DNA from: Phytohabitans houttuyneae | GTDB taxonomy: Bacteria > Actinomycetota > Actinomycetes > Mycobacteriales > Micromonosporaceae | DNA length: 64,000 nucleotides | NCBI RefSeq assembly: GCF_011764425.1 | Contig: NZ_BLPF01000001.1 | Location: 4,331,001 to 4,395,000 of the forward strand | Direction: 5' to 3' | Shown: positions 1 to 64,000 of the stretch, piece by piece | Numbering within the stretch: position 1 is the first letter of the stretch | How the letters are laid out: each line of letters opens with the position of its first letter | The notes under the pieces: generated by a model | The model's database searches: none | Seen by the model: the letters and a program-made list of their open reading frames with translations, nothing else | Told to the model about the DNA's origin: nothing | Position numbers and translations under genes: made by a program

Positions 1-638
1 GCCGGCCTTGACAAAGCGGGCGTCAGTGGAGCTTTCCGGCGCCGGGCTTGCGTCACCCGAAGGGTCTGCCTGCCCGCTGGGGTCGGCGGACGCGGACGAG
101 CTGGGCAGCGCAGTGCCCGGGTCGCCGTCGGATCCGCCCAGCTTGATCACGGCCGCCGCGCCGCCGGCAACCACCAGCAGCGCGAGCGCCACGATCACGA
201 AGATCAGCGCCCGGTTGCCCTTCTTGCGCGGCGGCGGTGGCACCGGCTGGCCCCACACCGGCTCGGTCGCGGGCGGCGGGTAGCCCCCGGCTGCTCGTAC
301 TGCCTGGTGGACGGGTAGCCGGGGCCCTGGTCGTAACCCGGACCCTGGTCGTAGCCACCGCCCTGCTGGTAGCCGCCGCCACCCTGCTGGTAACCGCCCT
401 GGTCGTATCCGCCGCGGTCATATCCCCCGCGGTCGTAGCCGCCGCCCTGGTCGTACCCCGGGTAGCCACCCGGCGACGTGGGACCGGCAGGTGGCGTCGA
501 CGAGGGCGTGCCTCCCCATGGGTCCGGCTGTCCGCCCCAAGGGTCGGACGGCTGCCCGTACGGCTCCTGCGGCTGATGCGGCTGCTGCCTCCCCCAGGGC
601 TCCTGTGGCGGGCCGGAGTAAGACCCGTAGTTCGACAT
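1..638 (-). CDS. Gly/Tyr/Gln-rich single-pass membrane protein (partial, frame broken)
   Basis: The gene runs off the left edge, so its C-terminus is missing. From the ATG at 638 it encodes a hydrophilic N-terminal half rich in Pro, Gly, Tyr and Gln (starts MSNYGSYSGPPQEPWG, then GYDQGG/GYQQGG repeats). After a frame break at the C5 run 284-288 the other frame continues sensibly: TEPVWGQPVPPPPRKKG, a hydrophobic membrane span (ALIFVIVALALLVVAGG) and a Ser/Pro/Asp-rich external linker ending at the window edge. One extra base in that run would join the halves. This is a common actinobacterial design: low-complexity cytoplasmic tail, one span, extracellular domain. Function unknown; the missing C-terminal domain would decide it. 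Confidence 0.7.
318..466 (-). repeat. In-gene tandem repeats encoding GYDQGG/GYQQGG units
   Basis: Short imperfect tandem repeats of about 15-24 bases encode Gly-Tyr-Asp/Gln-Gln-Gly-Gly units. They form a low-complexity tail and are prone to length variation and misassembly. Confidence 0.7.
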
Positions 639-737
639 GTGAACAGCCCTCCCGACACTGCGATGCTCCCGGTCACCGTAGCGTGGTGACCCCCTGGCCA
701 TACCTCCCGGAAGCGCGCCAATCTCCAGCGCATCCGA

Positions 738-3700
738 TCACAGGAGGCGCAGCTGGCGGTCTTTCGGACGTCGTGGACCGGAGTCGCCGAGACGATCGAA
801 GAGGCCGCCGTCGATCGCGTCCAGAAACGGGGTCGGCCGGGCCTCGCGCTCGGTGCCGAAGCGGGTGCGGCGGGAGGCGTGGCTGATGTACAGCCGGTCC
901 TGCGCCCGGGTGACGCCGACGAAGAAGAGGCGGCGCTCCTCGGCCAGCTCCTCGTCCGTCGCCGGCTTGCCCGGAAGCCGCATCGGCAGCAGCCCGTCCT
1001 CGCAGCCGACCAGGAAGACGACCGGAAACTCAAGGCCCTTCGCGGCGTGCAGCGTGAGCAGCGTGACCGCCTCGGCACGCGGGTCGAGCGCGTCCACCTC
1101 CGCGCCGGTGGCCAGCTGCGACAGGAAAAGCTCAAGGTCGTCGCCGCACCGCTGAGCGAGCGGGGTGAGCACCTCGACGGCCGCCCAGATGTCCTCCGGC
1201 GTGTTGGCCGCGGGCGCGTCGAGCGTTGGCGCGGTGAAGCGCTGGGCCAGAACCTGGCCGGCCAGCCGCACCCGGGCGGCGATCGAACCGCCCAGCCCAC
1301 CGGCGTGACGCAGCTCACGCGCGATGGCGCCGACGCCTGCCCGGTCGCGCAGCCGGTTGTGCGAGCGCTTCTGTACCGGGATGCCGGCGCGGGAGAGCGC
1401 CTCGATGACCGGCGCGGCCTGCGCGTCAGTGCGGTACAGGACGGCGATGTCGGAGAACCCGATCGTGGAGGCGCGACCGTCGATCCGCCCCGAGTCGAGC
1501 GAGCGGTGCGAGACGCCGCCGACCAGCTCGTCGACGGTGCGGCGGACGAAGTCGGCCTCGTCGCCGGCAGATCCCGCCGGGAAGAGGCCGATCAGCGGTG
1601 CCTCGGGGTCGAGCCGGGCGGGGTCCAGCCGCCGCCCGCTGACCAGGGTGGTCGGCGCGATCGCCTGCACCGCCGCCGCGACGATGGGCGCCGCCGAGCG
1701 GTAGTTGCGGGTCAGCCGCACCAGCCGGGCGTCGATGAAGTCCTGGGAGAAGCGCAGGAAGTAGGTGACGTCGGCGCCACGGAACGAGTAGATCGCCTGG
1801 TCGGGGTCGCCGATCGCGCAGAGGTTGCCGTCGGCGGGGCTGAGCAGCCGGAGCAGCTCGTACTGGGTCGCGTCGACGTCCTGGTACTCGTCCACGAAGA
1901 TCCAGCGCCACCGCGTGCGGTACGTCTCGACAAGCTCGGGGTCGTCGCGCAGCAGGGCCACCGGCAGCTCGACAAGCTCGTCGAGGTCGACGAGGTTTTG
2001 CTGGCGGAGCACCTTGACGTACGCGTCGTGGTCGTCGCCGGCCTCGGCCCGCGCCTCCGCCCGCTGGGCGTCGTCGGCCACCCCGAACCCGTCGGCGAGC
2101 CCGGCCGCCTCGGCGTGGTCGCGCAGGATCGCGAGGCCCAGCGAGTGGAAGGTGGCGACCGTGACGTCCTCGGCGACCGGACCGAGCAGCCCGTCGAGCC
2201 GCTCCCGCAGCTCCTCGGCCGCCCGCCGGGTGAACGTGATCGCCAGGCACTGCTCGGGATAGACGTTCAGCTCGGCGCAGAGGTACGCGATGCGGTGCGT
2301 CAGCGTGCGGGTCTTGCCGGTGCCCGGCCCGGCCACGATGAGCAGCGGCCCGCCGGGTGCGGAGGCGGCCACCCGCTGCAGCGCGTCGAGCCGGTCGAGC
2401 AGGCCGGTGCCGACCTCCTCCATGCCGGAGAGCATCGGCTCGAAGGGCTCGTGCGGCGACGCGGGCTGGGCGATGGGAGGCAGCTCCGCCTTCGGCGCGC
2501 GGCGCCGCTCCGGTGCCCTCGCCTGCTCGGCTTTGCGGCGGGGTGCCGGCTCGGCGGGGCGGCGCTGTGCGGGCACGGGCACGTCGAAGAGCGCGTCCGG
2601 CTGGTGGCCGTGACCCGCGCGGGGCAGCTCGTCCGGCTGGAAGATGGTGATCACGCCGTACTCGCCGTCGTATCCCGGCACGCGCCGCACCTGGCCCCGG
2701 CGCAGCCGCCCGATGGCCTCGGCCAGCAGCTCGCCGCCGGCCTGCCCGACGTCGGCCAGCGGCGTTTCGGTGAGGATGCGCAGCTCCGGGCCGAGCGCCG
2801 CGACGAGCGTGTTGACCTGCCCGTCGACGGTCTTGGAGCGCGGGCCAACCCCGTGGATCTCGCCGACGATCTGCGGCAGCGAGAGCAGATGGGTGACCTC
2901 CTTGGCACCGGGACGCGCCTCGGTGCGGTCGGCGAGGTCTTCCACCCGGCTGAGCACGCCCACGGTCAGCGGCTTTCCGCACTCCGGGCAGAGGCCGCCG
3001 GCCGCCCGGGTGCGATCAGGTTGCCAGTTGACGCCACAGGCGCGGTGGCCGTCAGCGTGGTACTTGCCCTCTTCCGGGAAGAACTCGATCGTGCCGTGCA
3101 GCCCGTCTCCGGTGCGCAGCGCCTCGCGGATGCCGAAGTAGTCACGCTCCGCGGTCAGTACCGTCGCCTCGCGGGCGAGCGCCGGCGGCGAGTGGGCGTC
3201 GGAGTTGGAGACAAGCTGGTAGCGGTCGAGGCTGGAGACCCGCCAGTTCATCTCCGGGTCGGAGGAGAGCCCGGTCTCCACCGCGAAGATGTGGTCGGCC
3301 AGGTCGGCGTAGCAGTCGGCGATCGCGTCGAAGCCCGACTTCGAGCCGAGCGCGGAAAACCACGGCGTCCAGATGTGCGCCGGGACCAGGTACCCGTCGG
3401 GGCTCGCCTCCAGCGTGATCTCCAGCAGGTCACGCGAGTCGAGGCCGAGGATCGGGCGGCCGTCGGCGCCCAGGTTGCCGATCCGCCCGAGTGCGGTGTT
3501 GAAGCGGGTCACCGAGTCGAGGTCGGGCAGGTAGATGAGGTGGTGCACCTTTCGCGTGCGGTCGTCGCGCTTGTAGATCGTCGAGATCTCCACGCTCAGC
3601 ATGAAGCGCACGGGGTCGGCCTCGGCCGCGCTGGCCAGCCGGGGCGGCAGCCGGCGGGCGATGTCACGCTCCGTCTCAGGGCTGAGCCGGTAGAGGCCCG

Positions 3701-3941
3701 GCTCGGCGGGGTGCAGCGTCTCGCGCAGGTGGTCGTGCCAGGCGGGGTGGGTGAAGTCGCCGGTGCCGAGCACGCTGACGCCCTTGCGCCGCGCCCACCA
3801 GGCCAGATTCGGAAGGTTCAGGTCGCGGCTGCAGGCGCGGGAGTACTTCGAGTGGATGTGCAGGTCAACGACGTACGGATTGCTGCCGGTCGAGCTGCCC
3901 TGAGGTGCAACGCTGAACGGAGGCACGCCGCATAGTGCCAT
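738..3941 (-). CDS. EndoQ-like PHP nuclease fused to UvrD-family helicase
   Basis: Predicted DNA-repair fusion of 1067 residues. Residues about 22-290 form a PHP-type metal-dependent phosphoesterase (VDLHIHSKYS, with the HxH pair H28/H30, and GTGDFTHP). Next comes a cysteine cluster (CGVNW...CPECGK, about 300-325) and a helical region, the order seen in DNA endonuclease Q, which nicks 5' of deaminated bases. A linker rich in Pro/Ala/Arg leads to an SF1 helicase from about 520: Walker A GPGTGKT near 535, DEYQD near 683, DPDQAIYSFRGAD, HAAKGLEFP near 965 and FVGVTRAQDRLYI near 1008. The ATG at 3941 is chosen because PHP homology begins shortly after it; no clear ribosome site is visible. The family match is from motifs; coupling nicking to unwinding is inference. 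It is followed at a distance by the upstream-truncated membrane protein, with no evident operon. Confidence 0.85.
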   Translation of the reverse strand: MALCGVPPFSVAPQGSSTGSNPYVVDLHIHSKYSRACSRDLNLPNLAWWARRKGVSVLGTGDFTHPAWHDHLRETLHPAEPGLYRLSPETERDIARRLPPRLASAAEADPVRFMLSVEISTIYKRDDRTRKVHHLIYLPDLDSVTRFNTALGRIGNLGADGRPILGLDSRDLLEITLEASPDGYLVPAHIWTPWFSALGSKSGFDAIADCYADLADHIFAVETGLSSDPEMNWRVSSLDRYQLVSNSDAHSPPALAREATVLTAERDYFGIREALRTGDGLHGTIEFFPEEGKYHADGHRACGVNWQPDRTRAAGGLCPECGKPLTVGVLSRVEDLADRTEARPGAKEVTHLLSLPQIVGEIHGVGPRSKTVDGQVNTLVAALGPELRILTETPLADVGQAGGELLAEAIGRLRRGQVRRVPGYDGEYGVITIFQPDELPRAGHGHQPDALFDVPVPAQRRPAEPAPRRKAEQARAPERRRAPKAELPPIAQPASPHEPFEPMLSGMEEVGTGLLDRLDALQRVAASAPGGPLLIVAGPGTGKTRTLTHRIAYLCAELNVYPEQCLAITFTRRAAEELRERLDGLLGPVAEDVTVATFHSLGLAILRDHAEAAGLADGFGVADDAQRAEARAEAGDDHDAYVKVLRQQNLVDLDELVELPVALLRDDPELVETYRTRWRWIFVDEYQDVDATQYELLRLLSPADGNLCAIGDPDQAIYSFRGADVTYFLRFSQDFIDARLVRLTRNYRSAAPIVAAAVQAIAPTTLVSGRRLDPARLDPEAPLIGLFPAGSAGDEADFVRRTVDELVGGVSHRSLDSGRIDGRASTIGFSDIAVLYRTDAQAAPVIEALSRAGIPVQKRSHNRLRDRAGVGAIARELRHAGGLGGSIAARVRLAGQVLAQRFTAPTLDAPAANTPEDIWAAVEVLTPLAQRCGDDLELFLSQLATGAEVDALDPRAEAVTLLTLHAAKGLEFPVVFLVGCEDGLLPMRLPGKPATDEELAEERRLFFVGVTRAQDRLYISHASRRTRFGTEREARPTPFLDAIDGGLFDRLGDSGPRRPKDRQLRLL

Positions 3942-3985
3942 GCCCGCATCACTTGGCGCGCGTTGCCACGCGCGCGTGACGCCCA

Positions 3986-5209
3986 CTACTGGCTGTTCAG
4001 CTCGACAAGGGTGACCTGTGGTGGTGCCCCGACGCGGACCGGCGGACCCCAGAAGCCGGCGCCGTTCGTCACGTACACCTTCGTGCCGTCGACCGTGCCG
4101 AGGCCCGAGACGATCGGCTGCTCCAGGCGGACGAGGAGGCTCCACGGGACCATCTGGCCGCCGTGGGTGTGCCCGGAGAGCTGGAGGTCGACGCCGTGCT
4201 TGGCGGCGTCGTGCGCCTGCACCGGCTGGTGCGCGAGCAGCACCACCGGCCGGCTGGTGTCCCGGCCGTCGAACGTCTTGGCGAAGTCGGGCCCGTCGTC
4301 GTACTCCTCGCCGGCGATGTCGTTGACGCCCGCGAGGTCGAGGCCGTCGATCTCCAGCCGCTCGTTGCGCAGCGGGCGGAGGCCGAGCCGGGCCACCTCG
4401 TCCACCCACTGCTGGTAGCCCGAGAAGTACTCGTGGTTGCCGGTCACGAAGTACGCGCCGCGGCGGGAGCGGAGGCGTTCGAGCGGGGCGGCGGCCGCGC
4501 CGAGCTCCTCGACGCTGCCGTCGACCATGTCGCCGACGACCGCCACGAGGTCAGCGTCCATCTCGTTGATCATGTTGACGATCCGCTCGGTGTGGCTGCG
4601 GCCGCGCAGCGGGCCGAGGTGGATGTCGGAGACCAGCGCGATGCGCATCCCCTCCATCGAGCGCGGCAGCTTGGCGAGCGGGATCGTGACCCGGTCGAGC
4701 TGGGGCGGGCCGAGGGCGCTGCGGATCCCGTACCCGGAGATGCTCGCGGCGGTGAGCCCGGCGAAGATGGCCGCTCCGCGGGCGAGGAGCAGGCGGCGGT
4801 CCGGGTTGTGGCCGGGCGGCGTTTCGGCCGGCGGCGCCTCCGGTGGCGGACCGCCGGCGCCGACCAGCGCGGGCTCGGGTGCCTGGGCGACGACCGCGGC
4901 GGCGGCCTTGCGCTGCCGGCGCAGCCAGAGCTTGGCGACCAGCATCGGGATCTCGAGCACGACCAGCACGACGATCAGGTAGAACATGACCGCCAGCCAG
5001 AGGTAGCCCGGCCAGGCCAGCCACCACTGGCCCGCACGGGTGCCGATCAGCGTCGCGGGCACGAGCACGCCCAGCGCGATCGCGGCCACGCCGCCGGCCC
5101 GCCGCCAAGGGCCGGGGCGGGTGGTGTCGCGGACCAGGCGCTTCCACAGGTACAGGTGGATCAGCCCGATCACGGCGAACGCGAACACCACGAACACGAT
5201 CACACCCAC
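3986..5209 (-). CDS. Membrane-anchored metallophosphoesterase (YkuE-like)
   Basis: A 407-residue calcineurin-like phosphoesterase. The N-terminal 115 residues carry three hydrophobic spans, and another lies near 150-170, so the enzyme is tethered to the membrane. Metal-binding motifs are intact: SDIHLG near 195, GDMVDG near 226, GNHE near 256 and LSGHTHGGQ near 345. Members of this family act on membrane lipids or nucleotides; the substrate here is unknown. The GTG start at 5209 lies seven bases after the moaD stop, so it is probably co-transcribed behind moaA-moaD, although no functional link to molybdopterin is known. The family call is firm, the substrate is not. Confidence 0.9.
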   Translation of the reverse strand: MGVIVFVVFAFAVIGLIHLYLWKRLVRDTTRPGPWRRAGGVAAIALGVLVPATLIGTRAGQWWLAWPGYLWLAVMFYLIVVLVVLEIPMLVAKLWLRRQRKAAAAVVAQAPEPALVGAGGPPPEAPPAETPPGHNPDRRLLLARGAAIFAGLTAASISGYGIRSALGPPQLDRVTIPLAKLPRSMEGMRIALVSDIHLGPLRGRSHTERIVNMINEMDADLVAVVGDMVDGSVEELGAAAAPLERLRSRRGAYFVTGNHEYFSGYQQWVDEVARLGLRPLRNERLEIDGLDLAGVNDIAGEEYDDGPDFAKTFDGRDTSRPVVLLAHQPVQAHDAAKHGVDLQLSGHTHGGQMVPWSLLVRLEQPIVSGLGTVDGTKVYVTNGAGFWGPPVRVGAPPQVTLVELNSQ

Positions 5210-5216
5210 GCTCTGC

Positions 5217-5471
5217 TCAGCCTCCGGCGAAAGGGGGAAGGACGTCGACGGTCACCCCGCTGGGCAGGGCGGCCCGGCGATCGTGGCACGCGACGCCGTC
5301 GACAAGGAAGCTGGCCGCCTTGAGCACGGTGCCGAGCCGCTCGCCCCGGCGGGTCGACAGCTCGGTCGCCAGGTCGTCGAGGCAGAGCCCGGCCGGTGCC
5401 AGCTCCTCGTGCACGCCGGCGGCCGCGCGGGCGCCGGCGAAGTACCGCACGGTGATCGAGTCTGCGCTCAA
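5217..5471 (-). CDS. moaD: Molybdopterin synthase sulfur-carrier subunit MoaD
   Basis: An 84-residue ubiquitin-fold protein of the MoaD/ThiS family. It ends in PPFAGG, the Gly-Gly tail that is thiocarboxylated to donate sulfur to precursor Z in molybdopterin synthesis. The usual length is about 80-90 residues. It starts five bases after the moaA stop, so the two are in one operon; MoaA makes the cyclic intermediate that MoaD and MoaE convert. MoaE is not in this window. ThiS is an alternative by fold, but the adjacent moaA favours MoaD. Confidence 0.9.
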   Translation of the reverse strand: MSADSITVRYFAGARAAAGVHEELAPAGLCLDDLATELSTRRGERLGTVLKAASFLVDGVACHDRRAALPSGVTVDVLPPFAGG

Positions 5472-5475
5472 GTCC

Positions 5476-6492
5476 TCACCCGCCGATCGCGGACATCGGG
5501 CGGGTGGGCTGGAGAAACTTCGGGTCGTCGATGCCGTGGCCGGCGCGCTTGGTCAAGGTCGCCGCGCGCCAGCGCCGGGCGATCTCCTCGTCGTCGGCGC
5601 CCTCGCGCAGCGCGCCGCGCAGGTCGGACTCCTCGGTCGCGAAGAGGCAGTTGCGCACCTGGCCGTCGGCGGTCAGCCGGGTGCGGTCGCAGTCGCCGCA
5701 GAACGGCCGGGTCACGCTGCCGATCACGCCGACCTTCGCGGGCGAGCCGTCCGGGGTGGTGTAGCCGTCGACCAGCCAGGTCTCGGCGGGCGCGCCGCCG
5801 CGCTCGGCCGGGTCGGGCAGCAGCGTGAACCTCTCCCGCAGTGCGGCCAGGATCTCCGCGGCGGTGATCATGCGGGCGCGGTCCCAGGCGTGCTGGGCGT
5901 CCAGCGGCATCTGCTCGATGAACCGCAGCTCGTAGCCCTCCGCGAGCGCGAACCGCAGCAGCGCCGGCGCCTCGTCCTCGTTGATGTCCCGCATCAGCAC
6001 TGAATTGATCTTGACAGGCGTGAGGCCGGCGGCCTGCGCGGCGGCGAGGCCGGCGAGCACGTCGGGATGGCGCTTGCGGTGGGTCAGCCGCTCGAACCGC
6101 TCGCCGTCGAGCGTGTCCAGCGAGACGTTGACCCGGTCGAGGCCGGCGTCGCGCAGCGGCCGGGCCAGCTTGTCGAGGCCGATGCCGTTGGTGGTCAGCG
6201 AGATGCGGGGCCGCGGTGCCAACTCGGCGACCGCACCCACGATCTTGGCGAGGCCCGGCCGGATGAGCGGCTCGCCGCCGGTGAACCGCACCTCGTCGAC
6301 CCCGAGCCGCTCCACCGCGACCCGCACCAGGCGGATCACCTCGTCGTCGGTGAGCACGGCCGAGTTGGGCAGCCAGGGCAGGCCCTCGACCGGCATGCAG
6401 TACGTGCAGCGCAGGTTGCACCGGTCGGTGAGCGAGACCCGCAGGTCGGTCGCCACCCTTCCGTACCGGTCGACGAGCCCCGCGGTGGTCAT
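5476..6492 (-). CDS. moaA: GTP 3',8-cyclase MoaA
   Basis: Radical-SAM enzyme catalysing the first step of molybdenum cofactor synthesis, rearranging GTP toward cyclic pyranopterin monophosphate. The 338 residues match the family length. The N-terminal cluster motif is C25-x3-C29-x2-C32 (CNLRCTYC). The second iron-sulfur cluster motif is FCGDCDRTRLTADGQVRNC in the C-terminal part. The protein ends in IGG, the conserved Gly-Gly tail of MoaA. It is first in the moaA-moaD-phosphoesterase run. A TAACGT -10 element six bases before the ATG suggests a leaderless transcript. Confidence 0.96.
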   Translation of the reverse strand: MTTAGLVDRYGRVATDLRVSLTDRCNLRCTYCMPVEGLPWLPNSAVLTDDEVIRLVRVAVERLGVDEVRFTGGEPLIRPGLAKIVGAVAELAPRPRISLTTNGIGLDKLARPLRDAGLDRVNVSLDTLDGERFERLTHRKRHPDVLAGLAAAQAAGLTPVKINSVLMRDINEDEAPALLRFALAEGYELRFIEQMPLDAQHAWDRARMITAAEILAALRERFTLLPDPAERGGAPAETWLVDGYTTPDGSPAKVGVIGSVTRPFCGDCDRTRLTADGQVRNCLFATEESDLRGALREGADDEEIARRWRAATLTKRAGHGIDDPKFLQPTRPMSAIGG

Positions 6493-6498
6493 CTCTTG

Positions 6499-6504
6499 AC
6501 GTTA
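6499..6504 (-). promoter_or_regulatory. Leaderless -10 element of moaA
   Basis: TAACGT sits six bases before the moaA ATG, inside a short inverted repeat (TTGACG / CGTCAA, 6497-6514) that could be an operator. Confidence 0.5.
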
Positions 6505-6509
6505 CCGCG

Positions 6510-7397
6510 TCAAGTGCGCAGCGCGGACTCAGCAGTTGCCCGGACGGCGGATCGGTACGCGCCGCCGAACAGGGCGGTGTGCACGAGCATGAGGTGCAGC
6601 TGGTGCACCGGCACCCTGGCCTGCCAGCCCTCCGCGAGCGGCCAGGCCTCCCGGTACGCGGCGAGCACACGGTCCAGGTGCGGCACACCTCCGAAGAGGG
6701 CGAGCTGGGCGAGGTCCGTCTCGCGGTGGCCGCCGTGTGCCGCGGGGTCGACCAGCCAGGCCCGCCCGTCAGCCGCCCACAGCACGTTGCCGGGCCAGAG
6801 GTCGCCGTGGATGCGGGCGGGCGGCTCGCTGCCGCCGTACCCCTCGATCCGCGCGACCACGTGCTCCACCAGGGCCACGTCGGGCGTGGAGAGCGCGCCG
6901 TTGTCGGTCGACATCCGCAGGTAAGGCAAGAGGCGGCGCTCGGCGAACCAGGCCGACCAAGGGCCGCCCGACGGGGCGTTGTCCGCGGTCAGCGCGCCGA
7001 TGAAGCCCGGCCACCGCGCTCCGAAGGCGTCCGCGCCGGCCCGGTGGGTGGCGGCGAGGTCGCGCCCGAGGCGCTCCGCCGCTTCCGGCGTCGCTTCGCC
7101 GGGCTCCACCCACTCCAGCGCGAGCAGATCGGGCAGCGCGGCGATGACCTCCGGCACGGGCGCTCCGCCGGCATCGCGCAGCCACCGCAGCCCTGCGGCC
7201 TCCGCTTCAAAAAACCCATTTGGTACCGGCTGCGCCGCCCCGCCCCACGACTTGGCGAACAGGGACGCGCCGTCGTCGAGCGTGAGCCGCGAGGCGGTGC
7301 AGATGCTTCCCCCGGGCACCGGCGTCTCCCTGATCCGCTGATGGGTCAGGAATGCGGGGAGATGCTCTGGATGCGCCCGAAGGTACGCGAGGTCCAT
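6510..7397 (-). CDS. Fructosamine kinase family protein
   Basis: A 295-residue aminoglycoside-phosphotransferase-fold kinase. It carries the fructosamine-kinase signature HGDLWPGN (catalytic Asp within it), followed by WLVDPAAHGGHRETDLAQLALFGG, where the Asp-Pro replaces the usual DFG and binds magnesium. The family phosphorylates sugar-amine adducts of glycated proteins or small amines, allowing their repair. The ATG at 7397 is preferred over upstream TTG/GTG codons because GTAAGAG lies about eight bases before it. It is transcribed toward moaA, with its stop 18 bases before that start, and is divergent from the GNAT gene. The family call is firm; the physiological substrate is not known. 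Confidence 0.88.
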   Translation of the reverse strand: MDLAYLRAHPEHLPAFLTHQRIRETPVPGGSICTASRLTLDDGASLFAKSWGGAAQPVPNGFFEAEAAGLRWLRDAGGAPVPEVIAALPDLLALEWVEPGEATPEAAERLGRDLAATHRAGADAFGARWPGFIGALTADNAPSGGPWSAWFAERRLLPYLRMSTDNGALSTPDVALVEHVVARIEGYGGSEPPARIHGDLWPGNVLWAADGRAWLVDPAAHGGHRETDLAQLALFGGVPHLDRVLAAYREAWPLAEGWQARVPVHQLHLMLVHTALFGGAYRSAVRATAESALRT

Positions 7398-7456
7398 GTC
7401 GACCACTCTTACCAAGTGGGTGTCGCCGCGGGCGCAACAGGGGTAAGCATGACTTC

Positions 7457-7963
7457 ATGGCGGTGACGATCCGGTCGTATCGGCCCGGAGACCACAGCGC
7501 CGGCCGGCGCCTGTGGGTCGAGCTGGCCGAGCGGCACCGGGCGCTTTACGACGACCCCGGCTTCGGTGGCGCCGATCCCGGCGCGGCGTTCGAGGAATAC
7601 CTCACCCGGCTGGACCTGTCCGGCATGTGGGTGGCCGACCACGGCGAAGACGGCGTGGTGGGGCTTGTCGGCCTCATCATGAAGGGCCGTGCCGGCGAGG
7701 TGGAGCCGGTGGTGGTGACCGAGGCCCGCCGGGGCGAGGGCATCGGGCGGGCGCTGCTTGGGCACGTCGCCGACGAGGCGCGGCGGCGCGGTCTCACCTA
7801 CCTGACGATCTCCCCCGAGTCGCGCAACGTGGACGCGATCCGCAGCCTGCACGCGGCTGGGTACGACGTGCTTTCCGCGCTCCAGCTGACCCTCGATCTC
7901 GGGCGGCGCGACCAGGGGCGGCGCCAGGACATTGACATTCACGACCTTAGATTTAAGTCCTGA
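7457..7963 (+). CDS. GNAT-family N-acetyltransferase
   Basis: A 168-residue GNAT acyltransferase. The acetyl-CoA loop reads RRGEGIGRALLGH, preceded by the beta-4 strand AGEVEPVVVTEA and followed by LTYLTISPESRNVDAIRSLHAAGYD. Nothing identifies the acceptor. It stands alone, divergent from the fructosamine kinase, and is followed by a DnaA-box palindrome before the next gene. Confidence 0.88.
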   Translation: MAVTIRSYRPGDHSAGRRLWVELAERHRALYDDPGFGGADPGAAFEEYLTRLDLSGMWVADHGEDGVVGLVGLIMKGRAGEVEPVVVTEARRGEGIGRALLGHVADEARRRGLTYLTISPESRNVDAIRSLHAAGYDVLSALQLTLDLGRRDQGRRQDIDIHDLRFKS

Positions 7964-7984
7964 GGTGCGCGACTACTGAGCGTG

Positions 7985-8014
7985 CCTGTGGATAACCCGG
8001 GTGTCATCCACAGG
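7985..8014. repeat. Inverted repeat containing a consensus DnaA box
   Basis: Nine-base arms CCTGTGGAT and ATCCACAGG flank a 12-base centre. The left part contains TGTGGATAA (7987-7995), the exact complement of the DnaA box TTATCCACA. The right arm gives a near match. It lies about 40 bases upstream of the DUF4192 start and could be a DnaA site, an operator or a hairpin. Confidence 0.55.
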
Positions 8015-8054
8015 GTCTTCTGATCTCGTCCGGTCGGGGGCCAGGCTGCCCCGC

Positions 8055-9071
8055 ATGACTCCGCTCGCCCTCCGGACACCTGCCGATCTGATCACCGCCA
8101 TCCCGTTCCTGCTCGGCTTCCACCCGAGCGACAGCGTCGTCGTCGTGGGGCTCCGCGCCCGCCAAGTGGTCTTCGCCGCCCGGGGTGACCTGGGCGAGCC
8201 GCCCGGCTTCGTGGAGTACGTGACGTCCGTCGTCATGCGCCAGGACATCGACACCGCCGCCGTGATCGGGTTCGGGCCCGACGAGCGCGCCCGCGAGCCG
8301 GTCACCGCCATCCGCGAGGCGCTCGAGCGCCACGGTGTCGGCGTGCTCGACGCGCTGCGCGTGGCCGGCGGGCGCTACTGGTCCTACGCGTGCGTCGGCC
8401 AGGATTGCTGCCCATCGGAGGGCACGGCGTTCGACCCGGTGGCCAGCCGGATCGCCGCTGCCGCCACACACGCCGGGCAGGTGGCACTCCCCGACCGCGC
8501 CGCGCTCGTGGGCCGGATCGCGCCGGTCGGCGGGCTGACCCGCGAGTCGATGCGCCTGGCGACCGATCGTGCCACGGCGCGGCTCGCCACCGTGCTTGCC
8601 GCTCCGCCGCCGGGCGACCTGCTCGGTGGCCGGTCGGTGCGCAGGCTGGGCGTCGCCGCGGTGCGGGATGCCATGCGCCGGCACCGCGACGGCGGCCGCC
8701 TGACCGACGACGAGGTGGCCTGGCTGACCGTGCTGCTCGTGCACCTGCCGGTCCGTGACTTCGCGTGGGAGCGGGTGGGCGCCGAGGAGTGGCAGATGGA
8801 GCTGTGGGTCGACGTGCTGCGCCGCGCCGAGCCACACCTGGTGCCCGCGCCGGCGTGCCTGCTCGCGTTCGCGGCCTGGCGGTGCGGGCAGGGCGCGCTC
8901 GCGCTGGCCGCCGTGGAGCGGGCCAAGCGGTCCGACCCGTCCTACTCGATGGCCCGGCTCCTCGACGACGTGCTGCATCGCGGCATCCCACCGTCCACCT
9001 TGGACTCCTACCCGCTGCCGCGGCACGCCCGGGCCGGCGGCCGCCGCCCGCGCCGCCGGGTCAGGACCTGA
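8055..9071 (+). CDS. DUF4192 domain-containing protein
   Basis: A 338-residue soluble protein of the DUF4192 family found in actinomycetes. It begins with the typical signature LALRTPADLITAIPFLLGFHPSDSVVVVGL. The function of the family is unknown. The ATG at 8055 is chosen because the conserved region begins within five residues of it. Its 3' end overlaps the convergent fdhD gene by 11 bases, so the two may interfere transcriptionally. Confidence 0.85.
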   Translation: MTPLALRTPADLITAIPFLLGFHPSDSVVVVGLRARQVVFAARGDLGEPPGFVEYVTSVVMRQDIDTAAVIGFGPDERAREPVTAIREALERHGVGVLDALRVAGGRYWSYACVGQDCCPSEGTAFDPVASRIAAAATHAGQVALPDRAALVGRIAPVGGLTRESMRLATDRATARLATVLAAPPPGDLLGGRSVRRLGVAAVRDAMRRHRDGGRLTDDEVAWLTVLLVHLPVRDFAWERVGAEEWQMELWVDVLRRAEPHLVPAPACLLAFAAWRCGQGALALAAVERAKRSDPSYSMARLLDDVLHRGIPPSTLDSYPLPRHARAGGRRPRRRVRT

Positions 9072-9921
9072 TCCGGTGGTGCCCCGTGTAGACGTTCATG
9101 GTCTCGCCGCGCAAAAAGCCGACCAGCGTCATGCCCGCCTCGTCGGCAAGGTCGCCGGCGAGTGTGCTGGGTGCGGACACCGCCGCCAGCATCGGCAGCC
9201 CGGCCATCCATGCCTTCTGGGTCAGCTCAAAGCTGGCCCGGCCGGAGACCAGCAGCACGTGACCTCGCAGGGGCAGCCGCTGCTCCCGCGTCGCCCAGCC
9301 GATCAGCTTGTCGACCGCGTTGTGCCGCCCCACGTCCTCGCGGAGCGCGACGAGCTCGCCCGACGGGGTGAAGAGCCCGGCCGCGTGCAGCCCGCCGGTG
9401 CGCTCAAAGACCCGCTGGGCGGCGCGCAGCCGGTCCGGCAGGGCGGCCAGCACCCGGGCGTCCACCGCCATCGGGTCGTCCGCGACGGCAAAGCGCGACC
9501 GTGTGCGGATCGCGTCGATGCTGGCCTTGCCGCACACCCCGCACGAGCTGGTGGTGTAAAAGTTGCGGGCCGGGTCGGTCTCCGGCGGCGGCACGTGGCC
9601 GGCGAGCACCACGTCCACGACGTTGTAGGTGTTGGGCGTCGGCTCCTCATCGGGCGCGGCCGTGCCGGCGCAGAGCTGAGCCGTCACGACGTCGCCGGCC
9701 TCGCGGATCACACCCTCGGTCAGCAGAAAGCCGATGGCCAGGTCGATGTCGTCACCCGGCGTGCGCATCGTGACCGCGAGCGGCCGCCGCCGGGCCGGGC
9801 CGGCCGGACCGACCCTGATTTCCAGCGGCTCCTCGGCGGCCAGCGTGTCCCGCCGCTCCACCGTGCCCTGCCCAGCCGTGTCGATCCTGAGGACCGTGCG
9901 CCGGTCCGTTGCCCTGCCCAT
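9061..9921 (-). CDS. fdhD: Formate dehydrogenase accessory sulfurtransferase FdhD
   Basis: FdhD transfers sulfur from a cysteine desulfurase to the molybdenum cofactor of formate-dehydrogenase-type enzymes, making the sulfurated active cofactor. The 286 residues include the sulfur-shuttling CxxC pair in SSCGVCGK, the block TGGLHAAGLF and the conserved REDVGRHNAVDKLIG and SGRASFELTQKA. The obvious client is the FdhF/YdeP-like enzyme 3 kb downstream. It overlaps the DUF4192 gene tail to tail. Confidence 0.95.
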   Translation of the reverse strand: MGRATDRRTVLRIDTAGQGTVERRDTLAAEEPLEIRVGPAGPARRRPLAVTMRTPGDDIDLAIGFLLTEGVIREAGDVVTAQLCAGTAAPDEEPTPNTYNVVDVVLAGHVPPPETDPARNFYTTSSCGVCGKASIDAIRTRSRFAVADDPMAVDARVLAALPDRLRAAQRVFERTGGLHAAGLFTPSGELVALREDVGRHNAVDKLIGWATREQRLPLRGHVLLVSGRASFELTQKAWMAGLPMLAAVSAPSTLAGDLADEAGMTLVGFLRGETMNVYTGHHRIRS

Positions 9922-10120
9922 GCCTACCCCGCTCCGCCGCTCGGCGCTCGTTCGCCGTCGTGGTCAAGGTTCGTAGCCTCCCGGCTCCCGCTCATCCCCC
10001 AATCTCCCCCGACTCCCCAGTTCGTGCCACCCGTTCGCCGGTGGCCAATCGGTGGCCGACCAGCCTCCGAAGCCCTCCACAGAAGCCGGCCTCACGCCGG
10101 GTCACGAGGGAGGAAACCCG

Positions 10121-11812
10121 ATGGGTTCGAGGAAAGGAACTGCACGGCGGATCTCGGTCACCGCGACCGCGCTCACCGCTGGCCTTGCCGGAGCGGCGCT
10201 GGCGGCGGTCGCCACCGGCATGGTCTCGATAGGCACGTGGGTGCCCGGCAGCGACGACGACACGCGGGCCGAGCTGGCCGGTTCGCGGAGCCGGGCGGGC
10301 GACGGCTACGGCGATCGGGGTGACCTCTTCGTCGTCACCCAGGACAACCGCCTCCACCGCTTCGACAAGCTGGGCAGCGGCCGCCAGGAGCTGAGCGTGG
10401 CGATCACCGGGCTGGCAGCCGGCGAAAGGCTCGTGGGCATCGACACGCGCCCGGCCAACGGCCAGCTGTACGCGGTGGGAAGCACCAGCCGCCTCTACGT
10501 GATCGACCCGGCCACCGGGGCGGCTGCCCAGGTCGGCGCCCCGTTCACGACCGCGCTCGCGGGCAAGCGGTTCGGCGTCGACTTCAATCCGACCGTCGAC
10601 CGGCTGCGCATCGTCAGCGACACCGGGCAAAACCTGCGCATCGACCCGACCACCGGCGCGGTCGCGGGCGTCGACACAGCGCTCAACCGCAGCGGCGTGA
10701 CATCGGCGGCGTATACGAACAGTGTGGCGGGTGCGACGTCCACCGCGCTGTACGACATCGACAGCAGCAAGGACGTGCTCGTGCTGCAGGGCACCAAGCC
10801 GGGCGTGATGCCGGCCGTCTCGCCCAACACCGGCCAGCTCTTCCCGGTCGGCCGGCTGAGCGTCGACGTGCTCGGGCTCGACGGGTTCGACATCGTGGGC
10901 GCGGCAAAGGGTGACATGTTCGACGAGGGTGACTACACCGCGCTGGCCGCCGTGCGGGTCAAGGGCGACGGCGACAACACCCGCCTGGTCCGCGTCGACC
11001 TGCGCACCGGCAAGGCGAGCCCGCGGGGCAAGCTGCCCAAGGGCGTGGTGGGCATCACCGCTTCGGCGGGCGAGGCCACGACCGTGTACGCGACGACGGC
11101 CCGCAACGACCTGGTCCGCTTCGACCGCGACTCGCTGAAGATCCGCTCGCAGCAGGCGATCACCGGGCTCGGTGCCGGTGAAAAGCTGCTCGGCCTCGAC
11201 GTGCGCCCGGCCAACGGCCAGCTGTACGCGCTGGGCAGCACCAACCAGATCTACACGGTCAACCCGCGCACGGCCGCCGCGACCGCGGTGGGCACGCCCT
11301 TCAGCGCGGATGTCTACGGCAGCGCGGTCGGCTTCGACGTCAACCCGGTCGTCGACCGCCTGCGCGTGGTCACCTCGTCCGGGCTCAACCTTCGCCTCGT
11401 GCCCGACACCGGCGCGGTGGCGGCGGTGGACAAGTCCCTGGCGTATGCGGCTGACGACCGCAACGCCGGCACCGGGCCGAAGGTGTCGCTCGCGGCGTAC
11501 ACCAACGGCTTCGCGGGCGCTACGGCCACCACGCTGTTCGACATCGACACCGGCATCGACGTGCTGACCGTGCAGGCTCCGCCGAATGACGGGGTGCTGC
11601 GCACGTCCGGCAAGCTGACGCTCGACGTCGACTCGGTCGGGGGCTTCGACATCGCCCCCGACGGCCAGGCGATTGCGGCGCTGTCGCGCTCCGGCGGCAG
11701 CCGCATCTACGCGATCGACCTTCAGTCCGGCAAAGCACGCCTGATCGGCAAGCTCGGCCGCGGCAGCACGTTGACCGGCCTCGCGGTGGCTCCGCGCGGC
11801 GTCCTGGCATAA
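10121..11812 (+). CDS. Secreted protein with two DUF4394 domains
   Basis: A 563-residue protein with an N-terminal signal or anchor segment (basic start, then about 24 small hydrophobic residues) followed by two tandem DUF4394 units, roughly residues 65-310 and 320-560. The copies share blocks such as GVDFNPTVDRLRIVSDTGQN and GFDVNPVVDRLRVVTSSGLN, and each has the ITGL...GE.L.G.D.RPANGQLYA opening. The sequence looks like a beta-propeller-type repeat fold facing outside the cell (inference). Function unknown. The start is fixed by a strong GGGAGGAAA ribosome site six bases before the ATG. A strong hairpin follows the stop. Confidence 0.85.
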   Translation: MGSRKGTARRISVTATALTAGLAGAALAAVATGMVSIGTWVPGSDDDTRAELAGSRSRAGDGYGDRGDLFVVTQDNRLHRFDKLGSGRQELSVAITGLAAGERLVGIDTRPANGQLYAVGSTSRLYVIDPATGAAAQVGAPFTTALAGKRFGVDFNPTVDRLRIVSDTGQNLRIDPTTGAVAGVDTALNRSGVTSAAYTNSVAGATSTALYDIDSSKDVLVLQGTKPGVMPAVSPNTGQLFPVGRLSVDVLGLDGFDIVGAAKGDMFDEGDYTALAAVRVKGDGDNTRLVRVDLRTGKASPRGKLPKGVVGITASAGEATTVYATTARNDLVRFDRDSLKIRSQQAITGLGAGEKLLGLDVRPANGQLYALGSTNQIYTVNPRTAAATAVGTPFSADVYGSAVGFDVNPVVDRLRVVTSSGLNLRLVPDTGAVAAVDKSLAYAADDRNAGTGPKVSLAAYTNGFAGATATTLFDIDTGIDVLTVQAPPNDGVLRTSGKLTLDVDSVGGFDIAPDGQAIAALSRSGGSRIYAIDLQSGKARLIGKLGRGSTLTGLAVAPRGVLA

Positions 11813-11822
11813 CCCGCACAGA

Positions 11823-11856
11823 CCGCCCCGGTCCTATCGTGGGAGGGCCGGGGCGG
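11823..11856 (+). terminator. Hairpin after the DUF4394 gene
   Basis: Arms CCGCCCCGG and CCGGGGCGG, with a loop of about 16 bases, sit 11 bases past the stop. There is no U-tract, as usual for actinomycete terminators. Confidence 0.6.
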
Positions 11857-11877
11857 GTGCGTGCGCGCACCCCCTGC

Positions 11878-11995
11878 CGTTGATCAGGGACTTCGCGGGC
11901 GGGTCGTCCAGCGCGCCGCTTCCTCCGTCTGCGGTGATCAGGGACTTCGTGGGCGCGTCGTCCGGCGCGCCGCCTCCCAAGGTCCCTGATCAACG
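11878..11995. repeat. GATCAGGG-type intergenic repeat with inverted ends
   Basis: Two direct copies of a 41-base unit (TGATCAGGGACTTCG, then GGGCG and GCGCGCCGC blocks) start near 11879 and 11934. A shorter inverted copy ends at 11995. The outermost 14 bases CGTTGATCAGGGAC (11878-11891) and GTCCCTGATCAACG (11982-11995) are perfect inverted repeats. A related element lies near 60.4 kb. It resembles a dispersed REP-like repeat. Confidence 0.65.
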
Positions 11996-12018
11996 AGGCG
12001 TCGCCGCCACCTGCCGGC

Positions 12019-12024
12019 TACGGT
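12019..12024 (+). promoter_or_regulatory. Leaderless -10 element of mobA
   Basis: TACGGT is separated by seven bases from the GTG start of mobA. Confidence 0.5.
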
Positions 12025-12031
12025 CTGGGGT

Positions 12032-12628
12032 GTGCGGGATTTCGCGGCGATCGTGCTGGCCGGCGGGGCCGGGCGCCGCCTGGGCGGTCCGGCCAAGCCC
12101 GCCCTGCCGGTGGGCGGCCACAGCATGCTCGGCCGGGTGCTGGGCGCTGTGGCGGATGCGGCGCCGGTGGTCGTGGTCGGCAAGGCGCCGGTGGACCTCC
12201 CAGCCACCGTCCGCGCCACACTCGAAGATCCGCCCGGTTCGGGGCCGGTTTCCGCGGTTGCCGCCGGGATGGCCCTGCTCCCCCACGCCGCGGACCATGT
12301 CGCCGTCCTCGCCGCCGACCTGCCGTTCCTGACGCCGCAGGCGATGGGCGACCTCCGCCGGCGGCTCATCGACTCCACAGTGGACGGCGTCCTGTACGTC
12401 GACGCGGACGGGCGCCGCCAGTTCCTCTGCGGCGTTTGGCACGCCGCTCCCCTGCGTGCCGCCCTCGACCGCCTCTCCACGGGGCGCGGGCTGGCGGGCG
12501 CTTCGATGCGCGCGCTTCTCGCCGACCTCGACGTGCGCGAGGTGGCGTGGACGGAGCCCGGCCCGCCGCCGTGGTTTGACTGCGATACCGACGAAGACCT
12601 GCGGCAAGCTGAGGAGTGGGCCCGATGA
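12032..12628 (+). CDS. mobA: Molybdenum cofactor guanylyltransferase MobA-like
   Basis: A 198-residue nucleotidyltransferase that would attach GMP to molybdopterin, giving the MGD cofactor used by DMSO-reductase-family enzymes. The N-terminal nucleotide-binding signature is LAGGAGRRLGGPAKPALPVGG, and the metal-binding aspartate lies in AADLPFL. The GTG start at 12032 is supported by a leaderless TACGGT element seven bases upstream. Its stop overlaps the next start (ATGA), so it is translationally coupled to the DUF6457 gene. The neighbouring molybdoenzyme and fdhD support the assignment. Confidence 0.88.
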   Translation: MRDFAAIVLAGGAGRRLGGPAKPALPVGGHSMLGRVLGAVADAAPVVVVGKAPVDLPATVRATLEDPPGSGPVSAVAAGMALLPHAADHVAVLAADLPFLTPQAMGDLRRRLIDSTVDGVLYVDADGRRQFLCGVWHAAPLRAALDRLSTGRGLAGASMRALLADLDVREVAWTEPGPPPWFDCDTDEDLRQAEEWAR

Positions 12629-12867
12629 ACCTCACCGAATGGACCGCCGCGGCCTGCGCCGAGCTGGGCCTCGACCCGGACGACGCCAACACCAAGCTGG
12701 TGCTCGACCTCGCCCGGGACGTCGCGCACAACGTGGTGCGCCCGGGCGCACCGGTGTCCGCCTACCTGCTGGGCCTCGCCGTCGGGCGTGGTGCCGACCC
12801 GGCCGCCGCCGCGGCGCGCCTCACCGCGCTCGCCGAGCGGGTGGGCGCGGCGGAGCAGCCGGAGTAG
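12625..12867 (+). CDS. Small DUF6457 protein coupled to mobA
   Basis: An 80-residue soluble, mostly helical protein with a DUF6457-like sequence (MNLTEWTAAACAELGL start, LDLARDVAHNVVRPGAPVSAYLLGLAVG core). Such small proteins sit next to mobA or fdhD genes in actinomycetes, suggesting a part in molybdenum cofactor delivery (inference). The ATG at 12625 forms an ATGA overlap with the mobA stop. Its stop is one base from the convergent molybdoenzyme stop. Confidence 0.75.
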   Translation: MNLTEWTAAACAELGLDPDDANTKLVLDLARDVAHNVVRPGAPVSAYLLGLAVGRGADPAAAAARLTALAERVGAAEQPE

Positions 12868-12868
12868 C

Positions 12869-15139
12869 TCAGGTGGCCGGCTCGAGCCGGATGACGATCT
12901 GCTTCGAGGTGGGCGTGTTCGAGCCCTTCGCCGTCGAGTCCAGCGGTACGAGCACGTTCGCCTCGGGGAAGTACGCGGCGGCGCAGCCGCGTGCCGACGG
13001 GTACGCGACCGCGCGGAAGGATTTTGCCCGGCGCTCCACGCCGTCGGTCCACTCGGAGACCATGTCGACCATGTCACCGTCGGCGACGCCCAGGGCGGCG
13101 AGGTCATCCGGGTTGACGAAGACCACGCGGCGGCCGGCGTGCACACCGCGGTAGCGGTCATCCATCCCGTAGATCGTGGTGTTGTACTGGTCGTGGCTTC
13201 GCACGGTCTGCAGCAGCAGCCGGCCCTCCGGCACGCGGATCACCGACACCGGCCCGGCGGTGAAGTGCGCCTTGCCGCTGGCGGTCGGAAACTCCAGCCG
13301 GTCGCGGGGAGGGTGCGGCAGCGTGAAGCCGGCCGGGTCGGACACCTTCGCCTCGAAGTCGTCGAAGCCCGGCACCACCGTGGCGATCACCTCGCGGATC
13401 GCGCGGTAGTCGGTCTCGTACTCGGCCCACGGCACCGGTGACTCCGGCATCAGCGCGCGAGCCAGCCGGCTGACGATCGACACCTCGGAGAGCAGGTCGG
13501 GTGAGGCCGGTGCGAGGCGGCCGCGGGAGGCGTGCACCGACGACATCGAGTCTTCGACGGTCACGAACTGCTCGCCGGACTCCTGCCGGTCGCGCTCGGT
13601 GCGGCCCAGGCAGGGCAGGATCAGGCTCGTCGTGCCGGGCACCACGTGCGAGCGGTTGAGCTTGGTCGAGACGTGGACGGTCAGCGCGCACGAGCGCAGC
13701 GCCGCCTCGGTCACGGCGGTGTCGGGTGTGGCGGACGCGAAGTTACCGCCCAGCGCCATGAAGACGCGCACCTTGCCGTCACGCATGGCGCGGAGCGCGT
13801 CGACCGTGTCGTACCCCCGGCGGGTCGGCATGGGAACGCCGAGCAGGTCGCCGGCGGCGGCCGACCAGGACGGCGGCTCGTGCCAGATGCCCATCGTGCG
13901 GTCGCCCTGCACGTTGGAGTGGCCGCGCACCGGGCAGAGACCGGCGCCCGGCCGGCCGAGCATGCCGCGCAGCAGCTGCACGTTGACGAGTTCGCGGATC
14001 GTGGCGACCGCCTCGCGCTGCTGGGTCAGCCCCATCGCCCAACACACGATCGTCGCGCCGGACGACGCGAACGAGCGGGCCGCCGTCTCGATCTCTTCAC
14101 GCGAAAGGCCCGTCGCCGCCGTGATCTCGTCCCAGTCGAGAGCACCGAGCGCGGTGGCGTACGCGTCGAAGCCGACCGTGTATCGATCCACAAAGGACTT
14201 GTCGACAGTGCCCCACTCGACCAGCAGCGAGCCGATCGCGCGGAAGAGCGCCTGGTCGCCGCCGACCTTGATCTGCAGGAACTGGTCGGCCAGCGGCGTG
14301 CCCTTGCCCACGAGGCCGCGCGGCTTCTGCGGGTTGCGGAAGTTGATGAGCCCGGCCTCGGGCAACGGGTTGATGGCCAGGATCTTCGCGCCGCGCCGCT
14401 TGGACTCTTCGAGCGCGGAGAGCATGCGGGGGTGGTTGGTGCCAGGGTTTTGCCCCACGACCACGATCAGCTCGGCGCGGTGGATGTCGTCGAGCGTCAC
14501 CGACCCCTTGCCGATACCGATCGTGCCGGACAGCGCGACGCCGGACGACTCGTGGCACATGTTGGAGCAGTCGGGCATGTTGTTCGTCCCGTACGCCCGG
14601 GCGAGCAGCTGGTAGAGGAACGCCGCCTCGTTGGAGGTGCGACCTGAGGTGTAGAAGACAGCCTCGTCCGGCTCGGCCCCGCGGAGATGTGCGGCGGTCA
14701 GTGCGAACGCCTCGTCCCACGATATGGGCGTGTAGTGGTCGGCGTCGGGGCGCCGCACCATCGGCGTGGTGAGCCGGCCCTGCTGTCCGAGCCAGTGGTC
14801 GGACCGCTCGGCGAGCTCGGAGATCGGATGTGCGGCGAAGAACTCGGGCGTGATCCGCCTCAGCGTGGCCTCTTCCGCCACCGCCTTGGCACCGTTTTCA
14901 CAGAACTCCGTGTGCGAGCGGGCTCCCGGAACCGGCTCGGGCCAGGCACAGCCGGGGCAGTCGAAGCCACCGGGCTGGTTGATGCGCAGCAGCGTGAGCG
15001 CCGTGCGGCGTACCCCCATCTGGGCCAGCCCCGCCCCCAGCGCGTGGGTGACACCCGGCAGCCCGGCCGCCGTGCGCTTCGGTGTCTCTATCCGCAGGTC
15101 GCGGTCGCCCGCGTCATCGCGGGGCGCCCCTTTCGCCAT
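12869..15139 (-). CDS. FdhF/YdeP-family molybdopterin oxidoreductase
   Basis: A 756-residue DMSO-reductase-superfamily protein of the formate-dehydrogenase-H-like YdeP group. Visible blocks are the N-terminal FDCPGCAWPEP, TSGRTSNEAAFLYQLLARA, NMCHESSGVALSGTIGIGKG, the cofactor-binding region CWAMGLTQQREAVATIRELV and a C-terminal cofactor-binding domain. The group lacks the standard four-cysteine cluster motif of many formate dehydrogenases and its substrate is uncertain; E. coli YdeP is linked to acid resistance. The ATG at 15139 gives the normal family start (MAKGAPRDDAG) and has a TATTGT element six bases upstream. FdhD, MobA and MoaA/MoaD nearby would mature its cofactor. Confidence 0.9.
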   Translation of the reverse strand: MAKGAPRDDAGDRDLRIETPKRTAAGLPGVTHALGAGLAQMGVRRTALTLLRINQPGGFDCPGCAWPEPVPGARSHTEFCENGAKAVAEEATLRRITPEFFAAHPISELAERSDHWLGQQGRLTTPMVRRPDADHYTPISWDEAFALTAAHLRGAEPDEAVFYTSGRTSNEAAFLYQLLARAYGTNNMPDCSNMCHESSGVALSGTIGIGKGSVTLDDIHRAELIVVVGQNPGTNHPRMLSALEESKRRGAKILAINPLPEAGLINFRNPQKPRGLVGKGTPLADQFLQIKVGGDQALFRAIGSLLVEWGTVDKSFVDRYTVGFDAYATALGALDWDEITAATGLSREEIETAARSFASSGATIVCWAMGLTQQREAVATIRELVNVQLLRGMLGRPGAGLCPVRGHSNVQGDRTMGIWHEPPSWSAAAGDLLGVPMPTRRGYDTVDALRAMRDGKVRVFMALGGNFASATPDTAVTEAALRSCALTVHVSTKLNRSHVVPGTTSLILPCLGRTERDRQESGEQFVTVEDSMSSVHASRGRLAPASPDLLSEVSIVSRLARALMPESPVPWAEYETDYRAIREVIATVVPGFDDFEAKVSDPAGFTLPHPPRDRLEFPTASGKAHFTAGPVSVIRVPEGRLLLQTVRSHDQYNTTIYGMDDRYRGVHAGRRVVFVNPDDLAALGVADGDMVDMVSEWTDGVERRAKSFRAVAYPSARGCAAAYFPEANVLVPLDSTAKGSNTPTSKQIVIRLEPAT

Positions 15140-15145
15140 AGCTGC

Positions 15146-15151
15146 ACAATA
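15146..15151 (-). promoter_or_regulatory. Leaderless -10 element of the fdhF-like gene
   Basis: TATTGT lies six bases before the ATG at 15139, arguing against the long upstream in-frame extension. Confidence 0.5.
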
Positions 15152-15230
15152 ACCCCGTACACCATGGATGACCGGTGGCCAGTTGCGCCAGAACCGCTCG
15201 GTAGGGTGTGGCTGACGGACGGAGGCGATC

Positions 15231-16338
15231 ATGACCGAGGACCAGGGCAAAGCCGGCGTAGGCGGCGAGCAGGCCCTCCCCGGGGCCCAGCGAGCGCGGC
15301 GAGCGCAGCCCCGGACACCATCCTGCTCGATGAGCCGACGACGGCAGACCTGCGCTCCAAGGTGACCGAAGCGTGGCGAGAGTTCGCCACCGCGCTGGCG
15401 GCGATGCTCGCCAAGCTGCCCACCGGTGCCAACGTGGAGTTGACCCTCGACCCGACCGCTTCCGGTACGGGCGACGCCGTGTACTCGGTGAACGTCAACG
15501 TCGCGGACGACGGCCGGATCAACGCCTTGGCGGTGGGCAACGCGAGCCTTCCCCCGGGTTCCGGATGGACCGCGCGGCCGTGGCCGACCTCGTGGCGCTC
15601 GGATGGTCGCCGCCCGGCGTGGTCGAGGGCTCCGGTGAGCACTTCGGCCTCCGCTCGACCACGGCAGAGGCTCCCCGCCTGGCCACCACGATCTCCCGGA
15701 CCCTCCGCGACGTGTACGGGGCACCGCACCCCGCGTTCCTCGTCTACCTCGTGCACGACGCCGAGGACGAGCCGCTGCCGGTCGACCCGCTCGGCACCGC
15801 GCGGCCCGAGGCACTCCTCGACGAGGCGGAGGCGGAGCTCGCCGAGCGGGTGGTCCGTGGCGCCGACTCCGACGAGGTGATCGCGCTCGACGAGCAGGTG
15901 CGCATGGTCGTGGCCGCGATGATGAAGAGCGCGCCGGACCAGCTCCAGGTCGACTCCGACGGCGACATCGGCATCCGGGCCGGCTCGGCGATGGTGTTCG
16001 TCCGGGTCCGCGACAACCCGCCGCTGGTCGACGTCTTCTCACCGGTGCTCACCGAGGTCGAGCCGACCGAGCAGCTCTACGTAAAGCTCTCCGAGCTCAC
16101 CAACCGCATGCCGATCGGCCGGCTCTACTGCACCAACGACACGGTGTGGGCGTCGATCCCGGTGTTCGGCCGCAACTTCCAGGCCACCCACCTGATGCTC
16201 GCCGTCCAGGTGATGACCGGTCTGGCCGACGAGCTTGACGACCGGCTGCACGGCGAGTTCGGCGGCAAGCGCTTCTTCGGCGAGGGCGACAAGCCGACCC
16301 GCGAGCAGGACGACCACCGCACCGGCATGTACCTGTGA
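15231..16338 (+). CDS. YbjN-like (T3SS chaperone-fold) protein, frame broken twice
   Basis: If repaired this is a soluble protein of about 369 residues. An ATG at 15231 with a GGAGGCGATC ribosome site reads MTEDQGKAGVGGEQALPG. The frame must shift near the C4G4 run 15278-15285 to reach TILLDEPTTADLRSKVTEAW, and again at the C5 run 15551-15555 to reach MDRAAVADLVALGW. One missing base at each place explains both. The C-terminal half (SDGDIGIRAGSAMVFVRVRD, then LTNRMPIGRLYCTNDTVWAS) resembles the YbjN/CesT-like chaperone fold. Function unknown. It is read divergently from the molybdoenzyme gene and is followed by a very strong terminator. A real pseudogene is possible but less likely, because coding constraint persists throughout. 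Confidence 0.7.
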
Positions 16339-16343
16339 CGCGT

Positions 16344-16381
16344 CACGGCACGCGCCGGCCGCACGGCCGGCGCGTGCCGTG
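16344..16381. terminator. Strong hairpin after the YbjN-like gene
   Basis: A perfect 17-base stem (CACGGCACGCGCCGGCC and its complement) with a GCAC loop begins six bases past the stop. A second short hairpin (GGTGGG / CCCACC, 16456-16473) faces the convergent gene. Confidence 0.85.
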
Positions 16382-16515
16382 GGTTCAGCGTTTCTCCTGC
16401 CGGCACCGATCGTCCTCGGGCTCAGGAGCGCGGTCGCGTGCGGTGCGGGTCGGTAGGTGGGTGACCGCCCACCCCAGGCGCTCGTTGGTGGGATCCGTCC
16501 CCAGCGGTGCTGCCA

Positions 16516-18453
16516 TCACTTACTCCAACTGAGCCAGGCTTGGGTGTCCAAGGTGGACATGTTCGTGGCCATGAGGCCGCTCTCCGAGACCGTCCACAGG
16601 TCGTCGCCGATGACCAGGGAACGGCGGATCATCTCGAGGCCGGGCTGCGTCGCCTTGTGCGAGACGGTGCCCACCTCGGAGATCGCGTTGTCGCCGATGC
16701 GCAGCACCAGCGCGCCGTTGCTGCCCTTGTCCCGCTCCCACACCGACAGCGGCATCACCAGCAGCCGGTCCTCCGGCCAGTAGAGGAACGCGTGCGGGTC
16801 GTACTCCGCCTCGGAGTAGGCCGACTTCACGTGGTGCTGCGCGAGGCGAGCCGGACTGTCCAGGTTGGACACGTCGAAGAGCGAGATCTGTGTGCCCTGC
16901 GTACGGCCCTGGTCCGACGCCTCCTGGCCGACGCCGATCACCCGCCCCACCTCGGCCGGGTGCAGGTAGGCGGAGTAGCCGGTGATCTTCAGCTCGCCCG
17001 CGACGCGCGGCTTGGCCGGGTCGGTCAGGTCCACTGTGTACAGCGGGTCGGTCTGCCGGAACGTCACGACGTACCCCGTCGTGCCGGCGAAGCGCACCGC
17101 GTAGATCCGCTCCCCCTTGCCCAGTCCGGTCACCTTGCCGACCTCGGGCAGGGAGTTTCCGGCGAGGCGCAACACGTACACGGTGGAGCTGGACTTCGGC
17201 GACTCGCCCCACGTGCGGCCGCTGGTGGTGGCCACCCGCAGGTGACCGTCCCATTCGGACATCGCGTACTGGTTGATCAGCCAGCCGTGCACCGAGCCGG
17301 AGCCGGCGTAGACGGGGCGGCCGGACTGCGAGATGTCGAAGCGGTAGATCTCGGTGATCTCGTCCTCGGGCTTGGGCTCACCGTTGCTCTGCTGCAGCCA
17401 GCCCATCACCCGCCACCGCTGGTCGTTGGCGATGTAGAGGCTGGACCCGTTGCTGTACACCGTGTCGCCGTCGGCCACCACGCCGACCGGGTTGCCGTCG
17501 CCGAGGCCGTCGGCGCCGAGGTCGAAGCTGAGCACGGTGACCATCGAGGTGCCCGAGTACGTGGCCGGGCGGGAGTAGCGCTCGCAGCCGACCAAGCCCT
17601 TTGACGTGTTGCCGCCGGTCGTGACCGTGTACTTCGGGAACCAGTCGTCCGCCGTGGCCTTGTCGATGATCCGCTTGTTGGCGGCCACCCGCTGCTTGTC
17701 GGTGCCGTGCTCGCGGTACGGAAACTCCAGGCGGGGGGAGGAGCGCACCACGACGCGGGCGGTGCCGCCGACCTGCCGCGCGTCCACGAGGTTGCCGTCC
17801 ACCTCGTACTCGCTGATCTTCTTGGGCGCGCCGGAGATGTCCAGGAGGATGAGCCGCGCGCTCATGGAGCCCGCCGGTCGGGCGATGTCACGGGCGGCGG
17901 CGTGCCAGCCGCCGCGGATCAGGGCCAGCGCGCGGTCGCCCTGCAGGAGCAGCGTGCCGTCGCCCCACCGGACCGGATCGTCGGGGTTGGCGGCCAGGTC
18001 GAGCTTGCCGGTCAGCTTGCGGGACGAGGCGTCCACGACGCGGACGACGCCCTGCTGGAGCGTGACTATCCGCCGGCCGTCGGTCTTGACCAGGTCCGGC
18101 TCGTCGACGCCGGCCTCGTGCGTGTTGGTGCCCGAGTAGCTGGTCGCCTTCTGCGCCGTGGGCGCGCCGCCGGCGGCGGTGTCCGCCGCGCCCGCCGCGG
18201 ACCGCGCGCCCTCGGCGAACGTGACGACGTCGCCGCCGAAGCCATAAGGCCCGACGTACTCCTTGGCCGCCTTCTTCATCAACTGCAGCCCGTTGGCGCA
18301 GGAGTCGAAGGCGACGAGCTTGAACTGCCCGGCGGGCACGCCGGGATCGCGCTGGGCGGGCGGGCTCGGCGGCTCCGGCGACGAGGTGCACCCGGCGAGG
18401 GCGACCAGCAGCGCGAGCGGCACGCTCGCGGCGACCGCGAGTCTCGGTGTCAT
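16516..18453 (-). CDS. Secreted beta-propeller lipoprotein
   Basis: A 645-residue lipoprotein. The signal peptide ends in the lipobox LVALAGC, so the mature protein is lipid-anchored outside the membrane. The body matches the secreted beta-propeller domain family (C-terminal beta-propeller, Pfam Beta_propel). The characteristic stretch is THEAGVDEPDLVKTDGRRIV near residues 112-131, followed by repeated blade-like segments such as VRVVDASSRKLTGKLDL and SLFDVSNLDSPARLAQHHV. The role is unknown, perhaps protein or ligand binding at the cell surface. No adjacent same-strand partner except the Lrp gene upstream, whose stop is 57 bases away. Confidence 0.88.
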   Translation of the reverse strand: MTPRLAVAASVPLALLVALAGCTSSPEPPSPPAQRDPGVPAGQFKLVAFDSCANGLQLMKKAAKEYVGPYGFGGDVVTFAEGARSAAGAADTAAGGAPTAQKATSYSGTNTHEAGVDEPDLVKTDGRRIVTLQQGVVRVVDASSRKLTGKLDLAANPDDPVRWGDGTLLLQGDRALALIRGGWHAAARDIARPAGSMSARLILLDISGAPKKISEYEVDGNLVDARQVGGTARVVVRSSPRLEFPYREHGTDKQRVAANKRIIDKATADDWFPKYTVTTGGNTSKGLVGCERYSRPATYSGTSMVTVLSFDLGADGLGDGNPVGVVADGDTVYSNGSSLYIANDQRWRVMGWLQQSNGEPKPEDEITEIYRFDISQSGRPVYAGSGSVHGWLINQYAMSEWDGHLRVATTSGRTWGESPKSSSTVYVLRLAGNSLPEVGKVTGLGKGERIYAVRFAGTTGYVVTFRQTDPLYTVDLTDPAKPRVAGELKITGYSAYLHPAEVGRVIGVGQEASDQGRTQGTQISLFDVSNLDSPARLAQHHVKSAYSEAEYDPHAFLYWPEDRLLVMPLSVWERDKGSNGALVLRIGDNAISEVGTVSHKATQPGLEMIRRSLVIGDDLWTVSESGLMATNMSTLDTQAWLSWSK

Positions 18454-18510
18454 GGGGCTTTGACGCCGCGCTGGCGAAAGGCGTTCCCAGCGTTTCGACG
18501 CCGGTCTCGG

Positions 18511-18969
18511 TCAGATCGGTGCGGCGACGACCGTGGGGGAGTCGACCAGCCGGGACAGGACGATCGTGCTGCGGGTAGATGTCACGAAGGCTTGGGCCCG
18601 CAGCCGCTCGAGGGCGTCCTCCAGATGCGCGATGTCCGCCGCGCGCAGGTGGACGAGCGCGTCGGCCTCGCCGGATACCGTGTACGCGCCGACAACCTCG
18701 GGGAGCCGCCGCACCGCCACCGCGATCTGCGTCGGCGTGGTGCGGCCGGCACAGAAGAGCTCGACGAACGCTTCCGTGGTCCAGCCCACCGCGGCGGGGT
18801 CGATGACGGCCGTGAATCCCCGGATCACGCCGCTGGCCCGCAGGCGGTCGACGCGGCGCTTGACCGCCGGTGCGGACAGGGAGACGCGGGCGCCGATGTC
18901 CGAATACGAAGCGCGGGCGTCGGCCACAAGTGACGCAATGATTCGCTGGTCTACGTCGTCGATCTGCAA
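18511..18969 (-). CDS. Lrp/AsnC-family transcriptional regulator
   Basis: A 152-residue feast/famine regulator. An N-terminal helix-turn-helix (LVADARASYSDIGARVSLSAPAVKRRVDRL, about 10-40) is followed by an AsnC ligand-binding domain (VVGAYTVSGEADALVHLRAADI). The TTG at 18969 is chosen because GGAGAGG lies seven bases upstream; the other in-frame TTG at 18990 overlaps that site. It is divergent from the DDAH-type gene with about 66 bases between starts. Lrp members usually control their divergent neighbour in response to an amino acid, so it probably regulates arginine-derivative degradation (inference). Confidence 0.88.
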   Translation of the reverse strand: MQIDDVDQRIIASLVADARASYSDIGARVSLSAPAVKRRVDRLRASGVIRGFTAVIDPAAVGWTTEAFVELFCAGRTTPTQIAVAVRRLPEVVGAYTVSGEADALVHLRAADIAHLEDALERLRAQAFVTSTRSTIVLSRLVDSPTVVAAPI

Positions 18970-19023
18970 CGTTCCGCCTCTCCGACGCAAGATTTTCGGC
19001 TGTCACCGAACATGCAGCGTACC

Positions 19024-19029
19024 TACTCT
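19024..19029 (+). promoter_or_regulatory. Leaderless -10 element of the DDAH-type gene
   Basis: TACTCT is six bases before the GTG at 19036. It lies downstream of the alternative ATG at 19012, which decides the start. Confidence 0.5.
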
Positions 19030-19035
19030 TTGTGC

Positions 19036-19860
19036 GTGACCCAGCAGCGCATGCCGCGAAACCGGACATATCTCATGTGCCCGCCTGAGCACTATGAGGT
19101 GGCTTACGCGATCAACCCGTGGATGGACACCACCACACCGGTCGACACCGAGCTGGCGCTCAAGCAGTGGGAGCGGCTGCGTGAGACCCTCAGCGGCCTG
19201 GGGCACACGGTCCACGTGCTGGCGCCCGAGCCGTACCTGCCCGACATGGTGTACGCGGCCAACGGCGCCTTCACCGTCGACGGCGTGGCCTACGGGGCCC
19301 GCTTCAAGTACGCACAGCGCACCGCCGAGGCGAGCGCGCACCGGTCGTTCTACGAGGCGGGCGGCTGGCAGTTCCGCGCGCCTACGCAGACAAACGAGGG
19401 CGAGGGCGACTTCGCGTACCTGCCCGCGGCGTACGGCGGATTGATCCTCGCCGGCTACGGCTTCCGCACCGAGCCGGACGCGCACGCCGAGGCCCAGGAC
19501 ATGCTGCGCCGGCCGGCGGTCTCGCTGCACCTCGTCGACCCGCGCTTCTACCACCTCGACACCGCGCTGGCGGCGCTCGACGACCGCACGATCACGTACT
19601 ACCCGGGTGCCTTCTCGGCCGGGTCGCAGCAGGTGCTGCGCCAGCTCTTCCCGGACGCGGTGCTTGCCGACGAGGCGGACGCGTACGCCTTCGGTCTCAA
19701 CCTGGTCAGCGACGGCCGCAACGTGGTGCTCAACAGCGAGGCCATCGGCATGGCGCGCAAGGTCGAGGCGGCCGGCTACACACCGGTGCTGGTCGAGCTC
19801 TCCGAGCTGAAGAAGGGTGGCGGCAGCGTCAAGTGCTGCGTCGCTGAGCTGCGTCCCTGA
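19036..19860 (+). CDS. ddaH: Dimethylarginine dimethylaminohydrolase-type amidinohydrolase
   Basis: A 274-residue guanidino-group-modifying enzyme. DDAH hydrolyses methylated arginine to citrulline and methylamine; related enzymes act on arginine or ornithine pathways. Seen here are the substrate-handling EGEGDFAYL block, the LNLVSDGRNVVLNSEA region and the C-terminal GGGSVKCCVAELRP, which contains the catalytic Cys (267 or 268). The length fits the family. The GTG at 19036 with a leaderless TACTCT element is preferred over an ATG eight codons upstream. The divergent Lrp gene is the likely regulator. Exact substrate unproven; actinobacterial homologues are sometimes placed beside ornithine aminotransferase, which is absent here. 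Confidence 0.85.
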   Translation: MTQQRMPRNRTYLMCPPEHYEVAYAINPWMDTTTPVDTELALKQWERLRETLSGLGHTVHVLAPEPYLPDMVYAANGAFTVDGVAYGARFKYAQRTAEASAHRSFYEAGGWQFRAPTQTNEGEGDFAYLPAAYGGLILAGYGFRTEPDAHAEAQDMLRRPAVSLHLVDPRFYHLDTALAALDDRTITYYPGAFSAGSQQVLRQLFPDAVLADEADAYAFGLNLVSDGRNVVLNSEAIGMARKVEAAGYTPVLVELSELKKGGGSVKCCVAELRP

Positions 19861-19862
19861 GC

Positions 19863-19898
19863 CTGTGCGGGGGGCCGTCGCGCCGGCCTCCCGCACAG
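19863..19898. terminator. Bidirectional hairpin between convergent genes
   Basis: Nine-base arms CTGTGCGGG and CCCGCACAG enclose further GC pairing. It lies between the DDAH-type stop and the convergent binding-protein stop. Confidence 0.7.
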
Positions 19899-19908
19899 AA
19901 CAACGCTT

Positions 19909-21105
19909 CTAGCCGAGCGTCGCGAGCTCGCTCAGCAGCACGTTCGACATGACCTGGCCGTCGGGCCGCACCTGCCGCAGGTACCAGCGCTGCTGCGGTG
20001 TGCGCGGCTGGTTGAACTGCCACGTCCCGCGCGGGCTGTCGATCTGGCCCACCCGGCCGAGCATCAGGTTGACCTGCTGCGCGGTGGGGCGCCCTCGGCA
20101 CAGCCGGATGGCGCGGTCGAGCACCTGCGCCGCGTCGTAGGACGCCATGGCGGACGCCGAGGGCAGCAGGTCGTGCTCGCGCTGGTACGCCGTGGCGAAG
20201 AGGCGGTTGGCGGCGTTGTTGAGGTCGGCCGAGTAGTTCATGGCGGTGTAGATGCCCTGTGCCGCCTCGTCGCCCATGTCTTCGATGGCGGTGCCCTCGG
20301 TGAAGCCGCCGGGCGCGTAGACGGTCGCGTCGAGCCCCTCCGACCGGTACTGCTTCACGAACTCGACGGCGGCCGGCCCGGTGTAAAACGCATACACCAC
20401 GTCTGCGCCGCTCGTCTTGAGCTGGCCGAGCGTCGGGCGGAAGAAGTCCTTGCCGGGTGCGGTGGTCGCCTGGGTCCAGAAGGTCTCGATGAGCCGCGCG
20501 TCGGTCGCGCCGAACGTCTGCCGGAACTTGTCCACCGCGTCCCGGCCTGTGTCGTCGGTGGGTGCGATCACGGCCACCCGCTGGCTGGCCGGCACGATGC
20601 CCGTCAGGTAGCCACCGAGCGCCTGGCTCGGGTCGCTGTCGACGAACGAGGCGGACCAGATGTACAGCACGCCCTGCAGGGTGCCGGGAACGCCGTTGGT
20701 GGCGAGGAGGGGCACCGTGGCGCCCTCGATCGTGTCTCGCATGCCGGCGAGCGAGGCGGAGTTGGCCACACCGGTGAGCGCGAGCGCGCCCTGCTGGAGC
20801 AGTGACTCGACGGCGGCCTTCGCGGACTTGGCGTCGGCACCCTCGTCGGCCGTCACCAGCTGGACGGGGTGGCCGCCGAGCCGGTTTTGGTTGAGCTGGA
20901 GGTAGAGCTGGAAGCCGTTGACGAGCTCGTCACCGATCACCTTCAGCGGGCCGGTCTGCGGCGCCACGAGTCCGATCCGGACCGGGTCGTCGCTGAGCTG
21001 TGGCTCGTTGTCGGCGCTCTCGTCGGAGGCGCACGCGGCCGCGAATCCGGCTGCGCCGAGCGCCGCGAAGAGTTTCAGCGCCTGCCGGCGGTCTATCTGG
21101 GGCAC
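19909..21105 (-). CDS. Tat-exported branched-chain amino acid/amide-type substrate-binding lipoprotein
   Basis: A 398-residue periplasmic-binding-protein-fold (type 1, LivJ-like) lipoprotein. The signal has a twin-arginine motif (DRRQALKLF) and a lipobox AAAC, so it is likely folded before export and lipid-anchored. The mature part starts PVRIGLVAPQTGPLKVIGDE and continues with VVYAFYTGPAAVEFVKQYR. The GTG at 21105 is chosen because GGGAAAGG lies just upstream. No permease or ATPase gene adjoins it, so it is an orphan receptor: it may serve a transporter elsewhere or act in sensing. Ligand unknown. Confidence 0.88.
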   Translation of the reverse strand: MPQIDRRQALKLFAALGAAGFAAACASDESADNEPQLSDDPVRIGLVAPQTGPLKVIGDELVNGFQLYLQLNQNRLGGHPVQLVTADEGADAKSAKAAVESLLQQGALALTGVANSASLAGMRDTIEGATVPLLATNGVPGTLQGVLYIWSASFVDSDPSQALGGYLTGIVPASQRVAVIAPTDDTGRDAVDKFRQTFGATDARLIETFWTQATTAPGKDFFRPTLGQLKTSGADVVYAFYTGPAAVEFVKQYRSEGLDATVYAPGGFTEGTAIEDMGDEAAQGIYTAMNYSADLNNAANRLFATAYQREHDLLPSASAMASYDAAQVLDRAIRLCRGRPTAQQVNLMLGRVGQIDSPRGTWQFNQPRTPQQRWYLRQVRPDGQVMSNVLLSELATLG

Positions 21106-21253
21106 GGTCACCCTTTCCCGAGGTCGAGGGCCGGATCGCGGCCCACACGGCTGTCTACCCGGTTCGCGACGCTGCGTCAATGAAGCTTTTTCAACCTGGG
21201 ACCCAGAGCGAGCGCTCCGGCACGCAGAGCGCCGCCCTACCGGACCAGGTTGA

Positions 21254-22027
21254 TCAAGGGTGCATCGATTGCAGCGACCGCTTCACCACCGGCCAGGCCG
21301 TCGACTGGGGGTCGATAAGGGCGAAATGTTCTACGTCAGGTAGTTCGATAAGTGAAACATCCCCACCTTCGGCGCGTGCGGTCGCGGTGTACTTCCGGCT
21401 TATCTCCACCGGAACGTGGCGGTCGCGAGCGCCGTGAATGATCACACTCCGTGCACCCGGAGGCGTGCGGGCGGAAGGATCGGCCTCCGCGTACCGATCC
21501 GGCACATCGTTCGGCCCGCCGCCGAGCAGTGCGGCCACCGCGCCGCGGTCGAGATCGAGCCGGTGCGCCTCGGCCAGGTCGGCGACCGGGGCGAGGGCCA
21601 CGACACCGAGCACGGGCGTGGGGCCGGCAAGCGCGTACCAGAGCGCCAGGTGGCCACCCGCCGAATGCCCGAGCAGCAGCGGCGGGGACCAGCCCAGCCC
21701 CATCAGCTGCGGCACAGCGGTGATGCCGGCCACGACATCGGCGAACGTGCCCGGCCAACCGCCGCCCGGCTGCCCGGTCCGCCGGTACTCCAGCTGGGCG
21801 ACGGGGTAACCCGCCGCGGCCAGCTCGATGGCGAGTGGCGAGGTGTGTGATCGATCCCACTCCGACCGCCAGAAGCCGCCGTGCACCAGGATCACCAGGG
21901 GGCGTGCTTTGGCACCGGGTGGGGGCATCCGCACGTCAGCGATCTGGTCGGGATGGTCGCCATACCGCACTGTGGCGTCCGGCGGCGGGGTCTGTCGGTG
22001 GAGGACACCGCGGGGGTCGCTGGACAT
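21254..22027 (-). CDS. Alpha/beta hydrolase (BD-FAE / kynurenine formamidase-like)
   Basis: A 257-residue serine hydrolase. The oxyanion motif HGGFW and the nucleophile elbow GHSAGG are intact, and the catalytic His is probably in VEHFALI near the C-terminus. The HGGFWR form is typical of the esterase/kynurenine formamidase branch, but no tryptophan-degradation gene is nearby. It is divergent from the proteasome activator gene. A TAGCGT element six bases before the ATG suggests a leaderless message. Confidence 0.85.
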   Translation of the reverse strand: MSSDPRGVLHRQTPPPDATVRYGDHPDQIADVRMPPPGAKARPLVILVHGGFWRSEWDRSHTSPLAIELAAAGYPVAQLEYRRTGQPGGGWPGTFADVVAGITAVPQLMGLGWSPPLLLGHSAGGHLALWYALAGPTPVLGVVALAPVADLAEAHRLDLDRGAVAALLGGGPNDVPDRYAEADPSARTPPGARSVIIHGARDRHVPVEISRKYTATARAEGGDVSLIELPDVEHFALIDPQSTAWPVVKRSLQSMHP

Positions 22028-22033
22028 GCCGAG

Positions 22034-22039
22034 ACGCTA
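22034..22039 (-). promoter_or_regulatory. Leaderless -10 element of the hydrolase gene
   Basis: TAGCGT is six bases before the ATG at 22027. Confidence 0.45.
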
Positions 22040-22110
22040 TCCCGACGCCGGACCCCGGAGTTGCCCCACCGGTGCCCGCCGGCCGAGGCACCTGAGCGAA
22101 GATGGACGGC

Positions 22111-22692
22111 ATGACCGAAGCACCCCGCAATCCGGAAGAGCCCGGCCCTTCCCCGGGCACCGTCGTGGTGGTCGGTCCGGACGGACGTCCGGTCGGCACC
22201 GTCGATACCGACGCGGAGTCCGATGGCGAGGATCCGTCGCGACTGATCGAGCAGCCGGCAAAGGTCATGCGCATCGGCAGCATGATCAAGCAGCTCCTCG
22301 AAGAGGTGAAGGCCGCGCCGCTCGACGAGGCCAGCCGCAGCCGACTTCGCGAGATCCACAAGCGTTCGATCACCGAGCTCGAAGACGGCCTCGCGCCCGA
22401 GCTGCGCGACGAGCTGGAGCGCCTGTCGCTGCCCTTCGAAGAGGGCGTGACGCCGAGCGAGGGCGAGCTGCGGGTCGCGCAGGCGCAACTGGTCGGCTGG
22501 CTGGAGGGCCTCTTCCACGGCATCCAGGCCGCGCTGGTGGCCCAGCAGATGGCCGCCCGCCTGCAGCTGGAGCAGATGCGCGGCGGCCGTCCCGCACTGC
22601 CCGCGGTGCCCGGCGGCCTCATGCCCGGCATGCCCGGCGGCCAGCAGCCCCCGCAGCCGGGCGAAAGCGGCCGCACCGGCCAGTACCTCTAG
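22111..22692 (+). CDS. bpa: Bacterial proteasome activator Bpa
   Basis: A 193-residue ring-forming, ATP-independent activator of the actinobacterial 20S proteasome. The conserved core EQPAKVMRIGSMIKQLLEEV and the block AQLVGWLEGLFHGIQAALVA match the family, and the last four residues are GQYL, the tail that docks in the proteasome alpha-ring and opens its gate. The N-terminal 50 residues are acidic and disordered, and a Gly/Pro/Met-rich linker precedes the tail. An ATG three codons upstream (22102) is an alternative start. The proteasome genes themselves are not in the window, which is normal for this gene. Confidence 0.95.
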   Translation: MTEAPRNPEEPGPSPGTVVVVGPDGRPVGTVDTDAESDGEDPSRLIEQPAKVMRIGSMIKQLLEEVKAAPLDEASRSRLREIHKRSITELEDGLAPELRDELERLSLPFEEGVTPSEGELRVAQAQLVGWLEGLFHGIQAALVAQQMAARLQLEQMRGGRPALPAVPGGLMPGMPGGQQPPQPGESGRTGQYL

Positions 22693-22802
22693 GACCCACA
22701 AGAGCTTCGAGAGATCCGGGCTACCGCGACGTCCGCGGTGGTCCGGACCGTTGCTCCCGCGGCCTCACCCTCCGCGGTCGCACAACCAAACCCCGGTCAC
22801 CA

Positions 22803-23624
22803 CTAGGGCTGGCTCTCCAGTTCGAAGAGGTCCTCGAGGTACGCGGCGACCCCGTCCTCGTCGTTCGACAGCGTCACGTCGTCGGCGATCTCGCGGACGG
22901 CGGGGTGGGCGTTTCCGACGGCGACGGCGCGGCCGGCCCAGGTCAGCATCGGCACGTCGTTCGGCATGTCACCGAATGCCACCACTTCGGCCGGCTCGAT
23001 GCCGTGCTGCTCGCAAAACCAGGCCAGCCCGGCCGCCTTCGTCACGCCCGCGGCCGAGATCTCGATCAGGCCGGAGTACGACGAGTGCGTCGCCTCCGCC
23101 AGCCCGCCGAGCGCCGCCGCCACGATCTGGACGAACGCGTCCGGGTCGCGGCGGCCGGCCCGGATGAGCAGCTTGACCGCCGGCACCGAGGCCACCTCCT
23201 CGGGCGTGGCGAGGACCCGGATCGACGGGTCTTCGGCGTCCCACAGCACCGGCCACTCGGCGTCGTGGCGCAGCTCACGCCCGTCCGCGACCTCGACCGC
23301 GAAGACCGCGCCGGGCACCTCGGCACGCAGCCGCTGGGTCACCTCGGCGAGCAGGTCAGGGGCGAGCGGATTGGCGCGCAGCACGCGGTCGGTGCCCGGG
23401 TCGTAGACGACGGCGCCGTTGGCGCAGATGGCCGGGAGCGGCTCGTGCAGCTGGTTGTACACCTGGCTGAGCCACCGCACCGGGCGGCCGGTGACCATCA
23501 CGACAAGCGTGCCCCGCTTGGCGATCCGGGCCAGCACGTCGGCTGTGCGCGGGCTGATCGAGCGATCCTGCCGCACCAGCGTCCCGTCGAGATCCGTGGC
23601 GACCAGGCGCGGCAACTCTCCCAT
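22803..23624 (-). CDS. Cof-type HAD-superfamily phosphatase (downstream copy)
   Basis: A 273-residue HAD phosphatase of the Cof subfamily. Motif I is ATDLDGTLV, motif II MVTGRP, motif III a lysine in AVKLLIRAG, and motif IV GDMPNDVPML. The family hydrolyses small sugar or nucleotide phosphates. Its ATG shares one base with the stop of the upstream paralogue (TGATG), so the pair is translationally coupled. The two proteins have identical length and parallel motifs, indicating tandem duplication. Confidence 0.9.
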   Translation of the reverse strand: MGELPRLVATDLDGTLVRQDRSISPRTADVLARIAKRGTLVVMVTGRPVRWLSQVYNQLHEPLPAICANGAVVYDPGTDRVLRANPLAPDLLAEVTQRLRAEVPGAVFAVEVADGRELRHDAEWPVLWDAEDPSIRVLATPEEVASVPAVKLLIRAGRRDPDAFVQIVAAALGGLAEATHSSYSGLIEISAAGVTKAAGLAWFCEQHGIEPAEVVAFGDMPNDVPMLTWAGRAVAVGNAHPAVREIADDVTLSNDEDGVAAYLEDLFELESQP

Positions 23625-24445
23625 CAACGGGACAGTAGCCGATCGAGGTAGACCGCCACGCCGTCGTCGTCGTTGCGCAAGGTCACTTCGTCGGCGAGCA
23701 GGCGCACCGTCGGGTGGGCGTTGGAGACCGCGACGCGCCCCCAGCCGGCCCACTCGAACATCGGGATGTCGTTTGGCATGTCGCCGAAGACCAGCACCTC
23801 CGCCGGGTCGACGCCGAGCAGGTCGGCCACGACGGTGAGACCGGTGGCCTTGTCGACACCGGGCGGGCAGATCTCCACGAAGCCGAGGCCCGCCTGCGTC
23901 ACCGACGCCTGGTCCGGCCGCACGATCTCGCGGGCGGTGGCCAGCAGCGTGTCGACGTCGTGGTCGACCGTGCGGGCGAACGCCTTGATCACGGTGCCGC
24001 TGAGGCAGTCGGCCCGGGAACGCTGCTCAAAGCGCTCCGGGTACCGCCAGAAGGGGTCGAAATCGCCCCACAGCGGCGAGTCCGGCCCGTCGAGCGCCTC
24101 GACCATCACGGTCAGCGGCCCGACCCTCGCCTCGATGTCGGTGATCAGCTTTGCCAGCACCTCGCCGGGGAGACGCTCGTCACGCAGGATCACCGGACCC
24201 GCCGGGTCGGTCTGGTCGATGACCCGCCCGCCGCCGGCCATCACCAGGTAGTCGGCCGCCCGGATGTCGTTGCGAGTCAGCTCGGCGAGCCGCGGCCCGC
24301 GCCCCGTCGCGCCCACGATCGGGATGCCGGCCCCCCGCACACGGTCGAGCACCTGGTGGGTGAACTCCGACACCGTGTCATCGCTGCGCACCAGCGTGCC
24401 GTCGAGGTCGGTGGCGATGAGTTTCGGCAGTCCCGGGCGCGGCAT
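23624..24445 (-). CDS. Cof-type HAD-superfamily phosphatase (upstream copy)
   Basis: A 273-residue HAD phosphatase paralogous to the next gene. Motif I ATDLDGTLVRSD, motif II GATGRG, and motif IV FGDMPNDIPMFEWAG are present. The cap region differs from its neighbour, so the substrates probably differ. A GGAGGG ribosome site lies just upstream of the ATG. It follows serS by 114 bases on the same strand. Confidence 0.9.
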   Translation of the reverse strand: MPRPGLPKLIATDLDGTLVRSDDTVSEFTHQVLDRVRGAGIPIVGATGRGPRLAELTRNDIRAADYLVMAGGGRVIDQTDPAGPVILRDERLPGEVLAKLITDIEARVGPLTVMVEALDGPDSPLWGDFDPFWRYPERFEQRSRADCLSGTVIKAFARTVDHDVDTLLATAREIVRPDQASVTQAGLGFVEICPPGVDKATGLTVVADLLGVDPAEVLVFGDMPNDIPMFEWAGWGRVAVSNAHPTVRLLADEVTLRNDDDGVAVYLDRLLSR

Positions 24446-24559
24446 GGTCCCTCCTCACCCGGCCGGGACCGGGGGCGGTGACTCCGCTCCAGCACCGGCG
24501 GGGGAGCAACCGTACCTCACCGACCGCTACTCATCCATGACTTTCGTGCGACGCGGAGG

Positions 24560-25813
24560 TCACACGGGCTCTAACACGTCACGCCCACCCAGATAGGGCT
24601 GGAGCGCCTTGGGCACCCGCACCGAGCCGTCCGGCTGCTGGTGGTTTTCCAGGATCGGGATGAGCCAGCGGGTGGTGGCGAGCGTGCCGTTGAGCGTGGC
24701 GGCCGTCTGGGTCTTGCCGTCCTCGTCGCGGTAGCGGATGCCCAGGCGGCGGGCCTGGAACGTCGTGCAGTTCGACGTCGACGTCACCTCGCGGTACCGG
24801 CCCTGCGACGGCACCCACGCCTCGCAGTCGTACTTGCGGGCCGCGCTCGTGCCCAGGTCGCCGGCGGCCACGTCGATCACGCGGTACGGCACCTCGACCT
24901 TGGCCAGCATCTCCTCCTGCCACGCGAGCAGCCGCAGGTGCTCGTCGTGCGCCACCTCGGGCCGGCAGAAGCTGAACATCTCCACCTTGTCGAACTGGTG
25001 CACCCGCAGGATTCCGCGCACATCCTTGCCGTGCGACCCGGCCTCGCGGCGGAAGCAGGTCGACCAGCCGGCGTACCGCGTGGGCTGCTCCAGGTCGAGG
25101 ATCTCGCCCGAGTGGTACGCCGCGAGCGGCGCCTCACTCGTGCCGACCAGGAAGAGGTCGTCCGCCTCCAGCCGGTAGACCTCACTGGCGTGCGCGCCGA
25201 GGAAGCCGGTGCCCTCCATCGACTCCGGCTTGAGCAGCACGGGCGGGATGGCGGGGGTGAAGCCGTACTCCACGGCCTGGGAGATCGCGAGCTGCAGCAG
25301 GCCGAGCTCCAGGAGCGCGCCCACGCCGGTGAGGAAGTAGAAACGGCTGCCGGAGACCTTCGCGCCGCGCTCCATGTCGATCGCGCGCAATGCCTCACCC
25401 AGCTCAAGGTGGTCACGCGGGCTGTCGAGGCTCGGCTTCTGCCCGACCTCGCGCAGCACCACGAAGTCGTCTTCGCCGCCCGCGGGCGCGCCATCCTCCA
25501 CCACGTTGGGCACGGCCAACTGCGCCTGACGCAGTGCCTGCTCGGCTTGGGTGGCGGCAGCCTCGGCCGCCTTCACCTCGGCCGACAACTCCTTGGTACG
25601 TGTCAGGAGCGCGGCCTTTTCCTCGCCCTTGGCCTGCGAGACCTGCTTGCCCAGCGACTTCTGCTCGGCGCGCAGCACCTCGAAGGCCTGCACCGCCGCA
25701 CGGCGCTCCTCGTCGGCGCGCAGCAGGTCATCGACAAGGGACTCGGACTCACCACGCGCTCGCTGGCTGGCACGGACAGCGTCGGGGTCGTCGCGGAGCA
25801 GGCGGAGGTCCAT
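24560..25813 (-). CDS. serS: Seryl-tRNA synthetase
   Basis: Class II synthetase charging tRNA-Ser with serine; essential, cytoplasmic, homodimeric. The 417 residues include the N-terminal coiled-coil tRNA-binding arm (about 30-100, rich in Ala/Glu/Lys). Motif 2 is [20 protein letters not shown], and motif 3 is [15 protein letters not shown]; the serine-binding TSE is in LVGTSEAPL. The start [14 protein letters not shown] is typical of the family. It lies 14 bases after the stop of an upstream membrane-protein gene on the same strand, so they may be co-transcribed. Confidence 0.98.
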
Positions 25814-25827
25814 CACAGAACAAAAGC

Positions 25828-26658
25828 CTACGTGCTCGGAGCATCCCGTTTTCCGTCGGGCAGGCCCGCCTTGCCGTCCTGCATGGGCACGAACGGTGCC
25901 GTCGGCCCAACCGTGAGATCGGCCGGCGGCGGGAGGTCGCTGTCGAGATCGTCCGGCTCCGGTGCCGCCCTCGGCCGCCGCCACGGCCAATCCACCTCGG
26001 CCGCCTCTGCCTGCGCCGCCGGCTCGTCATCGCCAGCCGACGCGGACCGGACCGGCTGCGCGGGTGGCGGCGCCATGAGGCGGCCAGCCAGGAACAGCGC
26101 GAGCGCGAACCCGGCCACACCAAGGAACGCCATGGTCAGGCCCCGCCCGTACTCCAACTCCAGGGTGGGCCCCTGCGGCCCGACGAGGTAGGCCGACGGG
26201 ATCGCGGCGCTCGTGCCGTCCAACCAGAAGGCCGCGCCGACCAGGAGCGCGCCGGTGACGCCGGCGGCGGACAGTCCGAGGATCCGCACCTGGTCGCGCA
26301 TCGCCGGTCGCCCGAAAAGGACGAGGCCCGCGCAGGCCACAAGGGCGAATACCCCGATGAGGTACCCCGTCGCGTACGCACCCAGCTCCGGGAGGCCGGC
26401 CGAGATCGGCGGTGTCTGTCCGGGGCCGAAGAGGTCCGGCTGGGTGAAGGTGGTGACCTGCCACTCGCCGAGCAGCGACGCGAACACGGCGATCGCGCTC
26501 AGCCCGGCGAGGATGGGCACCATCCGCCAGTCCCGGCGTACGGCCGTGAAAACCTGCGACACCCGAGGGCGCTTGCGGACCGGCTCGTCGGCCCCGAACT
26601 CCACAACCGCCGGCTCGTCCAGCCGCGCGCCGATCTCCGCCTGTGGCTCCTGCGACAT
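25828..26658 (-). CDS. Hypothetical four-span membrane protein upstream of serS
   Basis: A 276-residue protein I do not recognise. A hydrophilic N-terminus of about 45 residues leads to four hydrophobic segments (starting near [55 protein letters not shown] and [19 protein letters not shown]). The C-terminal 80 residues are acidic, proline-rich and cytoplasmic or disordered. It lies just upstream of serS in the same direction; no functional link is evident. Confidence 0.7.
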
Positions 26659-26772
26659 GGCTACAGGCTCTCTTTTTCCAGCGTGCTCAGCATGACCACC
26701 CGCGTCTCCGCATAGCGTGCCGCGTCGTCCGCATCACGCACCTCCTGCCTCAGCCCACACCCAGGATAGGCA

Positions 26773-27248
26773 TCAGTTTTGCTGGGTGCGGACCGACAAC
26801 AGGGCGCCACCGAGCGCCAACACCAGCGGCGCCGCGACGCCGTACCCCACTCCGGGGCCTCGTGCCGCGCGGACGTCGACCATCGCGAGGCCGCTGACCA
26901 CCGTGTCCACCGACGCGCCGGCGGCCCGCGCCCGACCAGGCTGGCCAGGAGCATGCCGATCACGCTGACCGCGAGTGCCGCCACGCCCGCGCCCCGGGCC
27001 GCACCGCCGGTGGCCGCCGCGGCACCCGCGACCAGGCCGAGCACCGCGAAAAGGGCGAGCACGTACCACCAGCCGAGCTCGAGCTGAAAGACGGCTATAC
27101 CACCGGAGTGGTCGAGGTCGCGCCCCTGCACCGGTACGTCCACCGCGAGGCGGAAGTGCGCCCACGGCATCGCGAGGGCCAGCAACGCCAGCACGAACCC
27201 GGCCACCACGAGTGCGCCGCCACCCACCAACGCCACCTTCCGGGTCAT
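26773..27248 (-). CDS. Small membrane protein, frame broken near 26930
   Basis: If repaired this is about 158 residues with four membrane spans: ALVVAGFVLALLALAMPW, WWYVLALFAVLGLVAG, VAALAVSVIGMLLASLVG and a last one at VAAPLVLALGGALLSV. The frame breaks after LLASLVGR; the other frame continues ARAAGASVDTVVSGLAMVDV and ends naturally in TQQN. One missing base between about 26922 and 26936 joins them. Family not recognised. It is divergent from the OsmC gene, with 46 bases between starts. Confidence 0.6.
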
Positions 27249-27281
27249 AGCCGGATCGTCGCATCGCGGTGCCGATTGGGC

Positions 27282-27287
27282 TAGCGT
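27282..27287 (+). promoter_or_regulatory. Leaderless -10 element of osmC
   Basis: TAGCGT is seven bases before the ATG at 27295. Confidence 0.5.
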
Positions 27288-27294
27288 CGGGCTC

Positions 27295-27723
27295 ATGCCT
27301 ATCCGCACCGCATCTGCCCGCTGGCAGGGCAATCTCGCCGAGGGTTCCGGCACTATCCGCACCGGTAAGGGCGGATACGAGGGGAACTACTCGTTCAAGT
27401 CCCGCTTTGAAGAGGGCGAAGGGACCAACCCCGAGGAGCTCATCGGCGCCGCCCACGCCGGCTGCTTCTCGATGGCCTTCTCGAAGGGCCTCGCCGACGC
27501 CGGCTTCACCCCGGACTCGGTCGAGACGACCGCCAAGGTGCACCTCGACAAGACCGACGCCGGCATGACCGTCACCCGTATCGACCTGGAGACGGTCGGC
27601 CAGGTGCCGGGCATCGACGAGGCCGACTTCCTGAAGATCGCCGAGGGCGCCAAGGCAAACTGCCCGATCTCCCGGCTGCTCTCGCCCGGCGCCGAGATCA
27701 CCCTCAACGCTCAGCTGGCCTGA
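27295..27723 (+). CDS. osmC: OsmC-type organic hydroperoxide peroxiredoxin
   Basis: A 142-residue OsmC/Ohr-family thiol peroxidase reducing organic hydroperoxides. The two redox cysteines are in AAHAGCFSMAF and KANCPISRLLS, and the conserved N-terminal Arg-rich block is seen. The length and the TNPEEL motif favour OsmC over Ohr. A leaderless TAGCGT element precedes the ATG by seven bases. A hairpin terminator follows. Confidence 0.92.
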   Translation: MPIRTASARWQGNLAEGSGTIRTGKGGYEGNYSFKSRFEEGEGTNPEELIGAAHAGCFSMAFSKGLADAGFTPDSVETTAKVHLDKTDAGMTVTRIDLETVGQVPGIDEADFLKIAEGAKANCPISRLLSPGAEITLNAQLA

Positions 27724-27742
27724 CCCTCCGTATTTTCCCCGG

Positions 27743-27764
27743 CGGCGCCGGCACTCCGGCGCCG
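27743..27764 (+). terminator. Hairpin after osmC
   Basis: Perfect nine-base stem CGGCGCCGG / CCGGCGCCG with a CACT loop. Confidence 0.7.
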
Positions 27765-27790
27765 TCGGTCACCCCTGTCGTTCGGGCAGA

Positions 27791-28153
27791 ATGAGTGCTG
27801 TGCCCGTCGAGATGAGCCGGCAGCGGTTCGAAGAGCTGGTCAGCGAGGCCCTCGACGAGGTGCCCGAAGAGTTGCTCGGCCTGATGAGCAATGTGGTGAT
27901 CCTGGTCGAAGACGAATCGCCGCCAGGCGAGCCCGACCTGCTCGGCGTCTACGAGGGGTACGCGCTCACCAGCCGAGGGTGGGACTACGGCGGCGTGCTG
28001 CCCGACCGCATCACGATTTACCGAAACCCGACGCTGCGCATCTGCGACACCGAGGACGACGTGGTCGAAGAGGTGGCCATCACGGTGGTACACGAGATCG
28101 CCCACCACTTCGGCATCGACGACGAGCGCTTGCACGAGCTCGGTTGGGGCTGA
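27791..28153 (+). CDS. Zincin-like metallopeptidase family protein
   Basis: A 120-residue minimal metallopeptidase (Zincin_1 family). The zinc motif HEIAHHFGIDDERLHELG near the C-terminus gives HExxH and a downstream glutamate/histidine. The N-terminus MSRQRFEELVSEALDEVPEEL is the usual family opening, so a GTG at 27800 is an alternative start to the ATG at 27791. No signal peptide; cytoplasmic. Substrate unknown. Confidence 0.88.
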   Translation: MSAVPVEMSRQRFEELVSEALDEVPEELLGLMSNVVILVEDESPPGEPDLLGVYEGYALTSRGWDYGGVLPDRITIYRNPTLRICDTEDDVVEEVAITVVHEIAHHFGIDDERLHELGWG

Positions 28154-28184
28154 ACGACCGAGATCCACTATTGCCTGCGCCGCC

Positions 28185-28190
28185 TACCCT
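28185..28190 (+). promoter_or_regulatory. Leaderless -10 element of the AIM24 gene
   Basis: TACCCT is seven bases before the ATG at 28198. Confidence 0.5.
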
Positions 28191-28197
28191 CCCAGGC

Positions 28198-28917
28198 ATG
28201 CGTAGCGCGCTGTTCTCCGCGGAGAACCTTGAGAAGGAGTCGGCGCAGCCCGGCATGCGGCTGCAGAACTCCAAGATGTTGAAGATTGAGCTCAACGGCG
28301 AGTGCATGGCCCGCACCGGCGCCATGGTCGCCTACCAGGGCCAGGTCCAGTTTCAGGCACTCGGCTCCGGCGGCATCAGCAAGTTTCTGAAGCAGAAGCT
28401 GACCGGCGAGGGCGTCCCGCTGATGAAGATGAGCGGCCACGGCGACGTCTTCCTCGCCGACCTCGCGTCGGACGTGCACCTCATCGACCTGGAGCCCGGT
28501 GACGCGCTGTCCATCAACGGATCGAGCGTGCTGGCCTTCGACTCCACCCTGCAGTACGACATCCGGATGGTGCAGGGCATGGGGATGCTCTCCGCCGCCG
28601 GCCTGTTCAACTGCGTCTTCAGCGGCCACGGCCGGATCGCGGTGACCACCAAGGGCACCCCTGTCGTGCTCAACGTGGACCAGCCCACCTTCGTCGACCC
28701 GCAGGCCGCGGTGTGCTGGTCGGCCAACCTGCAGACCGGCTACCACCGCGCCGAGCAGCTCGGCCTCGGCACGCTGCTGGGCCGGCGCACCGGTGAGGCG
28801 TTCACGATGAGCTTCGCGGGCCAGGGCTTCGTGGTGGTGCAGCCCTCCGAGGAGCCGCCGGTGCAAGGCAGCGGTCAGCAGCAGAGCGGCGGCCTGGGCG
28901 GCCTGCTCGGCGGCTAG
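28198..28917 (+). CDS. AIM24-family protein
   Basis: A 239-residue beta-rich protein of the AIM24 (TIGR00266-like) family. Typical blocks include LNGECMARTGAMVAYQG, GEGVPLMKMSGHGDVFLA and VNVDQPTFVDPQAAVCWSANLQ-like text. The C-terminus is a Gly/Gln-rich tail ending GGLGGLLGG. The bacterial role is unknown; in yeast the homologue supports mitochondrial membrane organisation. A leaderless promoter precedes it, and it converges with pheA. Confidence 0.9.
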   Translation: MRSALFSAENLEKESAQPGMRLQNSKMLKIELNGECMARTGAMVAYQGQVQFQALGSGGISKFLKQKLTGEGVPLMKMSGHGDVFLADLASDVHLIDLEPGDALSINGSSVLAFDSTLQYDIRMVQGMGMLSAAGLFNCVFSGHGRIAVTTKGTPVVLNVDQPTFVDPQAAVCWSANLQTGYHRAEQLGLGTLLGRRTGEAFTMSFAGQGFVVVQPSEEPPVQGSGQQQSGGLGGLLGG

Positions 28918-28932
28918 CCTTTCAAACAGGGC

Positions 28933-29883
28933 CTAGCTGATCTCGCCCGCGCGGATGCGTGCCAACCACGCCGCCGCGTCGGCATAGTCCACATCGGAGA
29001 GTCCGGCCGGCGCGGGGACCGGCCGCTCGTCGTCAACCGCGCGATGCCTCGGGTACGAGCCGAGGAAGCGCACATCGGCGCAGACCCGGCGCAGCCCTTG
29101 CAGCGCCTCGCCGAGGCGGTCGTCGGAGACGTGTCCGGTGCAGTCGAGAAAGAACGCGTACCGCCCGAGGCGCTCGCCCGTGGGCCGGGACTCGATGCGG
29201 GTGAGGTTGATCCCCCGCACGGCCAGCTCCATGAGGACGGCGAGCAGCGCGCCCACCCGGTCGTGCGAGATGAAGACCGCGAGCGAGGTCACATCGTCGC
29301 CGGTCGCCTCGGGCGCCGAGGACGGCCGGGACACAAGCACGAAGCGGGTGACCGCGTCCGGGTGGTCGGAGATCTTCTCGGCGAGCAGGGTGAGCCGGTA
29401 ACGGCTGGCACCGATCGGCGCGCAGATGGCCGCGTCGTACTCACCCTCGGCCGCGGCGATTGCGGCGGCCGAGTTGGAGAGCACGTCCACGACGGTGGCC
29501 TGCGGCAGGTGGGTGCGCAGCCAGCCCCGGCACTGCGCGGAGGCCTGCGGGTGCGCGGCGACCGTGCGGATCTGGTCGAACCCCACCGGCTCGCGCGCGC
29601 CGAGCACGAACTCGACCGGGATCACCACCTCCCGCGTGATAACCAGCGGCGGGCCGTCGATGAGCTCGTCGAGCGTGACGCCCACCGCGCCGCCGATCGA
29701 GTTTTCCAGCGGGACGAGCGCCGCATCGGCCTCTCCCGCACGGATCGCGTCGAGCGCCTCGGGGACGCTGCGCGCCGGCGTGCGGGTGCCGCGCGTGGCG
29801 GCGGGAAGGGTGAGCAGCGCCTGCTCGGTGAAGGTGGCCTCAGGACCGAGGAACACGAAGTGGGTGGGCGGCACGCCGGGCAT
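28933..29883 (-). CDS. pheA: Prephenate dehydratase
   Basis: Converts prephenate to phenylpyruvate in phenylalanine synthesis. A 316-residue stand-alone enzyme with a PDT catalytic domain (GPEATFTEQALL start, LVPLENSIGG, catalytic TRF in DAVTRFVLVS) and a C-terminal ACT domain for phenylalanine feedback (GINLTRIESRPTGERLGRY). A TAGGCT element six bases before the ATG supports a leaderless message. Proximity to serS is common in actinomycetes. Confidence 0.97.
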   Translation of the reverse strand: MPGVPPTHFVFLGPEATFTEQALLTLPAATRGTRTPARSVPEALDAIRAGEADAALVPLENSIGGAVGVTLDELIDGPPLVITREVVIPVEFVLGAREPVGFDQIRTVAAHPQASAQCRGWLRTHLPQATVVDVLSNSAAAIAAAEGEYDAAICAPIGASRYRLTLLAEKISDHPDAVTRFVLVSRPSSAPEATGDDVTSLAVFISHDRVGALLAVLMELAVRGINLTRIESRPTGERLGRYAFFLDCTGHVSDDRLGEALQGLRRVCADVRFLGSYPRHRAVDDERPVPAPAGLSDVDYADAAAWLARIRAGEIS

Positions 29884-29889
29884 GCCACC

Positions 29890-29895
29890 AGCCTA
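29890..29895 (-). promoter_or_regulatory. Leaderless -10 element of pheA
   Basis: TAGGCT is six bases before the ATG at 29883. Confidence 0.5.
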
Positions 29896-29954
29896 GTCGG
29901 GATGGTTTCGCTCGCAGGCCATGGTCACCAAGCTGGGCGAGGGCGTAACGATCT

Positions 29955-30518
29955 CTAGACCGTGCCGGGGGCCGGACCTGCCTCGCAGGCCACCTTGCGG
30001 ATGCCGGCGGGCGCGCTGGTGCGGACCGGGATGTTGCAGACGTTGGTGCCGGCTGCCACGAGCGTCAGCGAGCCGGGTGCGCCGCGGGTCACGACCAGGA
30101 GCGGGTCGCGCTGTGCGACTTCGATCACGCTGTACTGCCAGGTGCCGGCGCAGAGCGGGGTGTCCGAACGCACCGTGGCCCGCGTGTTGCGGGGGAGTAT
30201 GCCGGAGGAGCTTCGCAGCAGGGCCATCACCTGCGTGGCGCTCGGCTGGCCGTGGCACAGCACCGCGGCGGCCTCGCCGAAGGTCGGTGTCGCGCTGGGC
30301 CCGCCGATCGGTGGCAGGTCGGAGGCGACCGGCGGTGGGGAAGCGGTGGGTGGCGCGGTCGCCGGCGAGGGGACGACGCTGCCGGGCGGGTCACGCAGCT
30401 CGGGCGGGACGCCACAGCCGGCGGCCAGGGTGGCGATGGCGACAGCGGCGGCACCGGCGCGCGCGGCGACGGTGATCACGGCTGCACCGCTCCTGGCGGT
30501 GCGGGCGTGGGCAGGCAC
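29955..30518 (-). CDS. Hypothetical lipoprotein
   Basis: A 187-residue exported protein. The signal peptide ends at the lipobox LAAGC. A Pro/Ser/Thr-rich linker of about 45 residues follows, then a folded domain with four cysteines (VLCHGQPS, PLCAGTWQYS, NVCNIPV, VACEAG) that could form two disulfides. Family not recognised. The GTG start has a GAGGAG ribosome site four bases upstream. It lies 71 bases upstream of pheA on the same strand. Confidence 0.75.
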   Translation of the reverse strand: MPAHARTARSGAAVITVAARAGAAAVAIATLAAGCGVPPELRDPPGSVVPSPATAPPTASPPPVASDLPPIGGPSATPTFGEAAAVLCHGQPSATQVMALLRSSSGILPRNTRATVRSDTPLCAGTWQYSVIEVAQRDPLLVVTRGAPGSLTLVAAGTNVCNIPVRTSAPAGIRKVACEAGPAPGTV

Positions 30519-30613
30519 GCGGCTCCTCGAACATCAACCGGCGTCATTGGACGGCCGAGACGGCCGAGTCCATGGTAGGCGGATACGGCCGATTGGTGGA
30601 GATCGAGGGGCCC

Positions 30614-31072
30614 TCACACCTCGCAGAAGAAGGTGAGCGAGCCCGACACCTGGCCACCGTCGTGCAGTGGCGTGGCAATCGCGTCGACCGTCGCCGCTTC
30701 GCCCTCGACGCCCGACTGGACGCGGAGGAGGCCACGCGCCAGGCGGCCGGACGAGATGGCGAGCACCGGCGGGATCTTTTCGATCTCGACGTCGGGCAGC
30801 TCGGTGCGCGCCTGGGTGAAGTCGACGAGGCGGAGCGCACCCTCCACAAGGCTCTCACCGGTGGCGTCGCCCGGATTGCCCAGCCCGAGCAGCTGGCACG
30901 CCGACTCCGAGATAGCCACGATCGCCATCTCGACGTCGATGAGCATGCACGGCTCACCCGCCGCGGCGACGGTGTGCGCCCACAGCTCAAGGCTGCCAAG
31001 CTGCTCCGGCTGTATGGTCGCGCGAGCTTCCGGCACGAACGCTTCCGAAATGGAGAGTTCGACGTGCGCCAC
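30614..31072 (-). CDS. PAS-like sensory domain protein
   Basis: A 152-residue soluble protein resembling a stand-alone PAS domain (core GEPCMLIDVEMAIVAISESA, CQLLGLGNPGDATGESLV, ending VSGSLTFFCEV). It has no visible output domain. The GTG at 31072 is chosen because GGAGG lies six bases upstream. It may work with a partner kinase or phosphatase elsewhere; the histidine kinase at 35-36 kb is not adjacent. Function unknown. Confidence 0.65.
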   Translation of the reverse strand: MAHVELSISEAFVPEARATIQPEQLGSLELWAHTVAAAGEPCMLIDVEMAIVAISESACQLLGLGNPGDATGESLVEGALRLVDFTQARTELPDVEIEKIPPVLAISSGRLARGLLRVQSGVEGEAATVDAIATPLHDGGQVSGSLTFFCEV

Positions 31073-31182
31073 CCCGCGCCTCCAATACACTCCGCCGGCC
31101 AACCGCTACGCTAACCGGTTTCGACGCGAAGCGCCGACCCCGATCCTTCCGGCGGGTTTGTCCGGTACGGCTGGCTGGCACG

Positions 31183-31932
31183 CTACCGGCGAGCACCCCT
31201 CTTGTCAGCGGCCGTTCGGCCGTCCTCGTACCACCGGTAGTTGGCAGCCGACCGGTACGGAGCGTTGAGCCATGTGGACGGGTGGCGTGCAACCTGCGAG
31301 AGCTTTTCCGCCGTCGCGGGCGTGATTTTCTGCCCGCCGGCCACCAGAAGGCGGTCGAGCTCGCGGTGGGTGGCCACGAGACAGTCCTTGGGCAGCCCGT
31401 AGACGCTGATCTGGCCCGAGCCGACGAAGGTCAGCACGGGCGTGACCGGCACGGTGATGCCCACGGCGGCGGAGAGCGCCTTGGCCGCACGCTTGGCGTC
31501 ACGGCGTGCCTCGGCGAAATACGCCGGGCGCTTGCCATTTATCTGCACCACGTCACCGGCGATCATCACGCGGGCGCGGCCGTGGTCGGCCACGGTGACG
31601 GCGAAGATGCCGCTCGGCCCGATCGCCAGGAAACCGGCCCGCTCGTCGCGCGCGCGGCCCTCAAGCTCAAGGAGAGCGGCGGGAGCGTCGGTGCGGGGCC
31701 AGTCGACCACATGCCACGCGGGGCCGAGGTGGTCCAGACGGGTGAGAGCGCGGGCACCGGCGGCTTCCACGCGTCGGGCGTCACGCTCGGCGCGGCGCCT
31801 GCGAGCCCACTCCAGTGGTGTTGGTCGAACCGCTTCGAGCAGCGCTGGCTGGCCATCACCTGACGGGGACTGGCCAGCGGGTGGTAGCGCCCGCTGCGGG
31901 GGGACAGCACGACGCGCAGGGAAGACGGTCAT
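31183..31932 (-). CDS. NERD (nuclease-related domain) protein
   Basis: A 249-residue protein with an N-terminal Arg/Ala-rich helical stretch and a NERD-like domain in the middle (AGARALTRLDHLGPAWHVV, FLAIGPSGIFAVTVADHGRA, ALSAAVGITVPVTPVLTFVG). NERD domains are distant relatives of restriction-type nucleases. The usual metal residues are not obvious here, so catalytic activity is doubtful. The ATG at 31932 follows GGAGG. It is divergent from arcA. Confidence 0.7.
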   Translation of the reverse strand: MTVFPARRAVPPQRALPPAGQSPSGDGQPALLEAVRPTPLEWARRRRAERDARRVEAAGARALTRLDHLGPAWHVVDWPRTDAPAALLELEGRARDERAGFLAIGPSGIFAVTVADHGRARVMIAGDVVQINGKRPAYFAEARRDAKRAAKALSAAVGITVPVTPVLTFVGSGQISVYGLPKDCLVATHRELDRLLVAGGQKITPATAEKLSQVARHPSTWLNAPYRSAANYRWYEDGRTAADKRGARR

Positions 31933-32082
31933 CGCGACCTCCGGCAAAAGGTCTCTCTAGTTGTGGTTTCACTACGGTACGTGGTTGAGCGGGTACTCAA
32001 GAAGGAGTGACCGGGGAGTGAGTGGGGATGAAAGCCGCATTCACGACCCGCCTCTTTTGTCAGATGGTGCTACCTGACTGAC

Positions 32083-32088
32083 TACGCT
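32083..32088 (+). promoter_or_regulatory. Leaderless -10 element of arcA
   Basis: TACGCT is seven bases before the GTG at 32096. Confidence 0.5.
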
Positions 32089-32095
32089 GACCATT

Positions 32096-33301
32096 GTGGC
32101 CCATTACGTGGACAGCGAGGTTGGAAGACTCGTCACAGTGCTCCTCCACCGCCCCGGGCCTGAACTGGCGCGGTTGACCCCCCGAAACAGCGACTCGCTC
32201 CTCTTCGACGCGATCCCCTGGGTGGGCCGCGCGCAGGAGGAGCACGACGCCTTCGCGGGCGCCCTCCGCAACCGCGGCGTGGAGGTGCTCTACCTCAGCG
32301 CGCTGCTCTCCGAGACCCTCGCGGTCGGCGAGGCGCGGGCCGAGCTGACCGGCCTGGTGCTCGCCGACCCCCGGCTCGGCGACACCCTGCGCCGCCGCGT
32401 CTCCGACCACCTGACCTACCTGGACCCGGCGGGACTGTCCGATGTACTCATCGCCGGGCTCGCACACGAGGAGCTGCGCGGCCGCACCGACGGCCTGGTC
32501 TACGCCCTGATGGACCAGCACGAGTTCATCATCGACCCGCTGCCCAACCTCCTGTTCACCCGCGACTCGTCGGCCTGGGTGCGGGACCGGGCCGCGGTCA
32601 GCAGCCTCGCGATGCCGGCCCGCCGGCGGGAGACCACGCTCCTGCACACGATCTACCGGTACCACCCGCGCTTCGCCGGTACCGACTTCGTTTACGAGCC
32701 CACCCTCGAACCGGTGGAAGGCGGCGACGTCCTGCTGCTGGCGCCGGGGGTGATCGCGGTCGGCGTGGGGGAGCGGACCACACCGGCCGGCGCCGAGCGC
32801 CTGGCCCGCCGGATCTTCGCGGACGGGCTCGCCCACACGATCCTCGTGGTGCCGATCGCCCAGGAGCGGGCCACCATGCACCTCGACACCATCGTGACCA
32901 TGGTGGACGTCGACGCGGTGCTGATGTACCCGAACGTGGCCGACGCGCTCGTGGCGTACACAGTGGTGGCCGGCGAGGACGGCGAGCCGCAGGTGGACGG
33001 CCCGGCGCCGTTTCTGCGGGCCGCGGCCGACGCGATGGACCTCGACGCGCTCCGGGTCATCGACACCGGGCTCGACCCGGTCACCGCCGAGCGGGAGCAG
33101 TGGGACGACGGCAACAACACCCTCGCCATCGAGCCGCGCCTGTGCGTCGCCTACGAGCGCAACGTCGAGACGAACGCCCAGCTCGAACGGGCGGGCATCG
33201 AGGTGATCCCGATCCCCGGCTCCGAGCTGGGCTCCGGCCGCGGTGGCCCGCGGTGCATGTCCTGCCCGATGGTCCGCGACCCGCTCAAAACCGGGGCGTG
33301 A
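32096..33301 (+). CDS. arcA: Arginine deiminase
   Basis: Hydrolyses arginine to citrulline and ammonia, first step of the arginine deiminase pathway. The 401 residues fit the family. Visible are the substrate motif FTRDSS (usually FTRDP), [11 protein letters not shown], the catalytic His in [11 protein letters not shown] and the C-terminal catalytic Cys (about 387) in [13 protein letters not shown]. No ornithine carbamoyltransferase, carbamate kinase or antiporter adjoins it, so it is an orphan arcA, perhaps for stress or nitrogen supply. The start is a leaderless GTG. Confidence 0.95.
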
Positions 33302-33322
33302 GAGCCGGCGGGCCGGCAGCGC

Positions 33323-34207
33323 TCAGCGCAGGGTGAGCTGGCGGCCCAGCAGGCCCTGCTTGGCGCGGCGGGCGGCCGCGTCCAGCTGGCTGTCGTCGGC
33401 GAGCGCGTCGGCGTACCGCTTGGCGAAGTCAGCCACCGGCGCCTCCCACTCGGCCGCCTCCGGGTCGCGGGGGATGTCCCACACCGGCACGAGGCGGCCG
33501 TGGGCGCGGAACATGCCGGCGAACTTGGTGCCTTCACCCAGCAGCAGCTCACCCGTGCCGGCGAGCCGGGCGAGGGCGTTGAGAGCGGCGTCCTCGTCGT
33601 CCGGCAGCACCCAGCGCACGTGGCCCTTTTCCGGCACCCGGCACCAATACGCCGCCTTGGCCGCCGCCAGCCGCACGGTCGGGTAGATCGACGCGTTGGC
33701 CCGCTCCAGCGACGCCTTGACGTTCGGGTCCTCGGCCGCGTCGGCGTCCAGCCAGAACTCGAACGTGTCGTGCATGCTCACGTCGAGCGCGCCGTCGACC
33801 AGGATGTCCTGCAGGCGCGGGCCCTCGCCGGGCAGGGCCGGCACGGCGACCGTGCCACCCGGCTCGGTCTCCAGCGCGGAGAGCAGGGCCACCGCGAGGT
33901 CGCGGGAGATGTCGCCGGACTGCACGTGACGCTGGAGCCCGACGAAGACCCGACCGTCCGGCTTGGTCATCGCCGGCCACGCCATCGGCAGCACCGTGGC
34001 AAGGGTGACGGTCCGGTCGCCGTACTTTTCCACCAGCTCGGGAGTGAGCCGCAGGGGCGCCGACGCGGCGGGCACAAGCTCGCGCAGTGCGATCCACTCG
34101 GCCTCGTCGGCCAGGCCCTCGAAGGGGCGGGGCACGAAGACGTCACGCAGCTTCTGGCGCTTGGGAGCCGCCTCGGCGGACCGGGAGTTCTTCCGACGCT
34201 TACTCAC
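33323..34207 (-). CDS. DUF5926 family protein
   Basis: A 294-residue soluble protein of the actinobacterial DUF5926 family (basic start MSKRRKNSRSAEAAPKRQK, then FVPRPFEGLADEAEWIALRE). The function of the family is unknown. The GTG at 34207 has a GGAGGCAGA ribosome site. It converges with arcA, 21 bases apart, with a short GCCGGC repeat between them. It is separated by 78 bases from the HATPase gene upstream. Confidence 0.82.
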   Translation of the reverse strand: MSKRRKNSRSAEAAPKRQKLRDVFVPRPFEGLADEAEWIALRELVPAASAPLRLTPELVEKYGDRTVTLATVLPMAWPAMTKPDGRVFVGLQRHVQSGDISRDLAVALLSALETEPGGTVAVPALPGEGPRLQDILVDGALDVSMHDTFEFWLDADAAEDPNVKASLERANASIYPTVRLAAAKAAYWCRVPEKGHVRWVLPDDEDAALNALARLAGTGELLLGEGTKFAGMFRAHGRLVPVWDIPRDPEAAEWEAPVADFAKRYADALADDSQLDAAARRAKQGLLGRQLTLR

Positions 34208-34285
34208 TCTGCCTCCGGGTTCGCTCGCTCACAGCGCCCCAGCCTAGGCTCTACGCGCGCGACGTGGGGGCAAAGGCGCGTCCGA

Positions 34286-34744
34286 TCACGGACTTTCCCG
34301 CCGTTCGTGGTCGAAAGTGCCCGACAGCTCCGCCCAGACGCTCTGCCCCAGGCCGTCGCGGTCGACGCCCCACCGGTCGGAGAGGGCGGCCACGATGCTC
34401 AGACCGCGCCCGTCGATGGCGTCGGTCGGGATCGCCCGGATGCGCGGCTGCTCGGCGGTCGCCCCGCCGTCGGTGACCCGCACCTCCACCGTGTCGTGCT
34501 CGATCCCCGCGTCGGCGGGGCGCAGGCGCCAGGCCACCCGGATCACGCCACCGGGCAGCGGGCTCGCGTGGCGCACCGCATTGCCCACCAGCTCGGCCAG
34601 CACGGCGACGGCATCGGCGAGGAGGGAGGGATGGACCGCGCCGCGAAGCTCGTTGGTGAGGCGTTGGCGAGCGATCCTCGCTCCACGTGGGTGGTGCGGG
34701 ATGACTACACACCAGGCCCGCTCGGCCAGTGCCATCGAGACCAT
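34286..34744 (-). CDS. RsbW-like stand-alone HATPase (anti-sigma/kinase family)
   Basis: A 152-residue GHKL ATP-binding protein of the anti-sigma-factor kinase type. The N box is ELVGNAVRHA, the G1 box VRVTDGG and the G2 box GRGLSIVAAL. No anti-anti-sigma or sigma gene adjoins, as is common for the many such proteins of streptomycete-type genomes. The ATG at 34744 is chosen because GGAGG lies four bases upstream. It starts 14 bases after the histidine kinase stop, so it is in its operon and may modulate or be modulated by the same signal (inference). Confidence 0.85.
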   Translation of the reverse strand: MVSMALAERAWCVVIPHHPRGARIARQRLTNELRGAVHPSLLADAVAVLAELVGNAVRHASPLPGGVIRVAWRLRPADAGIEHDTVEVRVTDGGATAEQPRIRAIPTDAIDGRGLSIVAALSDRWGVDRDGLGQSVWAELSGTFDHERRESP

Positions 34745-34758
34745 CGTGCCTCCTGCCC

Positions 34759-36222
34759 TCACCTATCCGCGCGGGAGTCGCACCTCTGCGACGGTACCGC
34801 CCCCTTGCGAGGACGGAGGGAGACCCACCCGTTTTGCCGCTCAACAATCCTTCTAACGAGATAGAGGCCCAAACCGGTCCCTGGATACCTCCTCCGGTCT
34901 CCTTGCTCACCCTGCCAGAACCGGTCGAACGCCCGCTCGACGTGCTCCGGTCGTACCCCGATGCCGCGGTCGCTAACCCGGAAGACCACCGTGCGCTCCT
35001 CCGCCTCGGCGGTGACCTCCACGACGGTGCCGGGATTCGAGTACTTTTCCGCGTTGGTCGCCAGCTCGGTGAGCACGGTGGTCATGCTCGCCCGGTCGCC
35101 GAACGCCTTCGGCAGGTCGTCGGGAAGATCCAAGGTGAGGCGCCGGCGCAGGTCCGCGGGGAGCGTGACCGCCGCCGTGCGGAGCGCATCCACGAGGTCG
35201 AACGGGGTGGGCGGCGCGCCGCCGACCTGACCGCCGTCGTTGGCCGCCGAGAGGAGGCGGTCGACGAGGCGGGCCAGCTCGCCCGCCCGCAGCCCGATCA
35301 CGCGGGCCGCCTCAAGCCGGTCGAGCTCCGAGAGCGAGCTCCAGTGGTTACTCAGCGTGTCGGCGTATCCCTTGATGACGGTGACCGGCGTGCGCAGCTC
35401 GTGGCTGGTCACCGCGACGAATAGGTCGCGATCGTGGTCGCGCCGGTATTGGTCCGTGGTGTCACGGAAGGTGACGACGCGTGACTCATACGCCCCCGGG
35501 AGCTCGCCAGCGGTGACCTTCAGCCAGCGGCCGTCGTCGAACCGGTGGTCGAGCACCTGGCCGGGTGCGGGCACGGGGAACGGAAGCCGCTCGCCGAGCA
35601 TCTTGTCCGCCGGGAGGCCGGTGACCTGCTCGGCCGCCGGGTTCCACAAGCGGATGCGCAGGTCGCGGTCGACCACCGCGAGGCCGTCGGCGAGCGCGGC
35701 CACCACCGGCCCGTCGCCGTGGACGGGGAGGCCGGCCTGGTCGCTGTACAGATGGGCGATGCAGCTGGACAGGTAGGACATGAGCGAGTGGTGCTCGGCG
35801 GTGGCGGTGCCGGTGGCATCCGCGAAGTACGCAAACAGGCTGCCGATCGTCGCGCCGCCGATGTCGGTGCGCGCGTGCATCGCCCGGTGCAGGCCGCGGC
35901 CGCGCAGCTGGTGGGCGAAGCCGGCCTCGAACCCGTCGGCCGACAGCTCGCTGCTCTGCGGCCCGGCCAGCAGCCGCACGTTTGCCGGGGCGCCGGGGTC
36001 GACCGGGCGCCCGAGCGTCCAGTCGGTGGCGCCGCTCGCGGCGATGACGCGGCCGCCAGTTGGCCCGTACTCCACGAAGGTCATGCCGTCGGCGTGCAGC
36101 GCGCGCTGACCCAGGCCCAGCAGGTGGCCGACCACCGGCAGGCCGGAGACCCCGGAGTTGGCCATCTCGATGACGACGGCCTGTCCGGCGATCAGAGCGG
36201 CGTAGTCAGGACGCTCCGGCAT
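34759..36222 (-). CDS. PAS-containing sensor histidine kinase (C-terminal frame break)
   Basis: A 487-residue soluble histidine kinase without membrane spans. An N-terminal region of about 170 residues resembles a GAF/PAS-type sensor, followed by a PAS domain (LADGLAVVDRDLRIRLWNPAAEQVTGLP), a HisKA domain with the phospho-accepting His in SHELRTPVTVIKGY, and a HATPase domain (LATNAEKYS, SDRGIGV, PGTGLGLYLVRR). The last residues are abnormal: the C5 run 34800-34804 with one more base would give the usual RKGGGTVAEVRLPRG ending at 34763. No response regulator adjoins, so the kinase is an orphan apart from the coupled HATPase. Confidence 0.88.
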   Translation of the reverse strand: MPERPDYAALIAGQAVVIEMANSGVSGLPVVGHLLGLGQRALHADGMTFVEYGPTGGRVIAASGATDWTLGRPVDPGAPANVRLLAGPQSSELSADGFEAGFAHQLRGRGLHRAMHARTDIGGATIGSLFAYFADATGTATAEHHSLMSYLSSCIAHLYSDQAGLPVHGDGPVVAALADGLAVVDRDLRIRLWNPAAEQVTGLPADKMLGERLPFPVPAPGQVLDHRFDDGRWLKVTAGELPGAYESRVVTFRDTTDQYRRDHDRDLFVAVTSHELRTPVTVIKGYADTLSNHWSSLSELDRLEAARVIGLRAGELARLVDRLLSAANDGGQVGGAPPTPFDLVDALRTAAVTLPADLRRRLTLDLPDDLPKAFGDRASMTTVLTELATNAEKYSNPGTVVEVTAEAEERTVVFRVSDRGIGVRPEHVERAFDRFWQGEQGDRRRYPGTGLGLYLVRRIVERQNGWVSLRPRKGAVPSQRCDSRADR

Positions 36223-36317
36223 GCCCCGAGTCTGCCCTGTGGGACTCCCATTTCGCTATCACCGCGCTTTCCCTATCCCACACGGTGTCCGTCCCGCTTT
36301 GTTGCGTGATGGGCTGT

Positions 36318-36653
36318 TCACAGAACGCGGCCGGGCTTGCCGTCCTCGCTGACCAGCTCACGGCCCGTGGCAGCCCAGTCCTGCATTCCGCCCTCGAGGT
36401 TGCTCACGTTTTCCCAGCCGTTGCCGAGCAGATATGCCACCACCTGCCCGGAACGCCCTCCCGAGCGGCACACCACGACGATGTCGCTCTCGGTGGGCAG
36501 CTCGGCGAGGCGGGCGGGAATGTCCATCATGGGCACGTGGTGGGCGCCGGGCGCGTGGCCGGCCTCCCACTCGTCGGGCTCACGCACGTCGAGCAGGTAT
36601 GCGTTGGCGGGGATCTCCGCCGTGGTCACCGTAGGAATGTGAGGTCCGAACAC
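36318..36653 (-). CDS. Rhodanese-like domain protein
   Basis: A 111-residue single rhodanese domain. The active-site loop CRSGGRS carries the sulfur-accepting Cys, and the family opening NAYLLDVREPDEWEAGHAPGA is clear. It could transfer sulfur to thiols or cyanide, or act in a sulfur relay. The GTG at 36653 has a leaderless TACAGT element seven bases upstream; an in-frame GTG at 36662 is an alternative. It begins just after the LCP gene stop on the same strand. Confidence 0.88.
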   Translation of the reverse strand: MFGPHIPTVTTAEIPANAYLLDVREPDEWEAGHAPGAHHVPMMDIPARLAELPTESDIVVVCRSGGRSGQVVAYLLGNGWENVSNLEGGMQDWAATGRELVSEDGKPGRVL

Positions 36654-36660
36654 ACGGCCC

Positions 36661-36666
36661 ACTGTA
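36661..36666 (-). promoter_or_regulatory. Leaderless -10 element of the rhodanese gene
   Basis: TACAGT is seven bases before the GTG at 36653. Confidence 0.45.
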
Positions 36667-36667
36667 G

Positions 36668-37576
36668 CTAGAGTTTGTTGATCCACTTGGGGTTGGCGGT
36701 TGCCCATGAGGCGACATCCGCCTGTGAGAGGGCCGCGAAGAGGCCGGGCGCAGGGTCGTCGACCAGGGCGTATGAGGTGCCGCCGAGCATTTCGGCGTGC
36801 GCCGGGACCTGGAGTCCCACGAGGTCGCCGGCGCGCAGGCCACGCAGGGCGAAGACCAGATCCTGCAGCGGTACGCCGTTGGTGTCCACGGTCAGCGACG
36901 AGCCGACGGCCCGCACCAGCTGATCCAGCTTGAACGGGTTGGTGACCAGACCGTCGTCGGACGCCTTCACCATGATGGCCTTCAAGAGCTGCTGGTGGTG
37001 CCGCTGGCGGTCGAAGTCGCCGGCCGGCAGGTCGTACCGCTGGCGGGCGTAGTCGAGCGCCACAGCGCCGCTCATCTGCTGGCAACCAAGGTTGAACTGG
37101 TGGCCGGTGTGGATCGAGCGGGTACGGGTGTCCACGCACATCGTCACCCCGCCGAGCAGGTCCACCACCCGCCGGAAGCCGGAGAAGTCGATGATTGCCG
37201 CCCCGTCGAAGCTGACGCCGGTGAGCTGCGTGATCGTGGCGGAGAGCAGCGGCGCCCGCCCGTACGAGAAAGCCGCATTGATCTTGTCGGTGCCGTGGCC
37301 GGGGATCTCCACCCGCAGGTCGCGCGGGATGGAGACGAGGTACGCCTGCCCGAACCCGGCCGGGATGTGCGCTATGACGATCGTGTCCGCGCGCTGGCCG
37401 CCCTCCGGGTCGTTGGCGCGGAGGTCAGAGCCGATGAGCAGGTAGTTGAGTGGCCCGCTCACGGCCGTGCGGCGCTGGCGGGCCGCCTCGTCGAGCAGAT
37501 GTTCCTGGCTGACCGAGCGCTCGTAGCGCGACACGAGCACCCGCAGCCCCACGATCCCGACCGCGGAGACGAGCAT
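36668..37576 (-). CDS. LCP-family glycopolymer transferase, copy 1 (start uncertain)
   Basis: A LytR-CpsA-Psr enzyme, which attaches wall teichoic-acid-like or arabinogalactan-type polymers to peptidoglycan. Typical text is YLLIGSDLRAND, AYLVSIPRDLRVEIPGHG, DKINAAFSYG and ALDYARQR. From the ATG at 37576 the protein has 302 residues but cuts the membrane span in half: the open frame upstream continues RAPRWAKVVLGIGLAL in front of it. No ATG, GTG or TTG exists in that extension; a GGAGGAG ribosome site (near 37679-37685) is followed by ACG and ATC codons. A rare start codon or a sequence error is likely. First of three tandem paralogues. Confidence 0.85.
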   Translation of the reverse strand: MLVSAVGIVGLRVLVSRYERSVSQEHLLDEAARQRRTAVSGPLNYLLIGSDLRANDPEGGQRADTIVIAHIPAGFGQAYLVSIPRDLRVEIPGHGTDKINAAFSYGRAPLLSATITQLTGVSFDGAAIIDFSGFRRVVDLLGGVTMCVDTRTRSIHTGHQFNLGCQQMSGAVALDYARQRYDLPAGDFDRQRHHQQLLKAIMVKASDDGLVTNPFKLDQLVRAVGSSLTVDTNGVPLQDLVFALRGLRAGDLVGLQVPAHAEMLGGTSYALVDDPAPGLFAALSQADVASWATANPKWINKL

Positions 37577-37763
37577 GAGCGCGAGCCCGATGCCGAGGAC
37601 GACCTTGGCCCAGCGTGGGGCGCGCGGCCGGTCCGGTGGGTCGGGCGCCGCGGCTTCCTGCTCGATCGTGGACGTCGCTCCTCCAGACCCGGCGGCGGTC
37701 TTCGTACGACCAGGCTAGGTCCGATTTGCGGAGAGAGTGACGATTCTTCGAATACCGCGGGCG

Positions 37764-38945
37764 CTAGGTCTTCGCGATGAACTGGGGGTTGCTGATCACG
37801 AACTCGGCCAGGCGGCCGTCGCGGACGGCGCCGAGCATCTGCATCGACTCCTCGCTGAGCTGCTCAAACTCCTGACCGTTTACCTTCTGCGTGTTGAACT
37901 TGCCGGCATTCGTCTTGATCAGCACCAGGTCGTTAGCCGCCACGCCGCGGAGCGTGAAGATGAAGTCTTCGACCGGGATGCCCTGGGTGTCCAGCACGAA
38001 GGCCTTGCCCGCCGCCTTGATGACGTTGTTGAGCTTGATCGGGTTGGTGATCACGCCCTTGCTCGTCGCCTCCTTGGCGATGGCCTTGATGAGCTGCTGC
38101 TGGTGGCGCTGGCGGCCGTAGTCGCCGTCGGACAGGCTCTTGCGGATGCGGGCGTAGTCGAGGGCCAGCTGGGCGGACATACGGCGGCAGCCCTTTTCGT
38201 GGACCACCGGCTTGGCGCCCGGGGGCAGGTCCTGGATGCCGACACCCTCCTTGTACCAAAGCTTGTAGATCTTGCCCTTTTTGTCGATGCCCAGGTGGAT
38301 CGACTCGGCGCGCTCGTCGACGCACATGTTGACGCCGCCCAGCGTCTTGACCACGGCCTCGAAGCCGGCGAAGTCGATGATCGCGGCACCGTTGAACTTG
38401 ATGCCGGTGAGCGTGTGGATGGTCTGCGCGAGCGAGTCGACGCCGCGGGCACGCTTTTCCAGCTCGGTGCCGCCGCCCTGGTACCCCTTGCTGAACGCGC
38501 CGTTGATCTTTTCCGTTGTCGCGCCCGCGCCGGTCTTGGGGTAGGCCGGGATCTGCACCCGCCAGTCACGCGGGATGGAGACGAGGTACGCCTGGTCGTG
38601 GCTCGGCGGGATGTGCAGCACGACGATCGTGTCGGCGAGCACTGCCGTCTCCGAGCTGCCCTTTGGCCGCGCGTCGATGCCGACGAGCAGGAGGTTGACC
38701 GCGCCCTTGATGTTGTTGCCACTCGGCCCGGCGGCCGCCGCGGCGCCACCGAGCAGGTTGGTGGTCTCGATGTTGGAGGTGGCGTTGCCGATGACCACGC
38801 GGGCGCCGACGATCGCGGTGCCGCTGAGCATCATGAGGACCGCGCCGAAGATGACCGTCAGCCGTGCCCACAATGGGTCCCGCCGGCGTTTACGCGGGGT
38901 GCTGACGTCCATCCCGGGGCGCCTTTGGCCGCGCTCCACCTGCAT
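37764..38945 (-). CDS. LCP-family glycopolymer transferase, copy 2
   Basis: A 393-residue LytR-CpsA-Psr protein. One N-terminal membrane span (LTVIFGAVLMMLSGTAIVGA) places the catalytic domain outside the cell. Motifs are LLLVGIDAR, AYLVSIPRDWRVQIP, EKINGAFSKGY, and ALDYARIRKSLSDGDYGRQRH with the conserved arginines. The ATG at 38945 is used; ATG 38912 is an alternative. It differs from copy 1 in having a larger insertion (KIYKLWYKEG region). Function as polymer ligase is by family; the polymer is unknown. Confidence 0.9.
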   Translation of the reverse strand: MQVERGQRRPGMDVSTPRKRRRDPLWARLTVIFGAVLMMLSGTAIVGARVVIGNATSNIETTNLLGGAAAAAGPSGNNIKGAVNLLLVGIDARPKGSSETAVLADTIVVLHIPPSHDQAYLVSIPRDWRVQIPAYPKTGAGATTEKINGAFSKGYQGGGTELEKRARGVDSLAQTIHTLTGIKFNGAAIIDFAGFEAVVKTLGGVNMCVDERAESIHLGIDKKGKIYKLWYKEGVGIQDLPPGAKPVVHEKGCRRMSAQLALDYARIRKSLSDGDYGRQRHQQQLIKAIAKEATSKGVITNPIKLNNVIKAAGKAFVLDTQGIPVEDFIFTLRGVAANDLVLIKTNAGKFNTQKVNGQEFEQLSEESMQMLGAVRDGRLAEFVISNPQFIAKT

Positions 38946-39021
38946 TCTTGGGTCCGATCGCCGGGGGTCAGGTCCAGCGGGCAAGATACAGCCACTGGAG
39001 GGATAGAAGGTTAACAGCAGA

Positions 39022-39051
39022 TGGCGTAGCCGGAAACATCCGGCTACGCCA
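39022..39051 (-). terminator. Hairpin after LCP copy 3
   Basis: A perfect 13-base stem (TGGCGTAGCCGGA and complement) with an AACA loop lies 15 bases past the stop of copy 3 and before copy 2, so the three LCP genes are not one simple operon. Confidence 0.8.
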
Positions 39052-39065
39052 CCGAAGGTTGTCGA

Positions 39066-40301
39066 TCAACTACCCTGCTTGGGGGCCGGCGAGGCATTGG
39101 CCGCCGCCCACTCCTCCATCTTGTCAGCGGCCATCGCCTGGTACATGGCCAGGGCTTTCTCCTTGTCGGAGATCACCACCGACTCGCCGTTGATGGTGTC
39201 GCTGCCCTTGTGCGGGCTGGTGAAGAACTGGAGGCTCTCACCCCGCAGGCTGCGGAACTGCAGCGCCATGTCGACCAGCGAGAAGCCCTCGTCGACGGTC
39301 ACCGCGTCGGTCGTCGCCTTGAGGAACGAGTTGAGCTTCTTCGGGTTGGTCAGCGTGCCCGTGCTCGCCGCCTTGTCCATCAGCGCCTTCAGGAACTCCT
39401 GCTGGTGCCGCACCCGGGCGAAGTCGCCGTCCGGGAACTGCTTGCGCTGGCGGACCCAGTCGAGGGCCTGGTCGCCGTTCATGTGCTGCACGCCCTTGTG
39501 GAAGGTCCGGTAGGGCTTGTGGATCGAGGTGATGGTGCGCTCCACGTTGAGGTCGACGCCGCCGAGCGCGTCGGTGACCTCCTTGAAGCCGCCGAAGTCG
39601 ATCGCCATCACGTGGTCGATGTGCACGTCGCTGAAGCACTCCACCGTGCGTACCGCCAGCGGGAGGCCGCCGAACGCGAAGGCCGCGTTGATCTTTCCGC
39701 GCTGGCCGCTCCCGCACTCGGCGCCCGCGTCCTGCGGGATGGGCACGTAGAGGTCGCGGGGGATGGAGACCAGGTACGCCTTGTCGTGGCTGGCCGGGAT
39801 GTGCATCAGGATGATCGTGTCGGCACGCCACTCGCTGCCGGTGTCGACCTTGGCGTCCGGGTCGCGGGAGTCGCTGCCCACCATCAGGATGTTGAGCGTG
39901 CCGTCGACCGTCTTGGCCGGCCGGCCGCCGGTGATCTCCGAGAACGGGTCGGTGCGAGCCAGGTCGTCATCGAGGCCGTTGACGTACGCCCACAGGCCCA
40001 GGCCGCCGAGCAGGCCGAGCACGAGGACCGCGATGCCCGCCACGAGTGCGATGCGCCCCCAGCGGGGACGCAGGCGCGGCCGCCGGCCGCCCGGGTAAAC
40101 CGGACCACCCGGACCGCCGGGCCCACCCGGGCCGCCAGGCCCCCGGCCGCCGGAACCCGCCGAGCGCACCGGTGGCCGCCCGGGGGCAGCCGTGCCGGGC
40201 ACGTGGGCACGGCCGGAGATTCGTCCCGAATCGGGCTGTTTCATGCCCGGTACGGACGCCCGGCCGGAGCTGCCGCCGTAGGAAGACCTGGTCGCTGTCA
40301 T
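39066..40301 (-). CDS. LCP-family glycopolymer transferase, copy 3
   Basis: A 411-residue LytR-CpsA-Psr protein. The cytoplasmic N-terminus (about 75 residues) is Gly/Pro/Arg-rich with a GGPGGPGGPGG repeat, then a membrane span (ALVAGIAVLVLGLLGGLGLW) and the external catalytic domain: LNILMVGSDSR, AYLVSIPRDLYVPIP, KINAAFAFGG, ALDWVRQRKQFPDGDFARVRHQ. Of the three copies it is closest to the general LCP pattern. Upstream lies the UXS-like epimerase gene on the same strand, which may supply a sugar nucleotide for the polymer it ligates (inference). Confidence 0.9.
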   Translation of the reverse strand: MTATRSSYGGSSGRASVPGMKQPDSGRISGRAHVPGTAAPGRPPVRSAGSGGRGPGGPGGPGGPGGPVYPGGRRPRLRPRWGRIALVAGIAVLVLGLLGGLGLWAYVNGLDDDLARTDPFSEITGGRPAKTVDGTLNILMVGSDSRDPDAKVDTGSEWRADTIILMHIPASHDKAYLVSIPRDLYVPIPQDAGAECGSGQRGKINAAFAFGGLPLAVRTVECFSDVHIDHVMAIDFGGFKEVTDALGGVDLNVERTITSIHKPYRTFHKGVQHMNGDQALDWVRQRKQFPDGDFARVRHQQEFLKALMDKAASTGTLTNPKKLNSFLKATTDAVTVDEGFSLVDMALQFRSLRGESLQFFTSPHKGSDTINGESVVISDKEKALAMYQAMAADKMEEWAAANASPAPKQGS

Positions 40302-40372
40302 GTAACTCAGGGTAGGTCGGGAATGCCCGTCCGCCTTTCAGCCAACGCCGAGGCGGCACAAACCCGGGAGTC

Positions 40373-41374
40373 TCATCCGACCCGCTGGGCGCTGACCTTG
40401 CCTACTCGCTGGGTGAAATGCTCGATCGTGCGGCGCAGACCCTCCTCGACCCCCACCTTGGGGGTGAAGCCGAGGCGCGTGCGGGCGAGGGTGAGGTCGG
40501 GGCGGCGCATCTCCGGGTCGTCGGCGGTGCGCGGCAGGTACGCGATCACGGACTCGCTCTGGGTCAGCCGGATGATCAGCTCGGCCAGCTCGCGCATCGA
40601 GAACTCGTCCTCGGTGCCGCAGTTGATCGGCCCCGTCTCGGTCGAGTCGAGCAGCAGCAGGATGCCGTTGACAAGATCGTCGACGTAGCAGATGGAACGG
40701 GTCTGCGTGCCGCTGCCGTGCAGCGTGATCGGCTCCCCGCGCAGCGCCTGGGTGATGAACGTCGGCACCGCCCGCCCGTCGTCCGGGCGCATCCGCGGTC
40801 CGTAGGTGTTGAAGATGCGCACGATGCCCACGTCGAGCCCGTGGTGCCGCTGGTACGCCATCGTGGCGGCCTCGGCGAAGCGCTTGGACTCGTCGTACAC
40901 ACTCCGGACGCCGACCGGGTTGACGTTGCCCCAGTACGACTCGGGCTGCGGGTGCACCTTCGGGTCGCCATACGCCTCGGAGGTGGAGGCGAGGATGAAC
41001 CGGGCACCGTCCTTGAGCGCGCGGTCGAGCAGAAACAGCGTGGCCTGTGAGCCGACCCGCAGGATCTCGATCGGGAGCGTGGTGAAGTCGGTCGGGCTGG
41101 CCGGCGAGGCCATGTGCAGGATCGCGTCGAAGCGCTGGGCGATGGCCGGATGGTGATCCGGAAGCCCGTCGGCCACGTCGGCCTCGACAAGCGTGAAGCC
41201 GGGGTGCTCGGCCAGGTGGGCCACGTTGTCCTTGGTCCCGGTCACGAAGTTGTCGACGGCCACCACCGCGCACCCGCGCGCCAGCAGCGCGTCAACGAGG
41301 TGCGACGGGACAAATCCCGCACCCCCGGTGACGAGGACGCGGTGACCTGCTCCGAATCGCGGGACTACGACCAT
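40373..41374 (-). CDS. NAD-dependent sugar-nucleotide epimerase/decarboxylase (UXS-like)
   Basis: A 333-residue extended short-chain dehydrogenase resembling UDP-glucuronate decarboxylase. The Rossmann motif is VLVTGGAGFVPSHL: the usual third Gly (GFIGSHL) is replaced by Pro. The catalytic YxxxK is in VRSVYDESKRFAE, with TSEAYGDP and FNTYGPRMRPDDGR as in the UXS branch. It probably makes UDP-xylose or a related precursor for wall or capsule polymers. A leaderless TAGGCT element precedes the ATG. It sits upstream of LCP copy 3. Confidence 0.85.
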   Translation of the reverse strand: MVVVPRFGAGHRVLVTGGAGFVPSHLVDALLARGCAVVAVDNFVTGTKDNVAHLAEHPGFTLVEADVADGLPDHHPAIAQRFDAILHMASPASPTDFTTLPIEILRVGSQATLFLLDRALKDGARFILASTSEAYGDPKVHPQPESYWGNVNPVGVRSVYDESKRFAEAATMAYQRHHGLDVGIVRIFNTYGPRMRPDDGRAVPTFITQALRGEPITLHGSGTQTRSICYVDDLVNGILLLLDSTETGPINCGTEDEFSMRELAELIIRLTQSESVIAYLPRTADDPEMRRPDLTLARTRLGFTPKVGVEEGLRRTIEHFTQRVGKVSAQRVG

Positions 41375-41381
41375 GAGCGCA

Positions 41382-41387
41382 AGCCTA
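41382..41387 (-). promoter_or_regulatory. Leaderless -10 element of the epimerase gene
   Basis: TAGGCT is seven bases before the ATG at 41374. Confidence 0.5.
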
Positions 41388-41483
41388 CCGATTGATACCC
41401 ACCGCCTTGTCCCTACGTACCCCGCCATGGCCAGCGAGAACCTGGAGGCCCGCTCGAACCGGGTACGGACCGGGCAAGACGGG

Positions 41484-41522
41484 ACGGACCCGCGCGGCTG
41501 TGGGCAGGCCGCGCGGGTCCGT
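41484..41522 (-). terminator. Strong hairpin after the actP operon
   Basis: A 15-base stem (inner arm GGACCCGCGCGGC) with a nine-base loop lies 18 bases past the symporter stop. Confidence 0.85.
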
Positions 41523-41539
41523 GGGGTGTGCCGGGTCGG

Positions 41540-43216
41540 TCAGTGCGCGCCCGCACCGGTGAGGGAGCGCACCTCCAACTCGGCGTACTTCTGCTCGTCG
41601 GTCTCCTTGGAGATGATCGTGCCGATCCAGCCGCAGAGGAAGCCGAACGGGATCGAGATGATGCCCGGGTTGTTCAACGGGAACCACTGCCAGTCGGCGT
41701 TCTTGAACATCGAGGTGGGTGCCCCCGACACGACCGGCGAGAAGAACACGAGGACGACCGCGGCGAGCAGGCCACCGTAGATGGCCCAGGTCGCGCCCGA
41801 GGTGTTGAACCGCTTCCAGAAGAGGCTGTACAGGATCGCCGGCAGGTTGCCCGACGCGGCGACGGCGAACGCGAGCGCGACCAGGAAGGCCACGTTCAGG
41901 CTCTGGGCGAAGAGAGCCAGCACGATCGAGATCGCGCCGATGCCGAACGCGGAGATGCGGGCGACGTTCACCTCTTGCTTCTCCGACGTCTGGCCCCTCT
42001 TGATCACGTTGGCGTAGAAGTCGTGCGCGAGGCTCGACGACGACGCCAGTGTCAGGCCGGCCACCACCGCCAGGATCGTCGCGAAGGCCACCGCCGCGAT
42101 GACCGCGAGCAGTACCGCACCACCCGTGTCGCCGCCGAGGAAGTCGACGCCGAGCGCCTCGGCGAGCTGTGGCGCCGCGGTGTTGCCCGCCGCGTCCTGC
42201 TCCCGGATCGCCGCGCCACCGACCAGCGCGGCTGCGCCGAAGCCGAGGGCGAGGGTGAAGAGGTAGAAGGTACCGATGATGCCGATCGCCCACAGCACGC
42301 TCTTGCGAGCCGCCCGCGCCGTCGGCACGGTGTAGAAGCGGATCAGGATGTGCGGCAGGCCGGCGGTGCCCAGCACCAGCGCGATGCCCAGCGAGAAGAG
42401 GTCGACCTTGTTGTAGAAGGTCTGCTTGGCGTTGTCGGCCACCTCCACGCCGTACCGCAGGCCCGGCTCGAGGAACGCCTCACCCTTGCCGGAGGAGTCC
42501 GCGGCGGCGCCGAGCAGCGACGAGAGGTTGAAGTTGAACTTCGCCAGCACCAGCACGGTCATCAGCGCGGCGCCACCCATGAGCAGGAACGCCTTGACGA
42601 TCTGTACGTACGTGGTGCCCTTCATGCCGCCCACCGTGACGTAGACGATCATCAGGGCGCCGACCATGATGATTGTGGCGATCTTGGCGGCGTCGGCGTC
42701 CATGCCGAGGAACGTCGTGCCGGGACGGATGCCCAGCAGCAGCGCGACCAGCGCACCCGCGCCCACCATCTGGGCGATCAGGTAGAAGATCGACACGGTG
42801 ATCGTGGAGACGGCGGCCGCCGTACGCACCGGGCGCTGGCGCATCCGGAACGCGAGCACGTCGGCCATCGTGTACTTGCCCGAGTTGCGTAGCAGTTCGG
42901 CGACCAGCAGCAGCGCGACGAGCCACGCCACCAGGAAGCCGATCGAGTACAGGAAGCCGTCGTAGCCGTACAGCGCGATGAGGCCGGCGATGCCGAGGAA
43001 CGACGCGGCGGACATGTAGTCGCCGCCGATCGCCATGCCGTTCTGGAAGCCGGAGAACGACCGTCCGCCGGCGTAGAAGTCGGTCGCCGTCTTGGTCTGG
43101 CGGCTCGCCCAGACGGTGATCGCCAGGGTGATGGCAACGAAGATCAGGAACAGCGTGATGGTCAGGGTACGGGCGGTGTTGTCGCCCGCCTCGGCCGCGA
43201 GGAAGGAGGGGTTCAC
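41540..43216 (-). CDS. actP: Cation/acetate (SSS-family) symporter, ActP-like
   Basis: A 558-residue sodium:solute symporter with about 13 membrane spans, related to acetate permease ActP and MctC-type monocarboxylate carriers. Conserved stretches include RQTKTATDFYAGGRSFSGFQ near residue 35, GDYMSAASFLGIAG and GLPHILIRFYTVPTARAARKS. Likely substrates are acetate, pyruvate or propionate (inference). The GTG at 43216 overlaps the DUF485 stop (GTGA). Two CRP-like sites lie upstream of the operon. Confidence 0.92.
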   Translation of the reverse strand: MNPSFLAAEAGDNTARTLTITLFLIFVAITLAITVWASRQTKTATDFYAGGRSFSGFQNGMAIGGDYMSAASFLGIAGLIALYGYDGFLYSIGFLVAWLVALLLVAELLRNSGKYTMADVLAFRMRQRPVRTAAAVSTITVSIFYLIAQMVGAGALVALLLGIRPGTTFLGMDADAAKIATIIMVGALMIVYVTVGGMKGTTYVQIVKAFLLMGGAALMTVLVLAKFNFNLSSLLGAAADSSGKGEAFLEPGLRYGVEVADNAKQTFYNKVDLFSLGIALVLGTAGLPHILIRFYTVPTARAARKSVLWAIGIIGTFYLFTLALGFGAAALVGGAAIREQDAAGNTAAPQLAEALGVDFLGGDTGGAVLLAVIAAVAFATILAVVAGLTLASSSSLAHDFYANVIKRGQTSEKQEVNVARISAFGIGAISIVLALFAQSLNVAFLVALAFAVAASGNLPAILYSLFWKRFNTSGATWAIYGGLLAAVVLVFFSPVVSGAPTSMFKNADWQWFPLNNPGIISIPFGFLCGWIGTIISKETDEQKYAELEVRSLTGAGAH

Positions 43217-43566
43217 GCGGCGTCTCCCTTCTCGGAGATCTCGTGCGCGATCTTGTCCGCCAGCGGGTCGACCTGGCGGGCCGCGAACCGCGAGTACAGC
43301 CACGCGATCACGAACGTGGACACGAACTGGAGCAGGCCGAAGACGAGCGCCACGTTGATGTGGCCGACGACCTTCGTGTCCATGAAGCCGCGGGCGTAGG
43401 CGGACAGGATCACGTAGAGCGCGTACCAGAGAAAGAACGCCACGGTCATCGGAAAGATGAAGCCGCGCAGTGTCTTGCGCAGCCTCGTGAAGTCCTCCGA
43501 ACGCTGTACGGCGAGGTACTGCTCGCCGGCCGCCGAGGCGGCAGGGGCGGGAGTATCCGTCGTCAT
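43213..43566 (-). CDS. DUF485 membrane protein, partner of ActP
   Basis: A 117-residue protein with two membrane spans (FIFPMTVAFFLWYALYVILS and VALVFGLLQFVSTFVIAWLY) of the DUF485 (YjcH) family, regularly encoded directly before acetate-type symporters; in E. coli yjcH precedes actP. It ends with a charged cytoplasmic tail. The ATG at 43566 is chosen because the shorter N-terminus matches the family. Overlap of four bases with actP indicates translational coupling. Confidence 0.92.
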   Translation of the reverse strand: MTTDTPAPAASAAGEQYLAVQRSEDFTRLRKTLRGFIFPMTVAFFLWYALYVILSAYARGFMDTKVVGHINVALVFGLLQFVSTFVIAWLYSRFAARQVDPLADKIAHEISEKGDAA

Positions 43567-43640
43567 GCGAAGTTCACCACCTTCAAAGGCGTAGGCGGGT
43601 GTCGGCAGGACCGTAAGAAGGGCGGTACGGACGACGGAAC

Positions 43641-43658
43641 CCGTGATCGCGATCACGG
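43641..43658. promoter_or_regulatory. CRP/GlxR-like palindrome upstream of the actP operon (proximal)
   Basis: Perfect 18-base palindrome CCGTGATCGCGATCACGG, containing GTGA-N6-TCAC, the core of CRP/FNR-family sites. It is 75 bases upstream of the DUF485 ATG. Confidence 0.6.
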
Positions 43659-43695
43659 CCTTCGATTGCGCCGAACGGTTGTCTGCCTGCGCCGA

Positions 43696-43709
43696 GTGAC
43701 GTGGATCAC
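43696..43709. promoter_or_regulatory. Second CRP/GlxR-like site (distal)
   Basis: GTGACGTGGATCAC again fits GTGA-N6-TCAC. Its centre is 53 bases from the centre of the proximal site, about five helical turns. Confidence 0.5.
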
Positions 43710-43728
43710 GCCGCTTACCGGTTGGGCG

Positions 43729-44271
43729 TCAGCGCAGCTCCCGGTACCGCCCCCGGAAGTGGATCAAGGGGGACGCGTCGGGCCCGACCTCGACCGCCTC
43801 GATGGTCGCCTCCACCAGCAGCCCCCAGCCGAACTGCCGCGCCCCGTCAAGCCGGCACCCCACCCAGGTGCCCACATCGGCGGGGACCGGTCCGTACTCC
43901 GTGTCGGTCCAGTCGTCTCCCCGGAACAGCCCACCGGGCGCGGGCAGGATGCCGGCGAAGCGGTCCGCGAGCTGCTTGTGCGCGGCGGACAGCGGCGTGA
44001 CCGCGAACCGCCCCGCGCTGTTGGCCGCTGCCCACAGGTCGGACTCGTCGTCCACGATGCCGAGCAGCCGGCCGGGCTCGCCGCCGGCGACTACGGTGGA
44101 CGAGACGGTGAGGCCGGCGGGGCCGGGCGCCGTCCACAGCGTCACGGTCGAGGCGAGGCGGCCACGCACCTGGCGTACGGGTGAGCGGGCCGCACCGGGC
44201 GTCGCGAAGGGGTCGGTGCCGTGGATCTGCGCCCCGGGCTCGGGAAAGCTCACTCGCCAATCTTCGTTCAT
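43729..44271 (-). CDS. Flavin reductase-like domain protein
   Basis: A 180-residue flavin-binding protein of the flavin-reductase-like family (FMN-binding split barrel). The conserved opening region is RLASTVTLWTAPGPAGLTVS and the later block LAAANSAGRFAVTPLSA-like text. It may reduce free flavin for a monooxygenase, but none is adjacent. It is divergent from the binding-lipoprotein gene at 44.3 kb. Confidence 0.82.
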   Translation of the reverse strand: MNEDWRVSFPEPGAQIHGTDPFATPGAARSPVRQVRGRLASTVTLWTAPGPAGLTVSSTVVAGGEPGRLLGIVDDESDLWAAANSAGRFAVTPLSAAHKQLADRFAGILPAPGGLFRGDDWTDTEYGPVPADVGTWVGCRLDGARQFGWGLLVEATIEAVEVGPDASPLIHFRGRYRELR

Positions 44272-44304
44272 GCGCCGTTACGGCTCCCGTCAACCCCGTC
44301 CTCC

Positions 44305-44310
44305 TACCTT
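44305..44310 (+). promoter_or_regulatory. Leaderless -10 element of the binding-protein gene
   Basis: TACCTT is seven bases before the ATG at 44318. Confidence 0.5.
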
Positions 44311-44317
44311 GCCGGCC

Positions 44318-45286
44318 ATGAAGGCGAGGATCGGGGGACTACTGCTGGTGGCGGCGCTTCTCGCGGGCTGCGGCTCGGAGCAGGCGGCGCTGCCGGTCGG
44401 CGAAAAGCTGCCCCCGCCCCGGCCGGTGGGTGTCGAAGATCCCGCGCCGGCACCGAAGAGCTCGCCCGAGGAGGGTGGGTGCGAGCCGCGGGCCAGCTAC
44501 CGGCCGCGCGGCGGGCTTCCGGCACCGGGCGCGATGCCGGCCGGCTCGACGATGGCGCGGATCGCGGCCCGCGGCCACCTGGTCATCGGCGTCAGCCAGA
44601 CCACCTACCTCTTCGGGTACCGCGATCCGGAGTCGGGCGAGATCGTCGGCGTCGACATCGACATCGCGCGGCAGGTCTCCCGGGCGCTCTTCGGCGACCC
44701 CAACAAGATCCGGTTCCGGTCGATGGCCGCCGCCGAGCGCATTCCGGCGATCAAGGCGCGTGAGGTCGACATGATCATCAGGACCACCTCGATGAACTGC
44801 GAGCGCTGGCGCGACGTCGCGTTCTCCACCTCTTATTACGAGGCGCAGCAGCGCGTGCTCGTGCGGAGCGACTCGAAGGTGCGGGGCATCCAGGACCTCG
44901 GCGGCAAGAAGGTGTGCGCCGCGGCGGGCAGCTCCGACCTCGCCAACATCGCCGCCGCACCGTCCGGGCCGGTACCCGTCTCCGCCGTCGAGGTGCTCGA
45001 CTGCCTTGTGCTGCTCCAGCAGGGCCAGGTCGATGCCGTCTCCAACGACGACGCGCAGCTTGCCGGCTTCGTCGCGCAGGATCCCACCACGCGCGTCGTC
45101 GGTCCGGCGATCCGTACCGAGCCGTACGGCATCATGATGTCGCAGTCCACTGTGGACCTAGTCCGCTTCGTGAACGGTGTGCTCGCCCGCATGCGCTCCG
45201 ACGGCTCGCTCGCGGCGATCTACCGCAAGTGGCTCACGCCGCTCGGCGAGGTGCCCACTCCGCCAGCCGCCGAGTACCGCGACTGA
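44318..45286 (+). CDS. Polar amino acid (glutamate-type) ABC substrate-binding lipoprotein
   Basis: A 322-residue solute-binding lipoprotein. The signal ends in LLAGC. The mature part matches the bacterial extracellular solute-binding family 3: HLVIGVSQTTYLFGYRDPES, GVDIDIARQVSRALFGDP, and REVDMIIRTTSMNCERWRDV. This cluster binds polar amino acids such as glutamate. No permease or ATPase of that type is adjacent; the neighbouring ABC-2 genes are convergent and unrelated, so this is another orphan receptor. The stop abuts the opposite stop (TGATCA). Confidence 0.9.
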   Translation: MKARIGGLLLVAALLAGCGSEQAALPVGEKLPPPRPVGVEDPAPAPKSSPEEGGCEPRASYRPRGGLPAPGAMPAGSTMARIAARGHLVIGVSQTTYLFGYRDPESGEIVGVDIDIARQVSRALFGDPNKIRFRSMAAAERIPAIKAREVDMIIRTTSMNCERWRDVAFSTSYYEAQQRVLVRSDSKVRGIQDLGGKKVCAAAGSSDLANIAAAPSGPVPVSAVEVLDCLVLLQQGQVDAVSNDDAQLAGFVAQDPTTRVVGPAIRTEPYGIMMSQSTVDLVRFVNGVLARMRSDGSLAAIYRKWLTPLGEVPTPPAAEYRD

Positions 45287-46927
45287 TCACCGCTCCGGCG
45301 TCACCGCCTGGAGAAGCTCGGGCATCTGGCGGTCGAGCATGTCGCCGACCATGTAGGTGCCCAGCCAGGCCGCACCCGCGCCGTACGCCACACCGGCCGG
45401 CGCGGCCAGCCACAGCCAAACCGGCGCGTCGCCGGCGAGCGCGGTGGCCACCACGACCGGGATCGCCACCGCGCTGGCGCCGATCAGGCCGACGATGCCG
45501 AGCAGGCTCTTCGCCACACCCGAGCCGGTGTTGATGGCAAACGGGTTGGACGTTTCGGGCAGCGCGTACGCGCCGTGCAGCGACAGCAGCAGGTTGACCG
45601 CCAGGCCCGAGCCGTACGCGGCGCCGAGCGAGCCGATCATCACGCCGATCCAGGACGGCTCGCGCAGGAACGCGGCCACCACCGCGGCGATCACGATCAG
45701 CAGCGGCCCGATGTACGTGCTGAACGCCATCAGCCGCGCCCGCAGCTCCACCGCCCCCGGCACGCCGGCCACGACGTTCGCCGCGTAGGCGCTGCCGTCG
45801 TAGCCGAACTGGTTGGCGAGCGTCGCCGCGGCCAGCACGCCGACGAAGAGCATGGTCAGGCTGATCACGACCGGCGAGGCGGCACCGGAGAGGCCGCCGG
45901 ATCCGACGTTGATCATCACGGGCATGACCACACCGATCACCGCGAACGTGATCAGGCCGGCCCGCCGCCGCGCGTCCCGCCACCAGTAGCGGGCCTCGCG
46001 GGCGACGAGCGCGCCGTACCTGTTGCGGGGCAGCCACGGCATGCTCCGCGGGAAGAGCTGCGCGACGGCCGATGTGCCGGCGGGCACGGCGACCTTTGCC
46101 GGCCCGGCGCTCTCCGCGCCGAGCATGGCGGACTCCAGCGTCCGCGACCACCACCGCAACAGCAGCGCGACCGCCGCGGCGGTGATGAGGAGCTTCAGGG
46201 GTACCGCCCACGCCCGCCCCTCCACGACGTCGATGCCCATCGTGTACGGCGCGGCGAGCGGGGTCCAGCCGAGCACGCGAGCAGGACCGACCAGCCGTTC
46301 CCAGTCCGCGTTTTCGGCCAGCGCCATTACGCCGATCTGCACCGGGCCGATCAGCGCGGCCAGGCAGGCGAGCAGGATCGCGGCCAGGTCGCGCACCCGT
46401 CGCGACCGCAGCATGGTGGCGAACGCGCTCGTCACCGCCCGGCTCGCCGCGACGCAGAGGACGAGTCCGGCGACGGTGCCGACGAGCTGCGTAGCCGCCG
46501 CACCCCATCCGCCCAGCATGCCGGCCGTGATCACCAGGCCGCTCGTCGCCACCACCGTGGCAAATGCCGGTATGCCGATCATCGCGGCGGCCAGCAGGCC
46601 GGTGACGAGCGTGCGGCGGCGCACCGGCAGCAGCGCGAACCTTGCGGGGTCGAGTGTCTCGTCGACGCCGAAGAGGACCAGCGGCAGCAGCACCCAGCCG
46701 ACCACGAACACCGAGCCGCCGAGCGCCGCGGCCAGGGGCGCCGCCTCGAGGCTGCCGGTGAAGCCCGGCCCGGCGAGCAGGAGGAGGCCGGTGACCGACC
46801 ACCACAGCCCGAACACGACGCCGAGCAGGAAAAGCACGATGCGCCACGCCTTGCCGCGCATGTTGTTGGCCATCACGCGCAGCTTGAGGCGCATGAAGAG
46901 CGCGACCGACGGCTGCCGCGGGGTCAC
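45287..46927 (-). CDS. ABC-2-type transporter permease
   Basis: A 546-residue membrane protein with about ten to twelve hydrophobic spans and a start VTPRQPSVALFMRLKLRVMANNMRG, like ABC-2-type exporter permeases. The GTG at 46927 gives a GTGA overlap with the ATPase gene, so the pair is translationally coupled; a GTG two codons upstream is an alternative. Substrate unknown; antibiotic, lipid or peptide export are the usual roles. Confidence 0.85.
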   Translation of the reverse strand: MTPRQPSVALFMRLKLRVMANNMRGKAWRIVLFLLGVVFGLWWSVTGLLLLAGPGFTGSLEAAPLAAALGGSVFVVGWVLLPLVLFGVDETLDPARFALLPVRRRTLVTGLLAAAMIGIPAFATVVATSGLVITAGMLGGWGAAATQLVGTVAGLVLCVAASRAVTSAFATMLRSRRVRDLAAILLACLAALIGPVQIGVMALAENADWERLVGPARVLGWTPLAAPYTMGIDVVEGRAWAVPLKLLITAAAVALLLRWWSRTLESAMLGAESAGPAKVAVPAGTSAVAQLFPRSMPWLPRNRYGALVAREARYWWRDARRRAGLITFAVIGVVMPVMINVGSGGLSGAASPVVISLTMLFVGVLAAATLANQFGYDGSAYAANVVAGVPGAVELRARLMAFSTYIGPLLIVIAAVVAAFLREPSWIGVMIGSLGAAYGSGLAVNLLLSLHGAYALPETSNPFAINTGSGVAKSLLGIVGLIGASAVAIPVVVATALAGDAPVWLWLAAPAGVAYGAGAAWLGTYMVGDMLDRQMPELLQAVTPER

Positions 46928-47685
46928 AGCCACGCCAGCTCCTCGCCGGTCGCCGTACGTCCGCCGACCACCTCGACGAACACGTCCTCCAGCGAACGGT
47001 CGCCGCGTACCTCTTCGAGGGTCCCGACCCGCTTGATGGCACCCTCCGCCATGATCGCGACGTGGGTGCAGAGGCGCTCCACGACCTCCATCACGTGGCT
47101 GGAGAAGATGACCGTGCCGCCGCCCGACACGTACCGGTGGAGAATGTCGCGGATCAGCGCGGCGGAGACCGGGTCGACCGCCTCGAACGGCTCGTCGAGC
47201 ACGAGCAAGCGCGGCGCGTGCAGCAGCGCGCAGGCCAGACCGATCTTCTTCTTCATGCCGGCCGAGTAGTCGACGACCAGCGTGCGGCCGGCGTCGGCCA
47301 GCGCGAGCACGTCGAGCAGCTCCCGCGCCCGCTGGTCGACGACCGTGGGGTCCATGCCGCGCAGCAGCCCGTGGTACGCGAGGAGCTCCGCACCGCTCAG
47401 CCGGTCGAAGAGCCGCACGCCGTCAGGGAGCACGCCGAGCAGCGCCTTGGCCCGCACCGGATCGGTCCACACGTCATGACCGAGCACCCACGCCGTGCCG
47501 GCGTCCGGCCGCAGCAGCCCCACGGACATCGAAAGTGTCGTGGTCTTTCCGGCGCCGTTAGGCCCGAGCAGACCGTAGAACGAGCCGGCCGGCACGTCGA
47601 GGTCGACGCCGGCGACTGCCACCTTCGCATCGAACCGCTTGACCATCCCCCGGACCGCCAGCGCGGCATGTTCAACAGTCGTCAC
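46924..47685 (-). CDS. ABC transporter ATP-binding protein
   Basis: A 253-residue ATPase. Walker A is GPNGAGKTT, the signature YSAGMKKKIGLA (a variant of LSGGQ, common in ABC-2 exporters), Walker B LLVLDEPFEAVDP and the switch His SSHVMEVVE. It pairs with the permease downstream. The GTG at 47685 has a TACCGT element seven bases upstream, supporting a leaderless start. No clue to the substrate. Confidence 0.93.
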   Translation of the reverse strand: MTTVEHAALAVRGMVKRFDAKVAVAGVDLDVPAGSFYGLLGPNGAGKTTTLSMSVGLLRPDAGTAWVLGHDVWTDPVRAKALLGVLPDGVRLFDRLSGAELLAYHGLLRGMDPTVVDQRARELLDVLALADAGRTLVVDYSAGMKKKIGLACALLHAPRLLVLDEPFEAVDPVSAALIRDILHRYVSGGGTVIFSSHVMEVVERLCTHVAIMAEGAIKRVGTLEEVRGDRSLEDVFVEVVGGRTATGEELAWL

Positions 47686-47692
47686 CCGTCTG

Positions 47693-47698
47693 ACGGTA
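47693..47698 (-). promoter_or_regulatory. Leaderless -10 element of the ABC operon
   Basis: TACCGT is seven bases before the GTG at 47685. Confidence 0.5.
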
Positions 47699-47702
47699 GC
47701 CG

Positions 47703-49286
47703 TTACCAGGTAATGCGCCTCGGTCCGCAAGTCTCCGACCACGTGAGCGATGCCGTGGCCTGCCCGCCGAGAGCGTGCCTGGCCCGGTCGGCTCCGATGT
47801 TCCAACTGCGCCAGTCGTGCTCCTCGGCCAGGTCGCGGGCGACGTCGCCGAGCGCGCAGGCGCGCAGTGGCGCCGGGAGGCGGTCGAGCGCGGGCACGGC
47901 GTCGGCGGAGAGCCCGGACAGGTAGGCCACGTCGATGCGGCCGGTGTCCTGGTAGCGGGCCACGTTGCGGTCGGCGATGAAGTGGTCCGGGTTGAGCATG
48001 GCGAGCCCGATCAGCGCCGCCACACCGCTGCCGATCGCGGCCTGCGGCAGCCAGCTCGCGCGCATCCTGACGCCGGCGGCCAGCACCATCACGAGGACCG
48101 AGCCGAGCCACAGCTCGCAGGCGCTGACCAGCACGCGGAGCCGGGTAAAGCCATACGCCTCCTCGTACGTGTGCATCCGGAAGAGCGCGGACGCCACGAT
48201 CACCAGGCACAGCGCGGCGAGGCTGCCGAGCAGGACCCGGATGAGCAGCCGGTCGCGAGGCGTGGCGCGCGGCGCCCAACGGGCGGCGAGCGCCAGCACG
48301 CCGAGCGTGAGCGCGGTGACGACGAGGAGCTGCCAGAAACCGCGCCGCGCATACTCGGCGTAGGTCAGGCCCGCGGTGCGCAGCACGTGTCCCGCGCCGC
48401 CGAAGAGCACGGTGAGCTGCACCGCCACGAAGGCGATGAAGATGGCGTTGAGCGCGACAAGCGGCAGGGCCCACTCCAGGCGGCGCAGGCGCACCTTCGC
48501 CGGCCGCTCCAGGCCGGCGAGGCGGGGCGGGGCGGCGAGCAGGTATGCACCGCCGAGCAGGCCGAGGGTGGCGAACACGAAGACGTAGAGCCAGCGGGCC
48601 AGCGAGGACGTGTTGATCTCGGGGATCACGCGGCCGGCAAGCTCGGCGAAGGCCGCGTCGGCCGAGGCGAAGAGCCCGCCGAACACGAGGACGAGCAGCA
48701 GCGAAACCCCGACGGTGGCGCCCACCCGGGCGGACGGGCCGCCACGCCATCTGCGGGCGGCGAGCGCGGCGCCCCGGGCGACCCAGGGCAGGCCGCGCAG
48801 TGCCGCCACGGGCACGGCCACCGACGTGACGACAAGCGCGGGCAGGCTGCGGCCGGCGGTCACCGAGAGCGAGGCGGTCACGGCGGCGGTGAGCACGCAG
48901 AGCACGAAGAGCCAGCCCGCGGCGCGCACGGTGCCGACGCTGAGCAGCAGCACTGTCGCGACCGTCCACAGTGGTCTGATAGCGCCGGAATGGGTCATCG
49001 GTGGCACAGCCGGACCCCGGCCGATCGCGGTGGGCTGTGCCCAGCCGCGCAGCGACAGCGCGGTCAGCGCGGCGGCGCCGGCCAGCCCGGCCACCGCCCA
49101 CCCGACGCCCGGCCGGTCCAGTGGCACGCTGGCGGCGGCCACCAGACCGGCCATCCCCGTGGCGCCGAGGGCGACCGCGTCGGCCGGTCTGGATGGACCT
49201 GGCCAGCGGTGTTCGAGCGCGGTGGGCGGACGCGGCCCATAGACCGGGACGAAGGGGCGCATTGGGGGTGCGCTCTGTATCGCCAT
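47703..49286 (-). CDS. DUF4153/DUF4173 multi-span membrane protein
   Basis: A 527-residue integral membrane protein with about ten to twelve spans of the DUF4153/DUF4173 family. The family-typical stretch TAGLTYAEYARRGFWQLLVV and the C-terminal INTSSLARWLYVFVFATLG-like region are visible. The C-terminal 90 residues are soluble. Function unknown; such genes often sit next to ABC exporters or sensor kinases, as here. The ATG has a GGAGGAG ribosome site. Confidence 0.82.
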   Translation of the reverse strand: MAIQSAPPMRPFVPVYGPRPPTALEHRWPGPSRPADAVALGATGMAGLVAAASVPLDRPGVGWAVAGLAGAAALTALSLRGWAQPTAIGRGPAVPPMTHSGAIRPLWTVATVLLLSVGTVRAAGWLFVLCVLTAAVTASLSVTAGRSLPALVVTSVAVPVAALRGLPWVARGAALAARRWRGGPSARVGATVGVSLLLVLVFGGLFASADAAFAELAGRVIPEINTSSLARWLYVFVFATLGLLGGAYLLAAPPRLAGLERPAKVRLRRLEWALPLVALNAIFIAFVAVQLTVLFGGAGHVLRTAGLTYAEYARRGFWQLLVVTALTLGVLALAARWAPRATPRDRLLIRVLLGSLAALCLVIVASALFRMHTYEEAYGFTRLRVLVSACELWLGSVLVMVLAAGVRMRASWLPQAAIGSGVAALIGLAMLNPDHFIADRNVARYQDTGRIDVAYLSGLSADAVPALDRLPAPLRACALGDVARDLAEEHDWRSWNIGADRARHALGGQATASLTWSETCGPRRITW

Positions 49287-49318
49287 CGCTCCTCCTTGTT
49301 ATTGGGCAGGGTCCACCC

Positions 49319-49341
49319 GCCCTTGCGCGGCACGCAAGGGC
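49319..49341 (-). terminator. Hairpin between the kinase and the DUF4173 gene
   Basis: Nine-base stem GCCCTTGCG / CGCAAGGGC with a five-base loop, 16 bases past the kinase stop. Confidence 0.7.
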
Positions 49342-49356
49342 TGAATCGGCGGAATG

Positions 49357-50388
49357 TCACGCGGGTGTGGGAATGGTGACTCTGATGCGGCAGCCGCTCT
49401 TCGCCTCGGACGGCGGGTCGATCGCGGCGATCGTGCCGCCGTGCAGCTCGACGACCCACCGCGCGATGGCCAGTCCGAGTCCGGTGCCGCCGTCGGTGCC
49501 GGCCCGCTCGCCGCGGGTGAACCGCTCGAACACCCGGGCCCGCTGGTCCCGCGGTATGCCGTCGCCCTGGTCGAGCACCTCGAAACGGCAGTGGTCGGCC
49601 GCCGGCCGGGCGGTCACGAGCACGGTGCCTCCGGGCGGACTGTGGCGGGCGGCGTTGTCGAGCAGGTTGGCGAAGACCTGCCTCAGCCGGTCGGGATCGG
49701 CCTGCACGATGCCGGCCGCGTCTGGCACCTGTACCTGAAAATCGACCTGGCGTCCCGCGCCGGCCGCGGTCACCGCGGCCTCCCGGACCACCTCGTCCAG
49801 AAACTCGCCGATCTCGAGGTCGACCCGGTCGAGCGGCACCACGCCGGCGTCCAGCCGGGAGAGGTCGAGCAGCTCGGTGACGAGCCGGCCGAGCCGCTCG
49901 GACTGGGCCAGCGCCGTGCGCAGGGCGGCGGGGTTGGGCTGCGCGACGCCGTCGACGAGGTTTTCCAGCAGGCCCTGCAGCGCGGTGATGGGGGTACGCA
50001 GCTCGTGCGAGACGTTCGCGATCAGCTCCCGGCGCTGCCGGTCGGCGGCCGCGAGGTCGGCGGCCATCTGGTTGAACGCCCGCGCCAGCTCGCCCACCTC
50101 GTCGCGGGAGGTGGCCCGCACCCGCCGCGTGTAGTCACCGCGCGCCATCGACCGTGCCGCGGCGGTCATCTCGCGCAGCGGCGAGGTCATGCCGTGGGCC
50201 AGGATCTGCGAGGTCACCAGCGCGACGGCGATCGCGGTGAACGACGTGCGGTAAGCGATCCACCCGATCCCCAGGCGAAAGACCACAAGCCCGGCAAAAC
50301 CGGAGGCGACCAGCAGGATGCCCAGCTTGAGCTTGATCGAACGCACCGGGTCCAGCGGCCGGGGGAGCAGGTCGAGAAGGGCGCTCAC
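49357..50388 (-). CDS. Membrane sensor histidine kinase (BaeS/CpxA-type)
   Basis: A 343-residue kinase. Two hydrophobic segments lie near the N-terminus (LKLGILLVASGFAGLVVFRL and FTAIAVALVTSQILA) with almost no external loop, then a HAMP domain (SPLREMTAAARSMARGDYTR), HisKA (phospho-His in ANVSHELRTPITAL) and HATPase (LLDNAARHSP, DQGDGIP, GGTGLGLAIAR). The tiny sensor loop suggests it reads the membrane or an intramembrane partner (inference). The GTG at 50388 overlaps the regulator stop (GTGA), so it is coupled to the response regulator upstream. Confidence 0.93.
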   Translation of the reverse strand: MSALLDLLPRPLDPVRSIKLKLGILLVASGFAGLVVFRLGIGWIAYRTSFTAIAVALVTSQILAHGMTSPLREMTAAARSMARGDYTRRVRATSRDEVGELARAFNQMAADLAAADRQRRELIANVSHELRTPITALQGLLENLVDGVAQPNPAALRTALAQSERLGRLVTELLDLSRLDAGVVPLDRVDLEIGEFLDEVVREAAVTAAGAGRQVDFQVQVPDAAGIVQADPDRLRQVFANLLDNAARHSPPGGTVLVTARPAADHCRFEVLDQGDGIPRDQRARVFERFTRGERAGTDGGTGLGLAIARWVVELHGGTIAAIDPPSEAKSGCRIRVTIPTPA

Positions 50389-51071
50389 GGTGCAACCTCC
50401 AGTGCGTATCCGACCCCGTGGACCGTGCGGATGAGGTCGCCGCCGAGCTTGCGGCGCAACGCTTTGACGTGGCTGTCGACGGTACGGGTCCCGCCGGCCG
50501 CCGCCCACCCCCACACGTCGGCGAGGAGCTGCGCGCGGGGCAGCACCGTGCGCGGCCGGCCGGCGAGGTGCACCAGCAGGTCGAACTCGGTCGGCGTGAG
50601 ATGGGCCTCGACGTCGCCCCGCCGGACCCGCCGCTCGGCCTGGTTGATCTCTAGGTCGCCCAGCCGGATCGTGGGCGCGTCTTCCCGTGCCGCGGTGGCC
50701 GCCCGCTCGAAGCGGCGCAGCAGCGCGTGCACCCGCGCCGACAGCTCGCGCATGGAGAAGGGCTTGGTCAGGTAGTCGTCCGCACCCACCGCGAGCCCGA
50801 CGAGAAGGTCGGTCTCGTCGTCGCGCGCGGTCAGCATCAGCACCGGTACGGGCCGCTCGGCCTGGATTCGCCGGCACACCTCCAGGCCGTCGAAGCCGGG
50901 CAGCATCACGTCGAGCACGACAAGGTCGGGCCGCATCTGCCGGGCCGCCTCCACGGCACCCGGCCCGTCGGCCGCGATCCGCACGGTGAAACCTTCGGCC
51001 CGCAGCCGCGCCGCGACGGAGTCGGCGATCGTACGCTCGTCCTCCACCACCAGAACCCGACGCTCACTCAT
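50385..51071 (-). CDS. OmpR/PhoB-family response regulator
   Basis: A 228-residue response regulator. The receiver domain has the phospho-acceptor D54 in LDVMLPGFDG, a conserved Lys in LTKPFSMREL and the acidic pair in VVEDE; the C-terminal winged helix has AHLTPTEFDLLVHL and SHVKALRRKLGG. It forms a two-component system with the kinase downstream. The ATG at 51071 has a TAGAGT element seven bases upstream. The regulon is unknown; the ABC/DUF4173 genes downstream are candidates. Confidence 0.95.
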   Translation of the reverse strand: MSERRVLVVEDERTIADSVAARLRAEGFTVRIAADGPGAVEAARQMRPDLVVLDVMLPGFDGLEVCRRIQAERPVPVLMLTARDDETDLLVGLAVGADDYLTKPFSMRELSARVHALLRRFERAATAAREDAPTIRLGDLEINQAERRVRRGDVEAHLTPTEFDLLVHLAGRPRTVLPRAQLLADVWGWAAAGGTRTVDSHVKALRRKLGGDLIRTVHGVGYALEVAP

Positions 51072-51078
51072 GTCCGGC

Positions 51079-51084
51079 ACTCTA
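51079..51084 (-). promoter_or_regulatory. Leaderless -10 element of the OmpR-type operon
   Basis: TAGAGT is seven bases before the ATG at 51071. Confidence 0.5.
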
Positions 51085-51151
51085 TGCACCGTGCATGGAG
51101 AGCTCCGGCGCGAGTTGTGAACAACCTGTGCAGAACCTCGTCAGGCATCGA

Positions 51152-52813
51152 TCACAGACGTAGCGAATCGGGCGCGTGCAGGCGCAGCATCGTCGTGCCG
51201 ACGTCCGGTGGTGTGCGGCGGCGGGTCGCCAACGATACGGCCACCATCACCGCGAACGCGAGCGGTACCGTCCAGGCCGCCGGCTGCGCGATCAGCGCCG
51301 CGGCCCAGCCGTGCAGGGGCGGGCCGAGGATCGTGATCAGGACCGCACCCACGGCCGCGCCGCCGCCCACCAGGATGCCGGCCGCGGCGCCAAGGTCGGT
51401 CAGGCGGCGCCACCAGATGCCGAGCACCAGCAGCGGGCAGAAGCTGGACGCCGCCACGGCGAAGGCCAGCCCGACCACCTGGGACACGTCGAGGCTGGCC
51501 ACGTTGAGCGCGAGCACGACCGGGACGACGCCGGCGACGAGCGCGGCCACCCGGAAGTCGCGCACCGAGCCGCGCTGGCCGGGTCCGCGGTCGCTGGCGT
51601 GGGCGAGCACGTCGGTGGAGATGACGCCGGCGACGCTGGTCAGCAGGCCGGAGCTGGACGACAGGAACGCGGCGAACGCGCCCGCCGCCACCAGCGCGGC
51701 CAGCAATTGCCCCAGCGGGCCGGAGCCGAGGACCGCCACCGGGAGCAGCAGTACCACCGCGTCCGTGTCGCCGGTCATCAGCAGCTGCGGTGTGTAGACG
51801 CGGCCGAGCACGCCGTACAGCGTGGGTAGGAAGTAGAAAAGGCCCACCAGCGCGAGGACGACCAGCGTCGTGCGGCGGGCCGCGGCGCCGTTGGGGTTGG
51901 TGTAGAAGCGCACGAGAACGTGCGGCAGCCCCATAGTGCCGAGAAACGTCGCCAGGATGAGGCTGTACGTGCCGAAGAGCCCGCCGGCGTCGTTGCCCGG
52001 CAGCAGCCAATCCAGGTTGCGCGCAGTGTCCACACCGGACACATGGGGCACCGGGTCTCCCGCTTGGAACGTGAGCTCCTCCCCGGCCCGTACCTCCTCT
52101 GTGGACCCGTCGTGAAGCGTGAGTGTCGCGTCATGCTCGATCACGACGGTGGTCGCGGCGGGAAACGTGAGGCCGTCGGGCGGCGTCACCGGCGGCCGCC
52201 CGTCCGCCTGCCAGTGCAAAACCACAAACATCACGGGTACCGCGAGCGCGGTGAGCTTCAGCCAGTACTGGAACGCCTGCACGAACGTGATCGCGCGCAT
52301 GCCGCCCAGCGCCACGTTGGCGGTGACGACGACGCCGACGAGGAGCGCGCCCAGCTCGTACGGGCCGCCGGTGACGGTGGTGAGTGTCAGCCCCGCGCCC
52401 TGCAGCTGCGGCACGAGGTAGAGCCACCCGATGAACACCACGAACGCGGTGGCCAGCTTGCGGAGGCCGCGCGAGTGCAGCCGTACCTCGCAGAAGTCGG
52501 GCAGCGTGAAGGCTCCCGAGCGGCGCAGCGGGGCGGCGACGAAGAGCAGGAGCGCGAGGTAGCCGGCGGCGAAGCCCACGGGGTACCAGAGGACGTCGAC
52601 GCCGTACTTGAGGATCAGGCCGGCGACGCCGAGGAAAGAGGCGGCCGACAGGTACTCGCCGCCGATGGCCGCCGCGTTCCAGGTGGGGCTGACCACGCGC
52701 GAGGCGACAAGGAAGTCGGAGGTGGTGCGGGCGAGCTTGAGTCCGTAGAAGCCGATCGCGAGGGTGGCCAGCGTGACCGCGACGATGGCGGGGACGGTGT
52801 ACGGGTTTCCCAT
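51152..52813 (-). CDS. Sodium:solute symporter (SSS family), second copy
   Basis: A 553-residue symporter with about 13 spans, related to the ActP/MctC branch. Shared blocks are FLVASRVVSPTWNAAAIGGE, YLSAASFLGVAG and GTMGLPHVLVRFYTNPNGAA. An extra external loop of about 60 residues (after GRPPVTPPDGLTF, before TARNLDWLLPG) distinguishes it from the first copy. Substrate unknown, possibly a monocarboxylate. The ATG overlaps by one base the stop of the small upstream gene (TGATG). The LytS/LytTR pair lies directly upstream. Confidence 0.9.
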   Translation of the reverse strand: MGNPYTVPAIVAVTLATLAIGFYGLKLARTTSDFLVASRVVSPTWNAAAIGGEYLSAASFLGVAGLILKYGVDVLWYPVGFAAGYLALLLFVAAPLRRSGAFTLPDFCEVRLHSRGLRKLATAFVVFIGWLYLVPQLQGAGLTLTTVTGGPYELGALLVGVVVTANVALGGMRAITFVQAFQYWLKLTALAVPVMFVVLHWQADGRPPVTPPDGLTFPAATTVVIEHDATLTLHDGSTEEVRAGEELTFQAGDPVPHVSGVDTARNLDWLLPGNDAGGLFGTYSLILATFLGTMGLPHVLVRFYTNPNGAAARRTTLVVLALVGLFYFLPTLYGVLGRVYTPQLLMTGDTDAVVLLLPVAVLGSGPLGQLLAALVAAGAFAAFLSSSSGLLTSVAGVISTDVLAHASDRGPGQRGSVRDFRVAALVAGVVPVVLALNVASLDVSQVVGLAFAVAASSFCPLLVLGIWWRRLTDLGAAAGILVGGGAAVGAVLITILGPPLHGWAAALIAQPAAWTVPLAFAVMVAVSLATRRRTPPDVGTTMLRLHAPDSLRL

Positions 52814-53205
52814 CAGCGTTCCGGCCGGCGGACCACGGCGGTGAAGTCCTGCTCGTTGCGCTCGGCCAGGTGCACGTAGGCCCAGCCGACCGCGACCAGG
52901 AACGGGAAGGCGCCGACGCCGAGCAGCAGCCACGGCAGGCTTATCCCCATGACCTTGACGGTGCTGGTGGTCGGCGCGACGGCGAAGAGCAGCGGCAGCG
53001 CACCGAGCCCGATGGCCACCACAACCGAGATCCGCAGGGCGAGCGCGAGCTGGGCGCGCACCAGGCCGCGCACGAGCGCGTCGCCGACCTGCGTCTGCTC
53101 GGTGAGCTCCGCGCGGACCCGGTCGTGGTCGCGGCGGCGCACCACCTCGGCCAGCACGATCCTGGTCCGCTGCGGCGCGCCGGCGCCGGTGGTGGGCTGC
53201 TCCAT
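52813..53205 (-). CDS. Small two-span membrane protein, partner of the second symporter
   Basis: A 130-residue protein with a charged N-terminus of about 60 residues and two spans (RISVVVAIGLGALPLLFAVAP and WLLLGVGAFPFLVAVGWAYV). The arrangement and overlap mirror DUF485-ActP, although the sequence is not clearly DUF485. It is translationally coupled to the symporter gene. Its promoter region holds the four DnaA-box-like repeats. Confidence 0.78.
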   Translation of the reverse strand: MEQPTTGAGAPQRTRIVLAEVVRRRDHDRVRAELTEQTQVGDALVRGLVRAQLALALRISVVVAIGLGALPLLFAVAPTTSTVKVMGISLPWLLLGVGAFPFLVAVGWAYVHLAERNEQDFTAVVRRPER

Positions 53206-53260
53206 GACGGGCAGTCTCACCCACCACGCTCCGATGTCAAGCGCCAGGCGGCGGGCACCC

Positions 53261-53326
53261 TGTGGACAAACGACCACCTGTGGATAACCAGGGAGGCTGT
53301 GGATAACCCAGCCCGCCTGTGGATAA
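53261..53326. repeat. Array of four DnaA-box-like nonamers
   Basis: Four same-direction nonamers start at 53261 (TGTGGACAA), 53279, 53298 and 53318 (each TGTGGATAA). Their complements are TTGTCCACA and TTATCCACA, exact DnaA-box forms. Spacing is 18, 19 and 20 bases. The array is 56-121 bases upstream of the small-protein/symporter operon and just behind the LytTR gene stop. Confidence 0.75.
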
Positions 53327-53335
53327 ACAGATCTT

Positions 53336-54091
53336 CTAGCGGTTCCAGTCCTGTTTCGCGGCGCGCACCAGCTTGTCCTTCAGCTCGCGCGTGTGGCGGC
53401 GGGAGACCGGCAGCTCGGTGTCGTCGACGACCACGACATAGCCCGAGCCGGTCAGGCGCAGCTCGGCGATGAGGCGCAGCTGCACCAGGTACGAGCGGTG
53501 GATGCGGACAAACCCGGCATCCGCCCAGCGCTCGGCGAGCGTGGCCAGCGGCACGCGGACAAGGTGCGAGCCGTCGGCGGTGTGCAGGCGGGCGTAGTCG
53601 CCCTGTGCTTCGACCCATCGAACCGCCGAGCGGGGCAGCATCCGCGTGGTCCCGGCCAGCTCGACCGGGATCGTCGGGTCCTCCTCGGCGCGGGGGGTGC
53701 CGCTCGAGCCGGCCGGCACCACGCGCGAGCTGACCACCCGGCGCAGCGACTCGCCGATCCGCTCGGGCTGCACCGGCTTGCGCACGTAGTCGGTGACGCC
53801 GAGGTCGAAGGCGTCGACTGCGGCGTCGTCGTAGGCGGTCACGAAGACGATCGCGGGCGGGCGGGCGAAGCGGCGCAGCACGCGGGCCAGCTCCATGCCG
53901 TCGAGGCCGGGCATGCGGATGTCCAGAAAAACCACGTCGACGTCGGTGTCGCGGAGCACCCGCAGCGCCTCGGTGGCGTCGGACGCGGTGTGCAGGCGGC
54001 CCACGCGCGGGTCGGTGCGCAGCAGGTAGGCGAGCTCGTCGAGGGCGGGCGGCTCGTCGTCGACGGCGAGTACGCGCAGGAAGGCGCTCAC
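53336..54091 (-). CDS. LytTR-family response regulator
   Basis: A 251-residue regulator. The receiver has the phospho-Asp in VVFLDIRMPGLDG (near residue 56) and an acidic VDDE start; the C-terminal LytTR DNA-binding domain reads VRWVEAQGDYARLHTADG and FVRIHRSYLVQLRLI. Its GTG at 54091 overlaps the kinase stop (GTGA). With the LytS-like kinase it parallels systems such as BtsS/BtsR and YpdA/YpdB, which sense pyruvate and switch on carboxylate transporters, so the SSS symporter downstream is the likely target (inference). Confidence 0.94.
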   Translation of the reverse strand: MSAFLRVLAVDDEPPALDELAYLLRTDPRVGRLHTASDATEALRVLRDTDVDVVFLDIRMPGLDGMELARVLRRFARPPAIVFVTAYDDAAVDAFDLGVTDYVRKPVQPERIGESLRRVVSSRVVPAGSSGTPRAEEDPTIPVELAGTTRMLPRSAVRWVEAQGDYARLHTADGSHLVRVPLATLAERWADAGFVRIHRSYLVQLRLIAELRLTGSGYVVVVDDTELPVSRRHTRELKDKLVRAAKQDWNR

Positions 54092-55296
54092 GGGCTCGTC
54101 CTGACCGCTGGGTGAAACTTCGGGACTCGCATGCTCACCTTCGTACCCGCTCCGATCCCGGTCTCCACCACCAAGCCGAACTGGTCTCCGAAGACGGAGC
54201 GGAGTCGCTCATCCACGTTGGACAGTCCAACATGGCCGGAGTCGTGACTGTCGGCGGCCTCGGCGACCCCGGCGACCAGCACCGCCGGGTCCATGCCCAC
54301 GCCGTCGTCCTCGACGGTGATGTGGCATTCGGCTCCGGCGTCGCGGGCCTCGATGCTCACCATACCTACGCCCGGCTTTCGCGACAGGCCATGCCGCACG
54401 GCGTTCTCCACCAGCGGCTGGAGGCAGAGGAAGGGTAGGCCGACCGGCAGTACCTCGGGCGCGATCTGCAGCCGCACCTGGAGCCGGTCACCGAAGCGGG
54501 CCCGCTCGATGGTCAGGTACCGGTCGATCGAGCGCAGTTCCTCGGCGAGCGTCGTGAAGTCGCCGTGCGAGCGGAACGAGTACCGGGTGAACTCGGCGAA
54601 CTCCAGGATCAGCTCGCGCGCCCGCTCCGGGTCGGTCCGGACGAACGAGGCGATCGCGGACAGCGCGTTGTAGACGAAGTGCGGGCTGATCTGGGCGCGC
54701 AGTGCCCGCACCTCGGCCCGCGCCAGCATCTCGCGTGAGGAGTCCAGCTCGGCGAGCGCGAGCTGCGCGCCGGCCCAGCGGGCGGTCTCCAGCGTCGCCT
54801 GTACGAGCCCGGGTGCCGGCTGGTCGTCGGCGATGGCCACGAGCGCTCCCGGCGCCGAGCCGTCCGGACCGGACATCGGGGCCACCACGGCGCCGCGCAC
54901 CGGGCAGTCCACCCGGTCGCAGGGGACCTCGTCCGGGCCGAGCACGGTGGAGCGGCCGGCGTCGAGCGCCTTGCGGGACGCCGCGATGAGCTGTGCGGAG
55001 TGGTGCGTGCCGCGCCCGTCGAGCGCCAGCACCGCCTCGTCGTCGACGATCGCCAGCCCGGGCGCGCCGACCAGCGCGCGCAGGTGCCGGATCGCCTTAC
55101 CGGCGCTGGCCTGGCTGAGGCCGGTGCGCAGCGGGTCGGCGGCGAGGCCGGCGGTGTGCAGCACGTCGTAGGTCGCCCGCTGGGTCGCGGTGGCGATGCT
55201 GCGTCGAGCGCGTAGCCGGGCCACCGCCCAGACGGCTGCCGCCAACGCGCTGACCAGCGCGACGACGGCCAAAGCCGAGGAGACGTTCGAACCCAC
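54088..55296 (-). CDS. LytS-type sensor histidine kinase
   Basis: A 402-residue kinase of the LytS/YehU family. One N-terminal membrane span (ALAVVALVSALAAAVWAVA) anchors it, then a GAF-like domain (about 50-180), the His_kinase domain with LRAQISPHFVYNALSAIASF and the phospho-His, and a HATPase domain (LQPLVENAVRHGL, VEDDGVGMDP). This branch does not have the usual HisKA. The GTG at 55296 is preferred; the codons before it read into untranslated sequence. It is coupled to the LytTR regulator. Confidence 0.9.
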   Translation of the reverse strand: MGSNVSSALAVVALVSALAAAVWAVARLRARRSIATATQRATYDVLHTAGLAADPLRTGLSQASAGKAIRHLRALVGAPGLAIVDDEAVLALDGRGTHHSAQLIAASRKALDAGRSTVLGPDEVPCDRVDCPVRGAVVAPMSGPDGSAPGALVAIADDQPAPGLVQATLETARWAGAQLALAELDSSREMLARAEVRALRAQISPHFVYNALSAIASFVRTDPERARELILEFAEFTRYSFRSHGDFTTLAEELRSIDRYLTIERARFGDRLQVRLQIAPEVLPVGLPFLCLQPLVENAVRHGLSRKPGVGMVSIEARDAGAECHITVEDDGVGMDPAVLVAGVAEAADSHDSGHVGLSNVDERLRSVFGDQFGLVVETGIGAGTKVSMRVPKFHPAVRTSP

Positions 55297-55319
55297 AGCT
55301 GTATTCTGCGCGGCCGGAT

Positions 55320-56939
55320 CTAGTAAGCGCCCTTTCGGGCGAGCACGACGCCGACCGTGCGCCAGAGGATGCTCAGGTCGTAGGCCAGGGACCAGTTGTC
55401 GACGTAGTACAGGTCGAGGCGCACCGCCTCGTCCCACGACAGGTCGGAGCGGCCGGAGACCTGCCACAGGCCGGTGATGCCGGGCCGGACCAGCAGGCGC
55501 CGCCGCACGTCGCCGAGGAAGTCGCCGTCGTCGGCGGGGAGCGGGCGCGGGCCTACGAGGGACATCTCGCCCCACAGCACGTTGATCAGCTGGGGGAGCT
55601 CGTCCAGGGAACTGCCGCGCAGGAAGCGGCCGACGGGGAAGACGCGCGGGTCTTCCTTGATCTTGAAGAGCATGCCGTCGGACTCGTTCTGGTCGACCAG
55701 CGAGGCGAGGCGGTCTTCCGCGTCGACGTACATCGTCCGGAACTTCCACACCCGGAACGTCCGGCCCTCATGGCCCACCCGCGGCTGCCGGAAGAAGACC
55801 GGGCCGCGGTCGGAGAGCTTGATCGCGATCGCGATCGCGACGAACACGGGGATCAGGATCAGCAGGCCGAGCCCGGCGGCGACGCGGTCGAGCAGGTTTT
55901 TCGCCAGCCAGCCGATGCCGGAGAGCGTGGGCTCCTCGACGTGCAGCAGCGGCAGGCCCTCGATCGGCCGGATGTGCACGCGCGGGCCGGCGATGTCGGT
56001 GAGCTGCGGCGCCACGACAAGGTCGATGCCGGTGCCCTCGAGCTGCCACGCCAGGCGGCGCAGCTCGCCCGGCTCGGCACTGGCCGAACCGCAGACGGCG
56101 ATCGTGTCGGCGCCCACCTCGCGGACCAGCGTCAGCACGTCACGACCGGAGTGCACGGGCACCGGAGTCTCGATGCCGCGGGCCGCCGCGTACCCATCGG
56201 TGATGTGGATGGCGACCGGCACCAGGCCGGCGGACGGGCTGCGGGTGACCGCGGTGTAGACCTCCAGCGTCTCTGGCAGCGTGCCGATGAGCAGCATGCG
56301 GTGGCCGGCGTGGCCGGCTCGCTTGCGCACCTGGTGGAGGACGAAACGGGCGAAATAGCGGGCGATCAGGATGAGCAGGGTGGCACCGACGAGCGCGGTG
56401 GCCACGGTGAGTCGGGAGAGGTCGGTCTTGGTGGCGAAGGCGAGGAAGGACACGCTCGCCATGACCGTCACCGACGCACGCATCACTCGTTTGAACTCAT
56501 CGGTGCCGAGGCCGAGGTAGCGGCGGTCGTAGGTGCCGTTGGCCCAGAGCAGGATCAGCCAACCGAGCGGCAGCAGCACGTACGCCACGGTCTTGAACCA
56601 CGCCTCGTCGGCGTCCTGGAAGCCGGAGACCGCCTGGTCGTACGCACTGATGGAGATGAGGCTGGCCAAGGCGGCCGCCCCGTAGTCGAGCAGGAGCAGC
56701 ACCGCCGTGTACGGGCGGTGCCAGCGGGACGCGCGTCGTCGGGCGCGGGCCCACGCCGAGCGCGGCACACCGTTGTGTGATGGCGGCGTCGGCGCCTGGA
56801 TCTCGAAGCTGTCGACGTGGCGCACGGTCTTGCTCCGGCCTGTGTTGGCTACCGGGCGTTGGAGGCTTGTCGTCACCTCACCTACGTCCTCCCGCTTTGC
56901 ACGTGCCGCCCATGTGCCGTCAGGCTCGGGACTGACCAC
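55320..56939 (-). CDS. Exopolysaccharide phosphoglycosyltransferase (WbaP/CpsE-type)
   Basis: A 539-residue polyprenyl glycosylphosphotransferase that starts repeat-unit assembly of an exported polysaccharide by transferring a sugar phosphate to undecaprenyl phosphate. Four membrane spans occupy about residues 75-215 (for example TAVLLLLDYGAAALASLISI), a Rossmann-like middle domain follows, and the C-terminal bacterial sugar-transferase domain reads KNLLDRVAAGLGLLILIPVF, FRQPRVGHEGRTFRVWKFRT and SLVGPRPLP. The start could be GTG 56939 or GTG 56876. No glycosyltransferase cluster is in the window; the LCP trio and epimerase at 37-41 kb may act in the same wall or capsule pathway. Confidence 0.92.
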   Translation of the reverse strand: MVSPEPDGTWAARAKREDVGEVTTSLQRPVANTGRSKTVRHVDSFEIQAPTPPSHNGVPRSAWARARRRASRWHRPYTAVLLLLDYGAAALASLISISAYDQAVSGFQDADEAWFKTVAYVLLPLGWLILLWANGTYDRRYLGLGTDEFKRVMRASVTVMASVSFLAFATKTDLSRLTVATALVGATLLILIARYFARFVLHQVRKRAGHAGHRMLLIGTLPETLEVYTAVTRSPSAGLVPVAIHITDGYAAARGIETPVPVHSGRDVLTLVREVGADTIAVCGSASAEPGELRRLAWQLEGTGIDLVVAPQLTDIAGPRVHIRPIEGLPLLHVEEPTLSGIGWLAKNLLDRVAAGLGLLILIPVFVAIAIAIKLSDRGPVFFRQPRVGHEGRTFRVWKFRTMYVDAEDRLASLVDQNESDGMLFKIKEDPRVFPVGRFLRGSSLDELPQLINVLWGEMSLVGPRPLPADDGDFLGDVRRRLLVRPGITGLWQVSGRSDLSWDEAVRLDLYYVDNWSLAYDLSILWRTVGVVLARKGAY

Positions 56940-57104
56940 CGCATCAGTCTCCCATGGTCATCGCGGCGGATCGGTGACCGCAGAGACAATACGCCCCACC
57001 GTGATCGAATGGGACCATGGACCGGGCCACTATACCCAGCGTTGTCCACCCGGCATGTGCCCATTGGGTCCGGTTTGCAAAACGGTAGGTCACGCCCATA
57101 TCGC

Positions 57105-57965
57105 CTAGCGCACGAGCCGTGACAGTCTGCGATCGGCGAGAGGCTTTCCGCCGGTCTGGCAGGTGGGGCAGTACTGGAGGCTGGAGTCGGCGAACGACAC
57201 CTCCCGGACCGTGTCGCCACACACCGGGCAGGGCAGCCCGGTGCGGGCGTGTACCCGTAGACCCGAGCGCTTTTCGCCCTTGAGCTCGGCGGCGCGCTGC
57301 CCCACCGAGCGGGTCACCGCGTCCGTCAGTACCTCCCGCACCGCCGCGTGCAGCCCCGCCATCTGCTCGTCGGTGAGGCGGGTGGTGATCGCAAACGGGG
57401 AGAGCCTTGCGACGTGCAGGATCTCGTCCGAGTACGCGTTGCCCACGCCGGCCAGCACCTCCTGCGAGGTGAGCACGCCCTTGATCTGCCCCTTGCGACT
57501 GCGGATCCGCTCGGCGAACGTGTCGAGGTCGGCCGCGAGCGCGTCCGGCCCGAGCCGCGCCACACCGGGCACGAGAGCGGGATCCCTCACCAGGTACGCC
57601 GCCAGGCTCTTCTTGGTGCCCGCCTCGGTGAGGTCGAAGCCGGACCCGTCGTCGAGCCGCATGCGCAGCGCGATCGGCCCCTTGCCCGGCTTGAGCGGCG
57701 CGGGGCTGTTGAACGAGTCGCGGTAGTGCAGCCAGCCGGCGCGCGCCAGGTGCACCACGAGGTGCAGGTCGTCACCGATCCGCACGTCGAGAAACTTGCC
57801 GTACCGGCCGGCGCCGGTGATCTCCTGTCCCGCGGCCGCGGTCGGCGGCGGGTCGTACGTCTTGAGGGCGCTGAGCGCGGCGACCTCGATCCGCTCCACG
57901 CGCCGTCCAGCGGCCCGCTCGCGCAGGTACGCGGCGAGGGCCTCCACCTCGGGCAGCTCAGGCAT
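57105..57965 (-). CDS. Fpg/Nei-family DNA glycosylase
   Basis: A 286-residue bifunctional glycosylase/AP lyase that excises oxidised bases. The N-terminus PELPEVE carries the catalytic Pro2 and Glu3, the helix-two-turn-helix block is GVLTSQEVLAGVGNAYSDEI and the zinc finger is CPVCG...YCPTCQ near the C-terminus. The actinobacterial Nei2-like branch is likely. A TACCGT element seven bases before the ATG suggests a leaderless message. It is followed on the same strand by the polysaccharide gene. Confidence 0.93.
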   Translation of the reverse strand: MPELPEVEALAAYLRERAAGRRVERIEVAALSALKTYDPPPTAAAGQEITGAGRYGKFLDVRIGDDLHLVVHLARAGWLHYRDSFNSPAPLKPGKGPIALRMRLDDGSGFDLTEAGTKKSLAAYLVRDPALVPGVARLGPDALAADLDTFAERIRSRKGQIKGVLTSQEVLAGVGNAYSDEILHVARLSPFAITTRLTDEQMAGLHAAVREVLTDAVTRSVGQRAAELKGEKRSGLRVHARTGLPCPVCGDTVREVSFADSSLQYCPTCQTGGKPLADRRLSRLVR

Positions 57966-57972
57966 GTGACAA

Positions 57973-57978
57973 ACGGTA
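57973..57978 (-). promoter_or_regulatory. Leaderless -10 element of the fpg-like gene
   Basis: TACCGT is seven bases before the ATG at 57965, within the 33-base gap to the NUDIX gene. Confidence 0.5.
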
Positions 57979-57998
57979 GCGGCAATCGGCCGTGTCGA

Positions 57999-58448
57999 TC
58001 AGAGGCCGAGCAGGTGCAGTGCGGCGAAACCGTCGTCCGCGATGCGGCGGATCAGCCCGTCGTTGAGGTCACGGTGCTCGTCAAGCACGCCAACTTCACT
58101 CTCGGTGATCCAGCGCCACTCCGTGTGCTTGCCCGGCTCCAGTTGAGGGCGGCTCAGGTCGCCGTCGACGCGCACCAGGAAGTCGGTCTCGATGCGCTCG
58201 ATCCCGTCGTCGCCGGTGTACTGGTACTCACCGACGGAGCCGAGGACCACGGAGACCGTCCAGCCGGTCTCCTCCCGGACTTCACGCCGGAGCGCGTCCT
58301 CGATGCTCTCGCCGGCTTCCACATGGCCGCCGACGATGTCCCAAGTATCGGGAAACAGGCGCCGATCGGGTGACCGGCGCTGGATGAAGATGCGCCCTTC
58401 GTCGTCGACGATCAAGGCGCCGGCGCAGCGTAGGGGCTCCGTGGGCAC
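57999..58448 (-). CDS. NUDIX hydrolase
   Basis: A 149-residue NUDIX enzyme. The NUDIX box GGHVEAGESIEDALRREVREETGW is complete in its pattern (seen as GGHVEAGES, then REVREETGW), with the metal-binding glutamates. Substrate unknown; the neighbouring glycosylase gene suggests oxidised nucleotide clean-up (inference). The GTG at 58448 has a TAGATT element six bases upstream. It is divergent from the CBS gene. Confidence 0.9.
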   Translation of the reverse strand: MPTEPLRCAGALIVDDEGRIFIQRRSPDRRLFPDTWDIVGGHVEAGESIEDALRREVREETGWTVSVVLGSVGEYQYTGDDGIERIETDFLVRVDGDLSRPQLEPGKHTEWRWITESEVGVLDEHRDLNDGLIRRIADDGFAALHLLGL

Positions 58449-58454
58449 GGATCG

Positions 58455-58460
58455 AATCTA
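58455..58460 (-). promoter_or_regulatory. Leaderless -10 element of the NUDIX gene
   Basis: TAGATT is six bases before the GTG at 58448. Confidence 0.5.
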
Positions 58461-58479
58461 TCCACCTGAGTCCTTCGCC

Positions 58480-58507
58480 GACAGAACACAAGTCTTGTAG
58501 TTCTGTC
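58480..58507. promoter_or_regulatory. Quasi-palindrome between the divergent NUDIX and CBS genes
   Basis: Outer arms GACAGAAC (58480-58487) and GTTCTGTC (58500-58507) are perfect. An inner ACAAG-T-CTTGT palindrome sits between them. Its position over the NUDIX -35 region suggests a repressor operator. Confidence 0.5.
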
Positions 58508-58555
58508 ACCACTCGGGTGACCATGTCCGTACGGTGCCTTGAGGGGTGATGTGCG

Positions 58556-58948
58556 ATGCGCGTTCGCGATGCCATGTCCAGTCAGGTTCTCGTAGTTGGC
58601 CCCGAGCACACGCTGCGACAGGCCGCCCAGATGATGTCCACCCGCCGGATCGGTTCGGCGATCGTGATTGATCCCGACTCTGAAGGGGTCGGCATCATGA
58701 CGGAGCGTGACGTTCTTAACGCCATCGGCCGGGGGCTCGACCCGGACGTTGAGCACACTTCTGCCCATTTGACGTGGGACGTGGTCTATGCCAGTCCCGA
58801 CTGGACGCTCGAAGAGGCGGCGGTGGCGATGGCCCGTGGTGGGTTCCGTCACCTCGTGGTGTTGCAGGAGAGCGAGGTGCTGGGGATCATTTCAGTCCGC
58901 GACATCATGCGGGTCTGGGCGCAGCAGCACACCGCCAGCAAGGTCTGA
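58556..58948 (+). CDS. Two-CBS-domain protein
   Basis: A 130-residue protein made of two CBS domains (MRVRDAMSSQVLVVGPEHTL to TERDVLNAI, then TWDVVYASPDWTLEEAAVAM to VRDIMRVWA). Such stand-alone pairs bind adenine nucleotides and regulate partners allosterically. No partner is obvious; the neighbours are a NUDIX and an aminotransferase gene. A GAGGGGTGAT ribosome site precedes the ATG. Confidence 0.88.
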   Translation: MRVRDAMSSQVLVVGPEHTLRQAAQMMSTRRIGSAIVIDPDSEGVGIMTERDVLNAIGRGLDPDVEHTSAHLTWDVVYASPDWTLEEAAVAMARGGFRHLVVLQESEVLGIISVRDIMRVWAQQHTASKV

Positions 58949-59009
58949 CCGCGTCCCACGAAAGAGCACTACACCCTATATCTGTGTCGTGGTGATCAAC
59001 TGCGGTACG

Positions 59010-59015
59010 TACGCT
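59010..59015 (+). promoter_or_regulatory. -10 element of the aminotransferase gene
   Basis: TACGCT is eight bases before the ATG at 59024, close to the leaderless pattern. Confidence 0.4.
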
Positions 59016-59023
59016 GTGCAACC

Positions 59024-60118
59024 ATGACCGCCGAGCAGCTGATCTCCTTCGCCCGTGGCGCGCCGTCGCTGGACATCGTCGATGTCGAGGGACTCAAGGC
59101 CGCCGCCGTCCGCGCGTTCGACGCCGATCCCGGCGGGATCACCGCGTACGGGACGTCCGTCGGTTACCCGCCCCTGCGCAAGTGGATCGCCGACAAGCAC
59201 GGCGTCTCCGTCAACCAGGTGCTGGTGACGAACGGCTCGCTCCAGGCCGACGCGTTCCTCTTCGACTACCTTGTCGGGCCGGGGGACGCCGTGGTCGTGG
59301 AGCGGCCGACGTACGACCGGACGCTGCTCAACCTCCGCAACCGGGGCGGCGAGATCCACGCGGTCACGCTCCAGCCCGACGGCATCGATACGGACGAGCT
59401 GCGCAAGCTGCTGGAGTCCGGCGTACGACCCAAGCTGGCGCACATCATCCCGAACTACCAGAACCCGGCCGGTGTCACGCTCTCGATGGCCAAGCGCGAG
59501 GCGCTGCTCCAGCTCGCCACCGAGTACGAGTTCACGATCTTCGAGGACGACCCGTACGTCGACATCCGCTTCCGCGGCGAGGCGCAGCCCTCGATGCTGT
59601 CGCTCGACGAGACCGGCGTCGTCGTGCACGCGTCCAGCTTCACCAAGACGGTCTGCCCCGGCGTCCGGGTCGGCTACCTCGTGGGGCCGGCGCCGCTGAT
59701 CGGCGACATCGCGAAGCGGGCCACCAACCTGTACATCTCGCCCGGCATGGTGGCGCAGGCGATCGTCCACCAGTTCTGCGTCTCCGGCGACATCGACCGT
59801 TCGATCGAGACGGTCAAGGCCGCTCTCGGCGAGCGGGCCGGCGTGCTGGCCGCCGCGCTGCGCGAGCACATCCCGGGTGTGCGGTTCACCGAGCCGGACG
59901 GTGGCTACTTCCTGTGGATCGAGCTTCCGGACGACGTGCGGGCCGACGACGTCTTCACCGCGGCCGCCGAGCGGGGCGTCGCCGTGGTCAAGGGCAGCGA
60001 CTTCCTGCTTGAGGGCGGGGAGCACGCGCTGCGTCTCGCGTTCTCCGCGGTGACCGTCGACCAGATCGAAGAGGGCGTACGCCGGCTCGCCGCCGCTGTC
60101 CAAGCCGTCCGGGGATGA
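59024..60118 (+). CDS. PLP-dependent aminotransferase (LysN / MocR-type catalytic domain)
   Basis: A 364-residue fold-type I aminotransferase without a GntR DNA-binding domain, close to 2-aminoadipate aminotransferase LysN. The PLP Lys is in HASSFTKTVCPGVRVGYLVG, the pyridoxal-stacking block is ITAYGTSVGYPPLRKWIADK and the Arg for substrate carboxylate is near the C-terminus. The amino donor is unknown. A strong hairpin follows the gene. No adjacent pathway genes. Confidence 0.9.
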   Translation: MTAEQLISFARGAPSLDIVDVEGLKAAAVRAFDADPGGITAYGTSVGYPPLRKWIADKHGVSVNQVLVTNGSLQADAFLFDYLVGPGDAVVVERPTYDRTLLNLRNRGGEIHAVTLQPDGIDTDELRKLLESGVRPKLAHIIPNYQNPAGVTLSMAKREALLQLATEYEFTIFEDDPYVDIRFRGEAQPSMLSLDETGVVVHASSFTKTVCPGVRVGYLVGPAPLIGDIAKRATNLYISPGMVAQAIVHQFCVSGDIDRSIETVKAALGERAGVLAAALREHIPGVRFTEPDGGYFLWIELPDDVRADDVFTAAAERGVAVVKGSDFLLEGGEHALRLAFSAVTVDQIEEGVRRLAAAVQAVRG

Positions 60119-60153
60119 ATCTTCTGTCGGATTTCTGACAATGCGCCATCGTC

Positions 60154-60181
60154 GCCGGCCCGGGGTTCCCCTCGGGCCGGC
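60154..60181 (+). terminator. Hairpin after the aminotransferase gene
   Basis: Nine-base arms GCCGGCCCG and CGGGCCGGC with a ten-base loop, 36 bases past the stop. Confidence 0.75.
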
Positions 60182-60227
60182 TAAAGGATCACAATGCTGC
60201 GAGCAAGCCGGTCTTTCCAGCGCTGCT

Positions 60228-60255
60228 AAGCGCGTCGCGGGCCCGCGACGCGCTT
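60228..60255. repeat. Perfect 28-base palindrome
   Basis: The left half is AAGCGCGTCGCGGG and the right half is its exact complement with no loop. It could be a second terminator or a dimeric protein site. Confidence 0.6.
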
Positions 60256-60317
60256 GACGGCGCCCCGCGGAACCTGTCGCGAGGTTGACCCCATAAGCAA
60301 AACCCCCCGCCCCCATC

Positions 60318-60375
60318 GGCGCCGGGTGGGCCGCTCGCACCCCCACCCCCCGACGCGGCCGGTCCACCCGGCGCC
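60318..60375. repeat. 12-base inverted repeat
   Basis: GGCGCCGGGTGG (60318-60329) and CCACCCGGCGCC (60364-60375), separated by 34 C-rich bases. Confidence 0.55.
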
Positions 60376-60407
60376 TCAGCCATAAGCCGCTCCACATCCC
60401 TCCCCGC

Positions 60408-60469
60408 GATCAGGGCGTCTCTCGCGCTGTCACACCGGCGCCAGGGGCGCCCTGATCACGGTGATCAGG
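60408..60469. repeat. GATCAGGG-type intergenic repeat
   Basis: GATCAGGGCG (60408-60417) and CGCCCTGATC (60448-60457) are inverted, followed by CCTGATCA/TGATCAGG (60451-60469). The core matches the element at 11.9 kb. Confidence 0.6.
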
Positions 60470-60521
60470 AACGCGTTGCGCTGAGACCGGCGGGGCCCGT
60501 GATGCATAGGAAGATGGATGT

Positions 60522-61670
60522 ATGGCGGATGAGGGTGCCCCGCGCACGGACGGGGCAGGGCGGCCGCTGGCCCGCACCTGGACCGCACCGGTCCGGCGGG
60601 CGATGACCAGGATGCTGAGCCCGGTCGATGGGCCGGCCCGGCACGAGCACGCGCCCCCATCCGGTCGGAGCGCGATCGTCGACTGCGCCCTGTACATCGA
60701 CGGCGAGCGGCAGCCGGGCGAATGGCAGTACGCGGAAGCGCTGGCCGCGGCGCGTCGTGAGCGCCAGCGGCACGCGTTCGTGTGGCTGGGACTGCATGAG
60801 CCGGATGCGGCCGAGATGGCCGACATCGCCGAGACGTACGGGCTGCACGAACTGGCCGTCGAAGACGCCGTCAAGGCCGGGCAGCGGCCCAAGCTGGAGC
60901 AGTTCGGCGAGGTGAGCTCGCTGGTGCTCCGCACCGCCCGCTACGTGGGCAAGGGCGAGCTGACCGAGACGTCCGAAGTGGTGGAGACCGGTCAGGTCAT
61001 GCTCTTCATCGGGCCCGCCTTCGTGATCACGGTGCGGCACGGTGACGCCTGCCGGCTCACTCCGGTACGGGCCAACCTGGAGAGCAAGCAGGATCTGCTG
61101 ATCCAGGGACCGTGGTCGGTGGCGTACGCGGTGACAGACCGCGTCGTCGACCTCTACGTCGAGGTGGCCGACCAGGTGGAGGTGGACCTCGACCTGCTGG
61201 AGGCGGAGGTCTTCGCCCGCAACTCACACGGCAGCATCCAGCAGATCTACCAGATGAAGCGGGAGCTGGTGGAGTTCAAGCGGGCGGTGGTGCCGCTGCA
61301 GCGTCCCCTGATCACGCTGACCGCGCAGGTCAACCGCGACGTGCCGAAGGAGATCCGGCGCTACTTCCGGGACGTTCAGGACCACCTGACCCGCACCGTC
61401 GAGCAGATCAACTCCTACGACGACCTGCTCAACTCGGTGTTGCAGGCGCGGCTGGCGCAGGTGACCGTGGACCAGAACAACGACATGCGCAAGATCGCGG
61501 CATGGGCCGCCATCGCCGCGGTGTGGACCGCGATCGCCGGCATCTACGGCATGAACTTCAAGCACATGCCGGAACTCGGCTGGACGTACGGCTATCCGGT
61601 GGTGTTTGCGCTGATGGTCAGCATCTCGCTGGGGCTCTACCGCTTCTTCCGCCGCAACGGCTGGCTCTGA
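60522..61670 (+). CDS. corA: CorA-type magnesium/cobalt transporter
   Basis: A 382-residue pentameric divalent-cation channel. A long soluble N-terminal domain with coiled helices (LLEAEVFARNSHGSIQQIYQ) is followed by two C-terminal spans, the first ending in the signature YGMNF near residue 343, then the loop and the second span ending RFFRRNGWL. The first 50 residues are extra and hydrophilic. No magnesium riboswitch was recognised upstream. Confidence 0.94.
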   Translation: MADEGAPRTDGAGRPLARTWTAPVRRAMTRMLSPVDGPARHEHAPPSGRSAIVDCALYIDGERQPGEWQYAEALAAARRERQRHAFVWLGLHEPDAAEMADIAETYGLHELAVEDAVKAGQRPKLEQFGEVSSLVLRTARYVGKGELTETSEVVETGQVMLFIGPAFVITVRHGDACRLTPVRANLESKQDLLIQGPWSVAYAVTDRVVDLYVEVADQVEVDLDLLEAEVFARNSHGSIQQIYQMKRELVEFKRAVVPLQRPLITLTAQVNRDVPKEIRRYFRDVQDHLTRTVEQINSYDDLLNSVLQARLAQVTVDQNNDMRKIAAWAAIAAVWTAIAGIYGMNFKHMPELGWTYGYPVVFALMVSISLGLYRFFRRNGWL

Positions 61671-61678
61671 GCGCCGAG

Positions 61679-61701
61679 GAGGGCCCGGAAGCCGGGCCCT
61701 C
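61679..61701. terminator. Bidirectional hairpin after corA
   Basis: Ten-base perfect stem GAGGGCCCGG / CCGGGCCCTC with an AAG loop between corA and the convergent membrane-protein gene. Confidence 0.85.
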
Positions 61702-61712
61702 ACTGCGGCGGC

Positions 61713-62291
61713 TCAGTGACGGCCCTTTGTCGAGTCGACCACGCCGTCAAGCGTGGCGGTGTCGACGGTCCCGTTCATCGACGGGTCGGCGGCCCCTCCG
61801 GTCTTCTCGTCCGCGTTGGCCGCGACCGGGTCCATCGCGTGGCTGGGGTCGTACTCCTGCCACTGCTGCTGCTTGCGGCGGCGCATGACCAGCGCACCCG
61901 CTGCACCAACGGCGGCGCCGGCGGCCAGCAGTCCGGCAAGCATCGGCCAACGCCTGCGGGACATCCGCGACTCCTTCTTGGGCGACACCGCCCGCATCTT
62001 CGTGGCGCCGGCCTTGCGCGCCTTGCGCCCGGCGCGCTTGGTGGTGCGGCCGGCCTCACGGGCGCCCTCGGCGGCGGCCGCGGCCAGCGGTGCCAGCGTC
62101 GCCATCGTGGACTCCCATCCGCTTGACGCGCTCTCCTTGACCCGGTGCGCGCCATCGGCTGCCTTGGGCCCCATCGTCGCGCCGACGCCGCCCGCAGCAT
62201 GCGTGGCAGCCTGCATGAAGTGATCGAAACTCTCGCCCAGCTCAGCCTTTACCAGCTGGCTGCGCGTTTTACGCCGCGCCAATCCGAGCAC
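61713..62291 (-). CDS. Hypothetical single-span, Lys/Arg-rich protein
   Basis: A 192-residue protein I do not recognise beyond a general actinomycete type. The N-terminal half is soluble and Ala/Gly-rich, a basic stretch (TKRAGRKARKAGATKMRAVS) precedes one span (MLAGLLAAGAAVGAAGALVM), and the C-terminus is acidic. The basic region could bind nucleic acid or DNA (inference). The GTG at 62291 is chosen because of a GAGGAGGAGGG site five bases upstream. It converges with corA. Confidence 0.7.
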   Translation of the reverse strand: MLGLARRKTRSQLVKAELGESFDHFMQAATHAAGGVGATMGPKAADGAHRVKESASSGWESTMATLAPLAAAAAEGAREAGRTTKRAGRKARKAGATKMRAVSPKKESRMSRRRWPMLAGLLAAGAAVGAAGALVMRRRKQQQWQEYDPSHAMDPVAANADEKTGGAADPSMNGTVDTATLDGVVDSTKGRH

Positions 62292-62475
62292 CGATACCCT
62301 CCTCCTCGCATCTTTTCTCCGTGCTATGCCCGTATCGCGTGCAAACGACACAGGCAAGCGCCCGACGGGGAGACCGTTCTCTCACCGTCATCCTGCCTCT
62401 TCGGATGCCTTCGCAGTGCCGGAACGGGCACATGGGAGGATCCGCATGGAACTGACCAACAACTGAGGAGTACCC

Positions 62476-63012
62476 GTGGCTGACGCTCTCTACGCCACCC
62501 TGCACACCAACCACGGCCCTATCCGGTTGGAGCTGTTTCCCAACCACGCGCCGAAGACGGTCGAAAACTTCGTAGGGCTCGCAAAGGGCACGAAGGCCTA
62601 CACCGACCCGAAGACGGGTCAGCCGGGCTCGGGGCCGTACTACGACGGCACGCTTTCGCACCGCGTGATCAGCGGCTTCATGATCCAGCTGGGTGACCCG
62701 ACCGCCACCGGTCGCGGTGGGCCGGGCTACACGTTCGCGGACGAGATCCACCCCGAGCTCAGCTTCGACAGGCCGTACCTGCTGGCCATGGCGAACGCCG
62801 GCCCGGGGTACAACAACCAGGGCACGAACGGCTCGCAGTTCTTCATCACGGTGAGCGCGACCCCGCACCTGAACCGGAAGCACACGATCTTCGGCCAGGT
62901 CGCGGACGAGGCGTCGGCGAAGGTCGTCGACTCGATCGCGAACACCCCGACCGCCCCCGGCGACCGCCCGGTCAACGACGTCGTGATCGAGCGCGTCGAG
63001 ATCGAGGGCTGA
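62476..63012 (+). CDS. ppiA: Peptidyl-prolyl cis-trans isomerase (cyclophilin)
   Basis: A 178-residue cytoplasmic cyclophilin catalysing proline isomerisation. The active-site blocks FHRVI-type (LSHRVISGFMIQLGDPT) and NGSQFFITVSATPHLNRKHT are complete, with Arg, Phe, Met and Gln residues of the active site. A GAGGAG site five bases upstream fixes the GTG start. The downstream rhomboid gene is a conserved neighbour near oriC in actinomycetes. Confidence 0.95.
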   Translation: MADALYATLHTNHGPIRLELFPNHAPKTVENFVGLAKGTKAYTDPKTGQPGSGPYYDGTLSHRVISGFMIQLGDPTATGRGGPGYTFADEIHPELSFDRPYLLAMANAGPGYNNQGTNGSQFFITVSATPHLNRKHTIFGQVADEASAKVVDSIANTPTAPGDRPVNDVVIERVEIEG

Positions 63013-63058
63013 CAGGTACCTTTGCGTGCATGATTGAGCGGATCGAGCGAGGACGGCC

Positions 63059-63988
63059 GTGAGCGAGTCGCCCGTGACCGTGCCGGTCTGTTACCGCCAC
63101 CCGTCGCGAGAGACCTACGTCCGGTGCGTCCGGTGTGATCGTCCGATCTGCCCGGACTGCATGCGAGCGGCCTCCGTCGGGCACCAGTGCCCGGAGTGTG
63201 TGGCCGAGGGACGACGCACCCAGCGGCCGGCGCGCACCGCCTTCGGTGGCAGTGCCGCCGGCCGCCAGGGGTACGTGACAAAGGCCCTGATCGGCCTCAA
63301 CGTCCTGGTGGCCGTCCTCGGCCTGGCCGTGGCCGGCGGCGGCTCGCTCTTCAGCGGCGGCCTCTTCACCAGCGGCACCCGCCTGCAGTTTCTCGGCGCC
63401 GTGCTCGGCCGCACGCAGACCATCAACGGCGACCGGTACTGGATCGGCAACTTCCCGCAGCTGGGAGACGTCTACACCGGCATCGCGGACGGCGCCTACT
63501 ACCGCCTGTTCACCGCGATGTTCATCCACTACGGGATCCTGCACCTCGCGCTGAACATGTGGGCGCTCTGGGTGCTGGGTCGCAACCTGGAGGCCGTGCT
63601 CGGGCCGCTGCGGTTTCTCACGCTCTACCTGCTGGCCGGCCTGGGCGGCAACGTCGCCTGCTACCTGATCAGCCCCGACGCGTTCTCGGCGGGTGCGTCG
63701 ACGGCGGTGTTCGGCCTGTTCGCCGCGTTCTTCGTCATCCTTCGCAAGCTCGGCCGAGATACCTCCGCCGTCATCGGCATCCTGGTGGTCAACCTCGTGC
63801 TGACCTTCGCGGTGCCCAGCATCTCGATCGCCGGCCACCTCGGCGGCCTCGTCGTCGGCGGTCTCGTCGGCGCGGTCCTGGCGTACGCGCCGCGCGCCCG
63901 GCGCAACCTGATCCAGGCCGGGGGCAGCGTGGCGGTGCTCGTGGTGCTCACGCTGCTGACGCTGCTACAGACGGCCGCCCTCACGTAG
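63059..63988 (+). CDS. Rhomboid-family intramembrane serine protease
   Basis: A 309-residue protein. The N-terminal 60 residues hold a zinc-ribbon/B-box-like cysteine cluster (CYRHPSRETYVRCVRCDRP, CPDC, CPEC), then about seven spans. The catalytic Ser214 is in GASTAVFG and the His near 260 in GHLGGL, so the dyad is intact. It probably cleaves membrane substrates inside the bilayer. The GTG start is 46 bases after the cyclophilin stop. Confidence 0.93.
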   Translation: MSESPVTVPVCYRHPSRETYVRCVRCDRPICPDCMRAASVGHQCPECVAEGRRTQRPARTAFGGSAAGRQGYVTKALIGLNVLVAVLGLAVAGGGSLFSGGLFTSGTRLQFLGAVLGRTQTINGDRYWIGNFPQLGDVYTGIADGAYYRLFTAMFIHYGILHLALNMWALWVLGRNLEAVLGPLRFLTLYLLAGLGGNVACYLISPDAFSAGASTAVFGLFAAFFVILRKLGRDTSAVIGILVVNLVLTFAVPSISIAGHLGGLVVGGLVGAVLAYAPRARRNLIQAGGSVAVLVVLTLLTLLQTAALT

Positions 63989-64000
63989 CGGCTCCAGCGC

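Follow-up and report, generated by a model that had tools for sequence, protein, structure and literature searches.

The EndoQ-UvrD fusion gene and its neighbourhood

The window analysed here, a 64,000-nucleotide stretch of the Phytohabitans houttuyneae genome, contains an EndoQ-UvrD fusion gene (window positions 738..3941, (-)) that runs from an ATG at 3941 to a stop codon at 738-740. As the preliminary description of this DNA had proposed, one uninterrupted frame of 1067 aa with 0 internal stops unites an EndoQ-type PHP module with an SF1 helicase, and the motifs of both halves are present. In the encoded protein, aa 23-440 form an endonuclease Q (EndoQ) domain and aa 513-1050 a UvrD-type SF1 helicase, with a variable linker between them. 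In comparisons with four relatives, both halves are under purifying selection, with dN/dS values of 0.17-0.24 for the EndoQ part and 0.20-0.32 for the helicase part; the linker gave 0.34-0.40. A literature search, with subscription-only papers outside its reach, found no paper describing an EndoQ-helicase fusion.

Upstream of the fusion gene, co-directional and 44 bp before it, lies a metallophosphoesterase gene (3986..5209, (-); PF00149). Of the 15 family loci compared, 9 have a match to it next to the fusion; it is a frequent neighbour, whose functional tie to the fusion is putative. The neighbouring genes encode the metallophosphoesterase, MoaA, fructosamine kinase, GNAT, DUF4192 and FdhD proteins, together with one ORF without a family. 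A promoter and terminator scan of window positions 1-7000 yielded nothing exceeding shuffles.

Fused frames are widespread. In the host family sample, 52 of the 61 genomes match EndoQ (TIGR00375), 49 of these 52 with a frame of 979 aa or more, and all 20 long frames retrieved from three other phyla carry the helicase; because these long fused frames are conserved, chance or mis-assembly of the fusion is excluded. EndoQ-helicase fusions occur in at least four phyla beyond that of the host. The earlier statement that EndoQ is known chiefly in archaea, with some bacterial cases, agrees with the literature but understates its distribution: within the phylum to which locus L121 belongs, for example, 161 of 247 genomes had an EndoQ match.

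The N-terminal half is an EndoQ domain

The N-terminal half (aa 23-440; 2622..3875, (-)) comprises a PHP catalytic domain, an HxxC/CxxC zinc ribbon and a C-terminal helical domain, delineated by phmmer, Foldseek and residue comparison. Profile search and structure prediction, both proposed in the preliminary description, matched this half to EndoQ by sequence and by fold. With phmmer, the PDB chains 5zb8, 7k30 and 7k31 were matched at E values of 1e-42 to 2e-43 (2.2e-43 for 5zb8, PfuEndoQ), and Foldseek superposed the predicted model on PfuEndoQ structures with TMt 0.87-0.89 and an rmsd of 2.4-2.8 Å (5zb8, TMt 0.87-0.89 and 2.4-2.5 Å; 7k30, TMt 0.88), the structural alignment showing 29% identity. 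The NCBIfam model TIGR00375 gave 134.3 bits for the fusion protein, under its curated cut-off of 326.6, a sequence-model threshold rather than a biochemical criterion, which was reached in none of the genomes sampled from the family or the phylum. The EndoQ identity, previously claimed from motif order, was borne out further by the predicted fold, the EndoQ-length match and the conservation of 11/11 published catalytic, recognition or motif positions; the extent then given (residues 20-500) is corrected at its end, the EndoQ part stopping near aa 440.

The HxH motif and CPEC cluster noted earlier are present as D26-L-H28-I-H30 and C318-P-E-C321. The catalytic residues D6, H8, H10, E76, H84, H139, E167, D192 and H194 of the Pfu enzyme correspond to D26, H28, H30, E118, H133, H189, E222, D248 and H250, and the first three positions are kept in 41/41 fused rows with letters (one further row is truncated). 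Mutants of PfuEndoQ in E76, H84 and H139 are reported to be inactive, and H139, G169 and S171 to serve base recognition and exclude T and A (PMC8307549). The equivalents of Pfu E76, H84, H139, E167, G169, S171, D192 and H194, among them the base-recognition equivalents H189, G224 and S226, are identical in 42/42 fused and 96/96 unfused bacterial EndoQ rows, the latter set including, here and in the motif counts below, the four with an adjacent helicase. The module previously described as zinc-cysteine retains CPEC, but its predicted zinc site is of the HxxC/CxxC type (H299, C302, C318, C321; HxxC...CPECG) and not made of four cysteines as in the EndoQ criterion CxxC...CPxCG. The first zinc Cys is replaced by His in 42/42 fused and 96/96 unfused bacterial rows, and therefore the predicted ligand set is unlike that of archaeal EndoQ.

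Sequence and predicted model together support the assignment of this half to EndoQ, and a PHP phosphatase unrelated to EndoQ was rejected on the conserved residues and predicted fold. By analogy with characterised EndoQ enzymes, its substrate would be uracil, hypoxanthine or an abasic site.

The C-terminal half is a UvrD/PcrA-type helicase

The second half (aa 513-1050; 792..2405, (-)) corresponds to an SF1 UvrD/PcrA-type helicase with a shortened 1B region (PF00580, PF13361 and Foldseek), scoring 216 bits with the Pfam UvrD-helicase model and a best Foldseek E value of 3.3e-35 against PcrA/UvrD. The complete helicase claimed earlier was confirmed in that all core motifs were found, with the fusion conserved: Walker A (GPGTGKT, 538-544), the DExQ motif (DEYQD, 684-688), GDPDQ (711-715), TLHAAKGLEF and the motif VI region, with their Walker A, DExQ, Q and motif VI residues. 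The PcrA equivalog model gave 369.6 bits against a cut-off of 911.2, and UvrD, Rep and the rest scored lower, none of the equivalog cut-offs being reached; on these scores the helicase half is a relative and none of PcrA, UvrD or Rep itself. Its 1B region spans 86 aa between two motifs, compared with 130-137 in the five measurable PcrA/UvrD/Rep-like rows. A shorter 1B region is also seen in most measured family members, the spacing being unmeasurable in 11 fused rows, 2 adjacent helicases and several outgroup rows, including the host genome's own PcrA-like helicase. UvrD/PcrA-type helicases move 3' to 5', and ATP-dependent 3'-5' unwinding is predicted by analogy for the fusion.

The description of the fusion as a self-contained deaminated-base repair enzyme was overstated. 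A Pfam scan of the fusion protein detected no polymerase, flap/exonuclease or ligase domain; other proteins must provide the polymerase, the ligase and the removal of the flap. Moreover, uracil-DNA-glycosylase-family matches occur in 61/61 family-sample genomes, host included, which rules out the fusion as a replacement for a missing uracil-DNA glycosylase. EndoV-family matches are present in 54/61 family genomes, namely in 47/52 EndoQ-positive and 7/9 EndoQ-negative ones (25/52 and 7/9, respectively, for matches above 200 bits); a partnership with EndoV through a paired cut is without support, as EndoV presence does not track EndoQ. Since glycosylase- and EndoV-family matches are widespread, the fusion need not be the sole route.

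The linker and C-terminus carry clamp-binding-like motifs

The two halves are joined by a disordered, faster-evolving linker (aa 441-505; 2427..2621, (-)), with pLDDT below 50 across aa 443-515 of the predicted model. At the point where unfused EndoQ proteins end, it contains a candidate internal clamp-binding motif, QPDALF (aa 447-452; 2586..2603, (-)), in which L451 and F452 are invariant in 19/19 fusions (alignment A1) and the Q is not conserved. A Q-xx(x)-LF-like motif is found in 26/42 linkers, against 13/169 windows elsewhere in linkers, and is absent in 16/42. By itself the evidence for QPDALF, a putative clamp binder, is weak.

The fusion protein ends in a clamp-binding-like motif, QLRLL (aa 1063-1067; 741..755, (-)), which the preliminary description had missed. 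A relaxed motif within the last 12 aa occurs in 37/40 complete fusions, 4/4 adjacent helicases, 78/96 unfused EndoQ and 32/1280 other frames; a strict motif within the last 10 aa occurs in 27/40, 4/4, 74/96 and 0/1280, respectively, the 1280 frames being a rough control with non-coding frames included. These counts omit five frames running off sequence ends (L102, L205, L027, L085 and L206), and the three complete fusions missing the motif are L035 (frame break), L196 and L198. QLRLL is a near match to the clamp-binding consensus QL[S/D]LF or QxxLF (PMC12309361), with the final F replaced by L, and QMSLL is the clamp motif of E. coli MutS (PMC8034640). In Thermococcus EndoQ, a C-terminal PIP box binds PCNA, which stimulates the enzyme, and clamp motifs have already been noted in bacterial EndoQ homologues (PMC4858679). 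The clamp-binding-like ending of the fusions is a new finding, as is the second such motif that 26/42 retain at the place where unfused EndoQ ends. QLRLL is likely to be a sliding-clamp tag, which suggests that the fusion works at the clamp.

A proposed nick-and-unwind mechanism and its alternatives

We favour, with moderate confidence, a role for the fusion protein as a clamp-tethered nick-and-unwind starter of deaminated-base repair, in which the substrate, the polarity at the nick, clamp binding and the order of steps are the parts that we infer. The EndoQ domain would flip uracil, hypoxanthine or an abasic site into its pocket and cut the phosphodiester bond immediately 5' of the lesion, leaving a 3'-OH and a 5'-phosphate, as shown for archaeal EndoQ and reported for the active Bacillus homologues (PMC6202378, PMC4357722). 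The helicase domain would then act at the nick on the intact strand and displace the lesion-bearing 5' flap; QLRLL, and perhaps also the linker motif left from the former EndoQ C-terminus, would bind the beta sliding clamp and hold the enzyme with the polymerase extending the 3' end, while other proteins would carry out flap removal, gap filling and sealing. Helicase-driven removal after EndoQ and EndoV cuts was proposed by the discoverers of EndoQ (PMC4357722).

Alternatively, the fusion may serve co-expression or co-localisation only, EndoQ starting nucleotide-incision repair with the polymerase displacing the strand alone and the helicase having a task of its own, for instance the removal of obstacles at forks or on DNA under transcription. 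We regard this as rather unlikely. In its favour, 72 of the 80 loci have neither a fusion nor a nearby helicase in the flanking DNA examined, and therefore a helicase is not generally required; helicase-free members (L207, L208, L222 and L223) lie among the fused rows of the EndoQ tree, indicating that the helicase can be lost. However, in this tree, built from 124 of 138 rows after near-identical family members, near-duplicates and one partial row were dropped, 30/30 fused domains, drawn from several phyla, share the same side of a supported branch, and this distribution speaks for a functional link. So do two Nitrospirota loci in which EndoQ is paired with a separate helicase of another lineage. 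Co-directional EndoQ-UvrD gene pairs, overlapping by at most 60 nt or separated by a few nt, were found at L060 and L092 (Nitrospirota), L121 (Desulfobacterales) and L211. At L060 and L092 both partners bear a clamp-like motif, and their helicases belong in the helicase tree to a different lineage from the fused ones, and so represent a separate pairing; we count this Nitrospirota pairing in favour of the nick-and-unwind mechanism.

A first, quick helicase tree had several long branches, and four of its outgroup rows were duplicates of fused or adjacent ones. The second tree, from which 22 of 66 rows (duplicates, AddA/RecB-like, long-branch and near-identical members) were dropped, placed the fused helicase across a supported branch from the sampled PcrA/UvrD/Rep-like rows, its deep branches being weakly supported. 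The truncated rows L027, L048 and L206 are in neither the EndoQ nor the helicase trees, and L102, L205 and L035 are also out of the latter.

A function in anti-phage defence, in which a nuclease-helicase would attack phage DNA carrying uracil or bases modified in other ways, by a Gabija-like logic, appears improbable. PADLOC GajB models match the helicase half (best 237 bits), and a review suggests that bacterial EndoQ may serve antiviral defence and notes that Ugi fails to inhibit the enzyme of B. subtilis (PMC8307549). Nevertheless, among the 25 of 48 PADLOC hits listed, the best stretches are confined to the generic UvrD part, and a Pfam scan of the seven neighbouring ORFs recognised no GajA nuclease gene or other defence gene. 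Besides, 52/61 family genomes have a match, and of the 15 family loci compared 12 have neighbours in common; both observations speak against such a role. None of 48 pattern matches in viral contigs encodes a relative; on this and on the neighbouring gene content a defence island was rejected. Among 1165 matches in plasmid records, none had 80% query coverage in one place, and the 20 listed correspond to the helicase half. Least probable, and already disfavoured, is a PHP-type phosphoesterase of function unrelated to EndoQ fused to a helicase, for which the low TIGR00375 score (134 bits against 326.6) and identity to PfuEndoQ could be adduced, but against which stand the near-full EndoQ-length match including zinc ribbon and C-terminal domain, the TM scores and the conserved catalytic and recognition residues tested.

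Tentatively, the nick-and-unwind mechanism might be extended to a putative two-handed clamp client, in which the linker and C-terminal motifs would both bind and could fill two sites of one dimeric clamp. Search, incision, unwinding and polymerase hand-over might then take place on one ring, as a replication-coupled, strand-directed long-patch repair not provided by glycosylases, by what would be an ancient bacterial machine in its own right that came together one time by fusion and a second time, in Nitrospirota, as an operon pair.

Available accounts treat EndoQ as archaeal, its bacterial members being scattered, and have left the step after the nick open since 2015. The natural joining of EndoQ to a helicase, together with clamp-like motifs, in several bacterial phyla indicates what the post-nick step can be, makes it testable with one purified protein, and suggests a one-piece tool to initiate the repair of decayed bases. 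It also suggests that incision-type deaminated-base repair is commoner in bacteria than the literature says, alongside glycosylases, including in GC-rich genomes like that of the host, in which a heavy burden of cytosine deamination is to be expected.

Comparison with known systems

Gabija GajAB likewise has a nuclease acting with a UvrD-type helicase, but it consists of two proteins with a defence function, GajA was not recognised among the seven ORFs scanned beside the fusion, and the GajA nuclease is unrelated to EndoQ. UvrD/PcrA/UvrD1-type SF1 helicases share the core motifs and fold (PF00580, PF13361), whereas the fusion's helicase is set apart by its position in the tree, shorter 1B region and C-terminal clamp-like motif. 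The EndoQ-UvrD gene pairs (L060, L092, L121 and L211) combine both predicted activities and carry a clamp-like motif on the helicase, yet as two separate proteins, with helicases of another lineage in Nitrospirota. EndoQ itself (PfuEndoQ PF1551, TkoEndoQ TK0887 and Bacillus pumilus EndoQ; TIGR00375, COG1379) shares the PHP domain, a putative zinc ribbon, the C-terminal domain, the tested residues and a clamp-binding-like motif at the protein C-terminus; the fusion protein differs in having a helicase, in His instead of Cys as first zinc ligand, and in the place of its terminal clamp motif, which comes after the helicase.

Domain architecture of the fusion protein

The EndoQ-UvrD fusion gene (738-3941, minus strand) encodes a 1067-aa product in which an endonuclease Q (EndoQ) domain (aa 23-440, placed by phmmer against PDB sequences) precedes a UvrD-type SF1 helicase (aa 513-1050; PF00580, 216 bits; PF13361, 108 bits). 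When residues 1-485 were compared with PDB sequences using phmmer, the archaeal reference PfuEndoQ was matched at E values of 2.2e-43 (5zb8) and 1.1e-42 (7k30 and 7k31), and no other PDB sequence matched up to E 0.1. The NCBIfam model TIGR00375 scored 134 bits on the fusion, and its curated cut-off was not reached. Confidence in an AlphaFold2 model built from 36 sequences (the window protein and related loci; mean pLDDT 78, pTM 0.51) varied along the chain: pLDDT exceeded 90 for the bulk of the EndoQ domain, dropped under 50 in the linker (443-515) and ranged mainly over 60-95 in the helicase, where residues 744-779 and 812-824 scored low. Foldseek matched this predicted model to 5zb8 with a TM of 0.87-0.89 (normalised by PfuEndoQ) and an rmsd of 2.4-2.5 Å. 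The preliminary description had read the N-terminal half as EndoQ-like, and these sequence and modelled-fold matches uphold that reading.

To compare individual positions, PfuEndoQ residues named as essential, involved in base recognition or part of conserved motifs (PMC8307549, PMC4357722) were mapped through phmmer alignments, and corresponded to D26, H28, H30, E118, H133, H189, E222, G224, S226, D248 and H250 of the fusion. When 42 fused and 96 unfused EndoQ domains of bacteria were aligned, the final eight positions of this list were identical in all 138 rows. D26, H28 and H30 were kept in all 41 fused rows with letters there, the exceptions among the 96 unfused rows being a gap at D26 in one and, at H28, Tyr in one and Gln in two. 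The predicted zinc site consists of H299, C302, C318 and C321, the first archaeal Cys being replaced by His in 138 of 138 bacterial rows; two unfused rows also carry His at C302.

The helicase half is a PcrA relative, yet it scores far under the PcrA equivalog cut-off. Foldseek matched its predicted structure to PcrA/UvrD (E 3e-35), but since the rmsd of the helicase matches was mostly 14-16 Å with all aligned columns counted, subdomain placement in the model is unreliable. The window fusion and 11 further members of its family have a 1B-region spacing of 86 aa; in the fusion loci L030, L032 and L033 it is 67, 49 and 143 aa, respectively, and the five measurable PcrA/UvrD/Rep-like rows gave 130-137 aa. 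Such altered spacing could affect regulation.

Distribution and conservation of the fusion

Within the host family, taken to be Micromonosporaceae (sampled genomes of 3.5-12.7 Mb), 52 of 61 genomes matched TIGR00375, 49 of them through frames 979 aa long or longer; of the three shorter frames, two sit on contigs measuring 4.1 and 3.0 kb. A helicase was confirmed in all 16 family loci checked (the window plus 15 loci). At L035 (genome G437), the helicase frame is broken near its end, around position 11000, by either assembly error or decay. Across the host phylum, 9 of 396 genomes matched, two of them weakly; two further families carry fusions (L024; L025 and L026), and one carries an unfused EndoQ gene (L028).

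A metallophosphoesterase gene adjoins the fusion in 9 of 15 family loci compared, and moaA, fructosamine kinase, GNAT, DUF4192 and FdhD genes lie nearby in many of them, with none of these neighbours within the stretch examined at L029, L030 and L033. The dN/dS values against four relatives (Nei-Gojobori) were 0.17-0.24 in the EndoQ domain and 0.20-0.32 in the helicase, compared with 0.34-0.40 in the linker; both enzymes are therefore kept. The window contains a second base-repair gene, encoding an Fpg/Nei-type DNA glycosylase (57108-57971, minus strand; PF01149, PF06831, PF06827).

Among the best 80 of 583 matches in a scan of genome contigs, three were fused (L087, Elusimicrobia; L102, Chloroflexi; L110, Fibrobacteres), in three EndoQ was immediately followed by a helicase gene (L060, L092 and L121) and two had one some kb upstream; the other 72, several on short contigs, showed neither a fusion nor a nearby helicase in the sequence available. 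Alignment searches matched 161 of 247 genomes in Thermodesulfobacteriota, the phylum of L121, with 62 frames of at least 850 aa among 150 matches listed. Corresponding counts were 54 of 118 genomes (two very weak) in the phylum of L092, with no frame above 516 aa among the matches listed; 21 of 120 in that of L110, eight with frames above 1000 aa; 6 of 301 for the L102 phylum, two fused; and 2 of 16 for the L087 phylum, one fused. A helicase was present in all 20 long frames examined. Of 20 non-long frames, L211 had a helicase gene directly behind EndoQ and L206 was cut by the contig; the remainder showed no helicase. In the 80 scan matches and the Thermodesulfobacteriota search, unfused EndoQ genes were widespread, occurring in Patescibacteria, Omnitrophota, Aminicenantes, Thermodesulfobacteriota and other bacterial groups, a range exceeding the handful of bacterial groups mentioned in the portions of the literature available. 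The fusion itself was not found described in the accessible parts of the open-access literature, and priority for it cannot be claimed.

Origin of the fusion

An EndoQ tree of 124 rows, built with a quick method and rooted at the midpoint, contained a branch (SH-aLRT 99) that separated all 30 fused rows, the operon-type L121 and L211, and L207, L208, L222 and L223 from the 88 remaining rows. In a reduced helicase tree of 44 rows, a branch (99) divided the 27 fused rows and L121 from the PcrA/UvrD/Rep-like rows, with which the Nitrospirota pair helicases and L211 were placed; a constraint uniting every fused row with both L121 and L211 was not rejected (p-AU 0.563). The trees are thus compatible with one fusion followed by later splits, short of proof. 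The Nitrospirota pairs L060 and L092 fall on the opposite side of that branch in the EndoQ tree and carry another helicase lineage, and on these phylogenies they represent a separate pairing.

L207, L208, L222 and L223 are helicase-free EndoQ genes amid fused rows, for which secondary helicase loss is the likely explanation. L207 and L208 carry a C-terminal clamp-like motif at the position equivalent to the linker motif. L220 and L221 (genomes G681 and G577, phylum of L102) share a long branch (1.35) in the EndoQ tree and lack a clamp-like C-terminus.

Clamp-like motifs

Clamp-binding motifs follow the consensus QL[S/D]LF or QxxLF, with two sites per clamp (PMC12309361), and QLRLL forms the C-terminus of the fusion. 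Within the last 12 residues, a relaxed motif was present in 37/40 complete fusions, 78/96 unfused EndoQ proteins and 4/4 directly adjacent helicases, against 32/1280 other frames with a length of 250 aa or more; for a stricter motif within the last 10 residues, the counts were 27/40, 74/96, 4/4 and 0/1280. The fusions missing the relaxed motif were L196, L198 and the broken L035, where another frame ends in RDRQLRLL. Furthermore, immediately behind the EndoQ domain, at the point corresponding to the C-terminus of unfused proteins, the linker carries a Q-xx(x)-LF-like motif in 26 of 42 cases, compared with 13 of 169 windows elsewhere in linkers. It reads QQSLF in several Thermodesulfobacteriota rows and QPDALF or QADTLF in the host family.

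The C-terminus of Thermococcus EndoQ mediates PCNA binding, and EndoQ homologues with clamp motifs have already been noted in bacteria (PMC4858679); a clamp motif on EndoQ is consequently not new. What this analysis adds is the position of a putative motif of this kind at the C-terminus of the fused helicase, and its occurrence on helicases encoded next to EndoQ.

Proposed mechanism

We propose that the fusion probably initiates deaminated-base repair by clamp-tethered nicking and unwinding. The discoverers of EndoQ suggested a helicase-driven removal step following incision by EndoQ and EndoV (PMC4357722). EndoV-family matches were present in 47 of 52 EndoQ-positive versus 7 of 9 EndoQ-negative genomes of the host family; since EndoV genes do not track EndoQ there, a single-cut, long-patch form is preferred. 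The match in the window's own genome (G000:C3:1487513-1487887) is weak, at 43 bits, and 32 of 61 family genomes exceed 200 bits.

UvrD/PcrA helicases have 3'-5' polarity, and UvrD displaces the strand when mismatch repair starts at a 5' nick. The EndoQ nick sits 5' of the lesion and leaves a 3'-OH and a 5'-phosphate (PMC4357722). The helicase, supplied in cis to EndoQ by the fusion, would start from this nick and run 3'-5' along the intact strand, and its movement would displace the lesion-bearing 5' end in a manner comparable to that of UvrD in mismatch repair.
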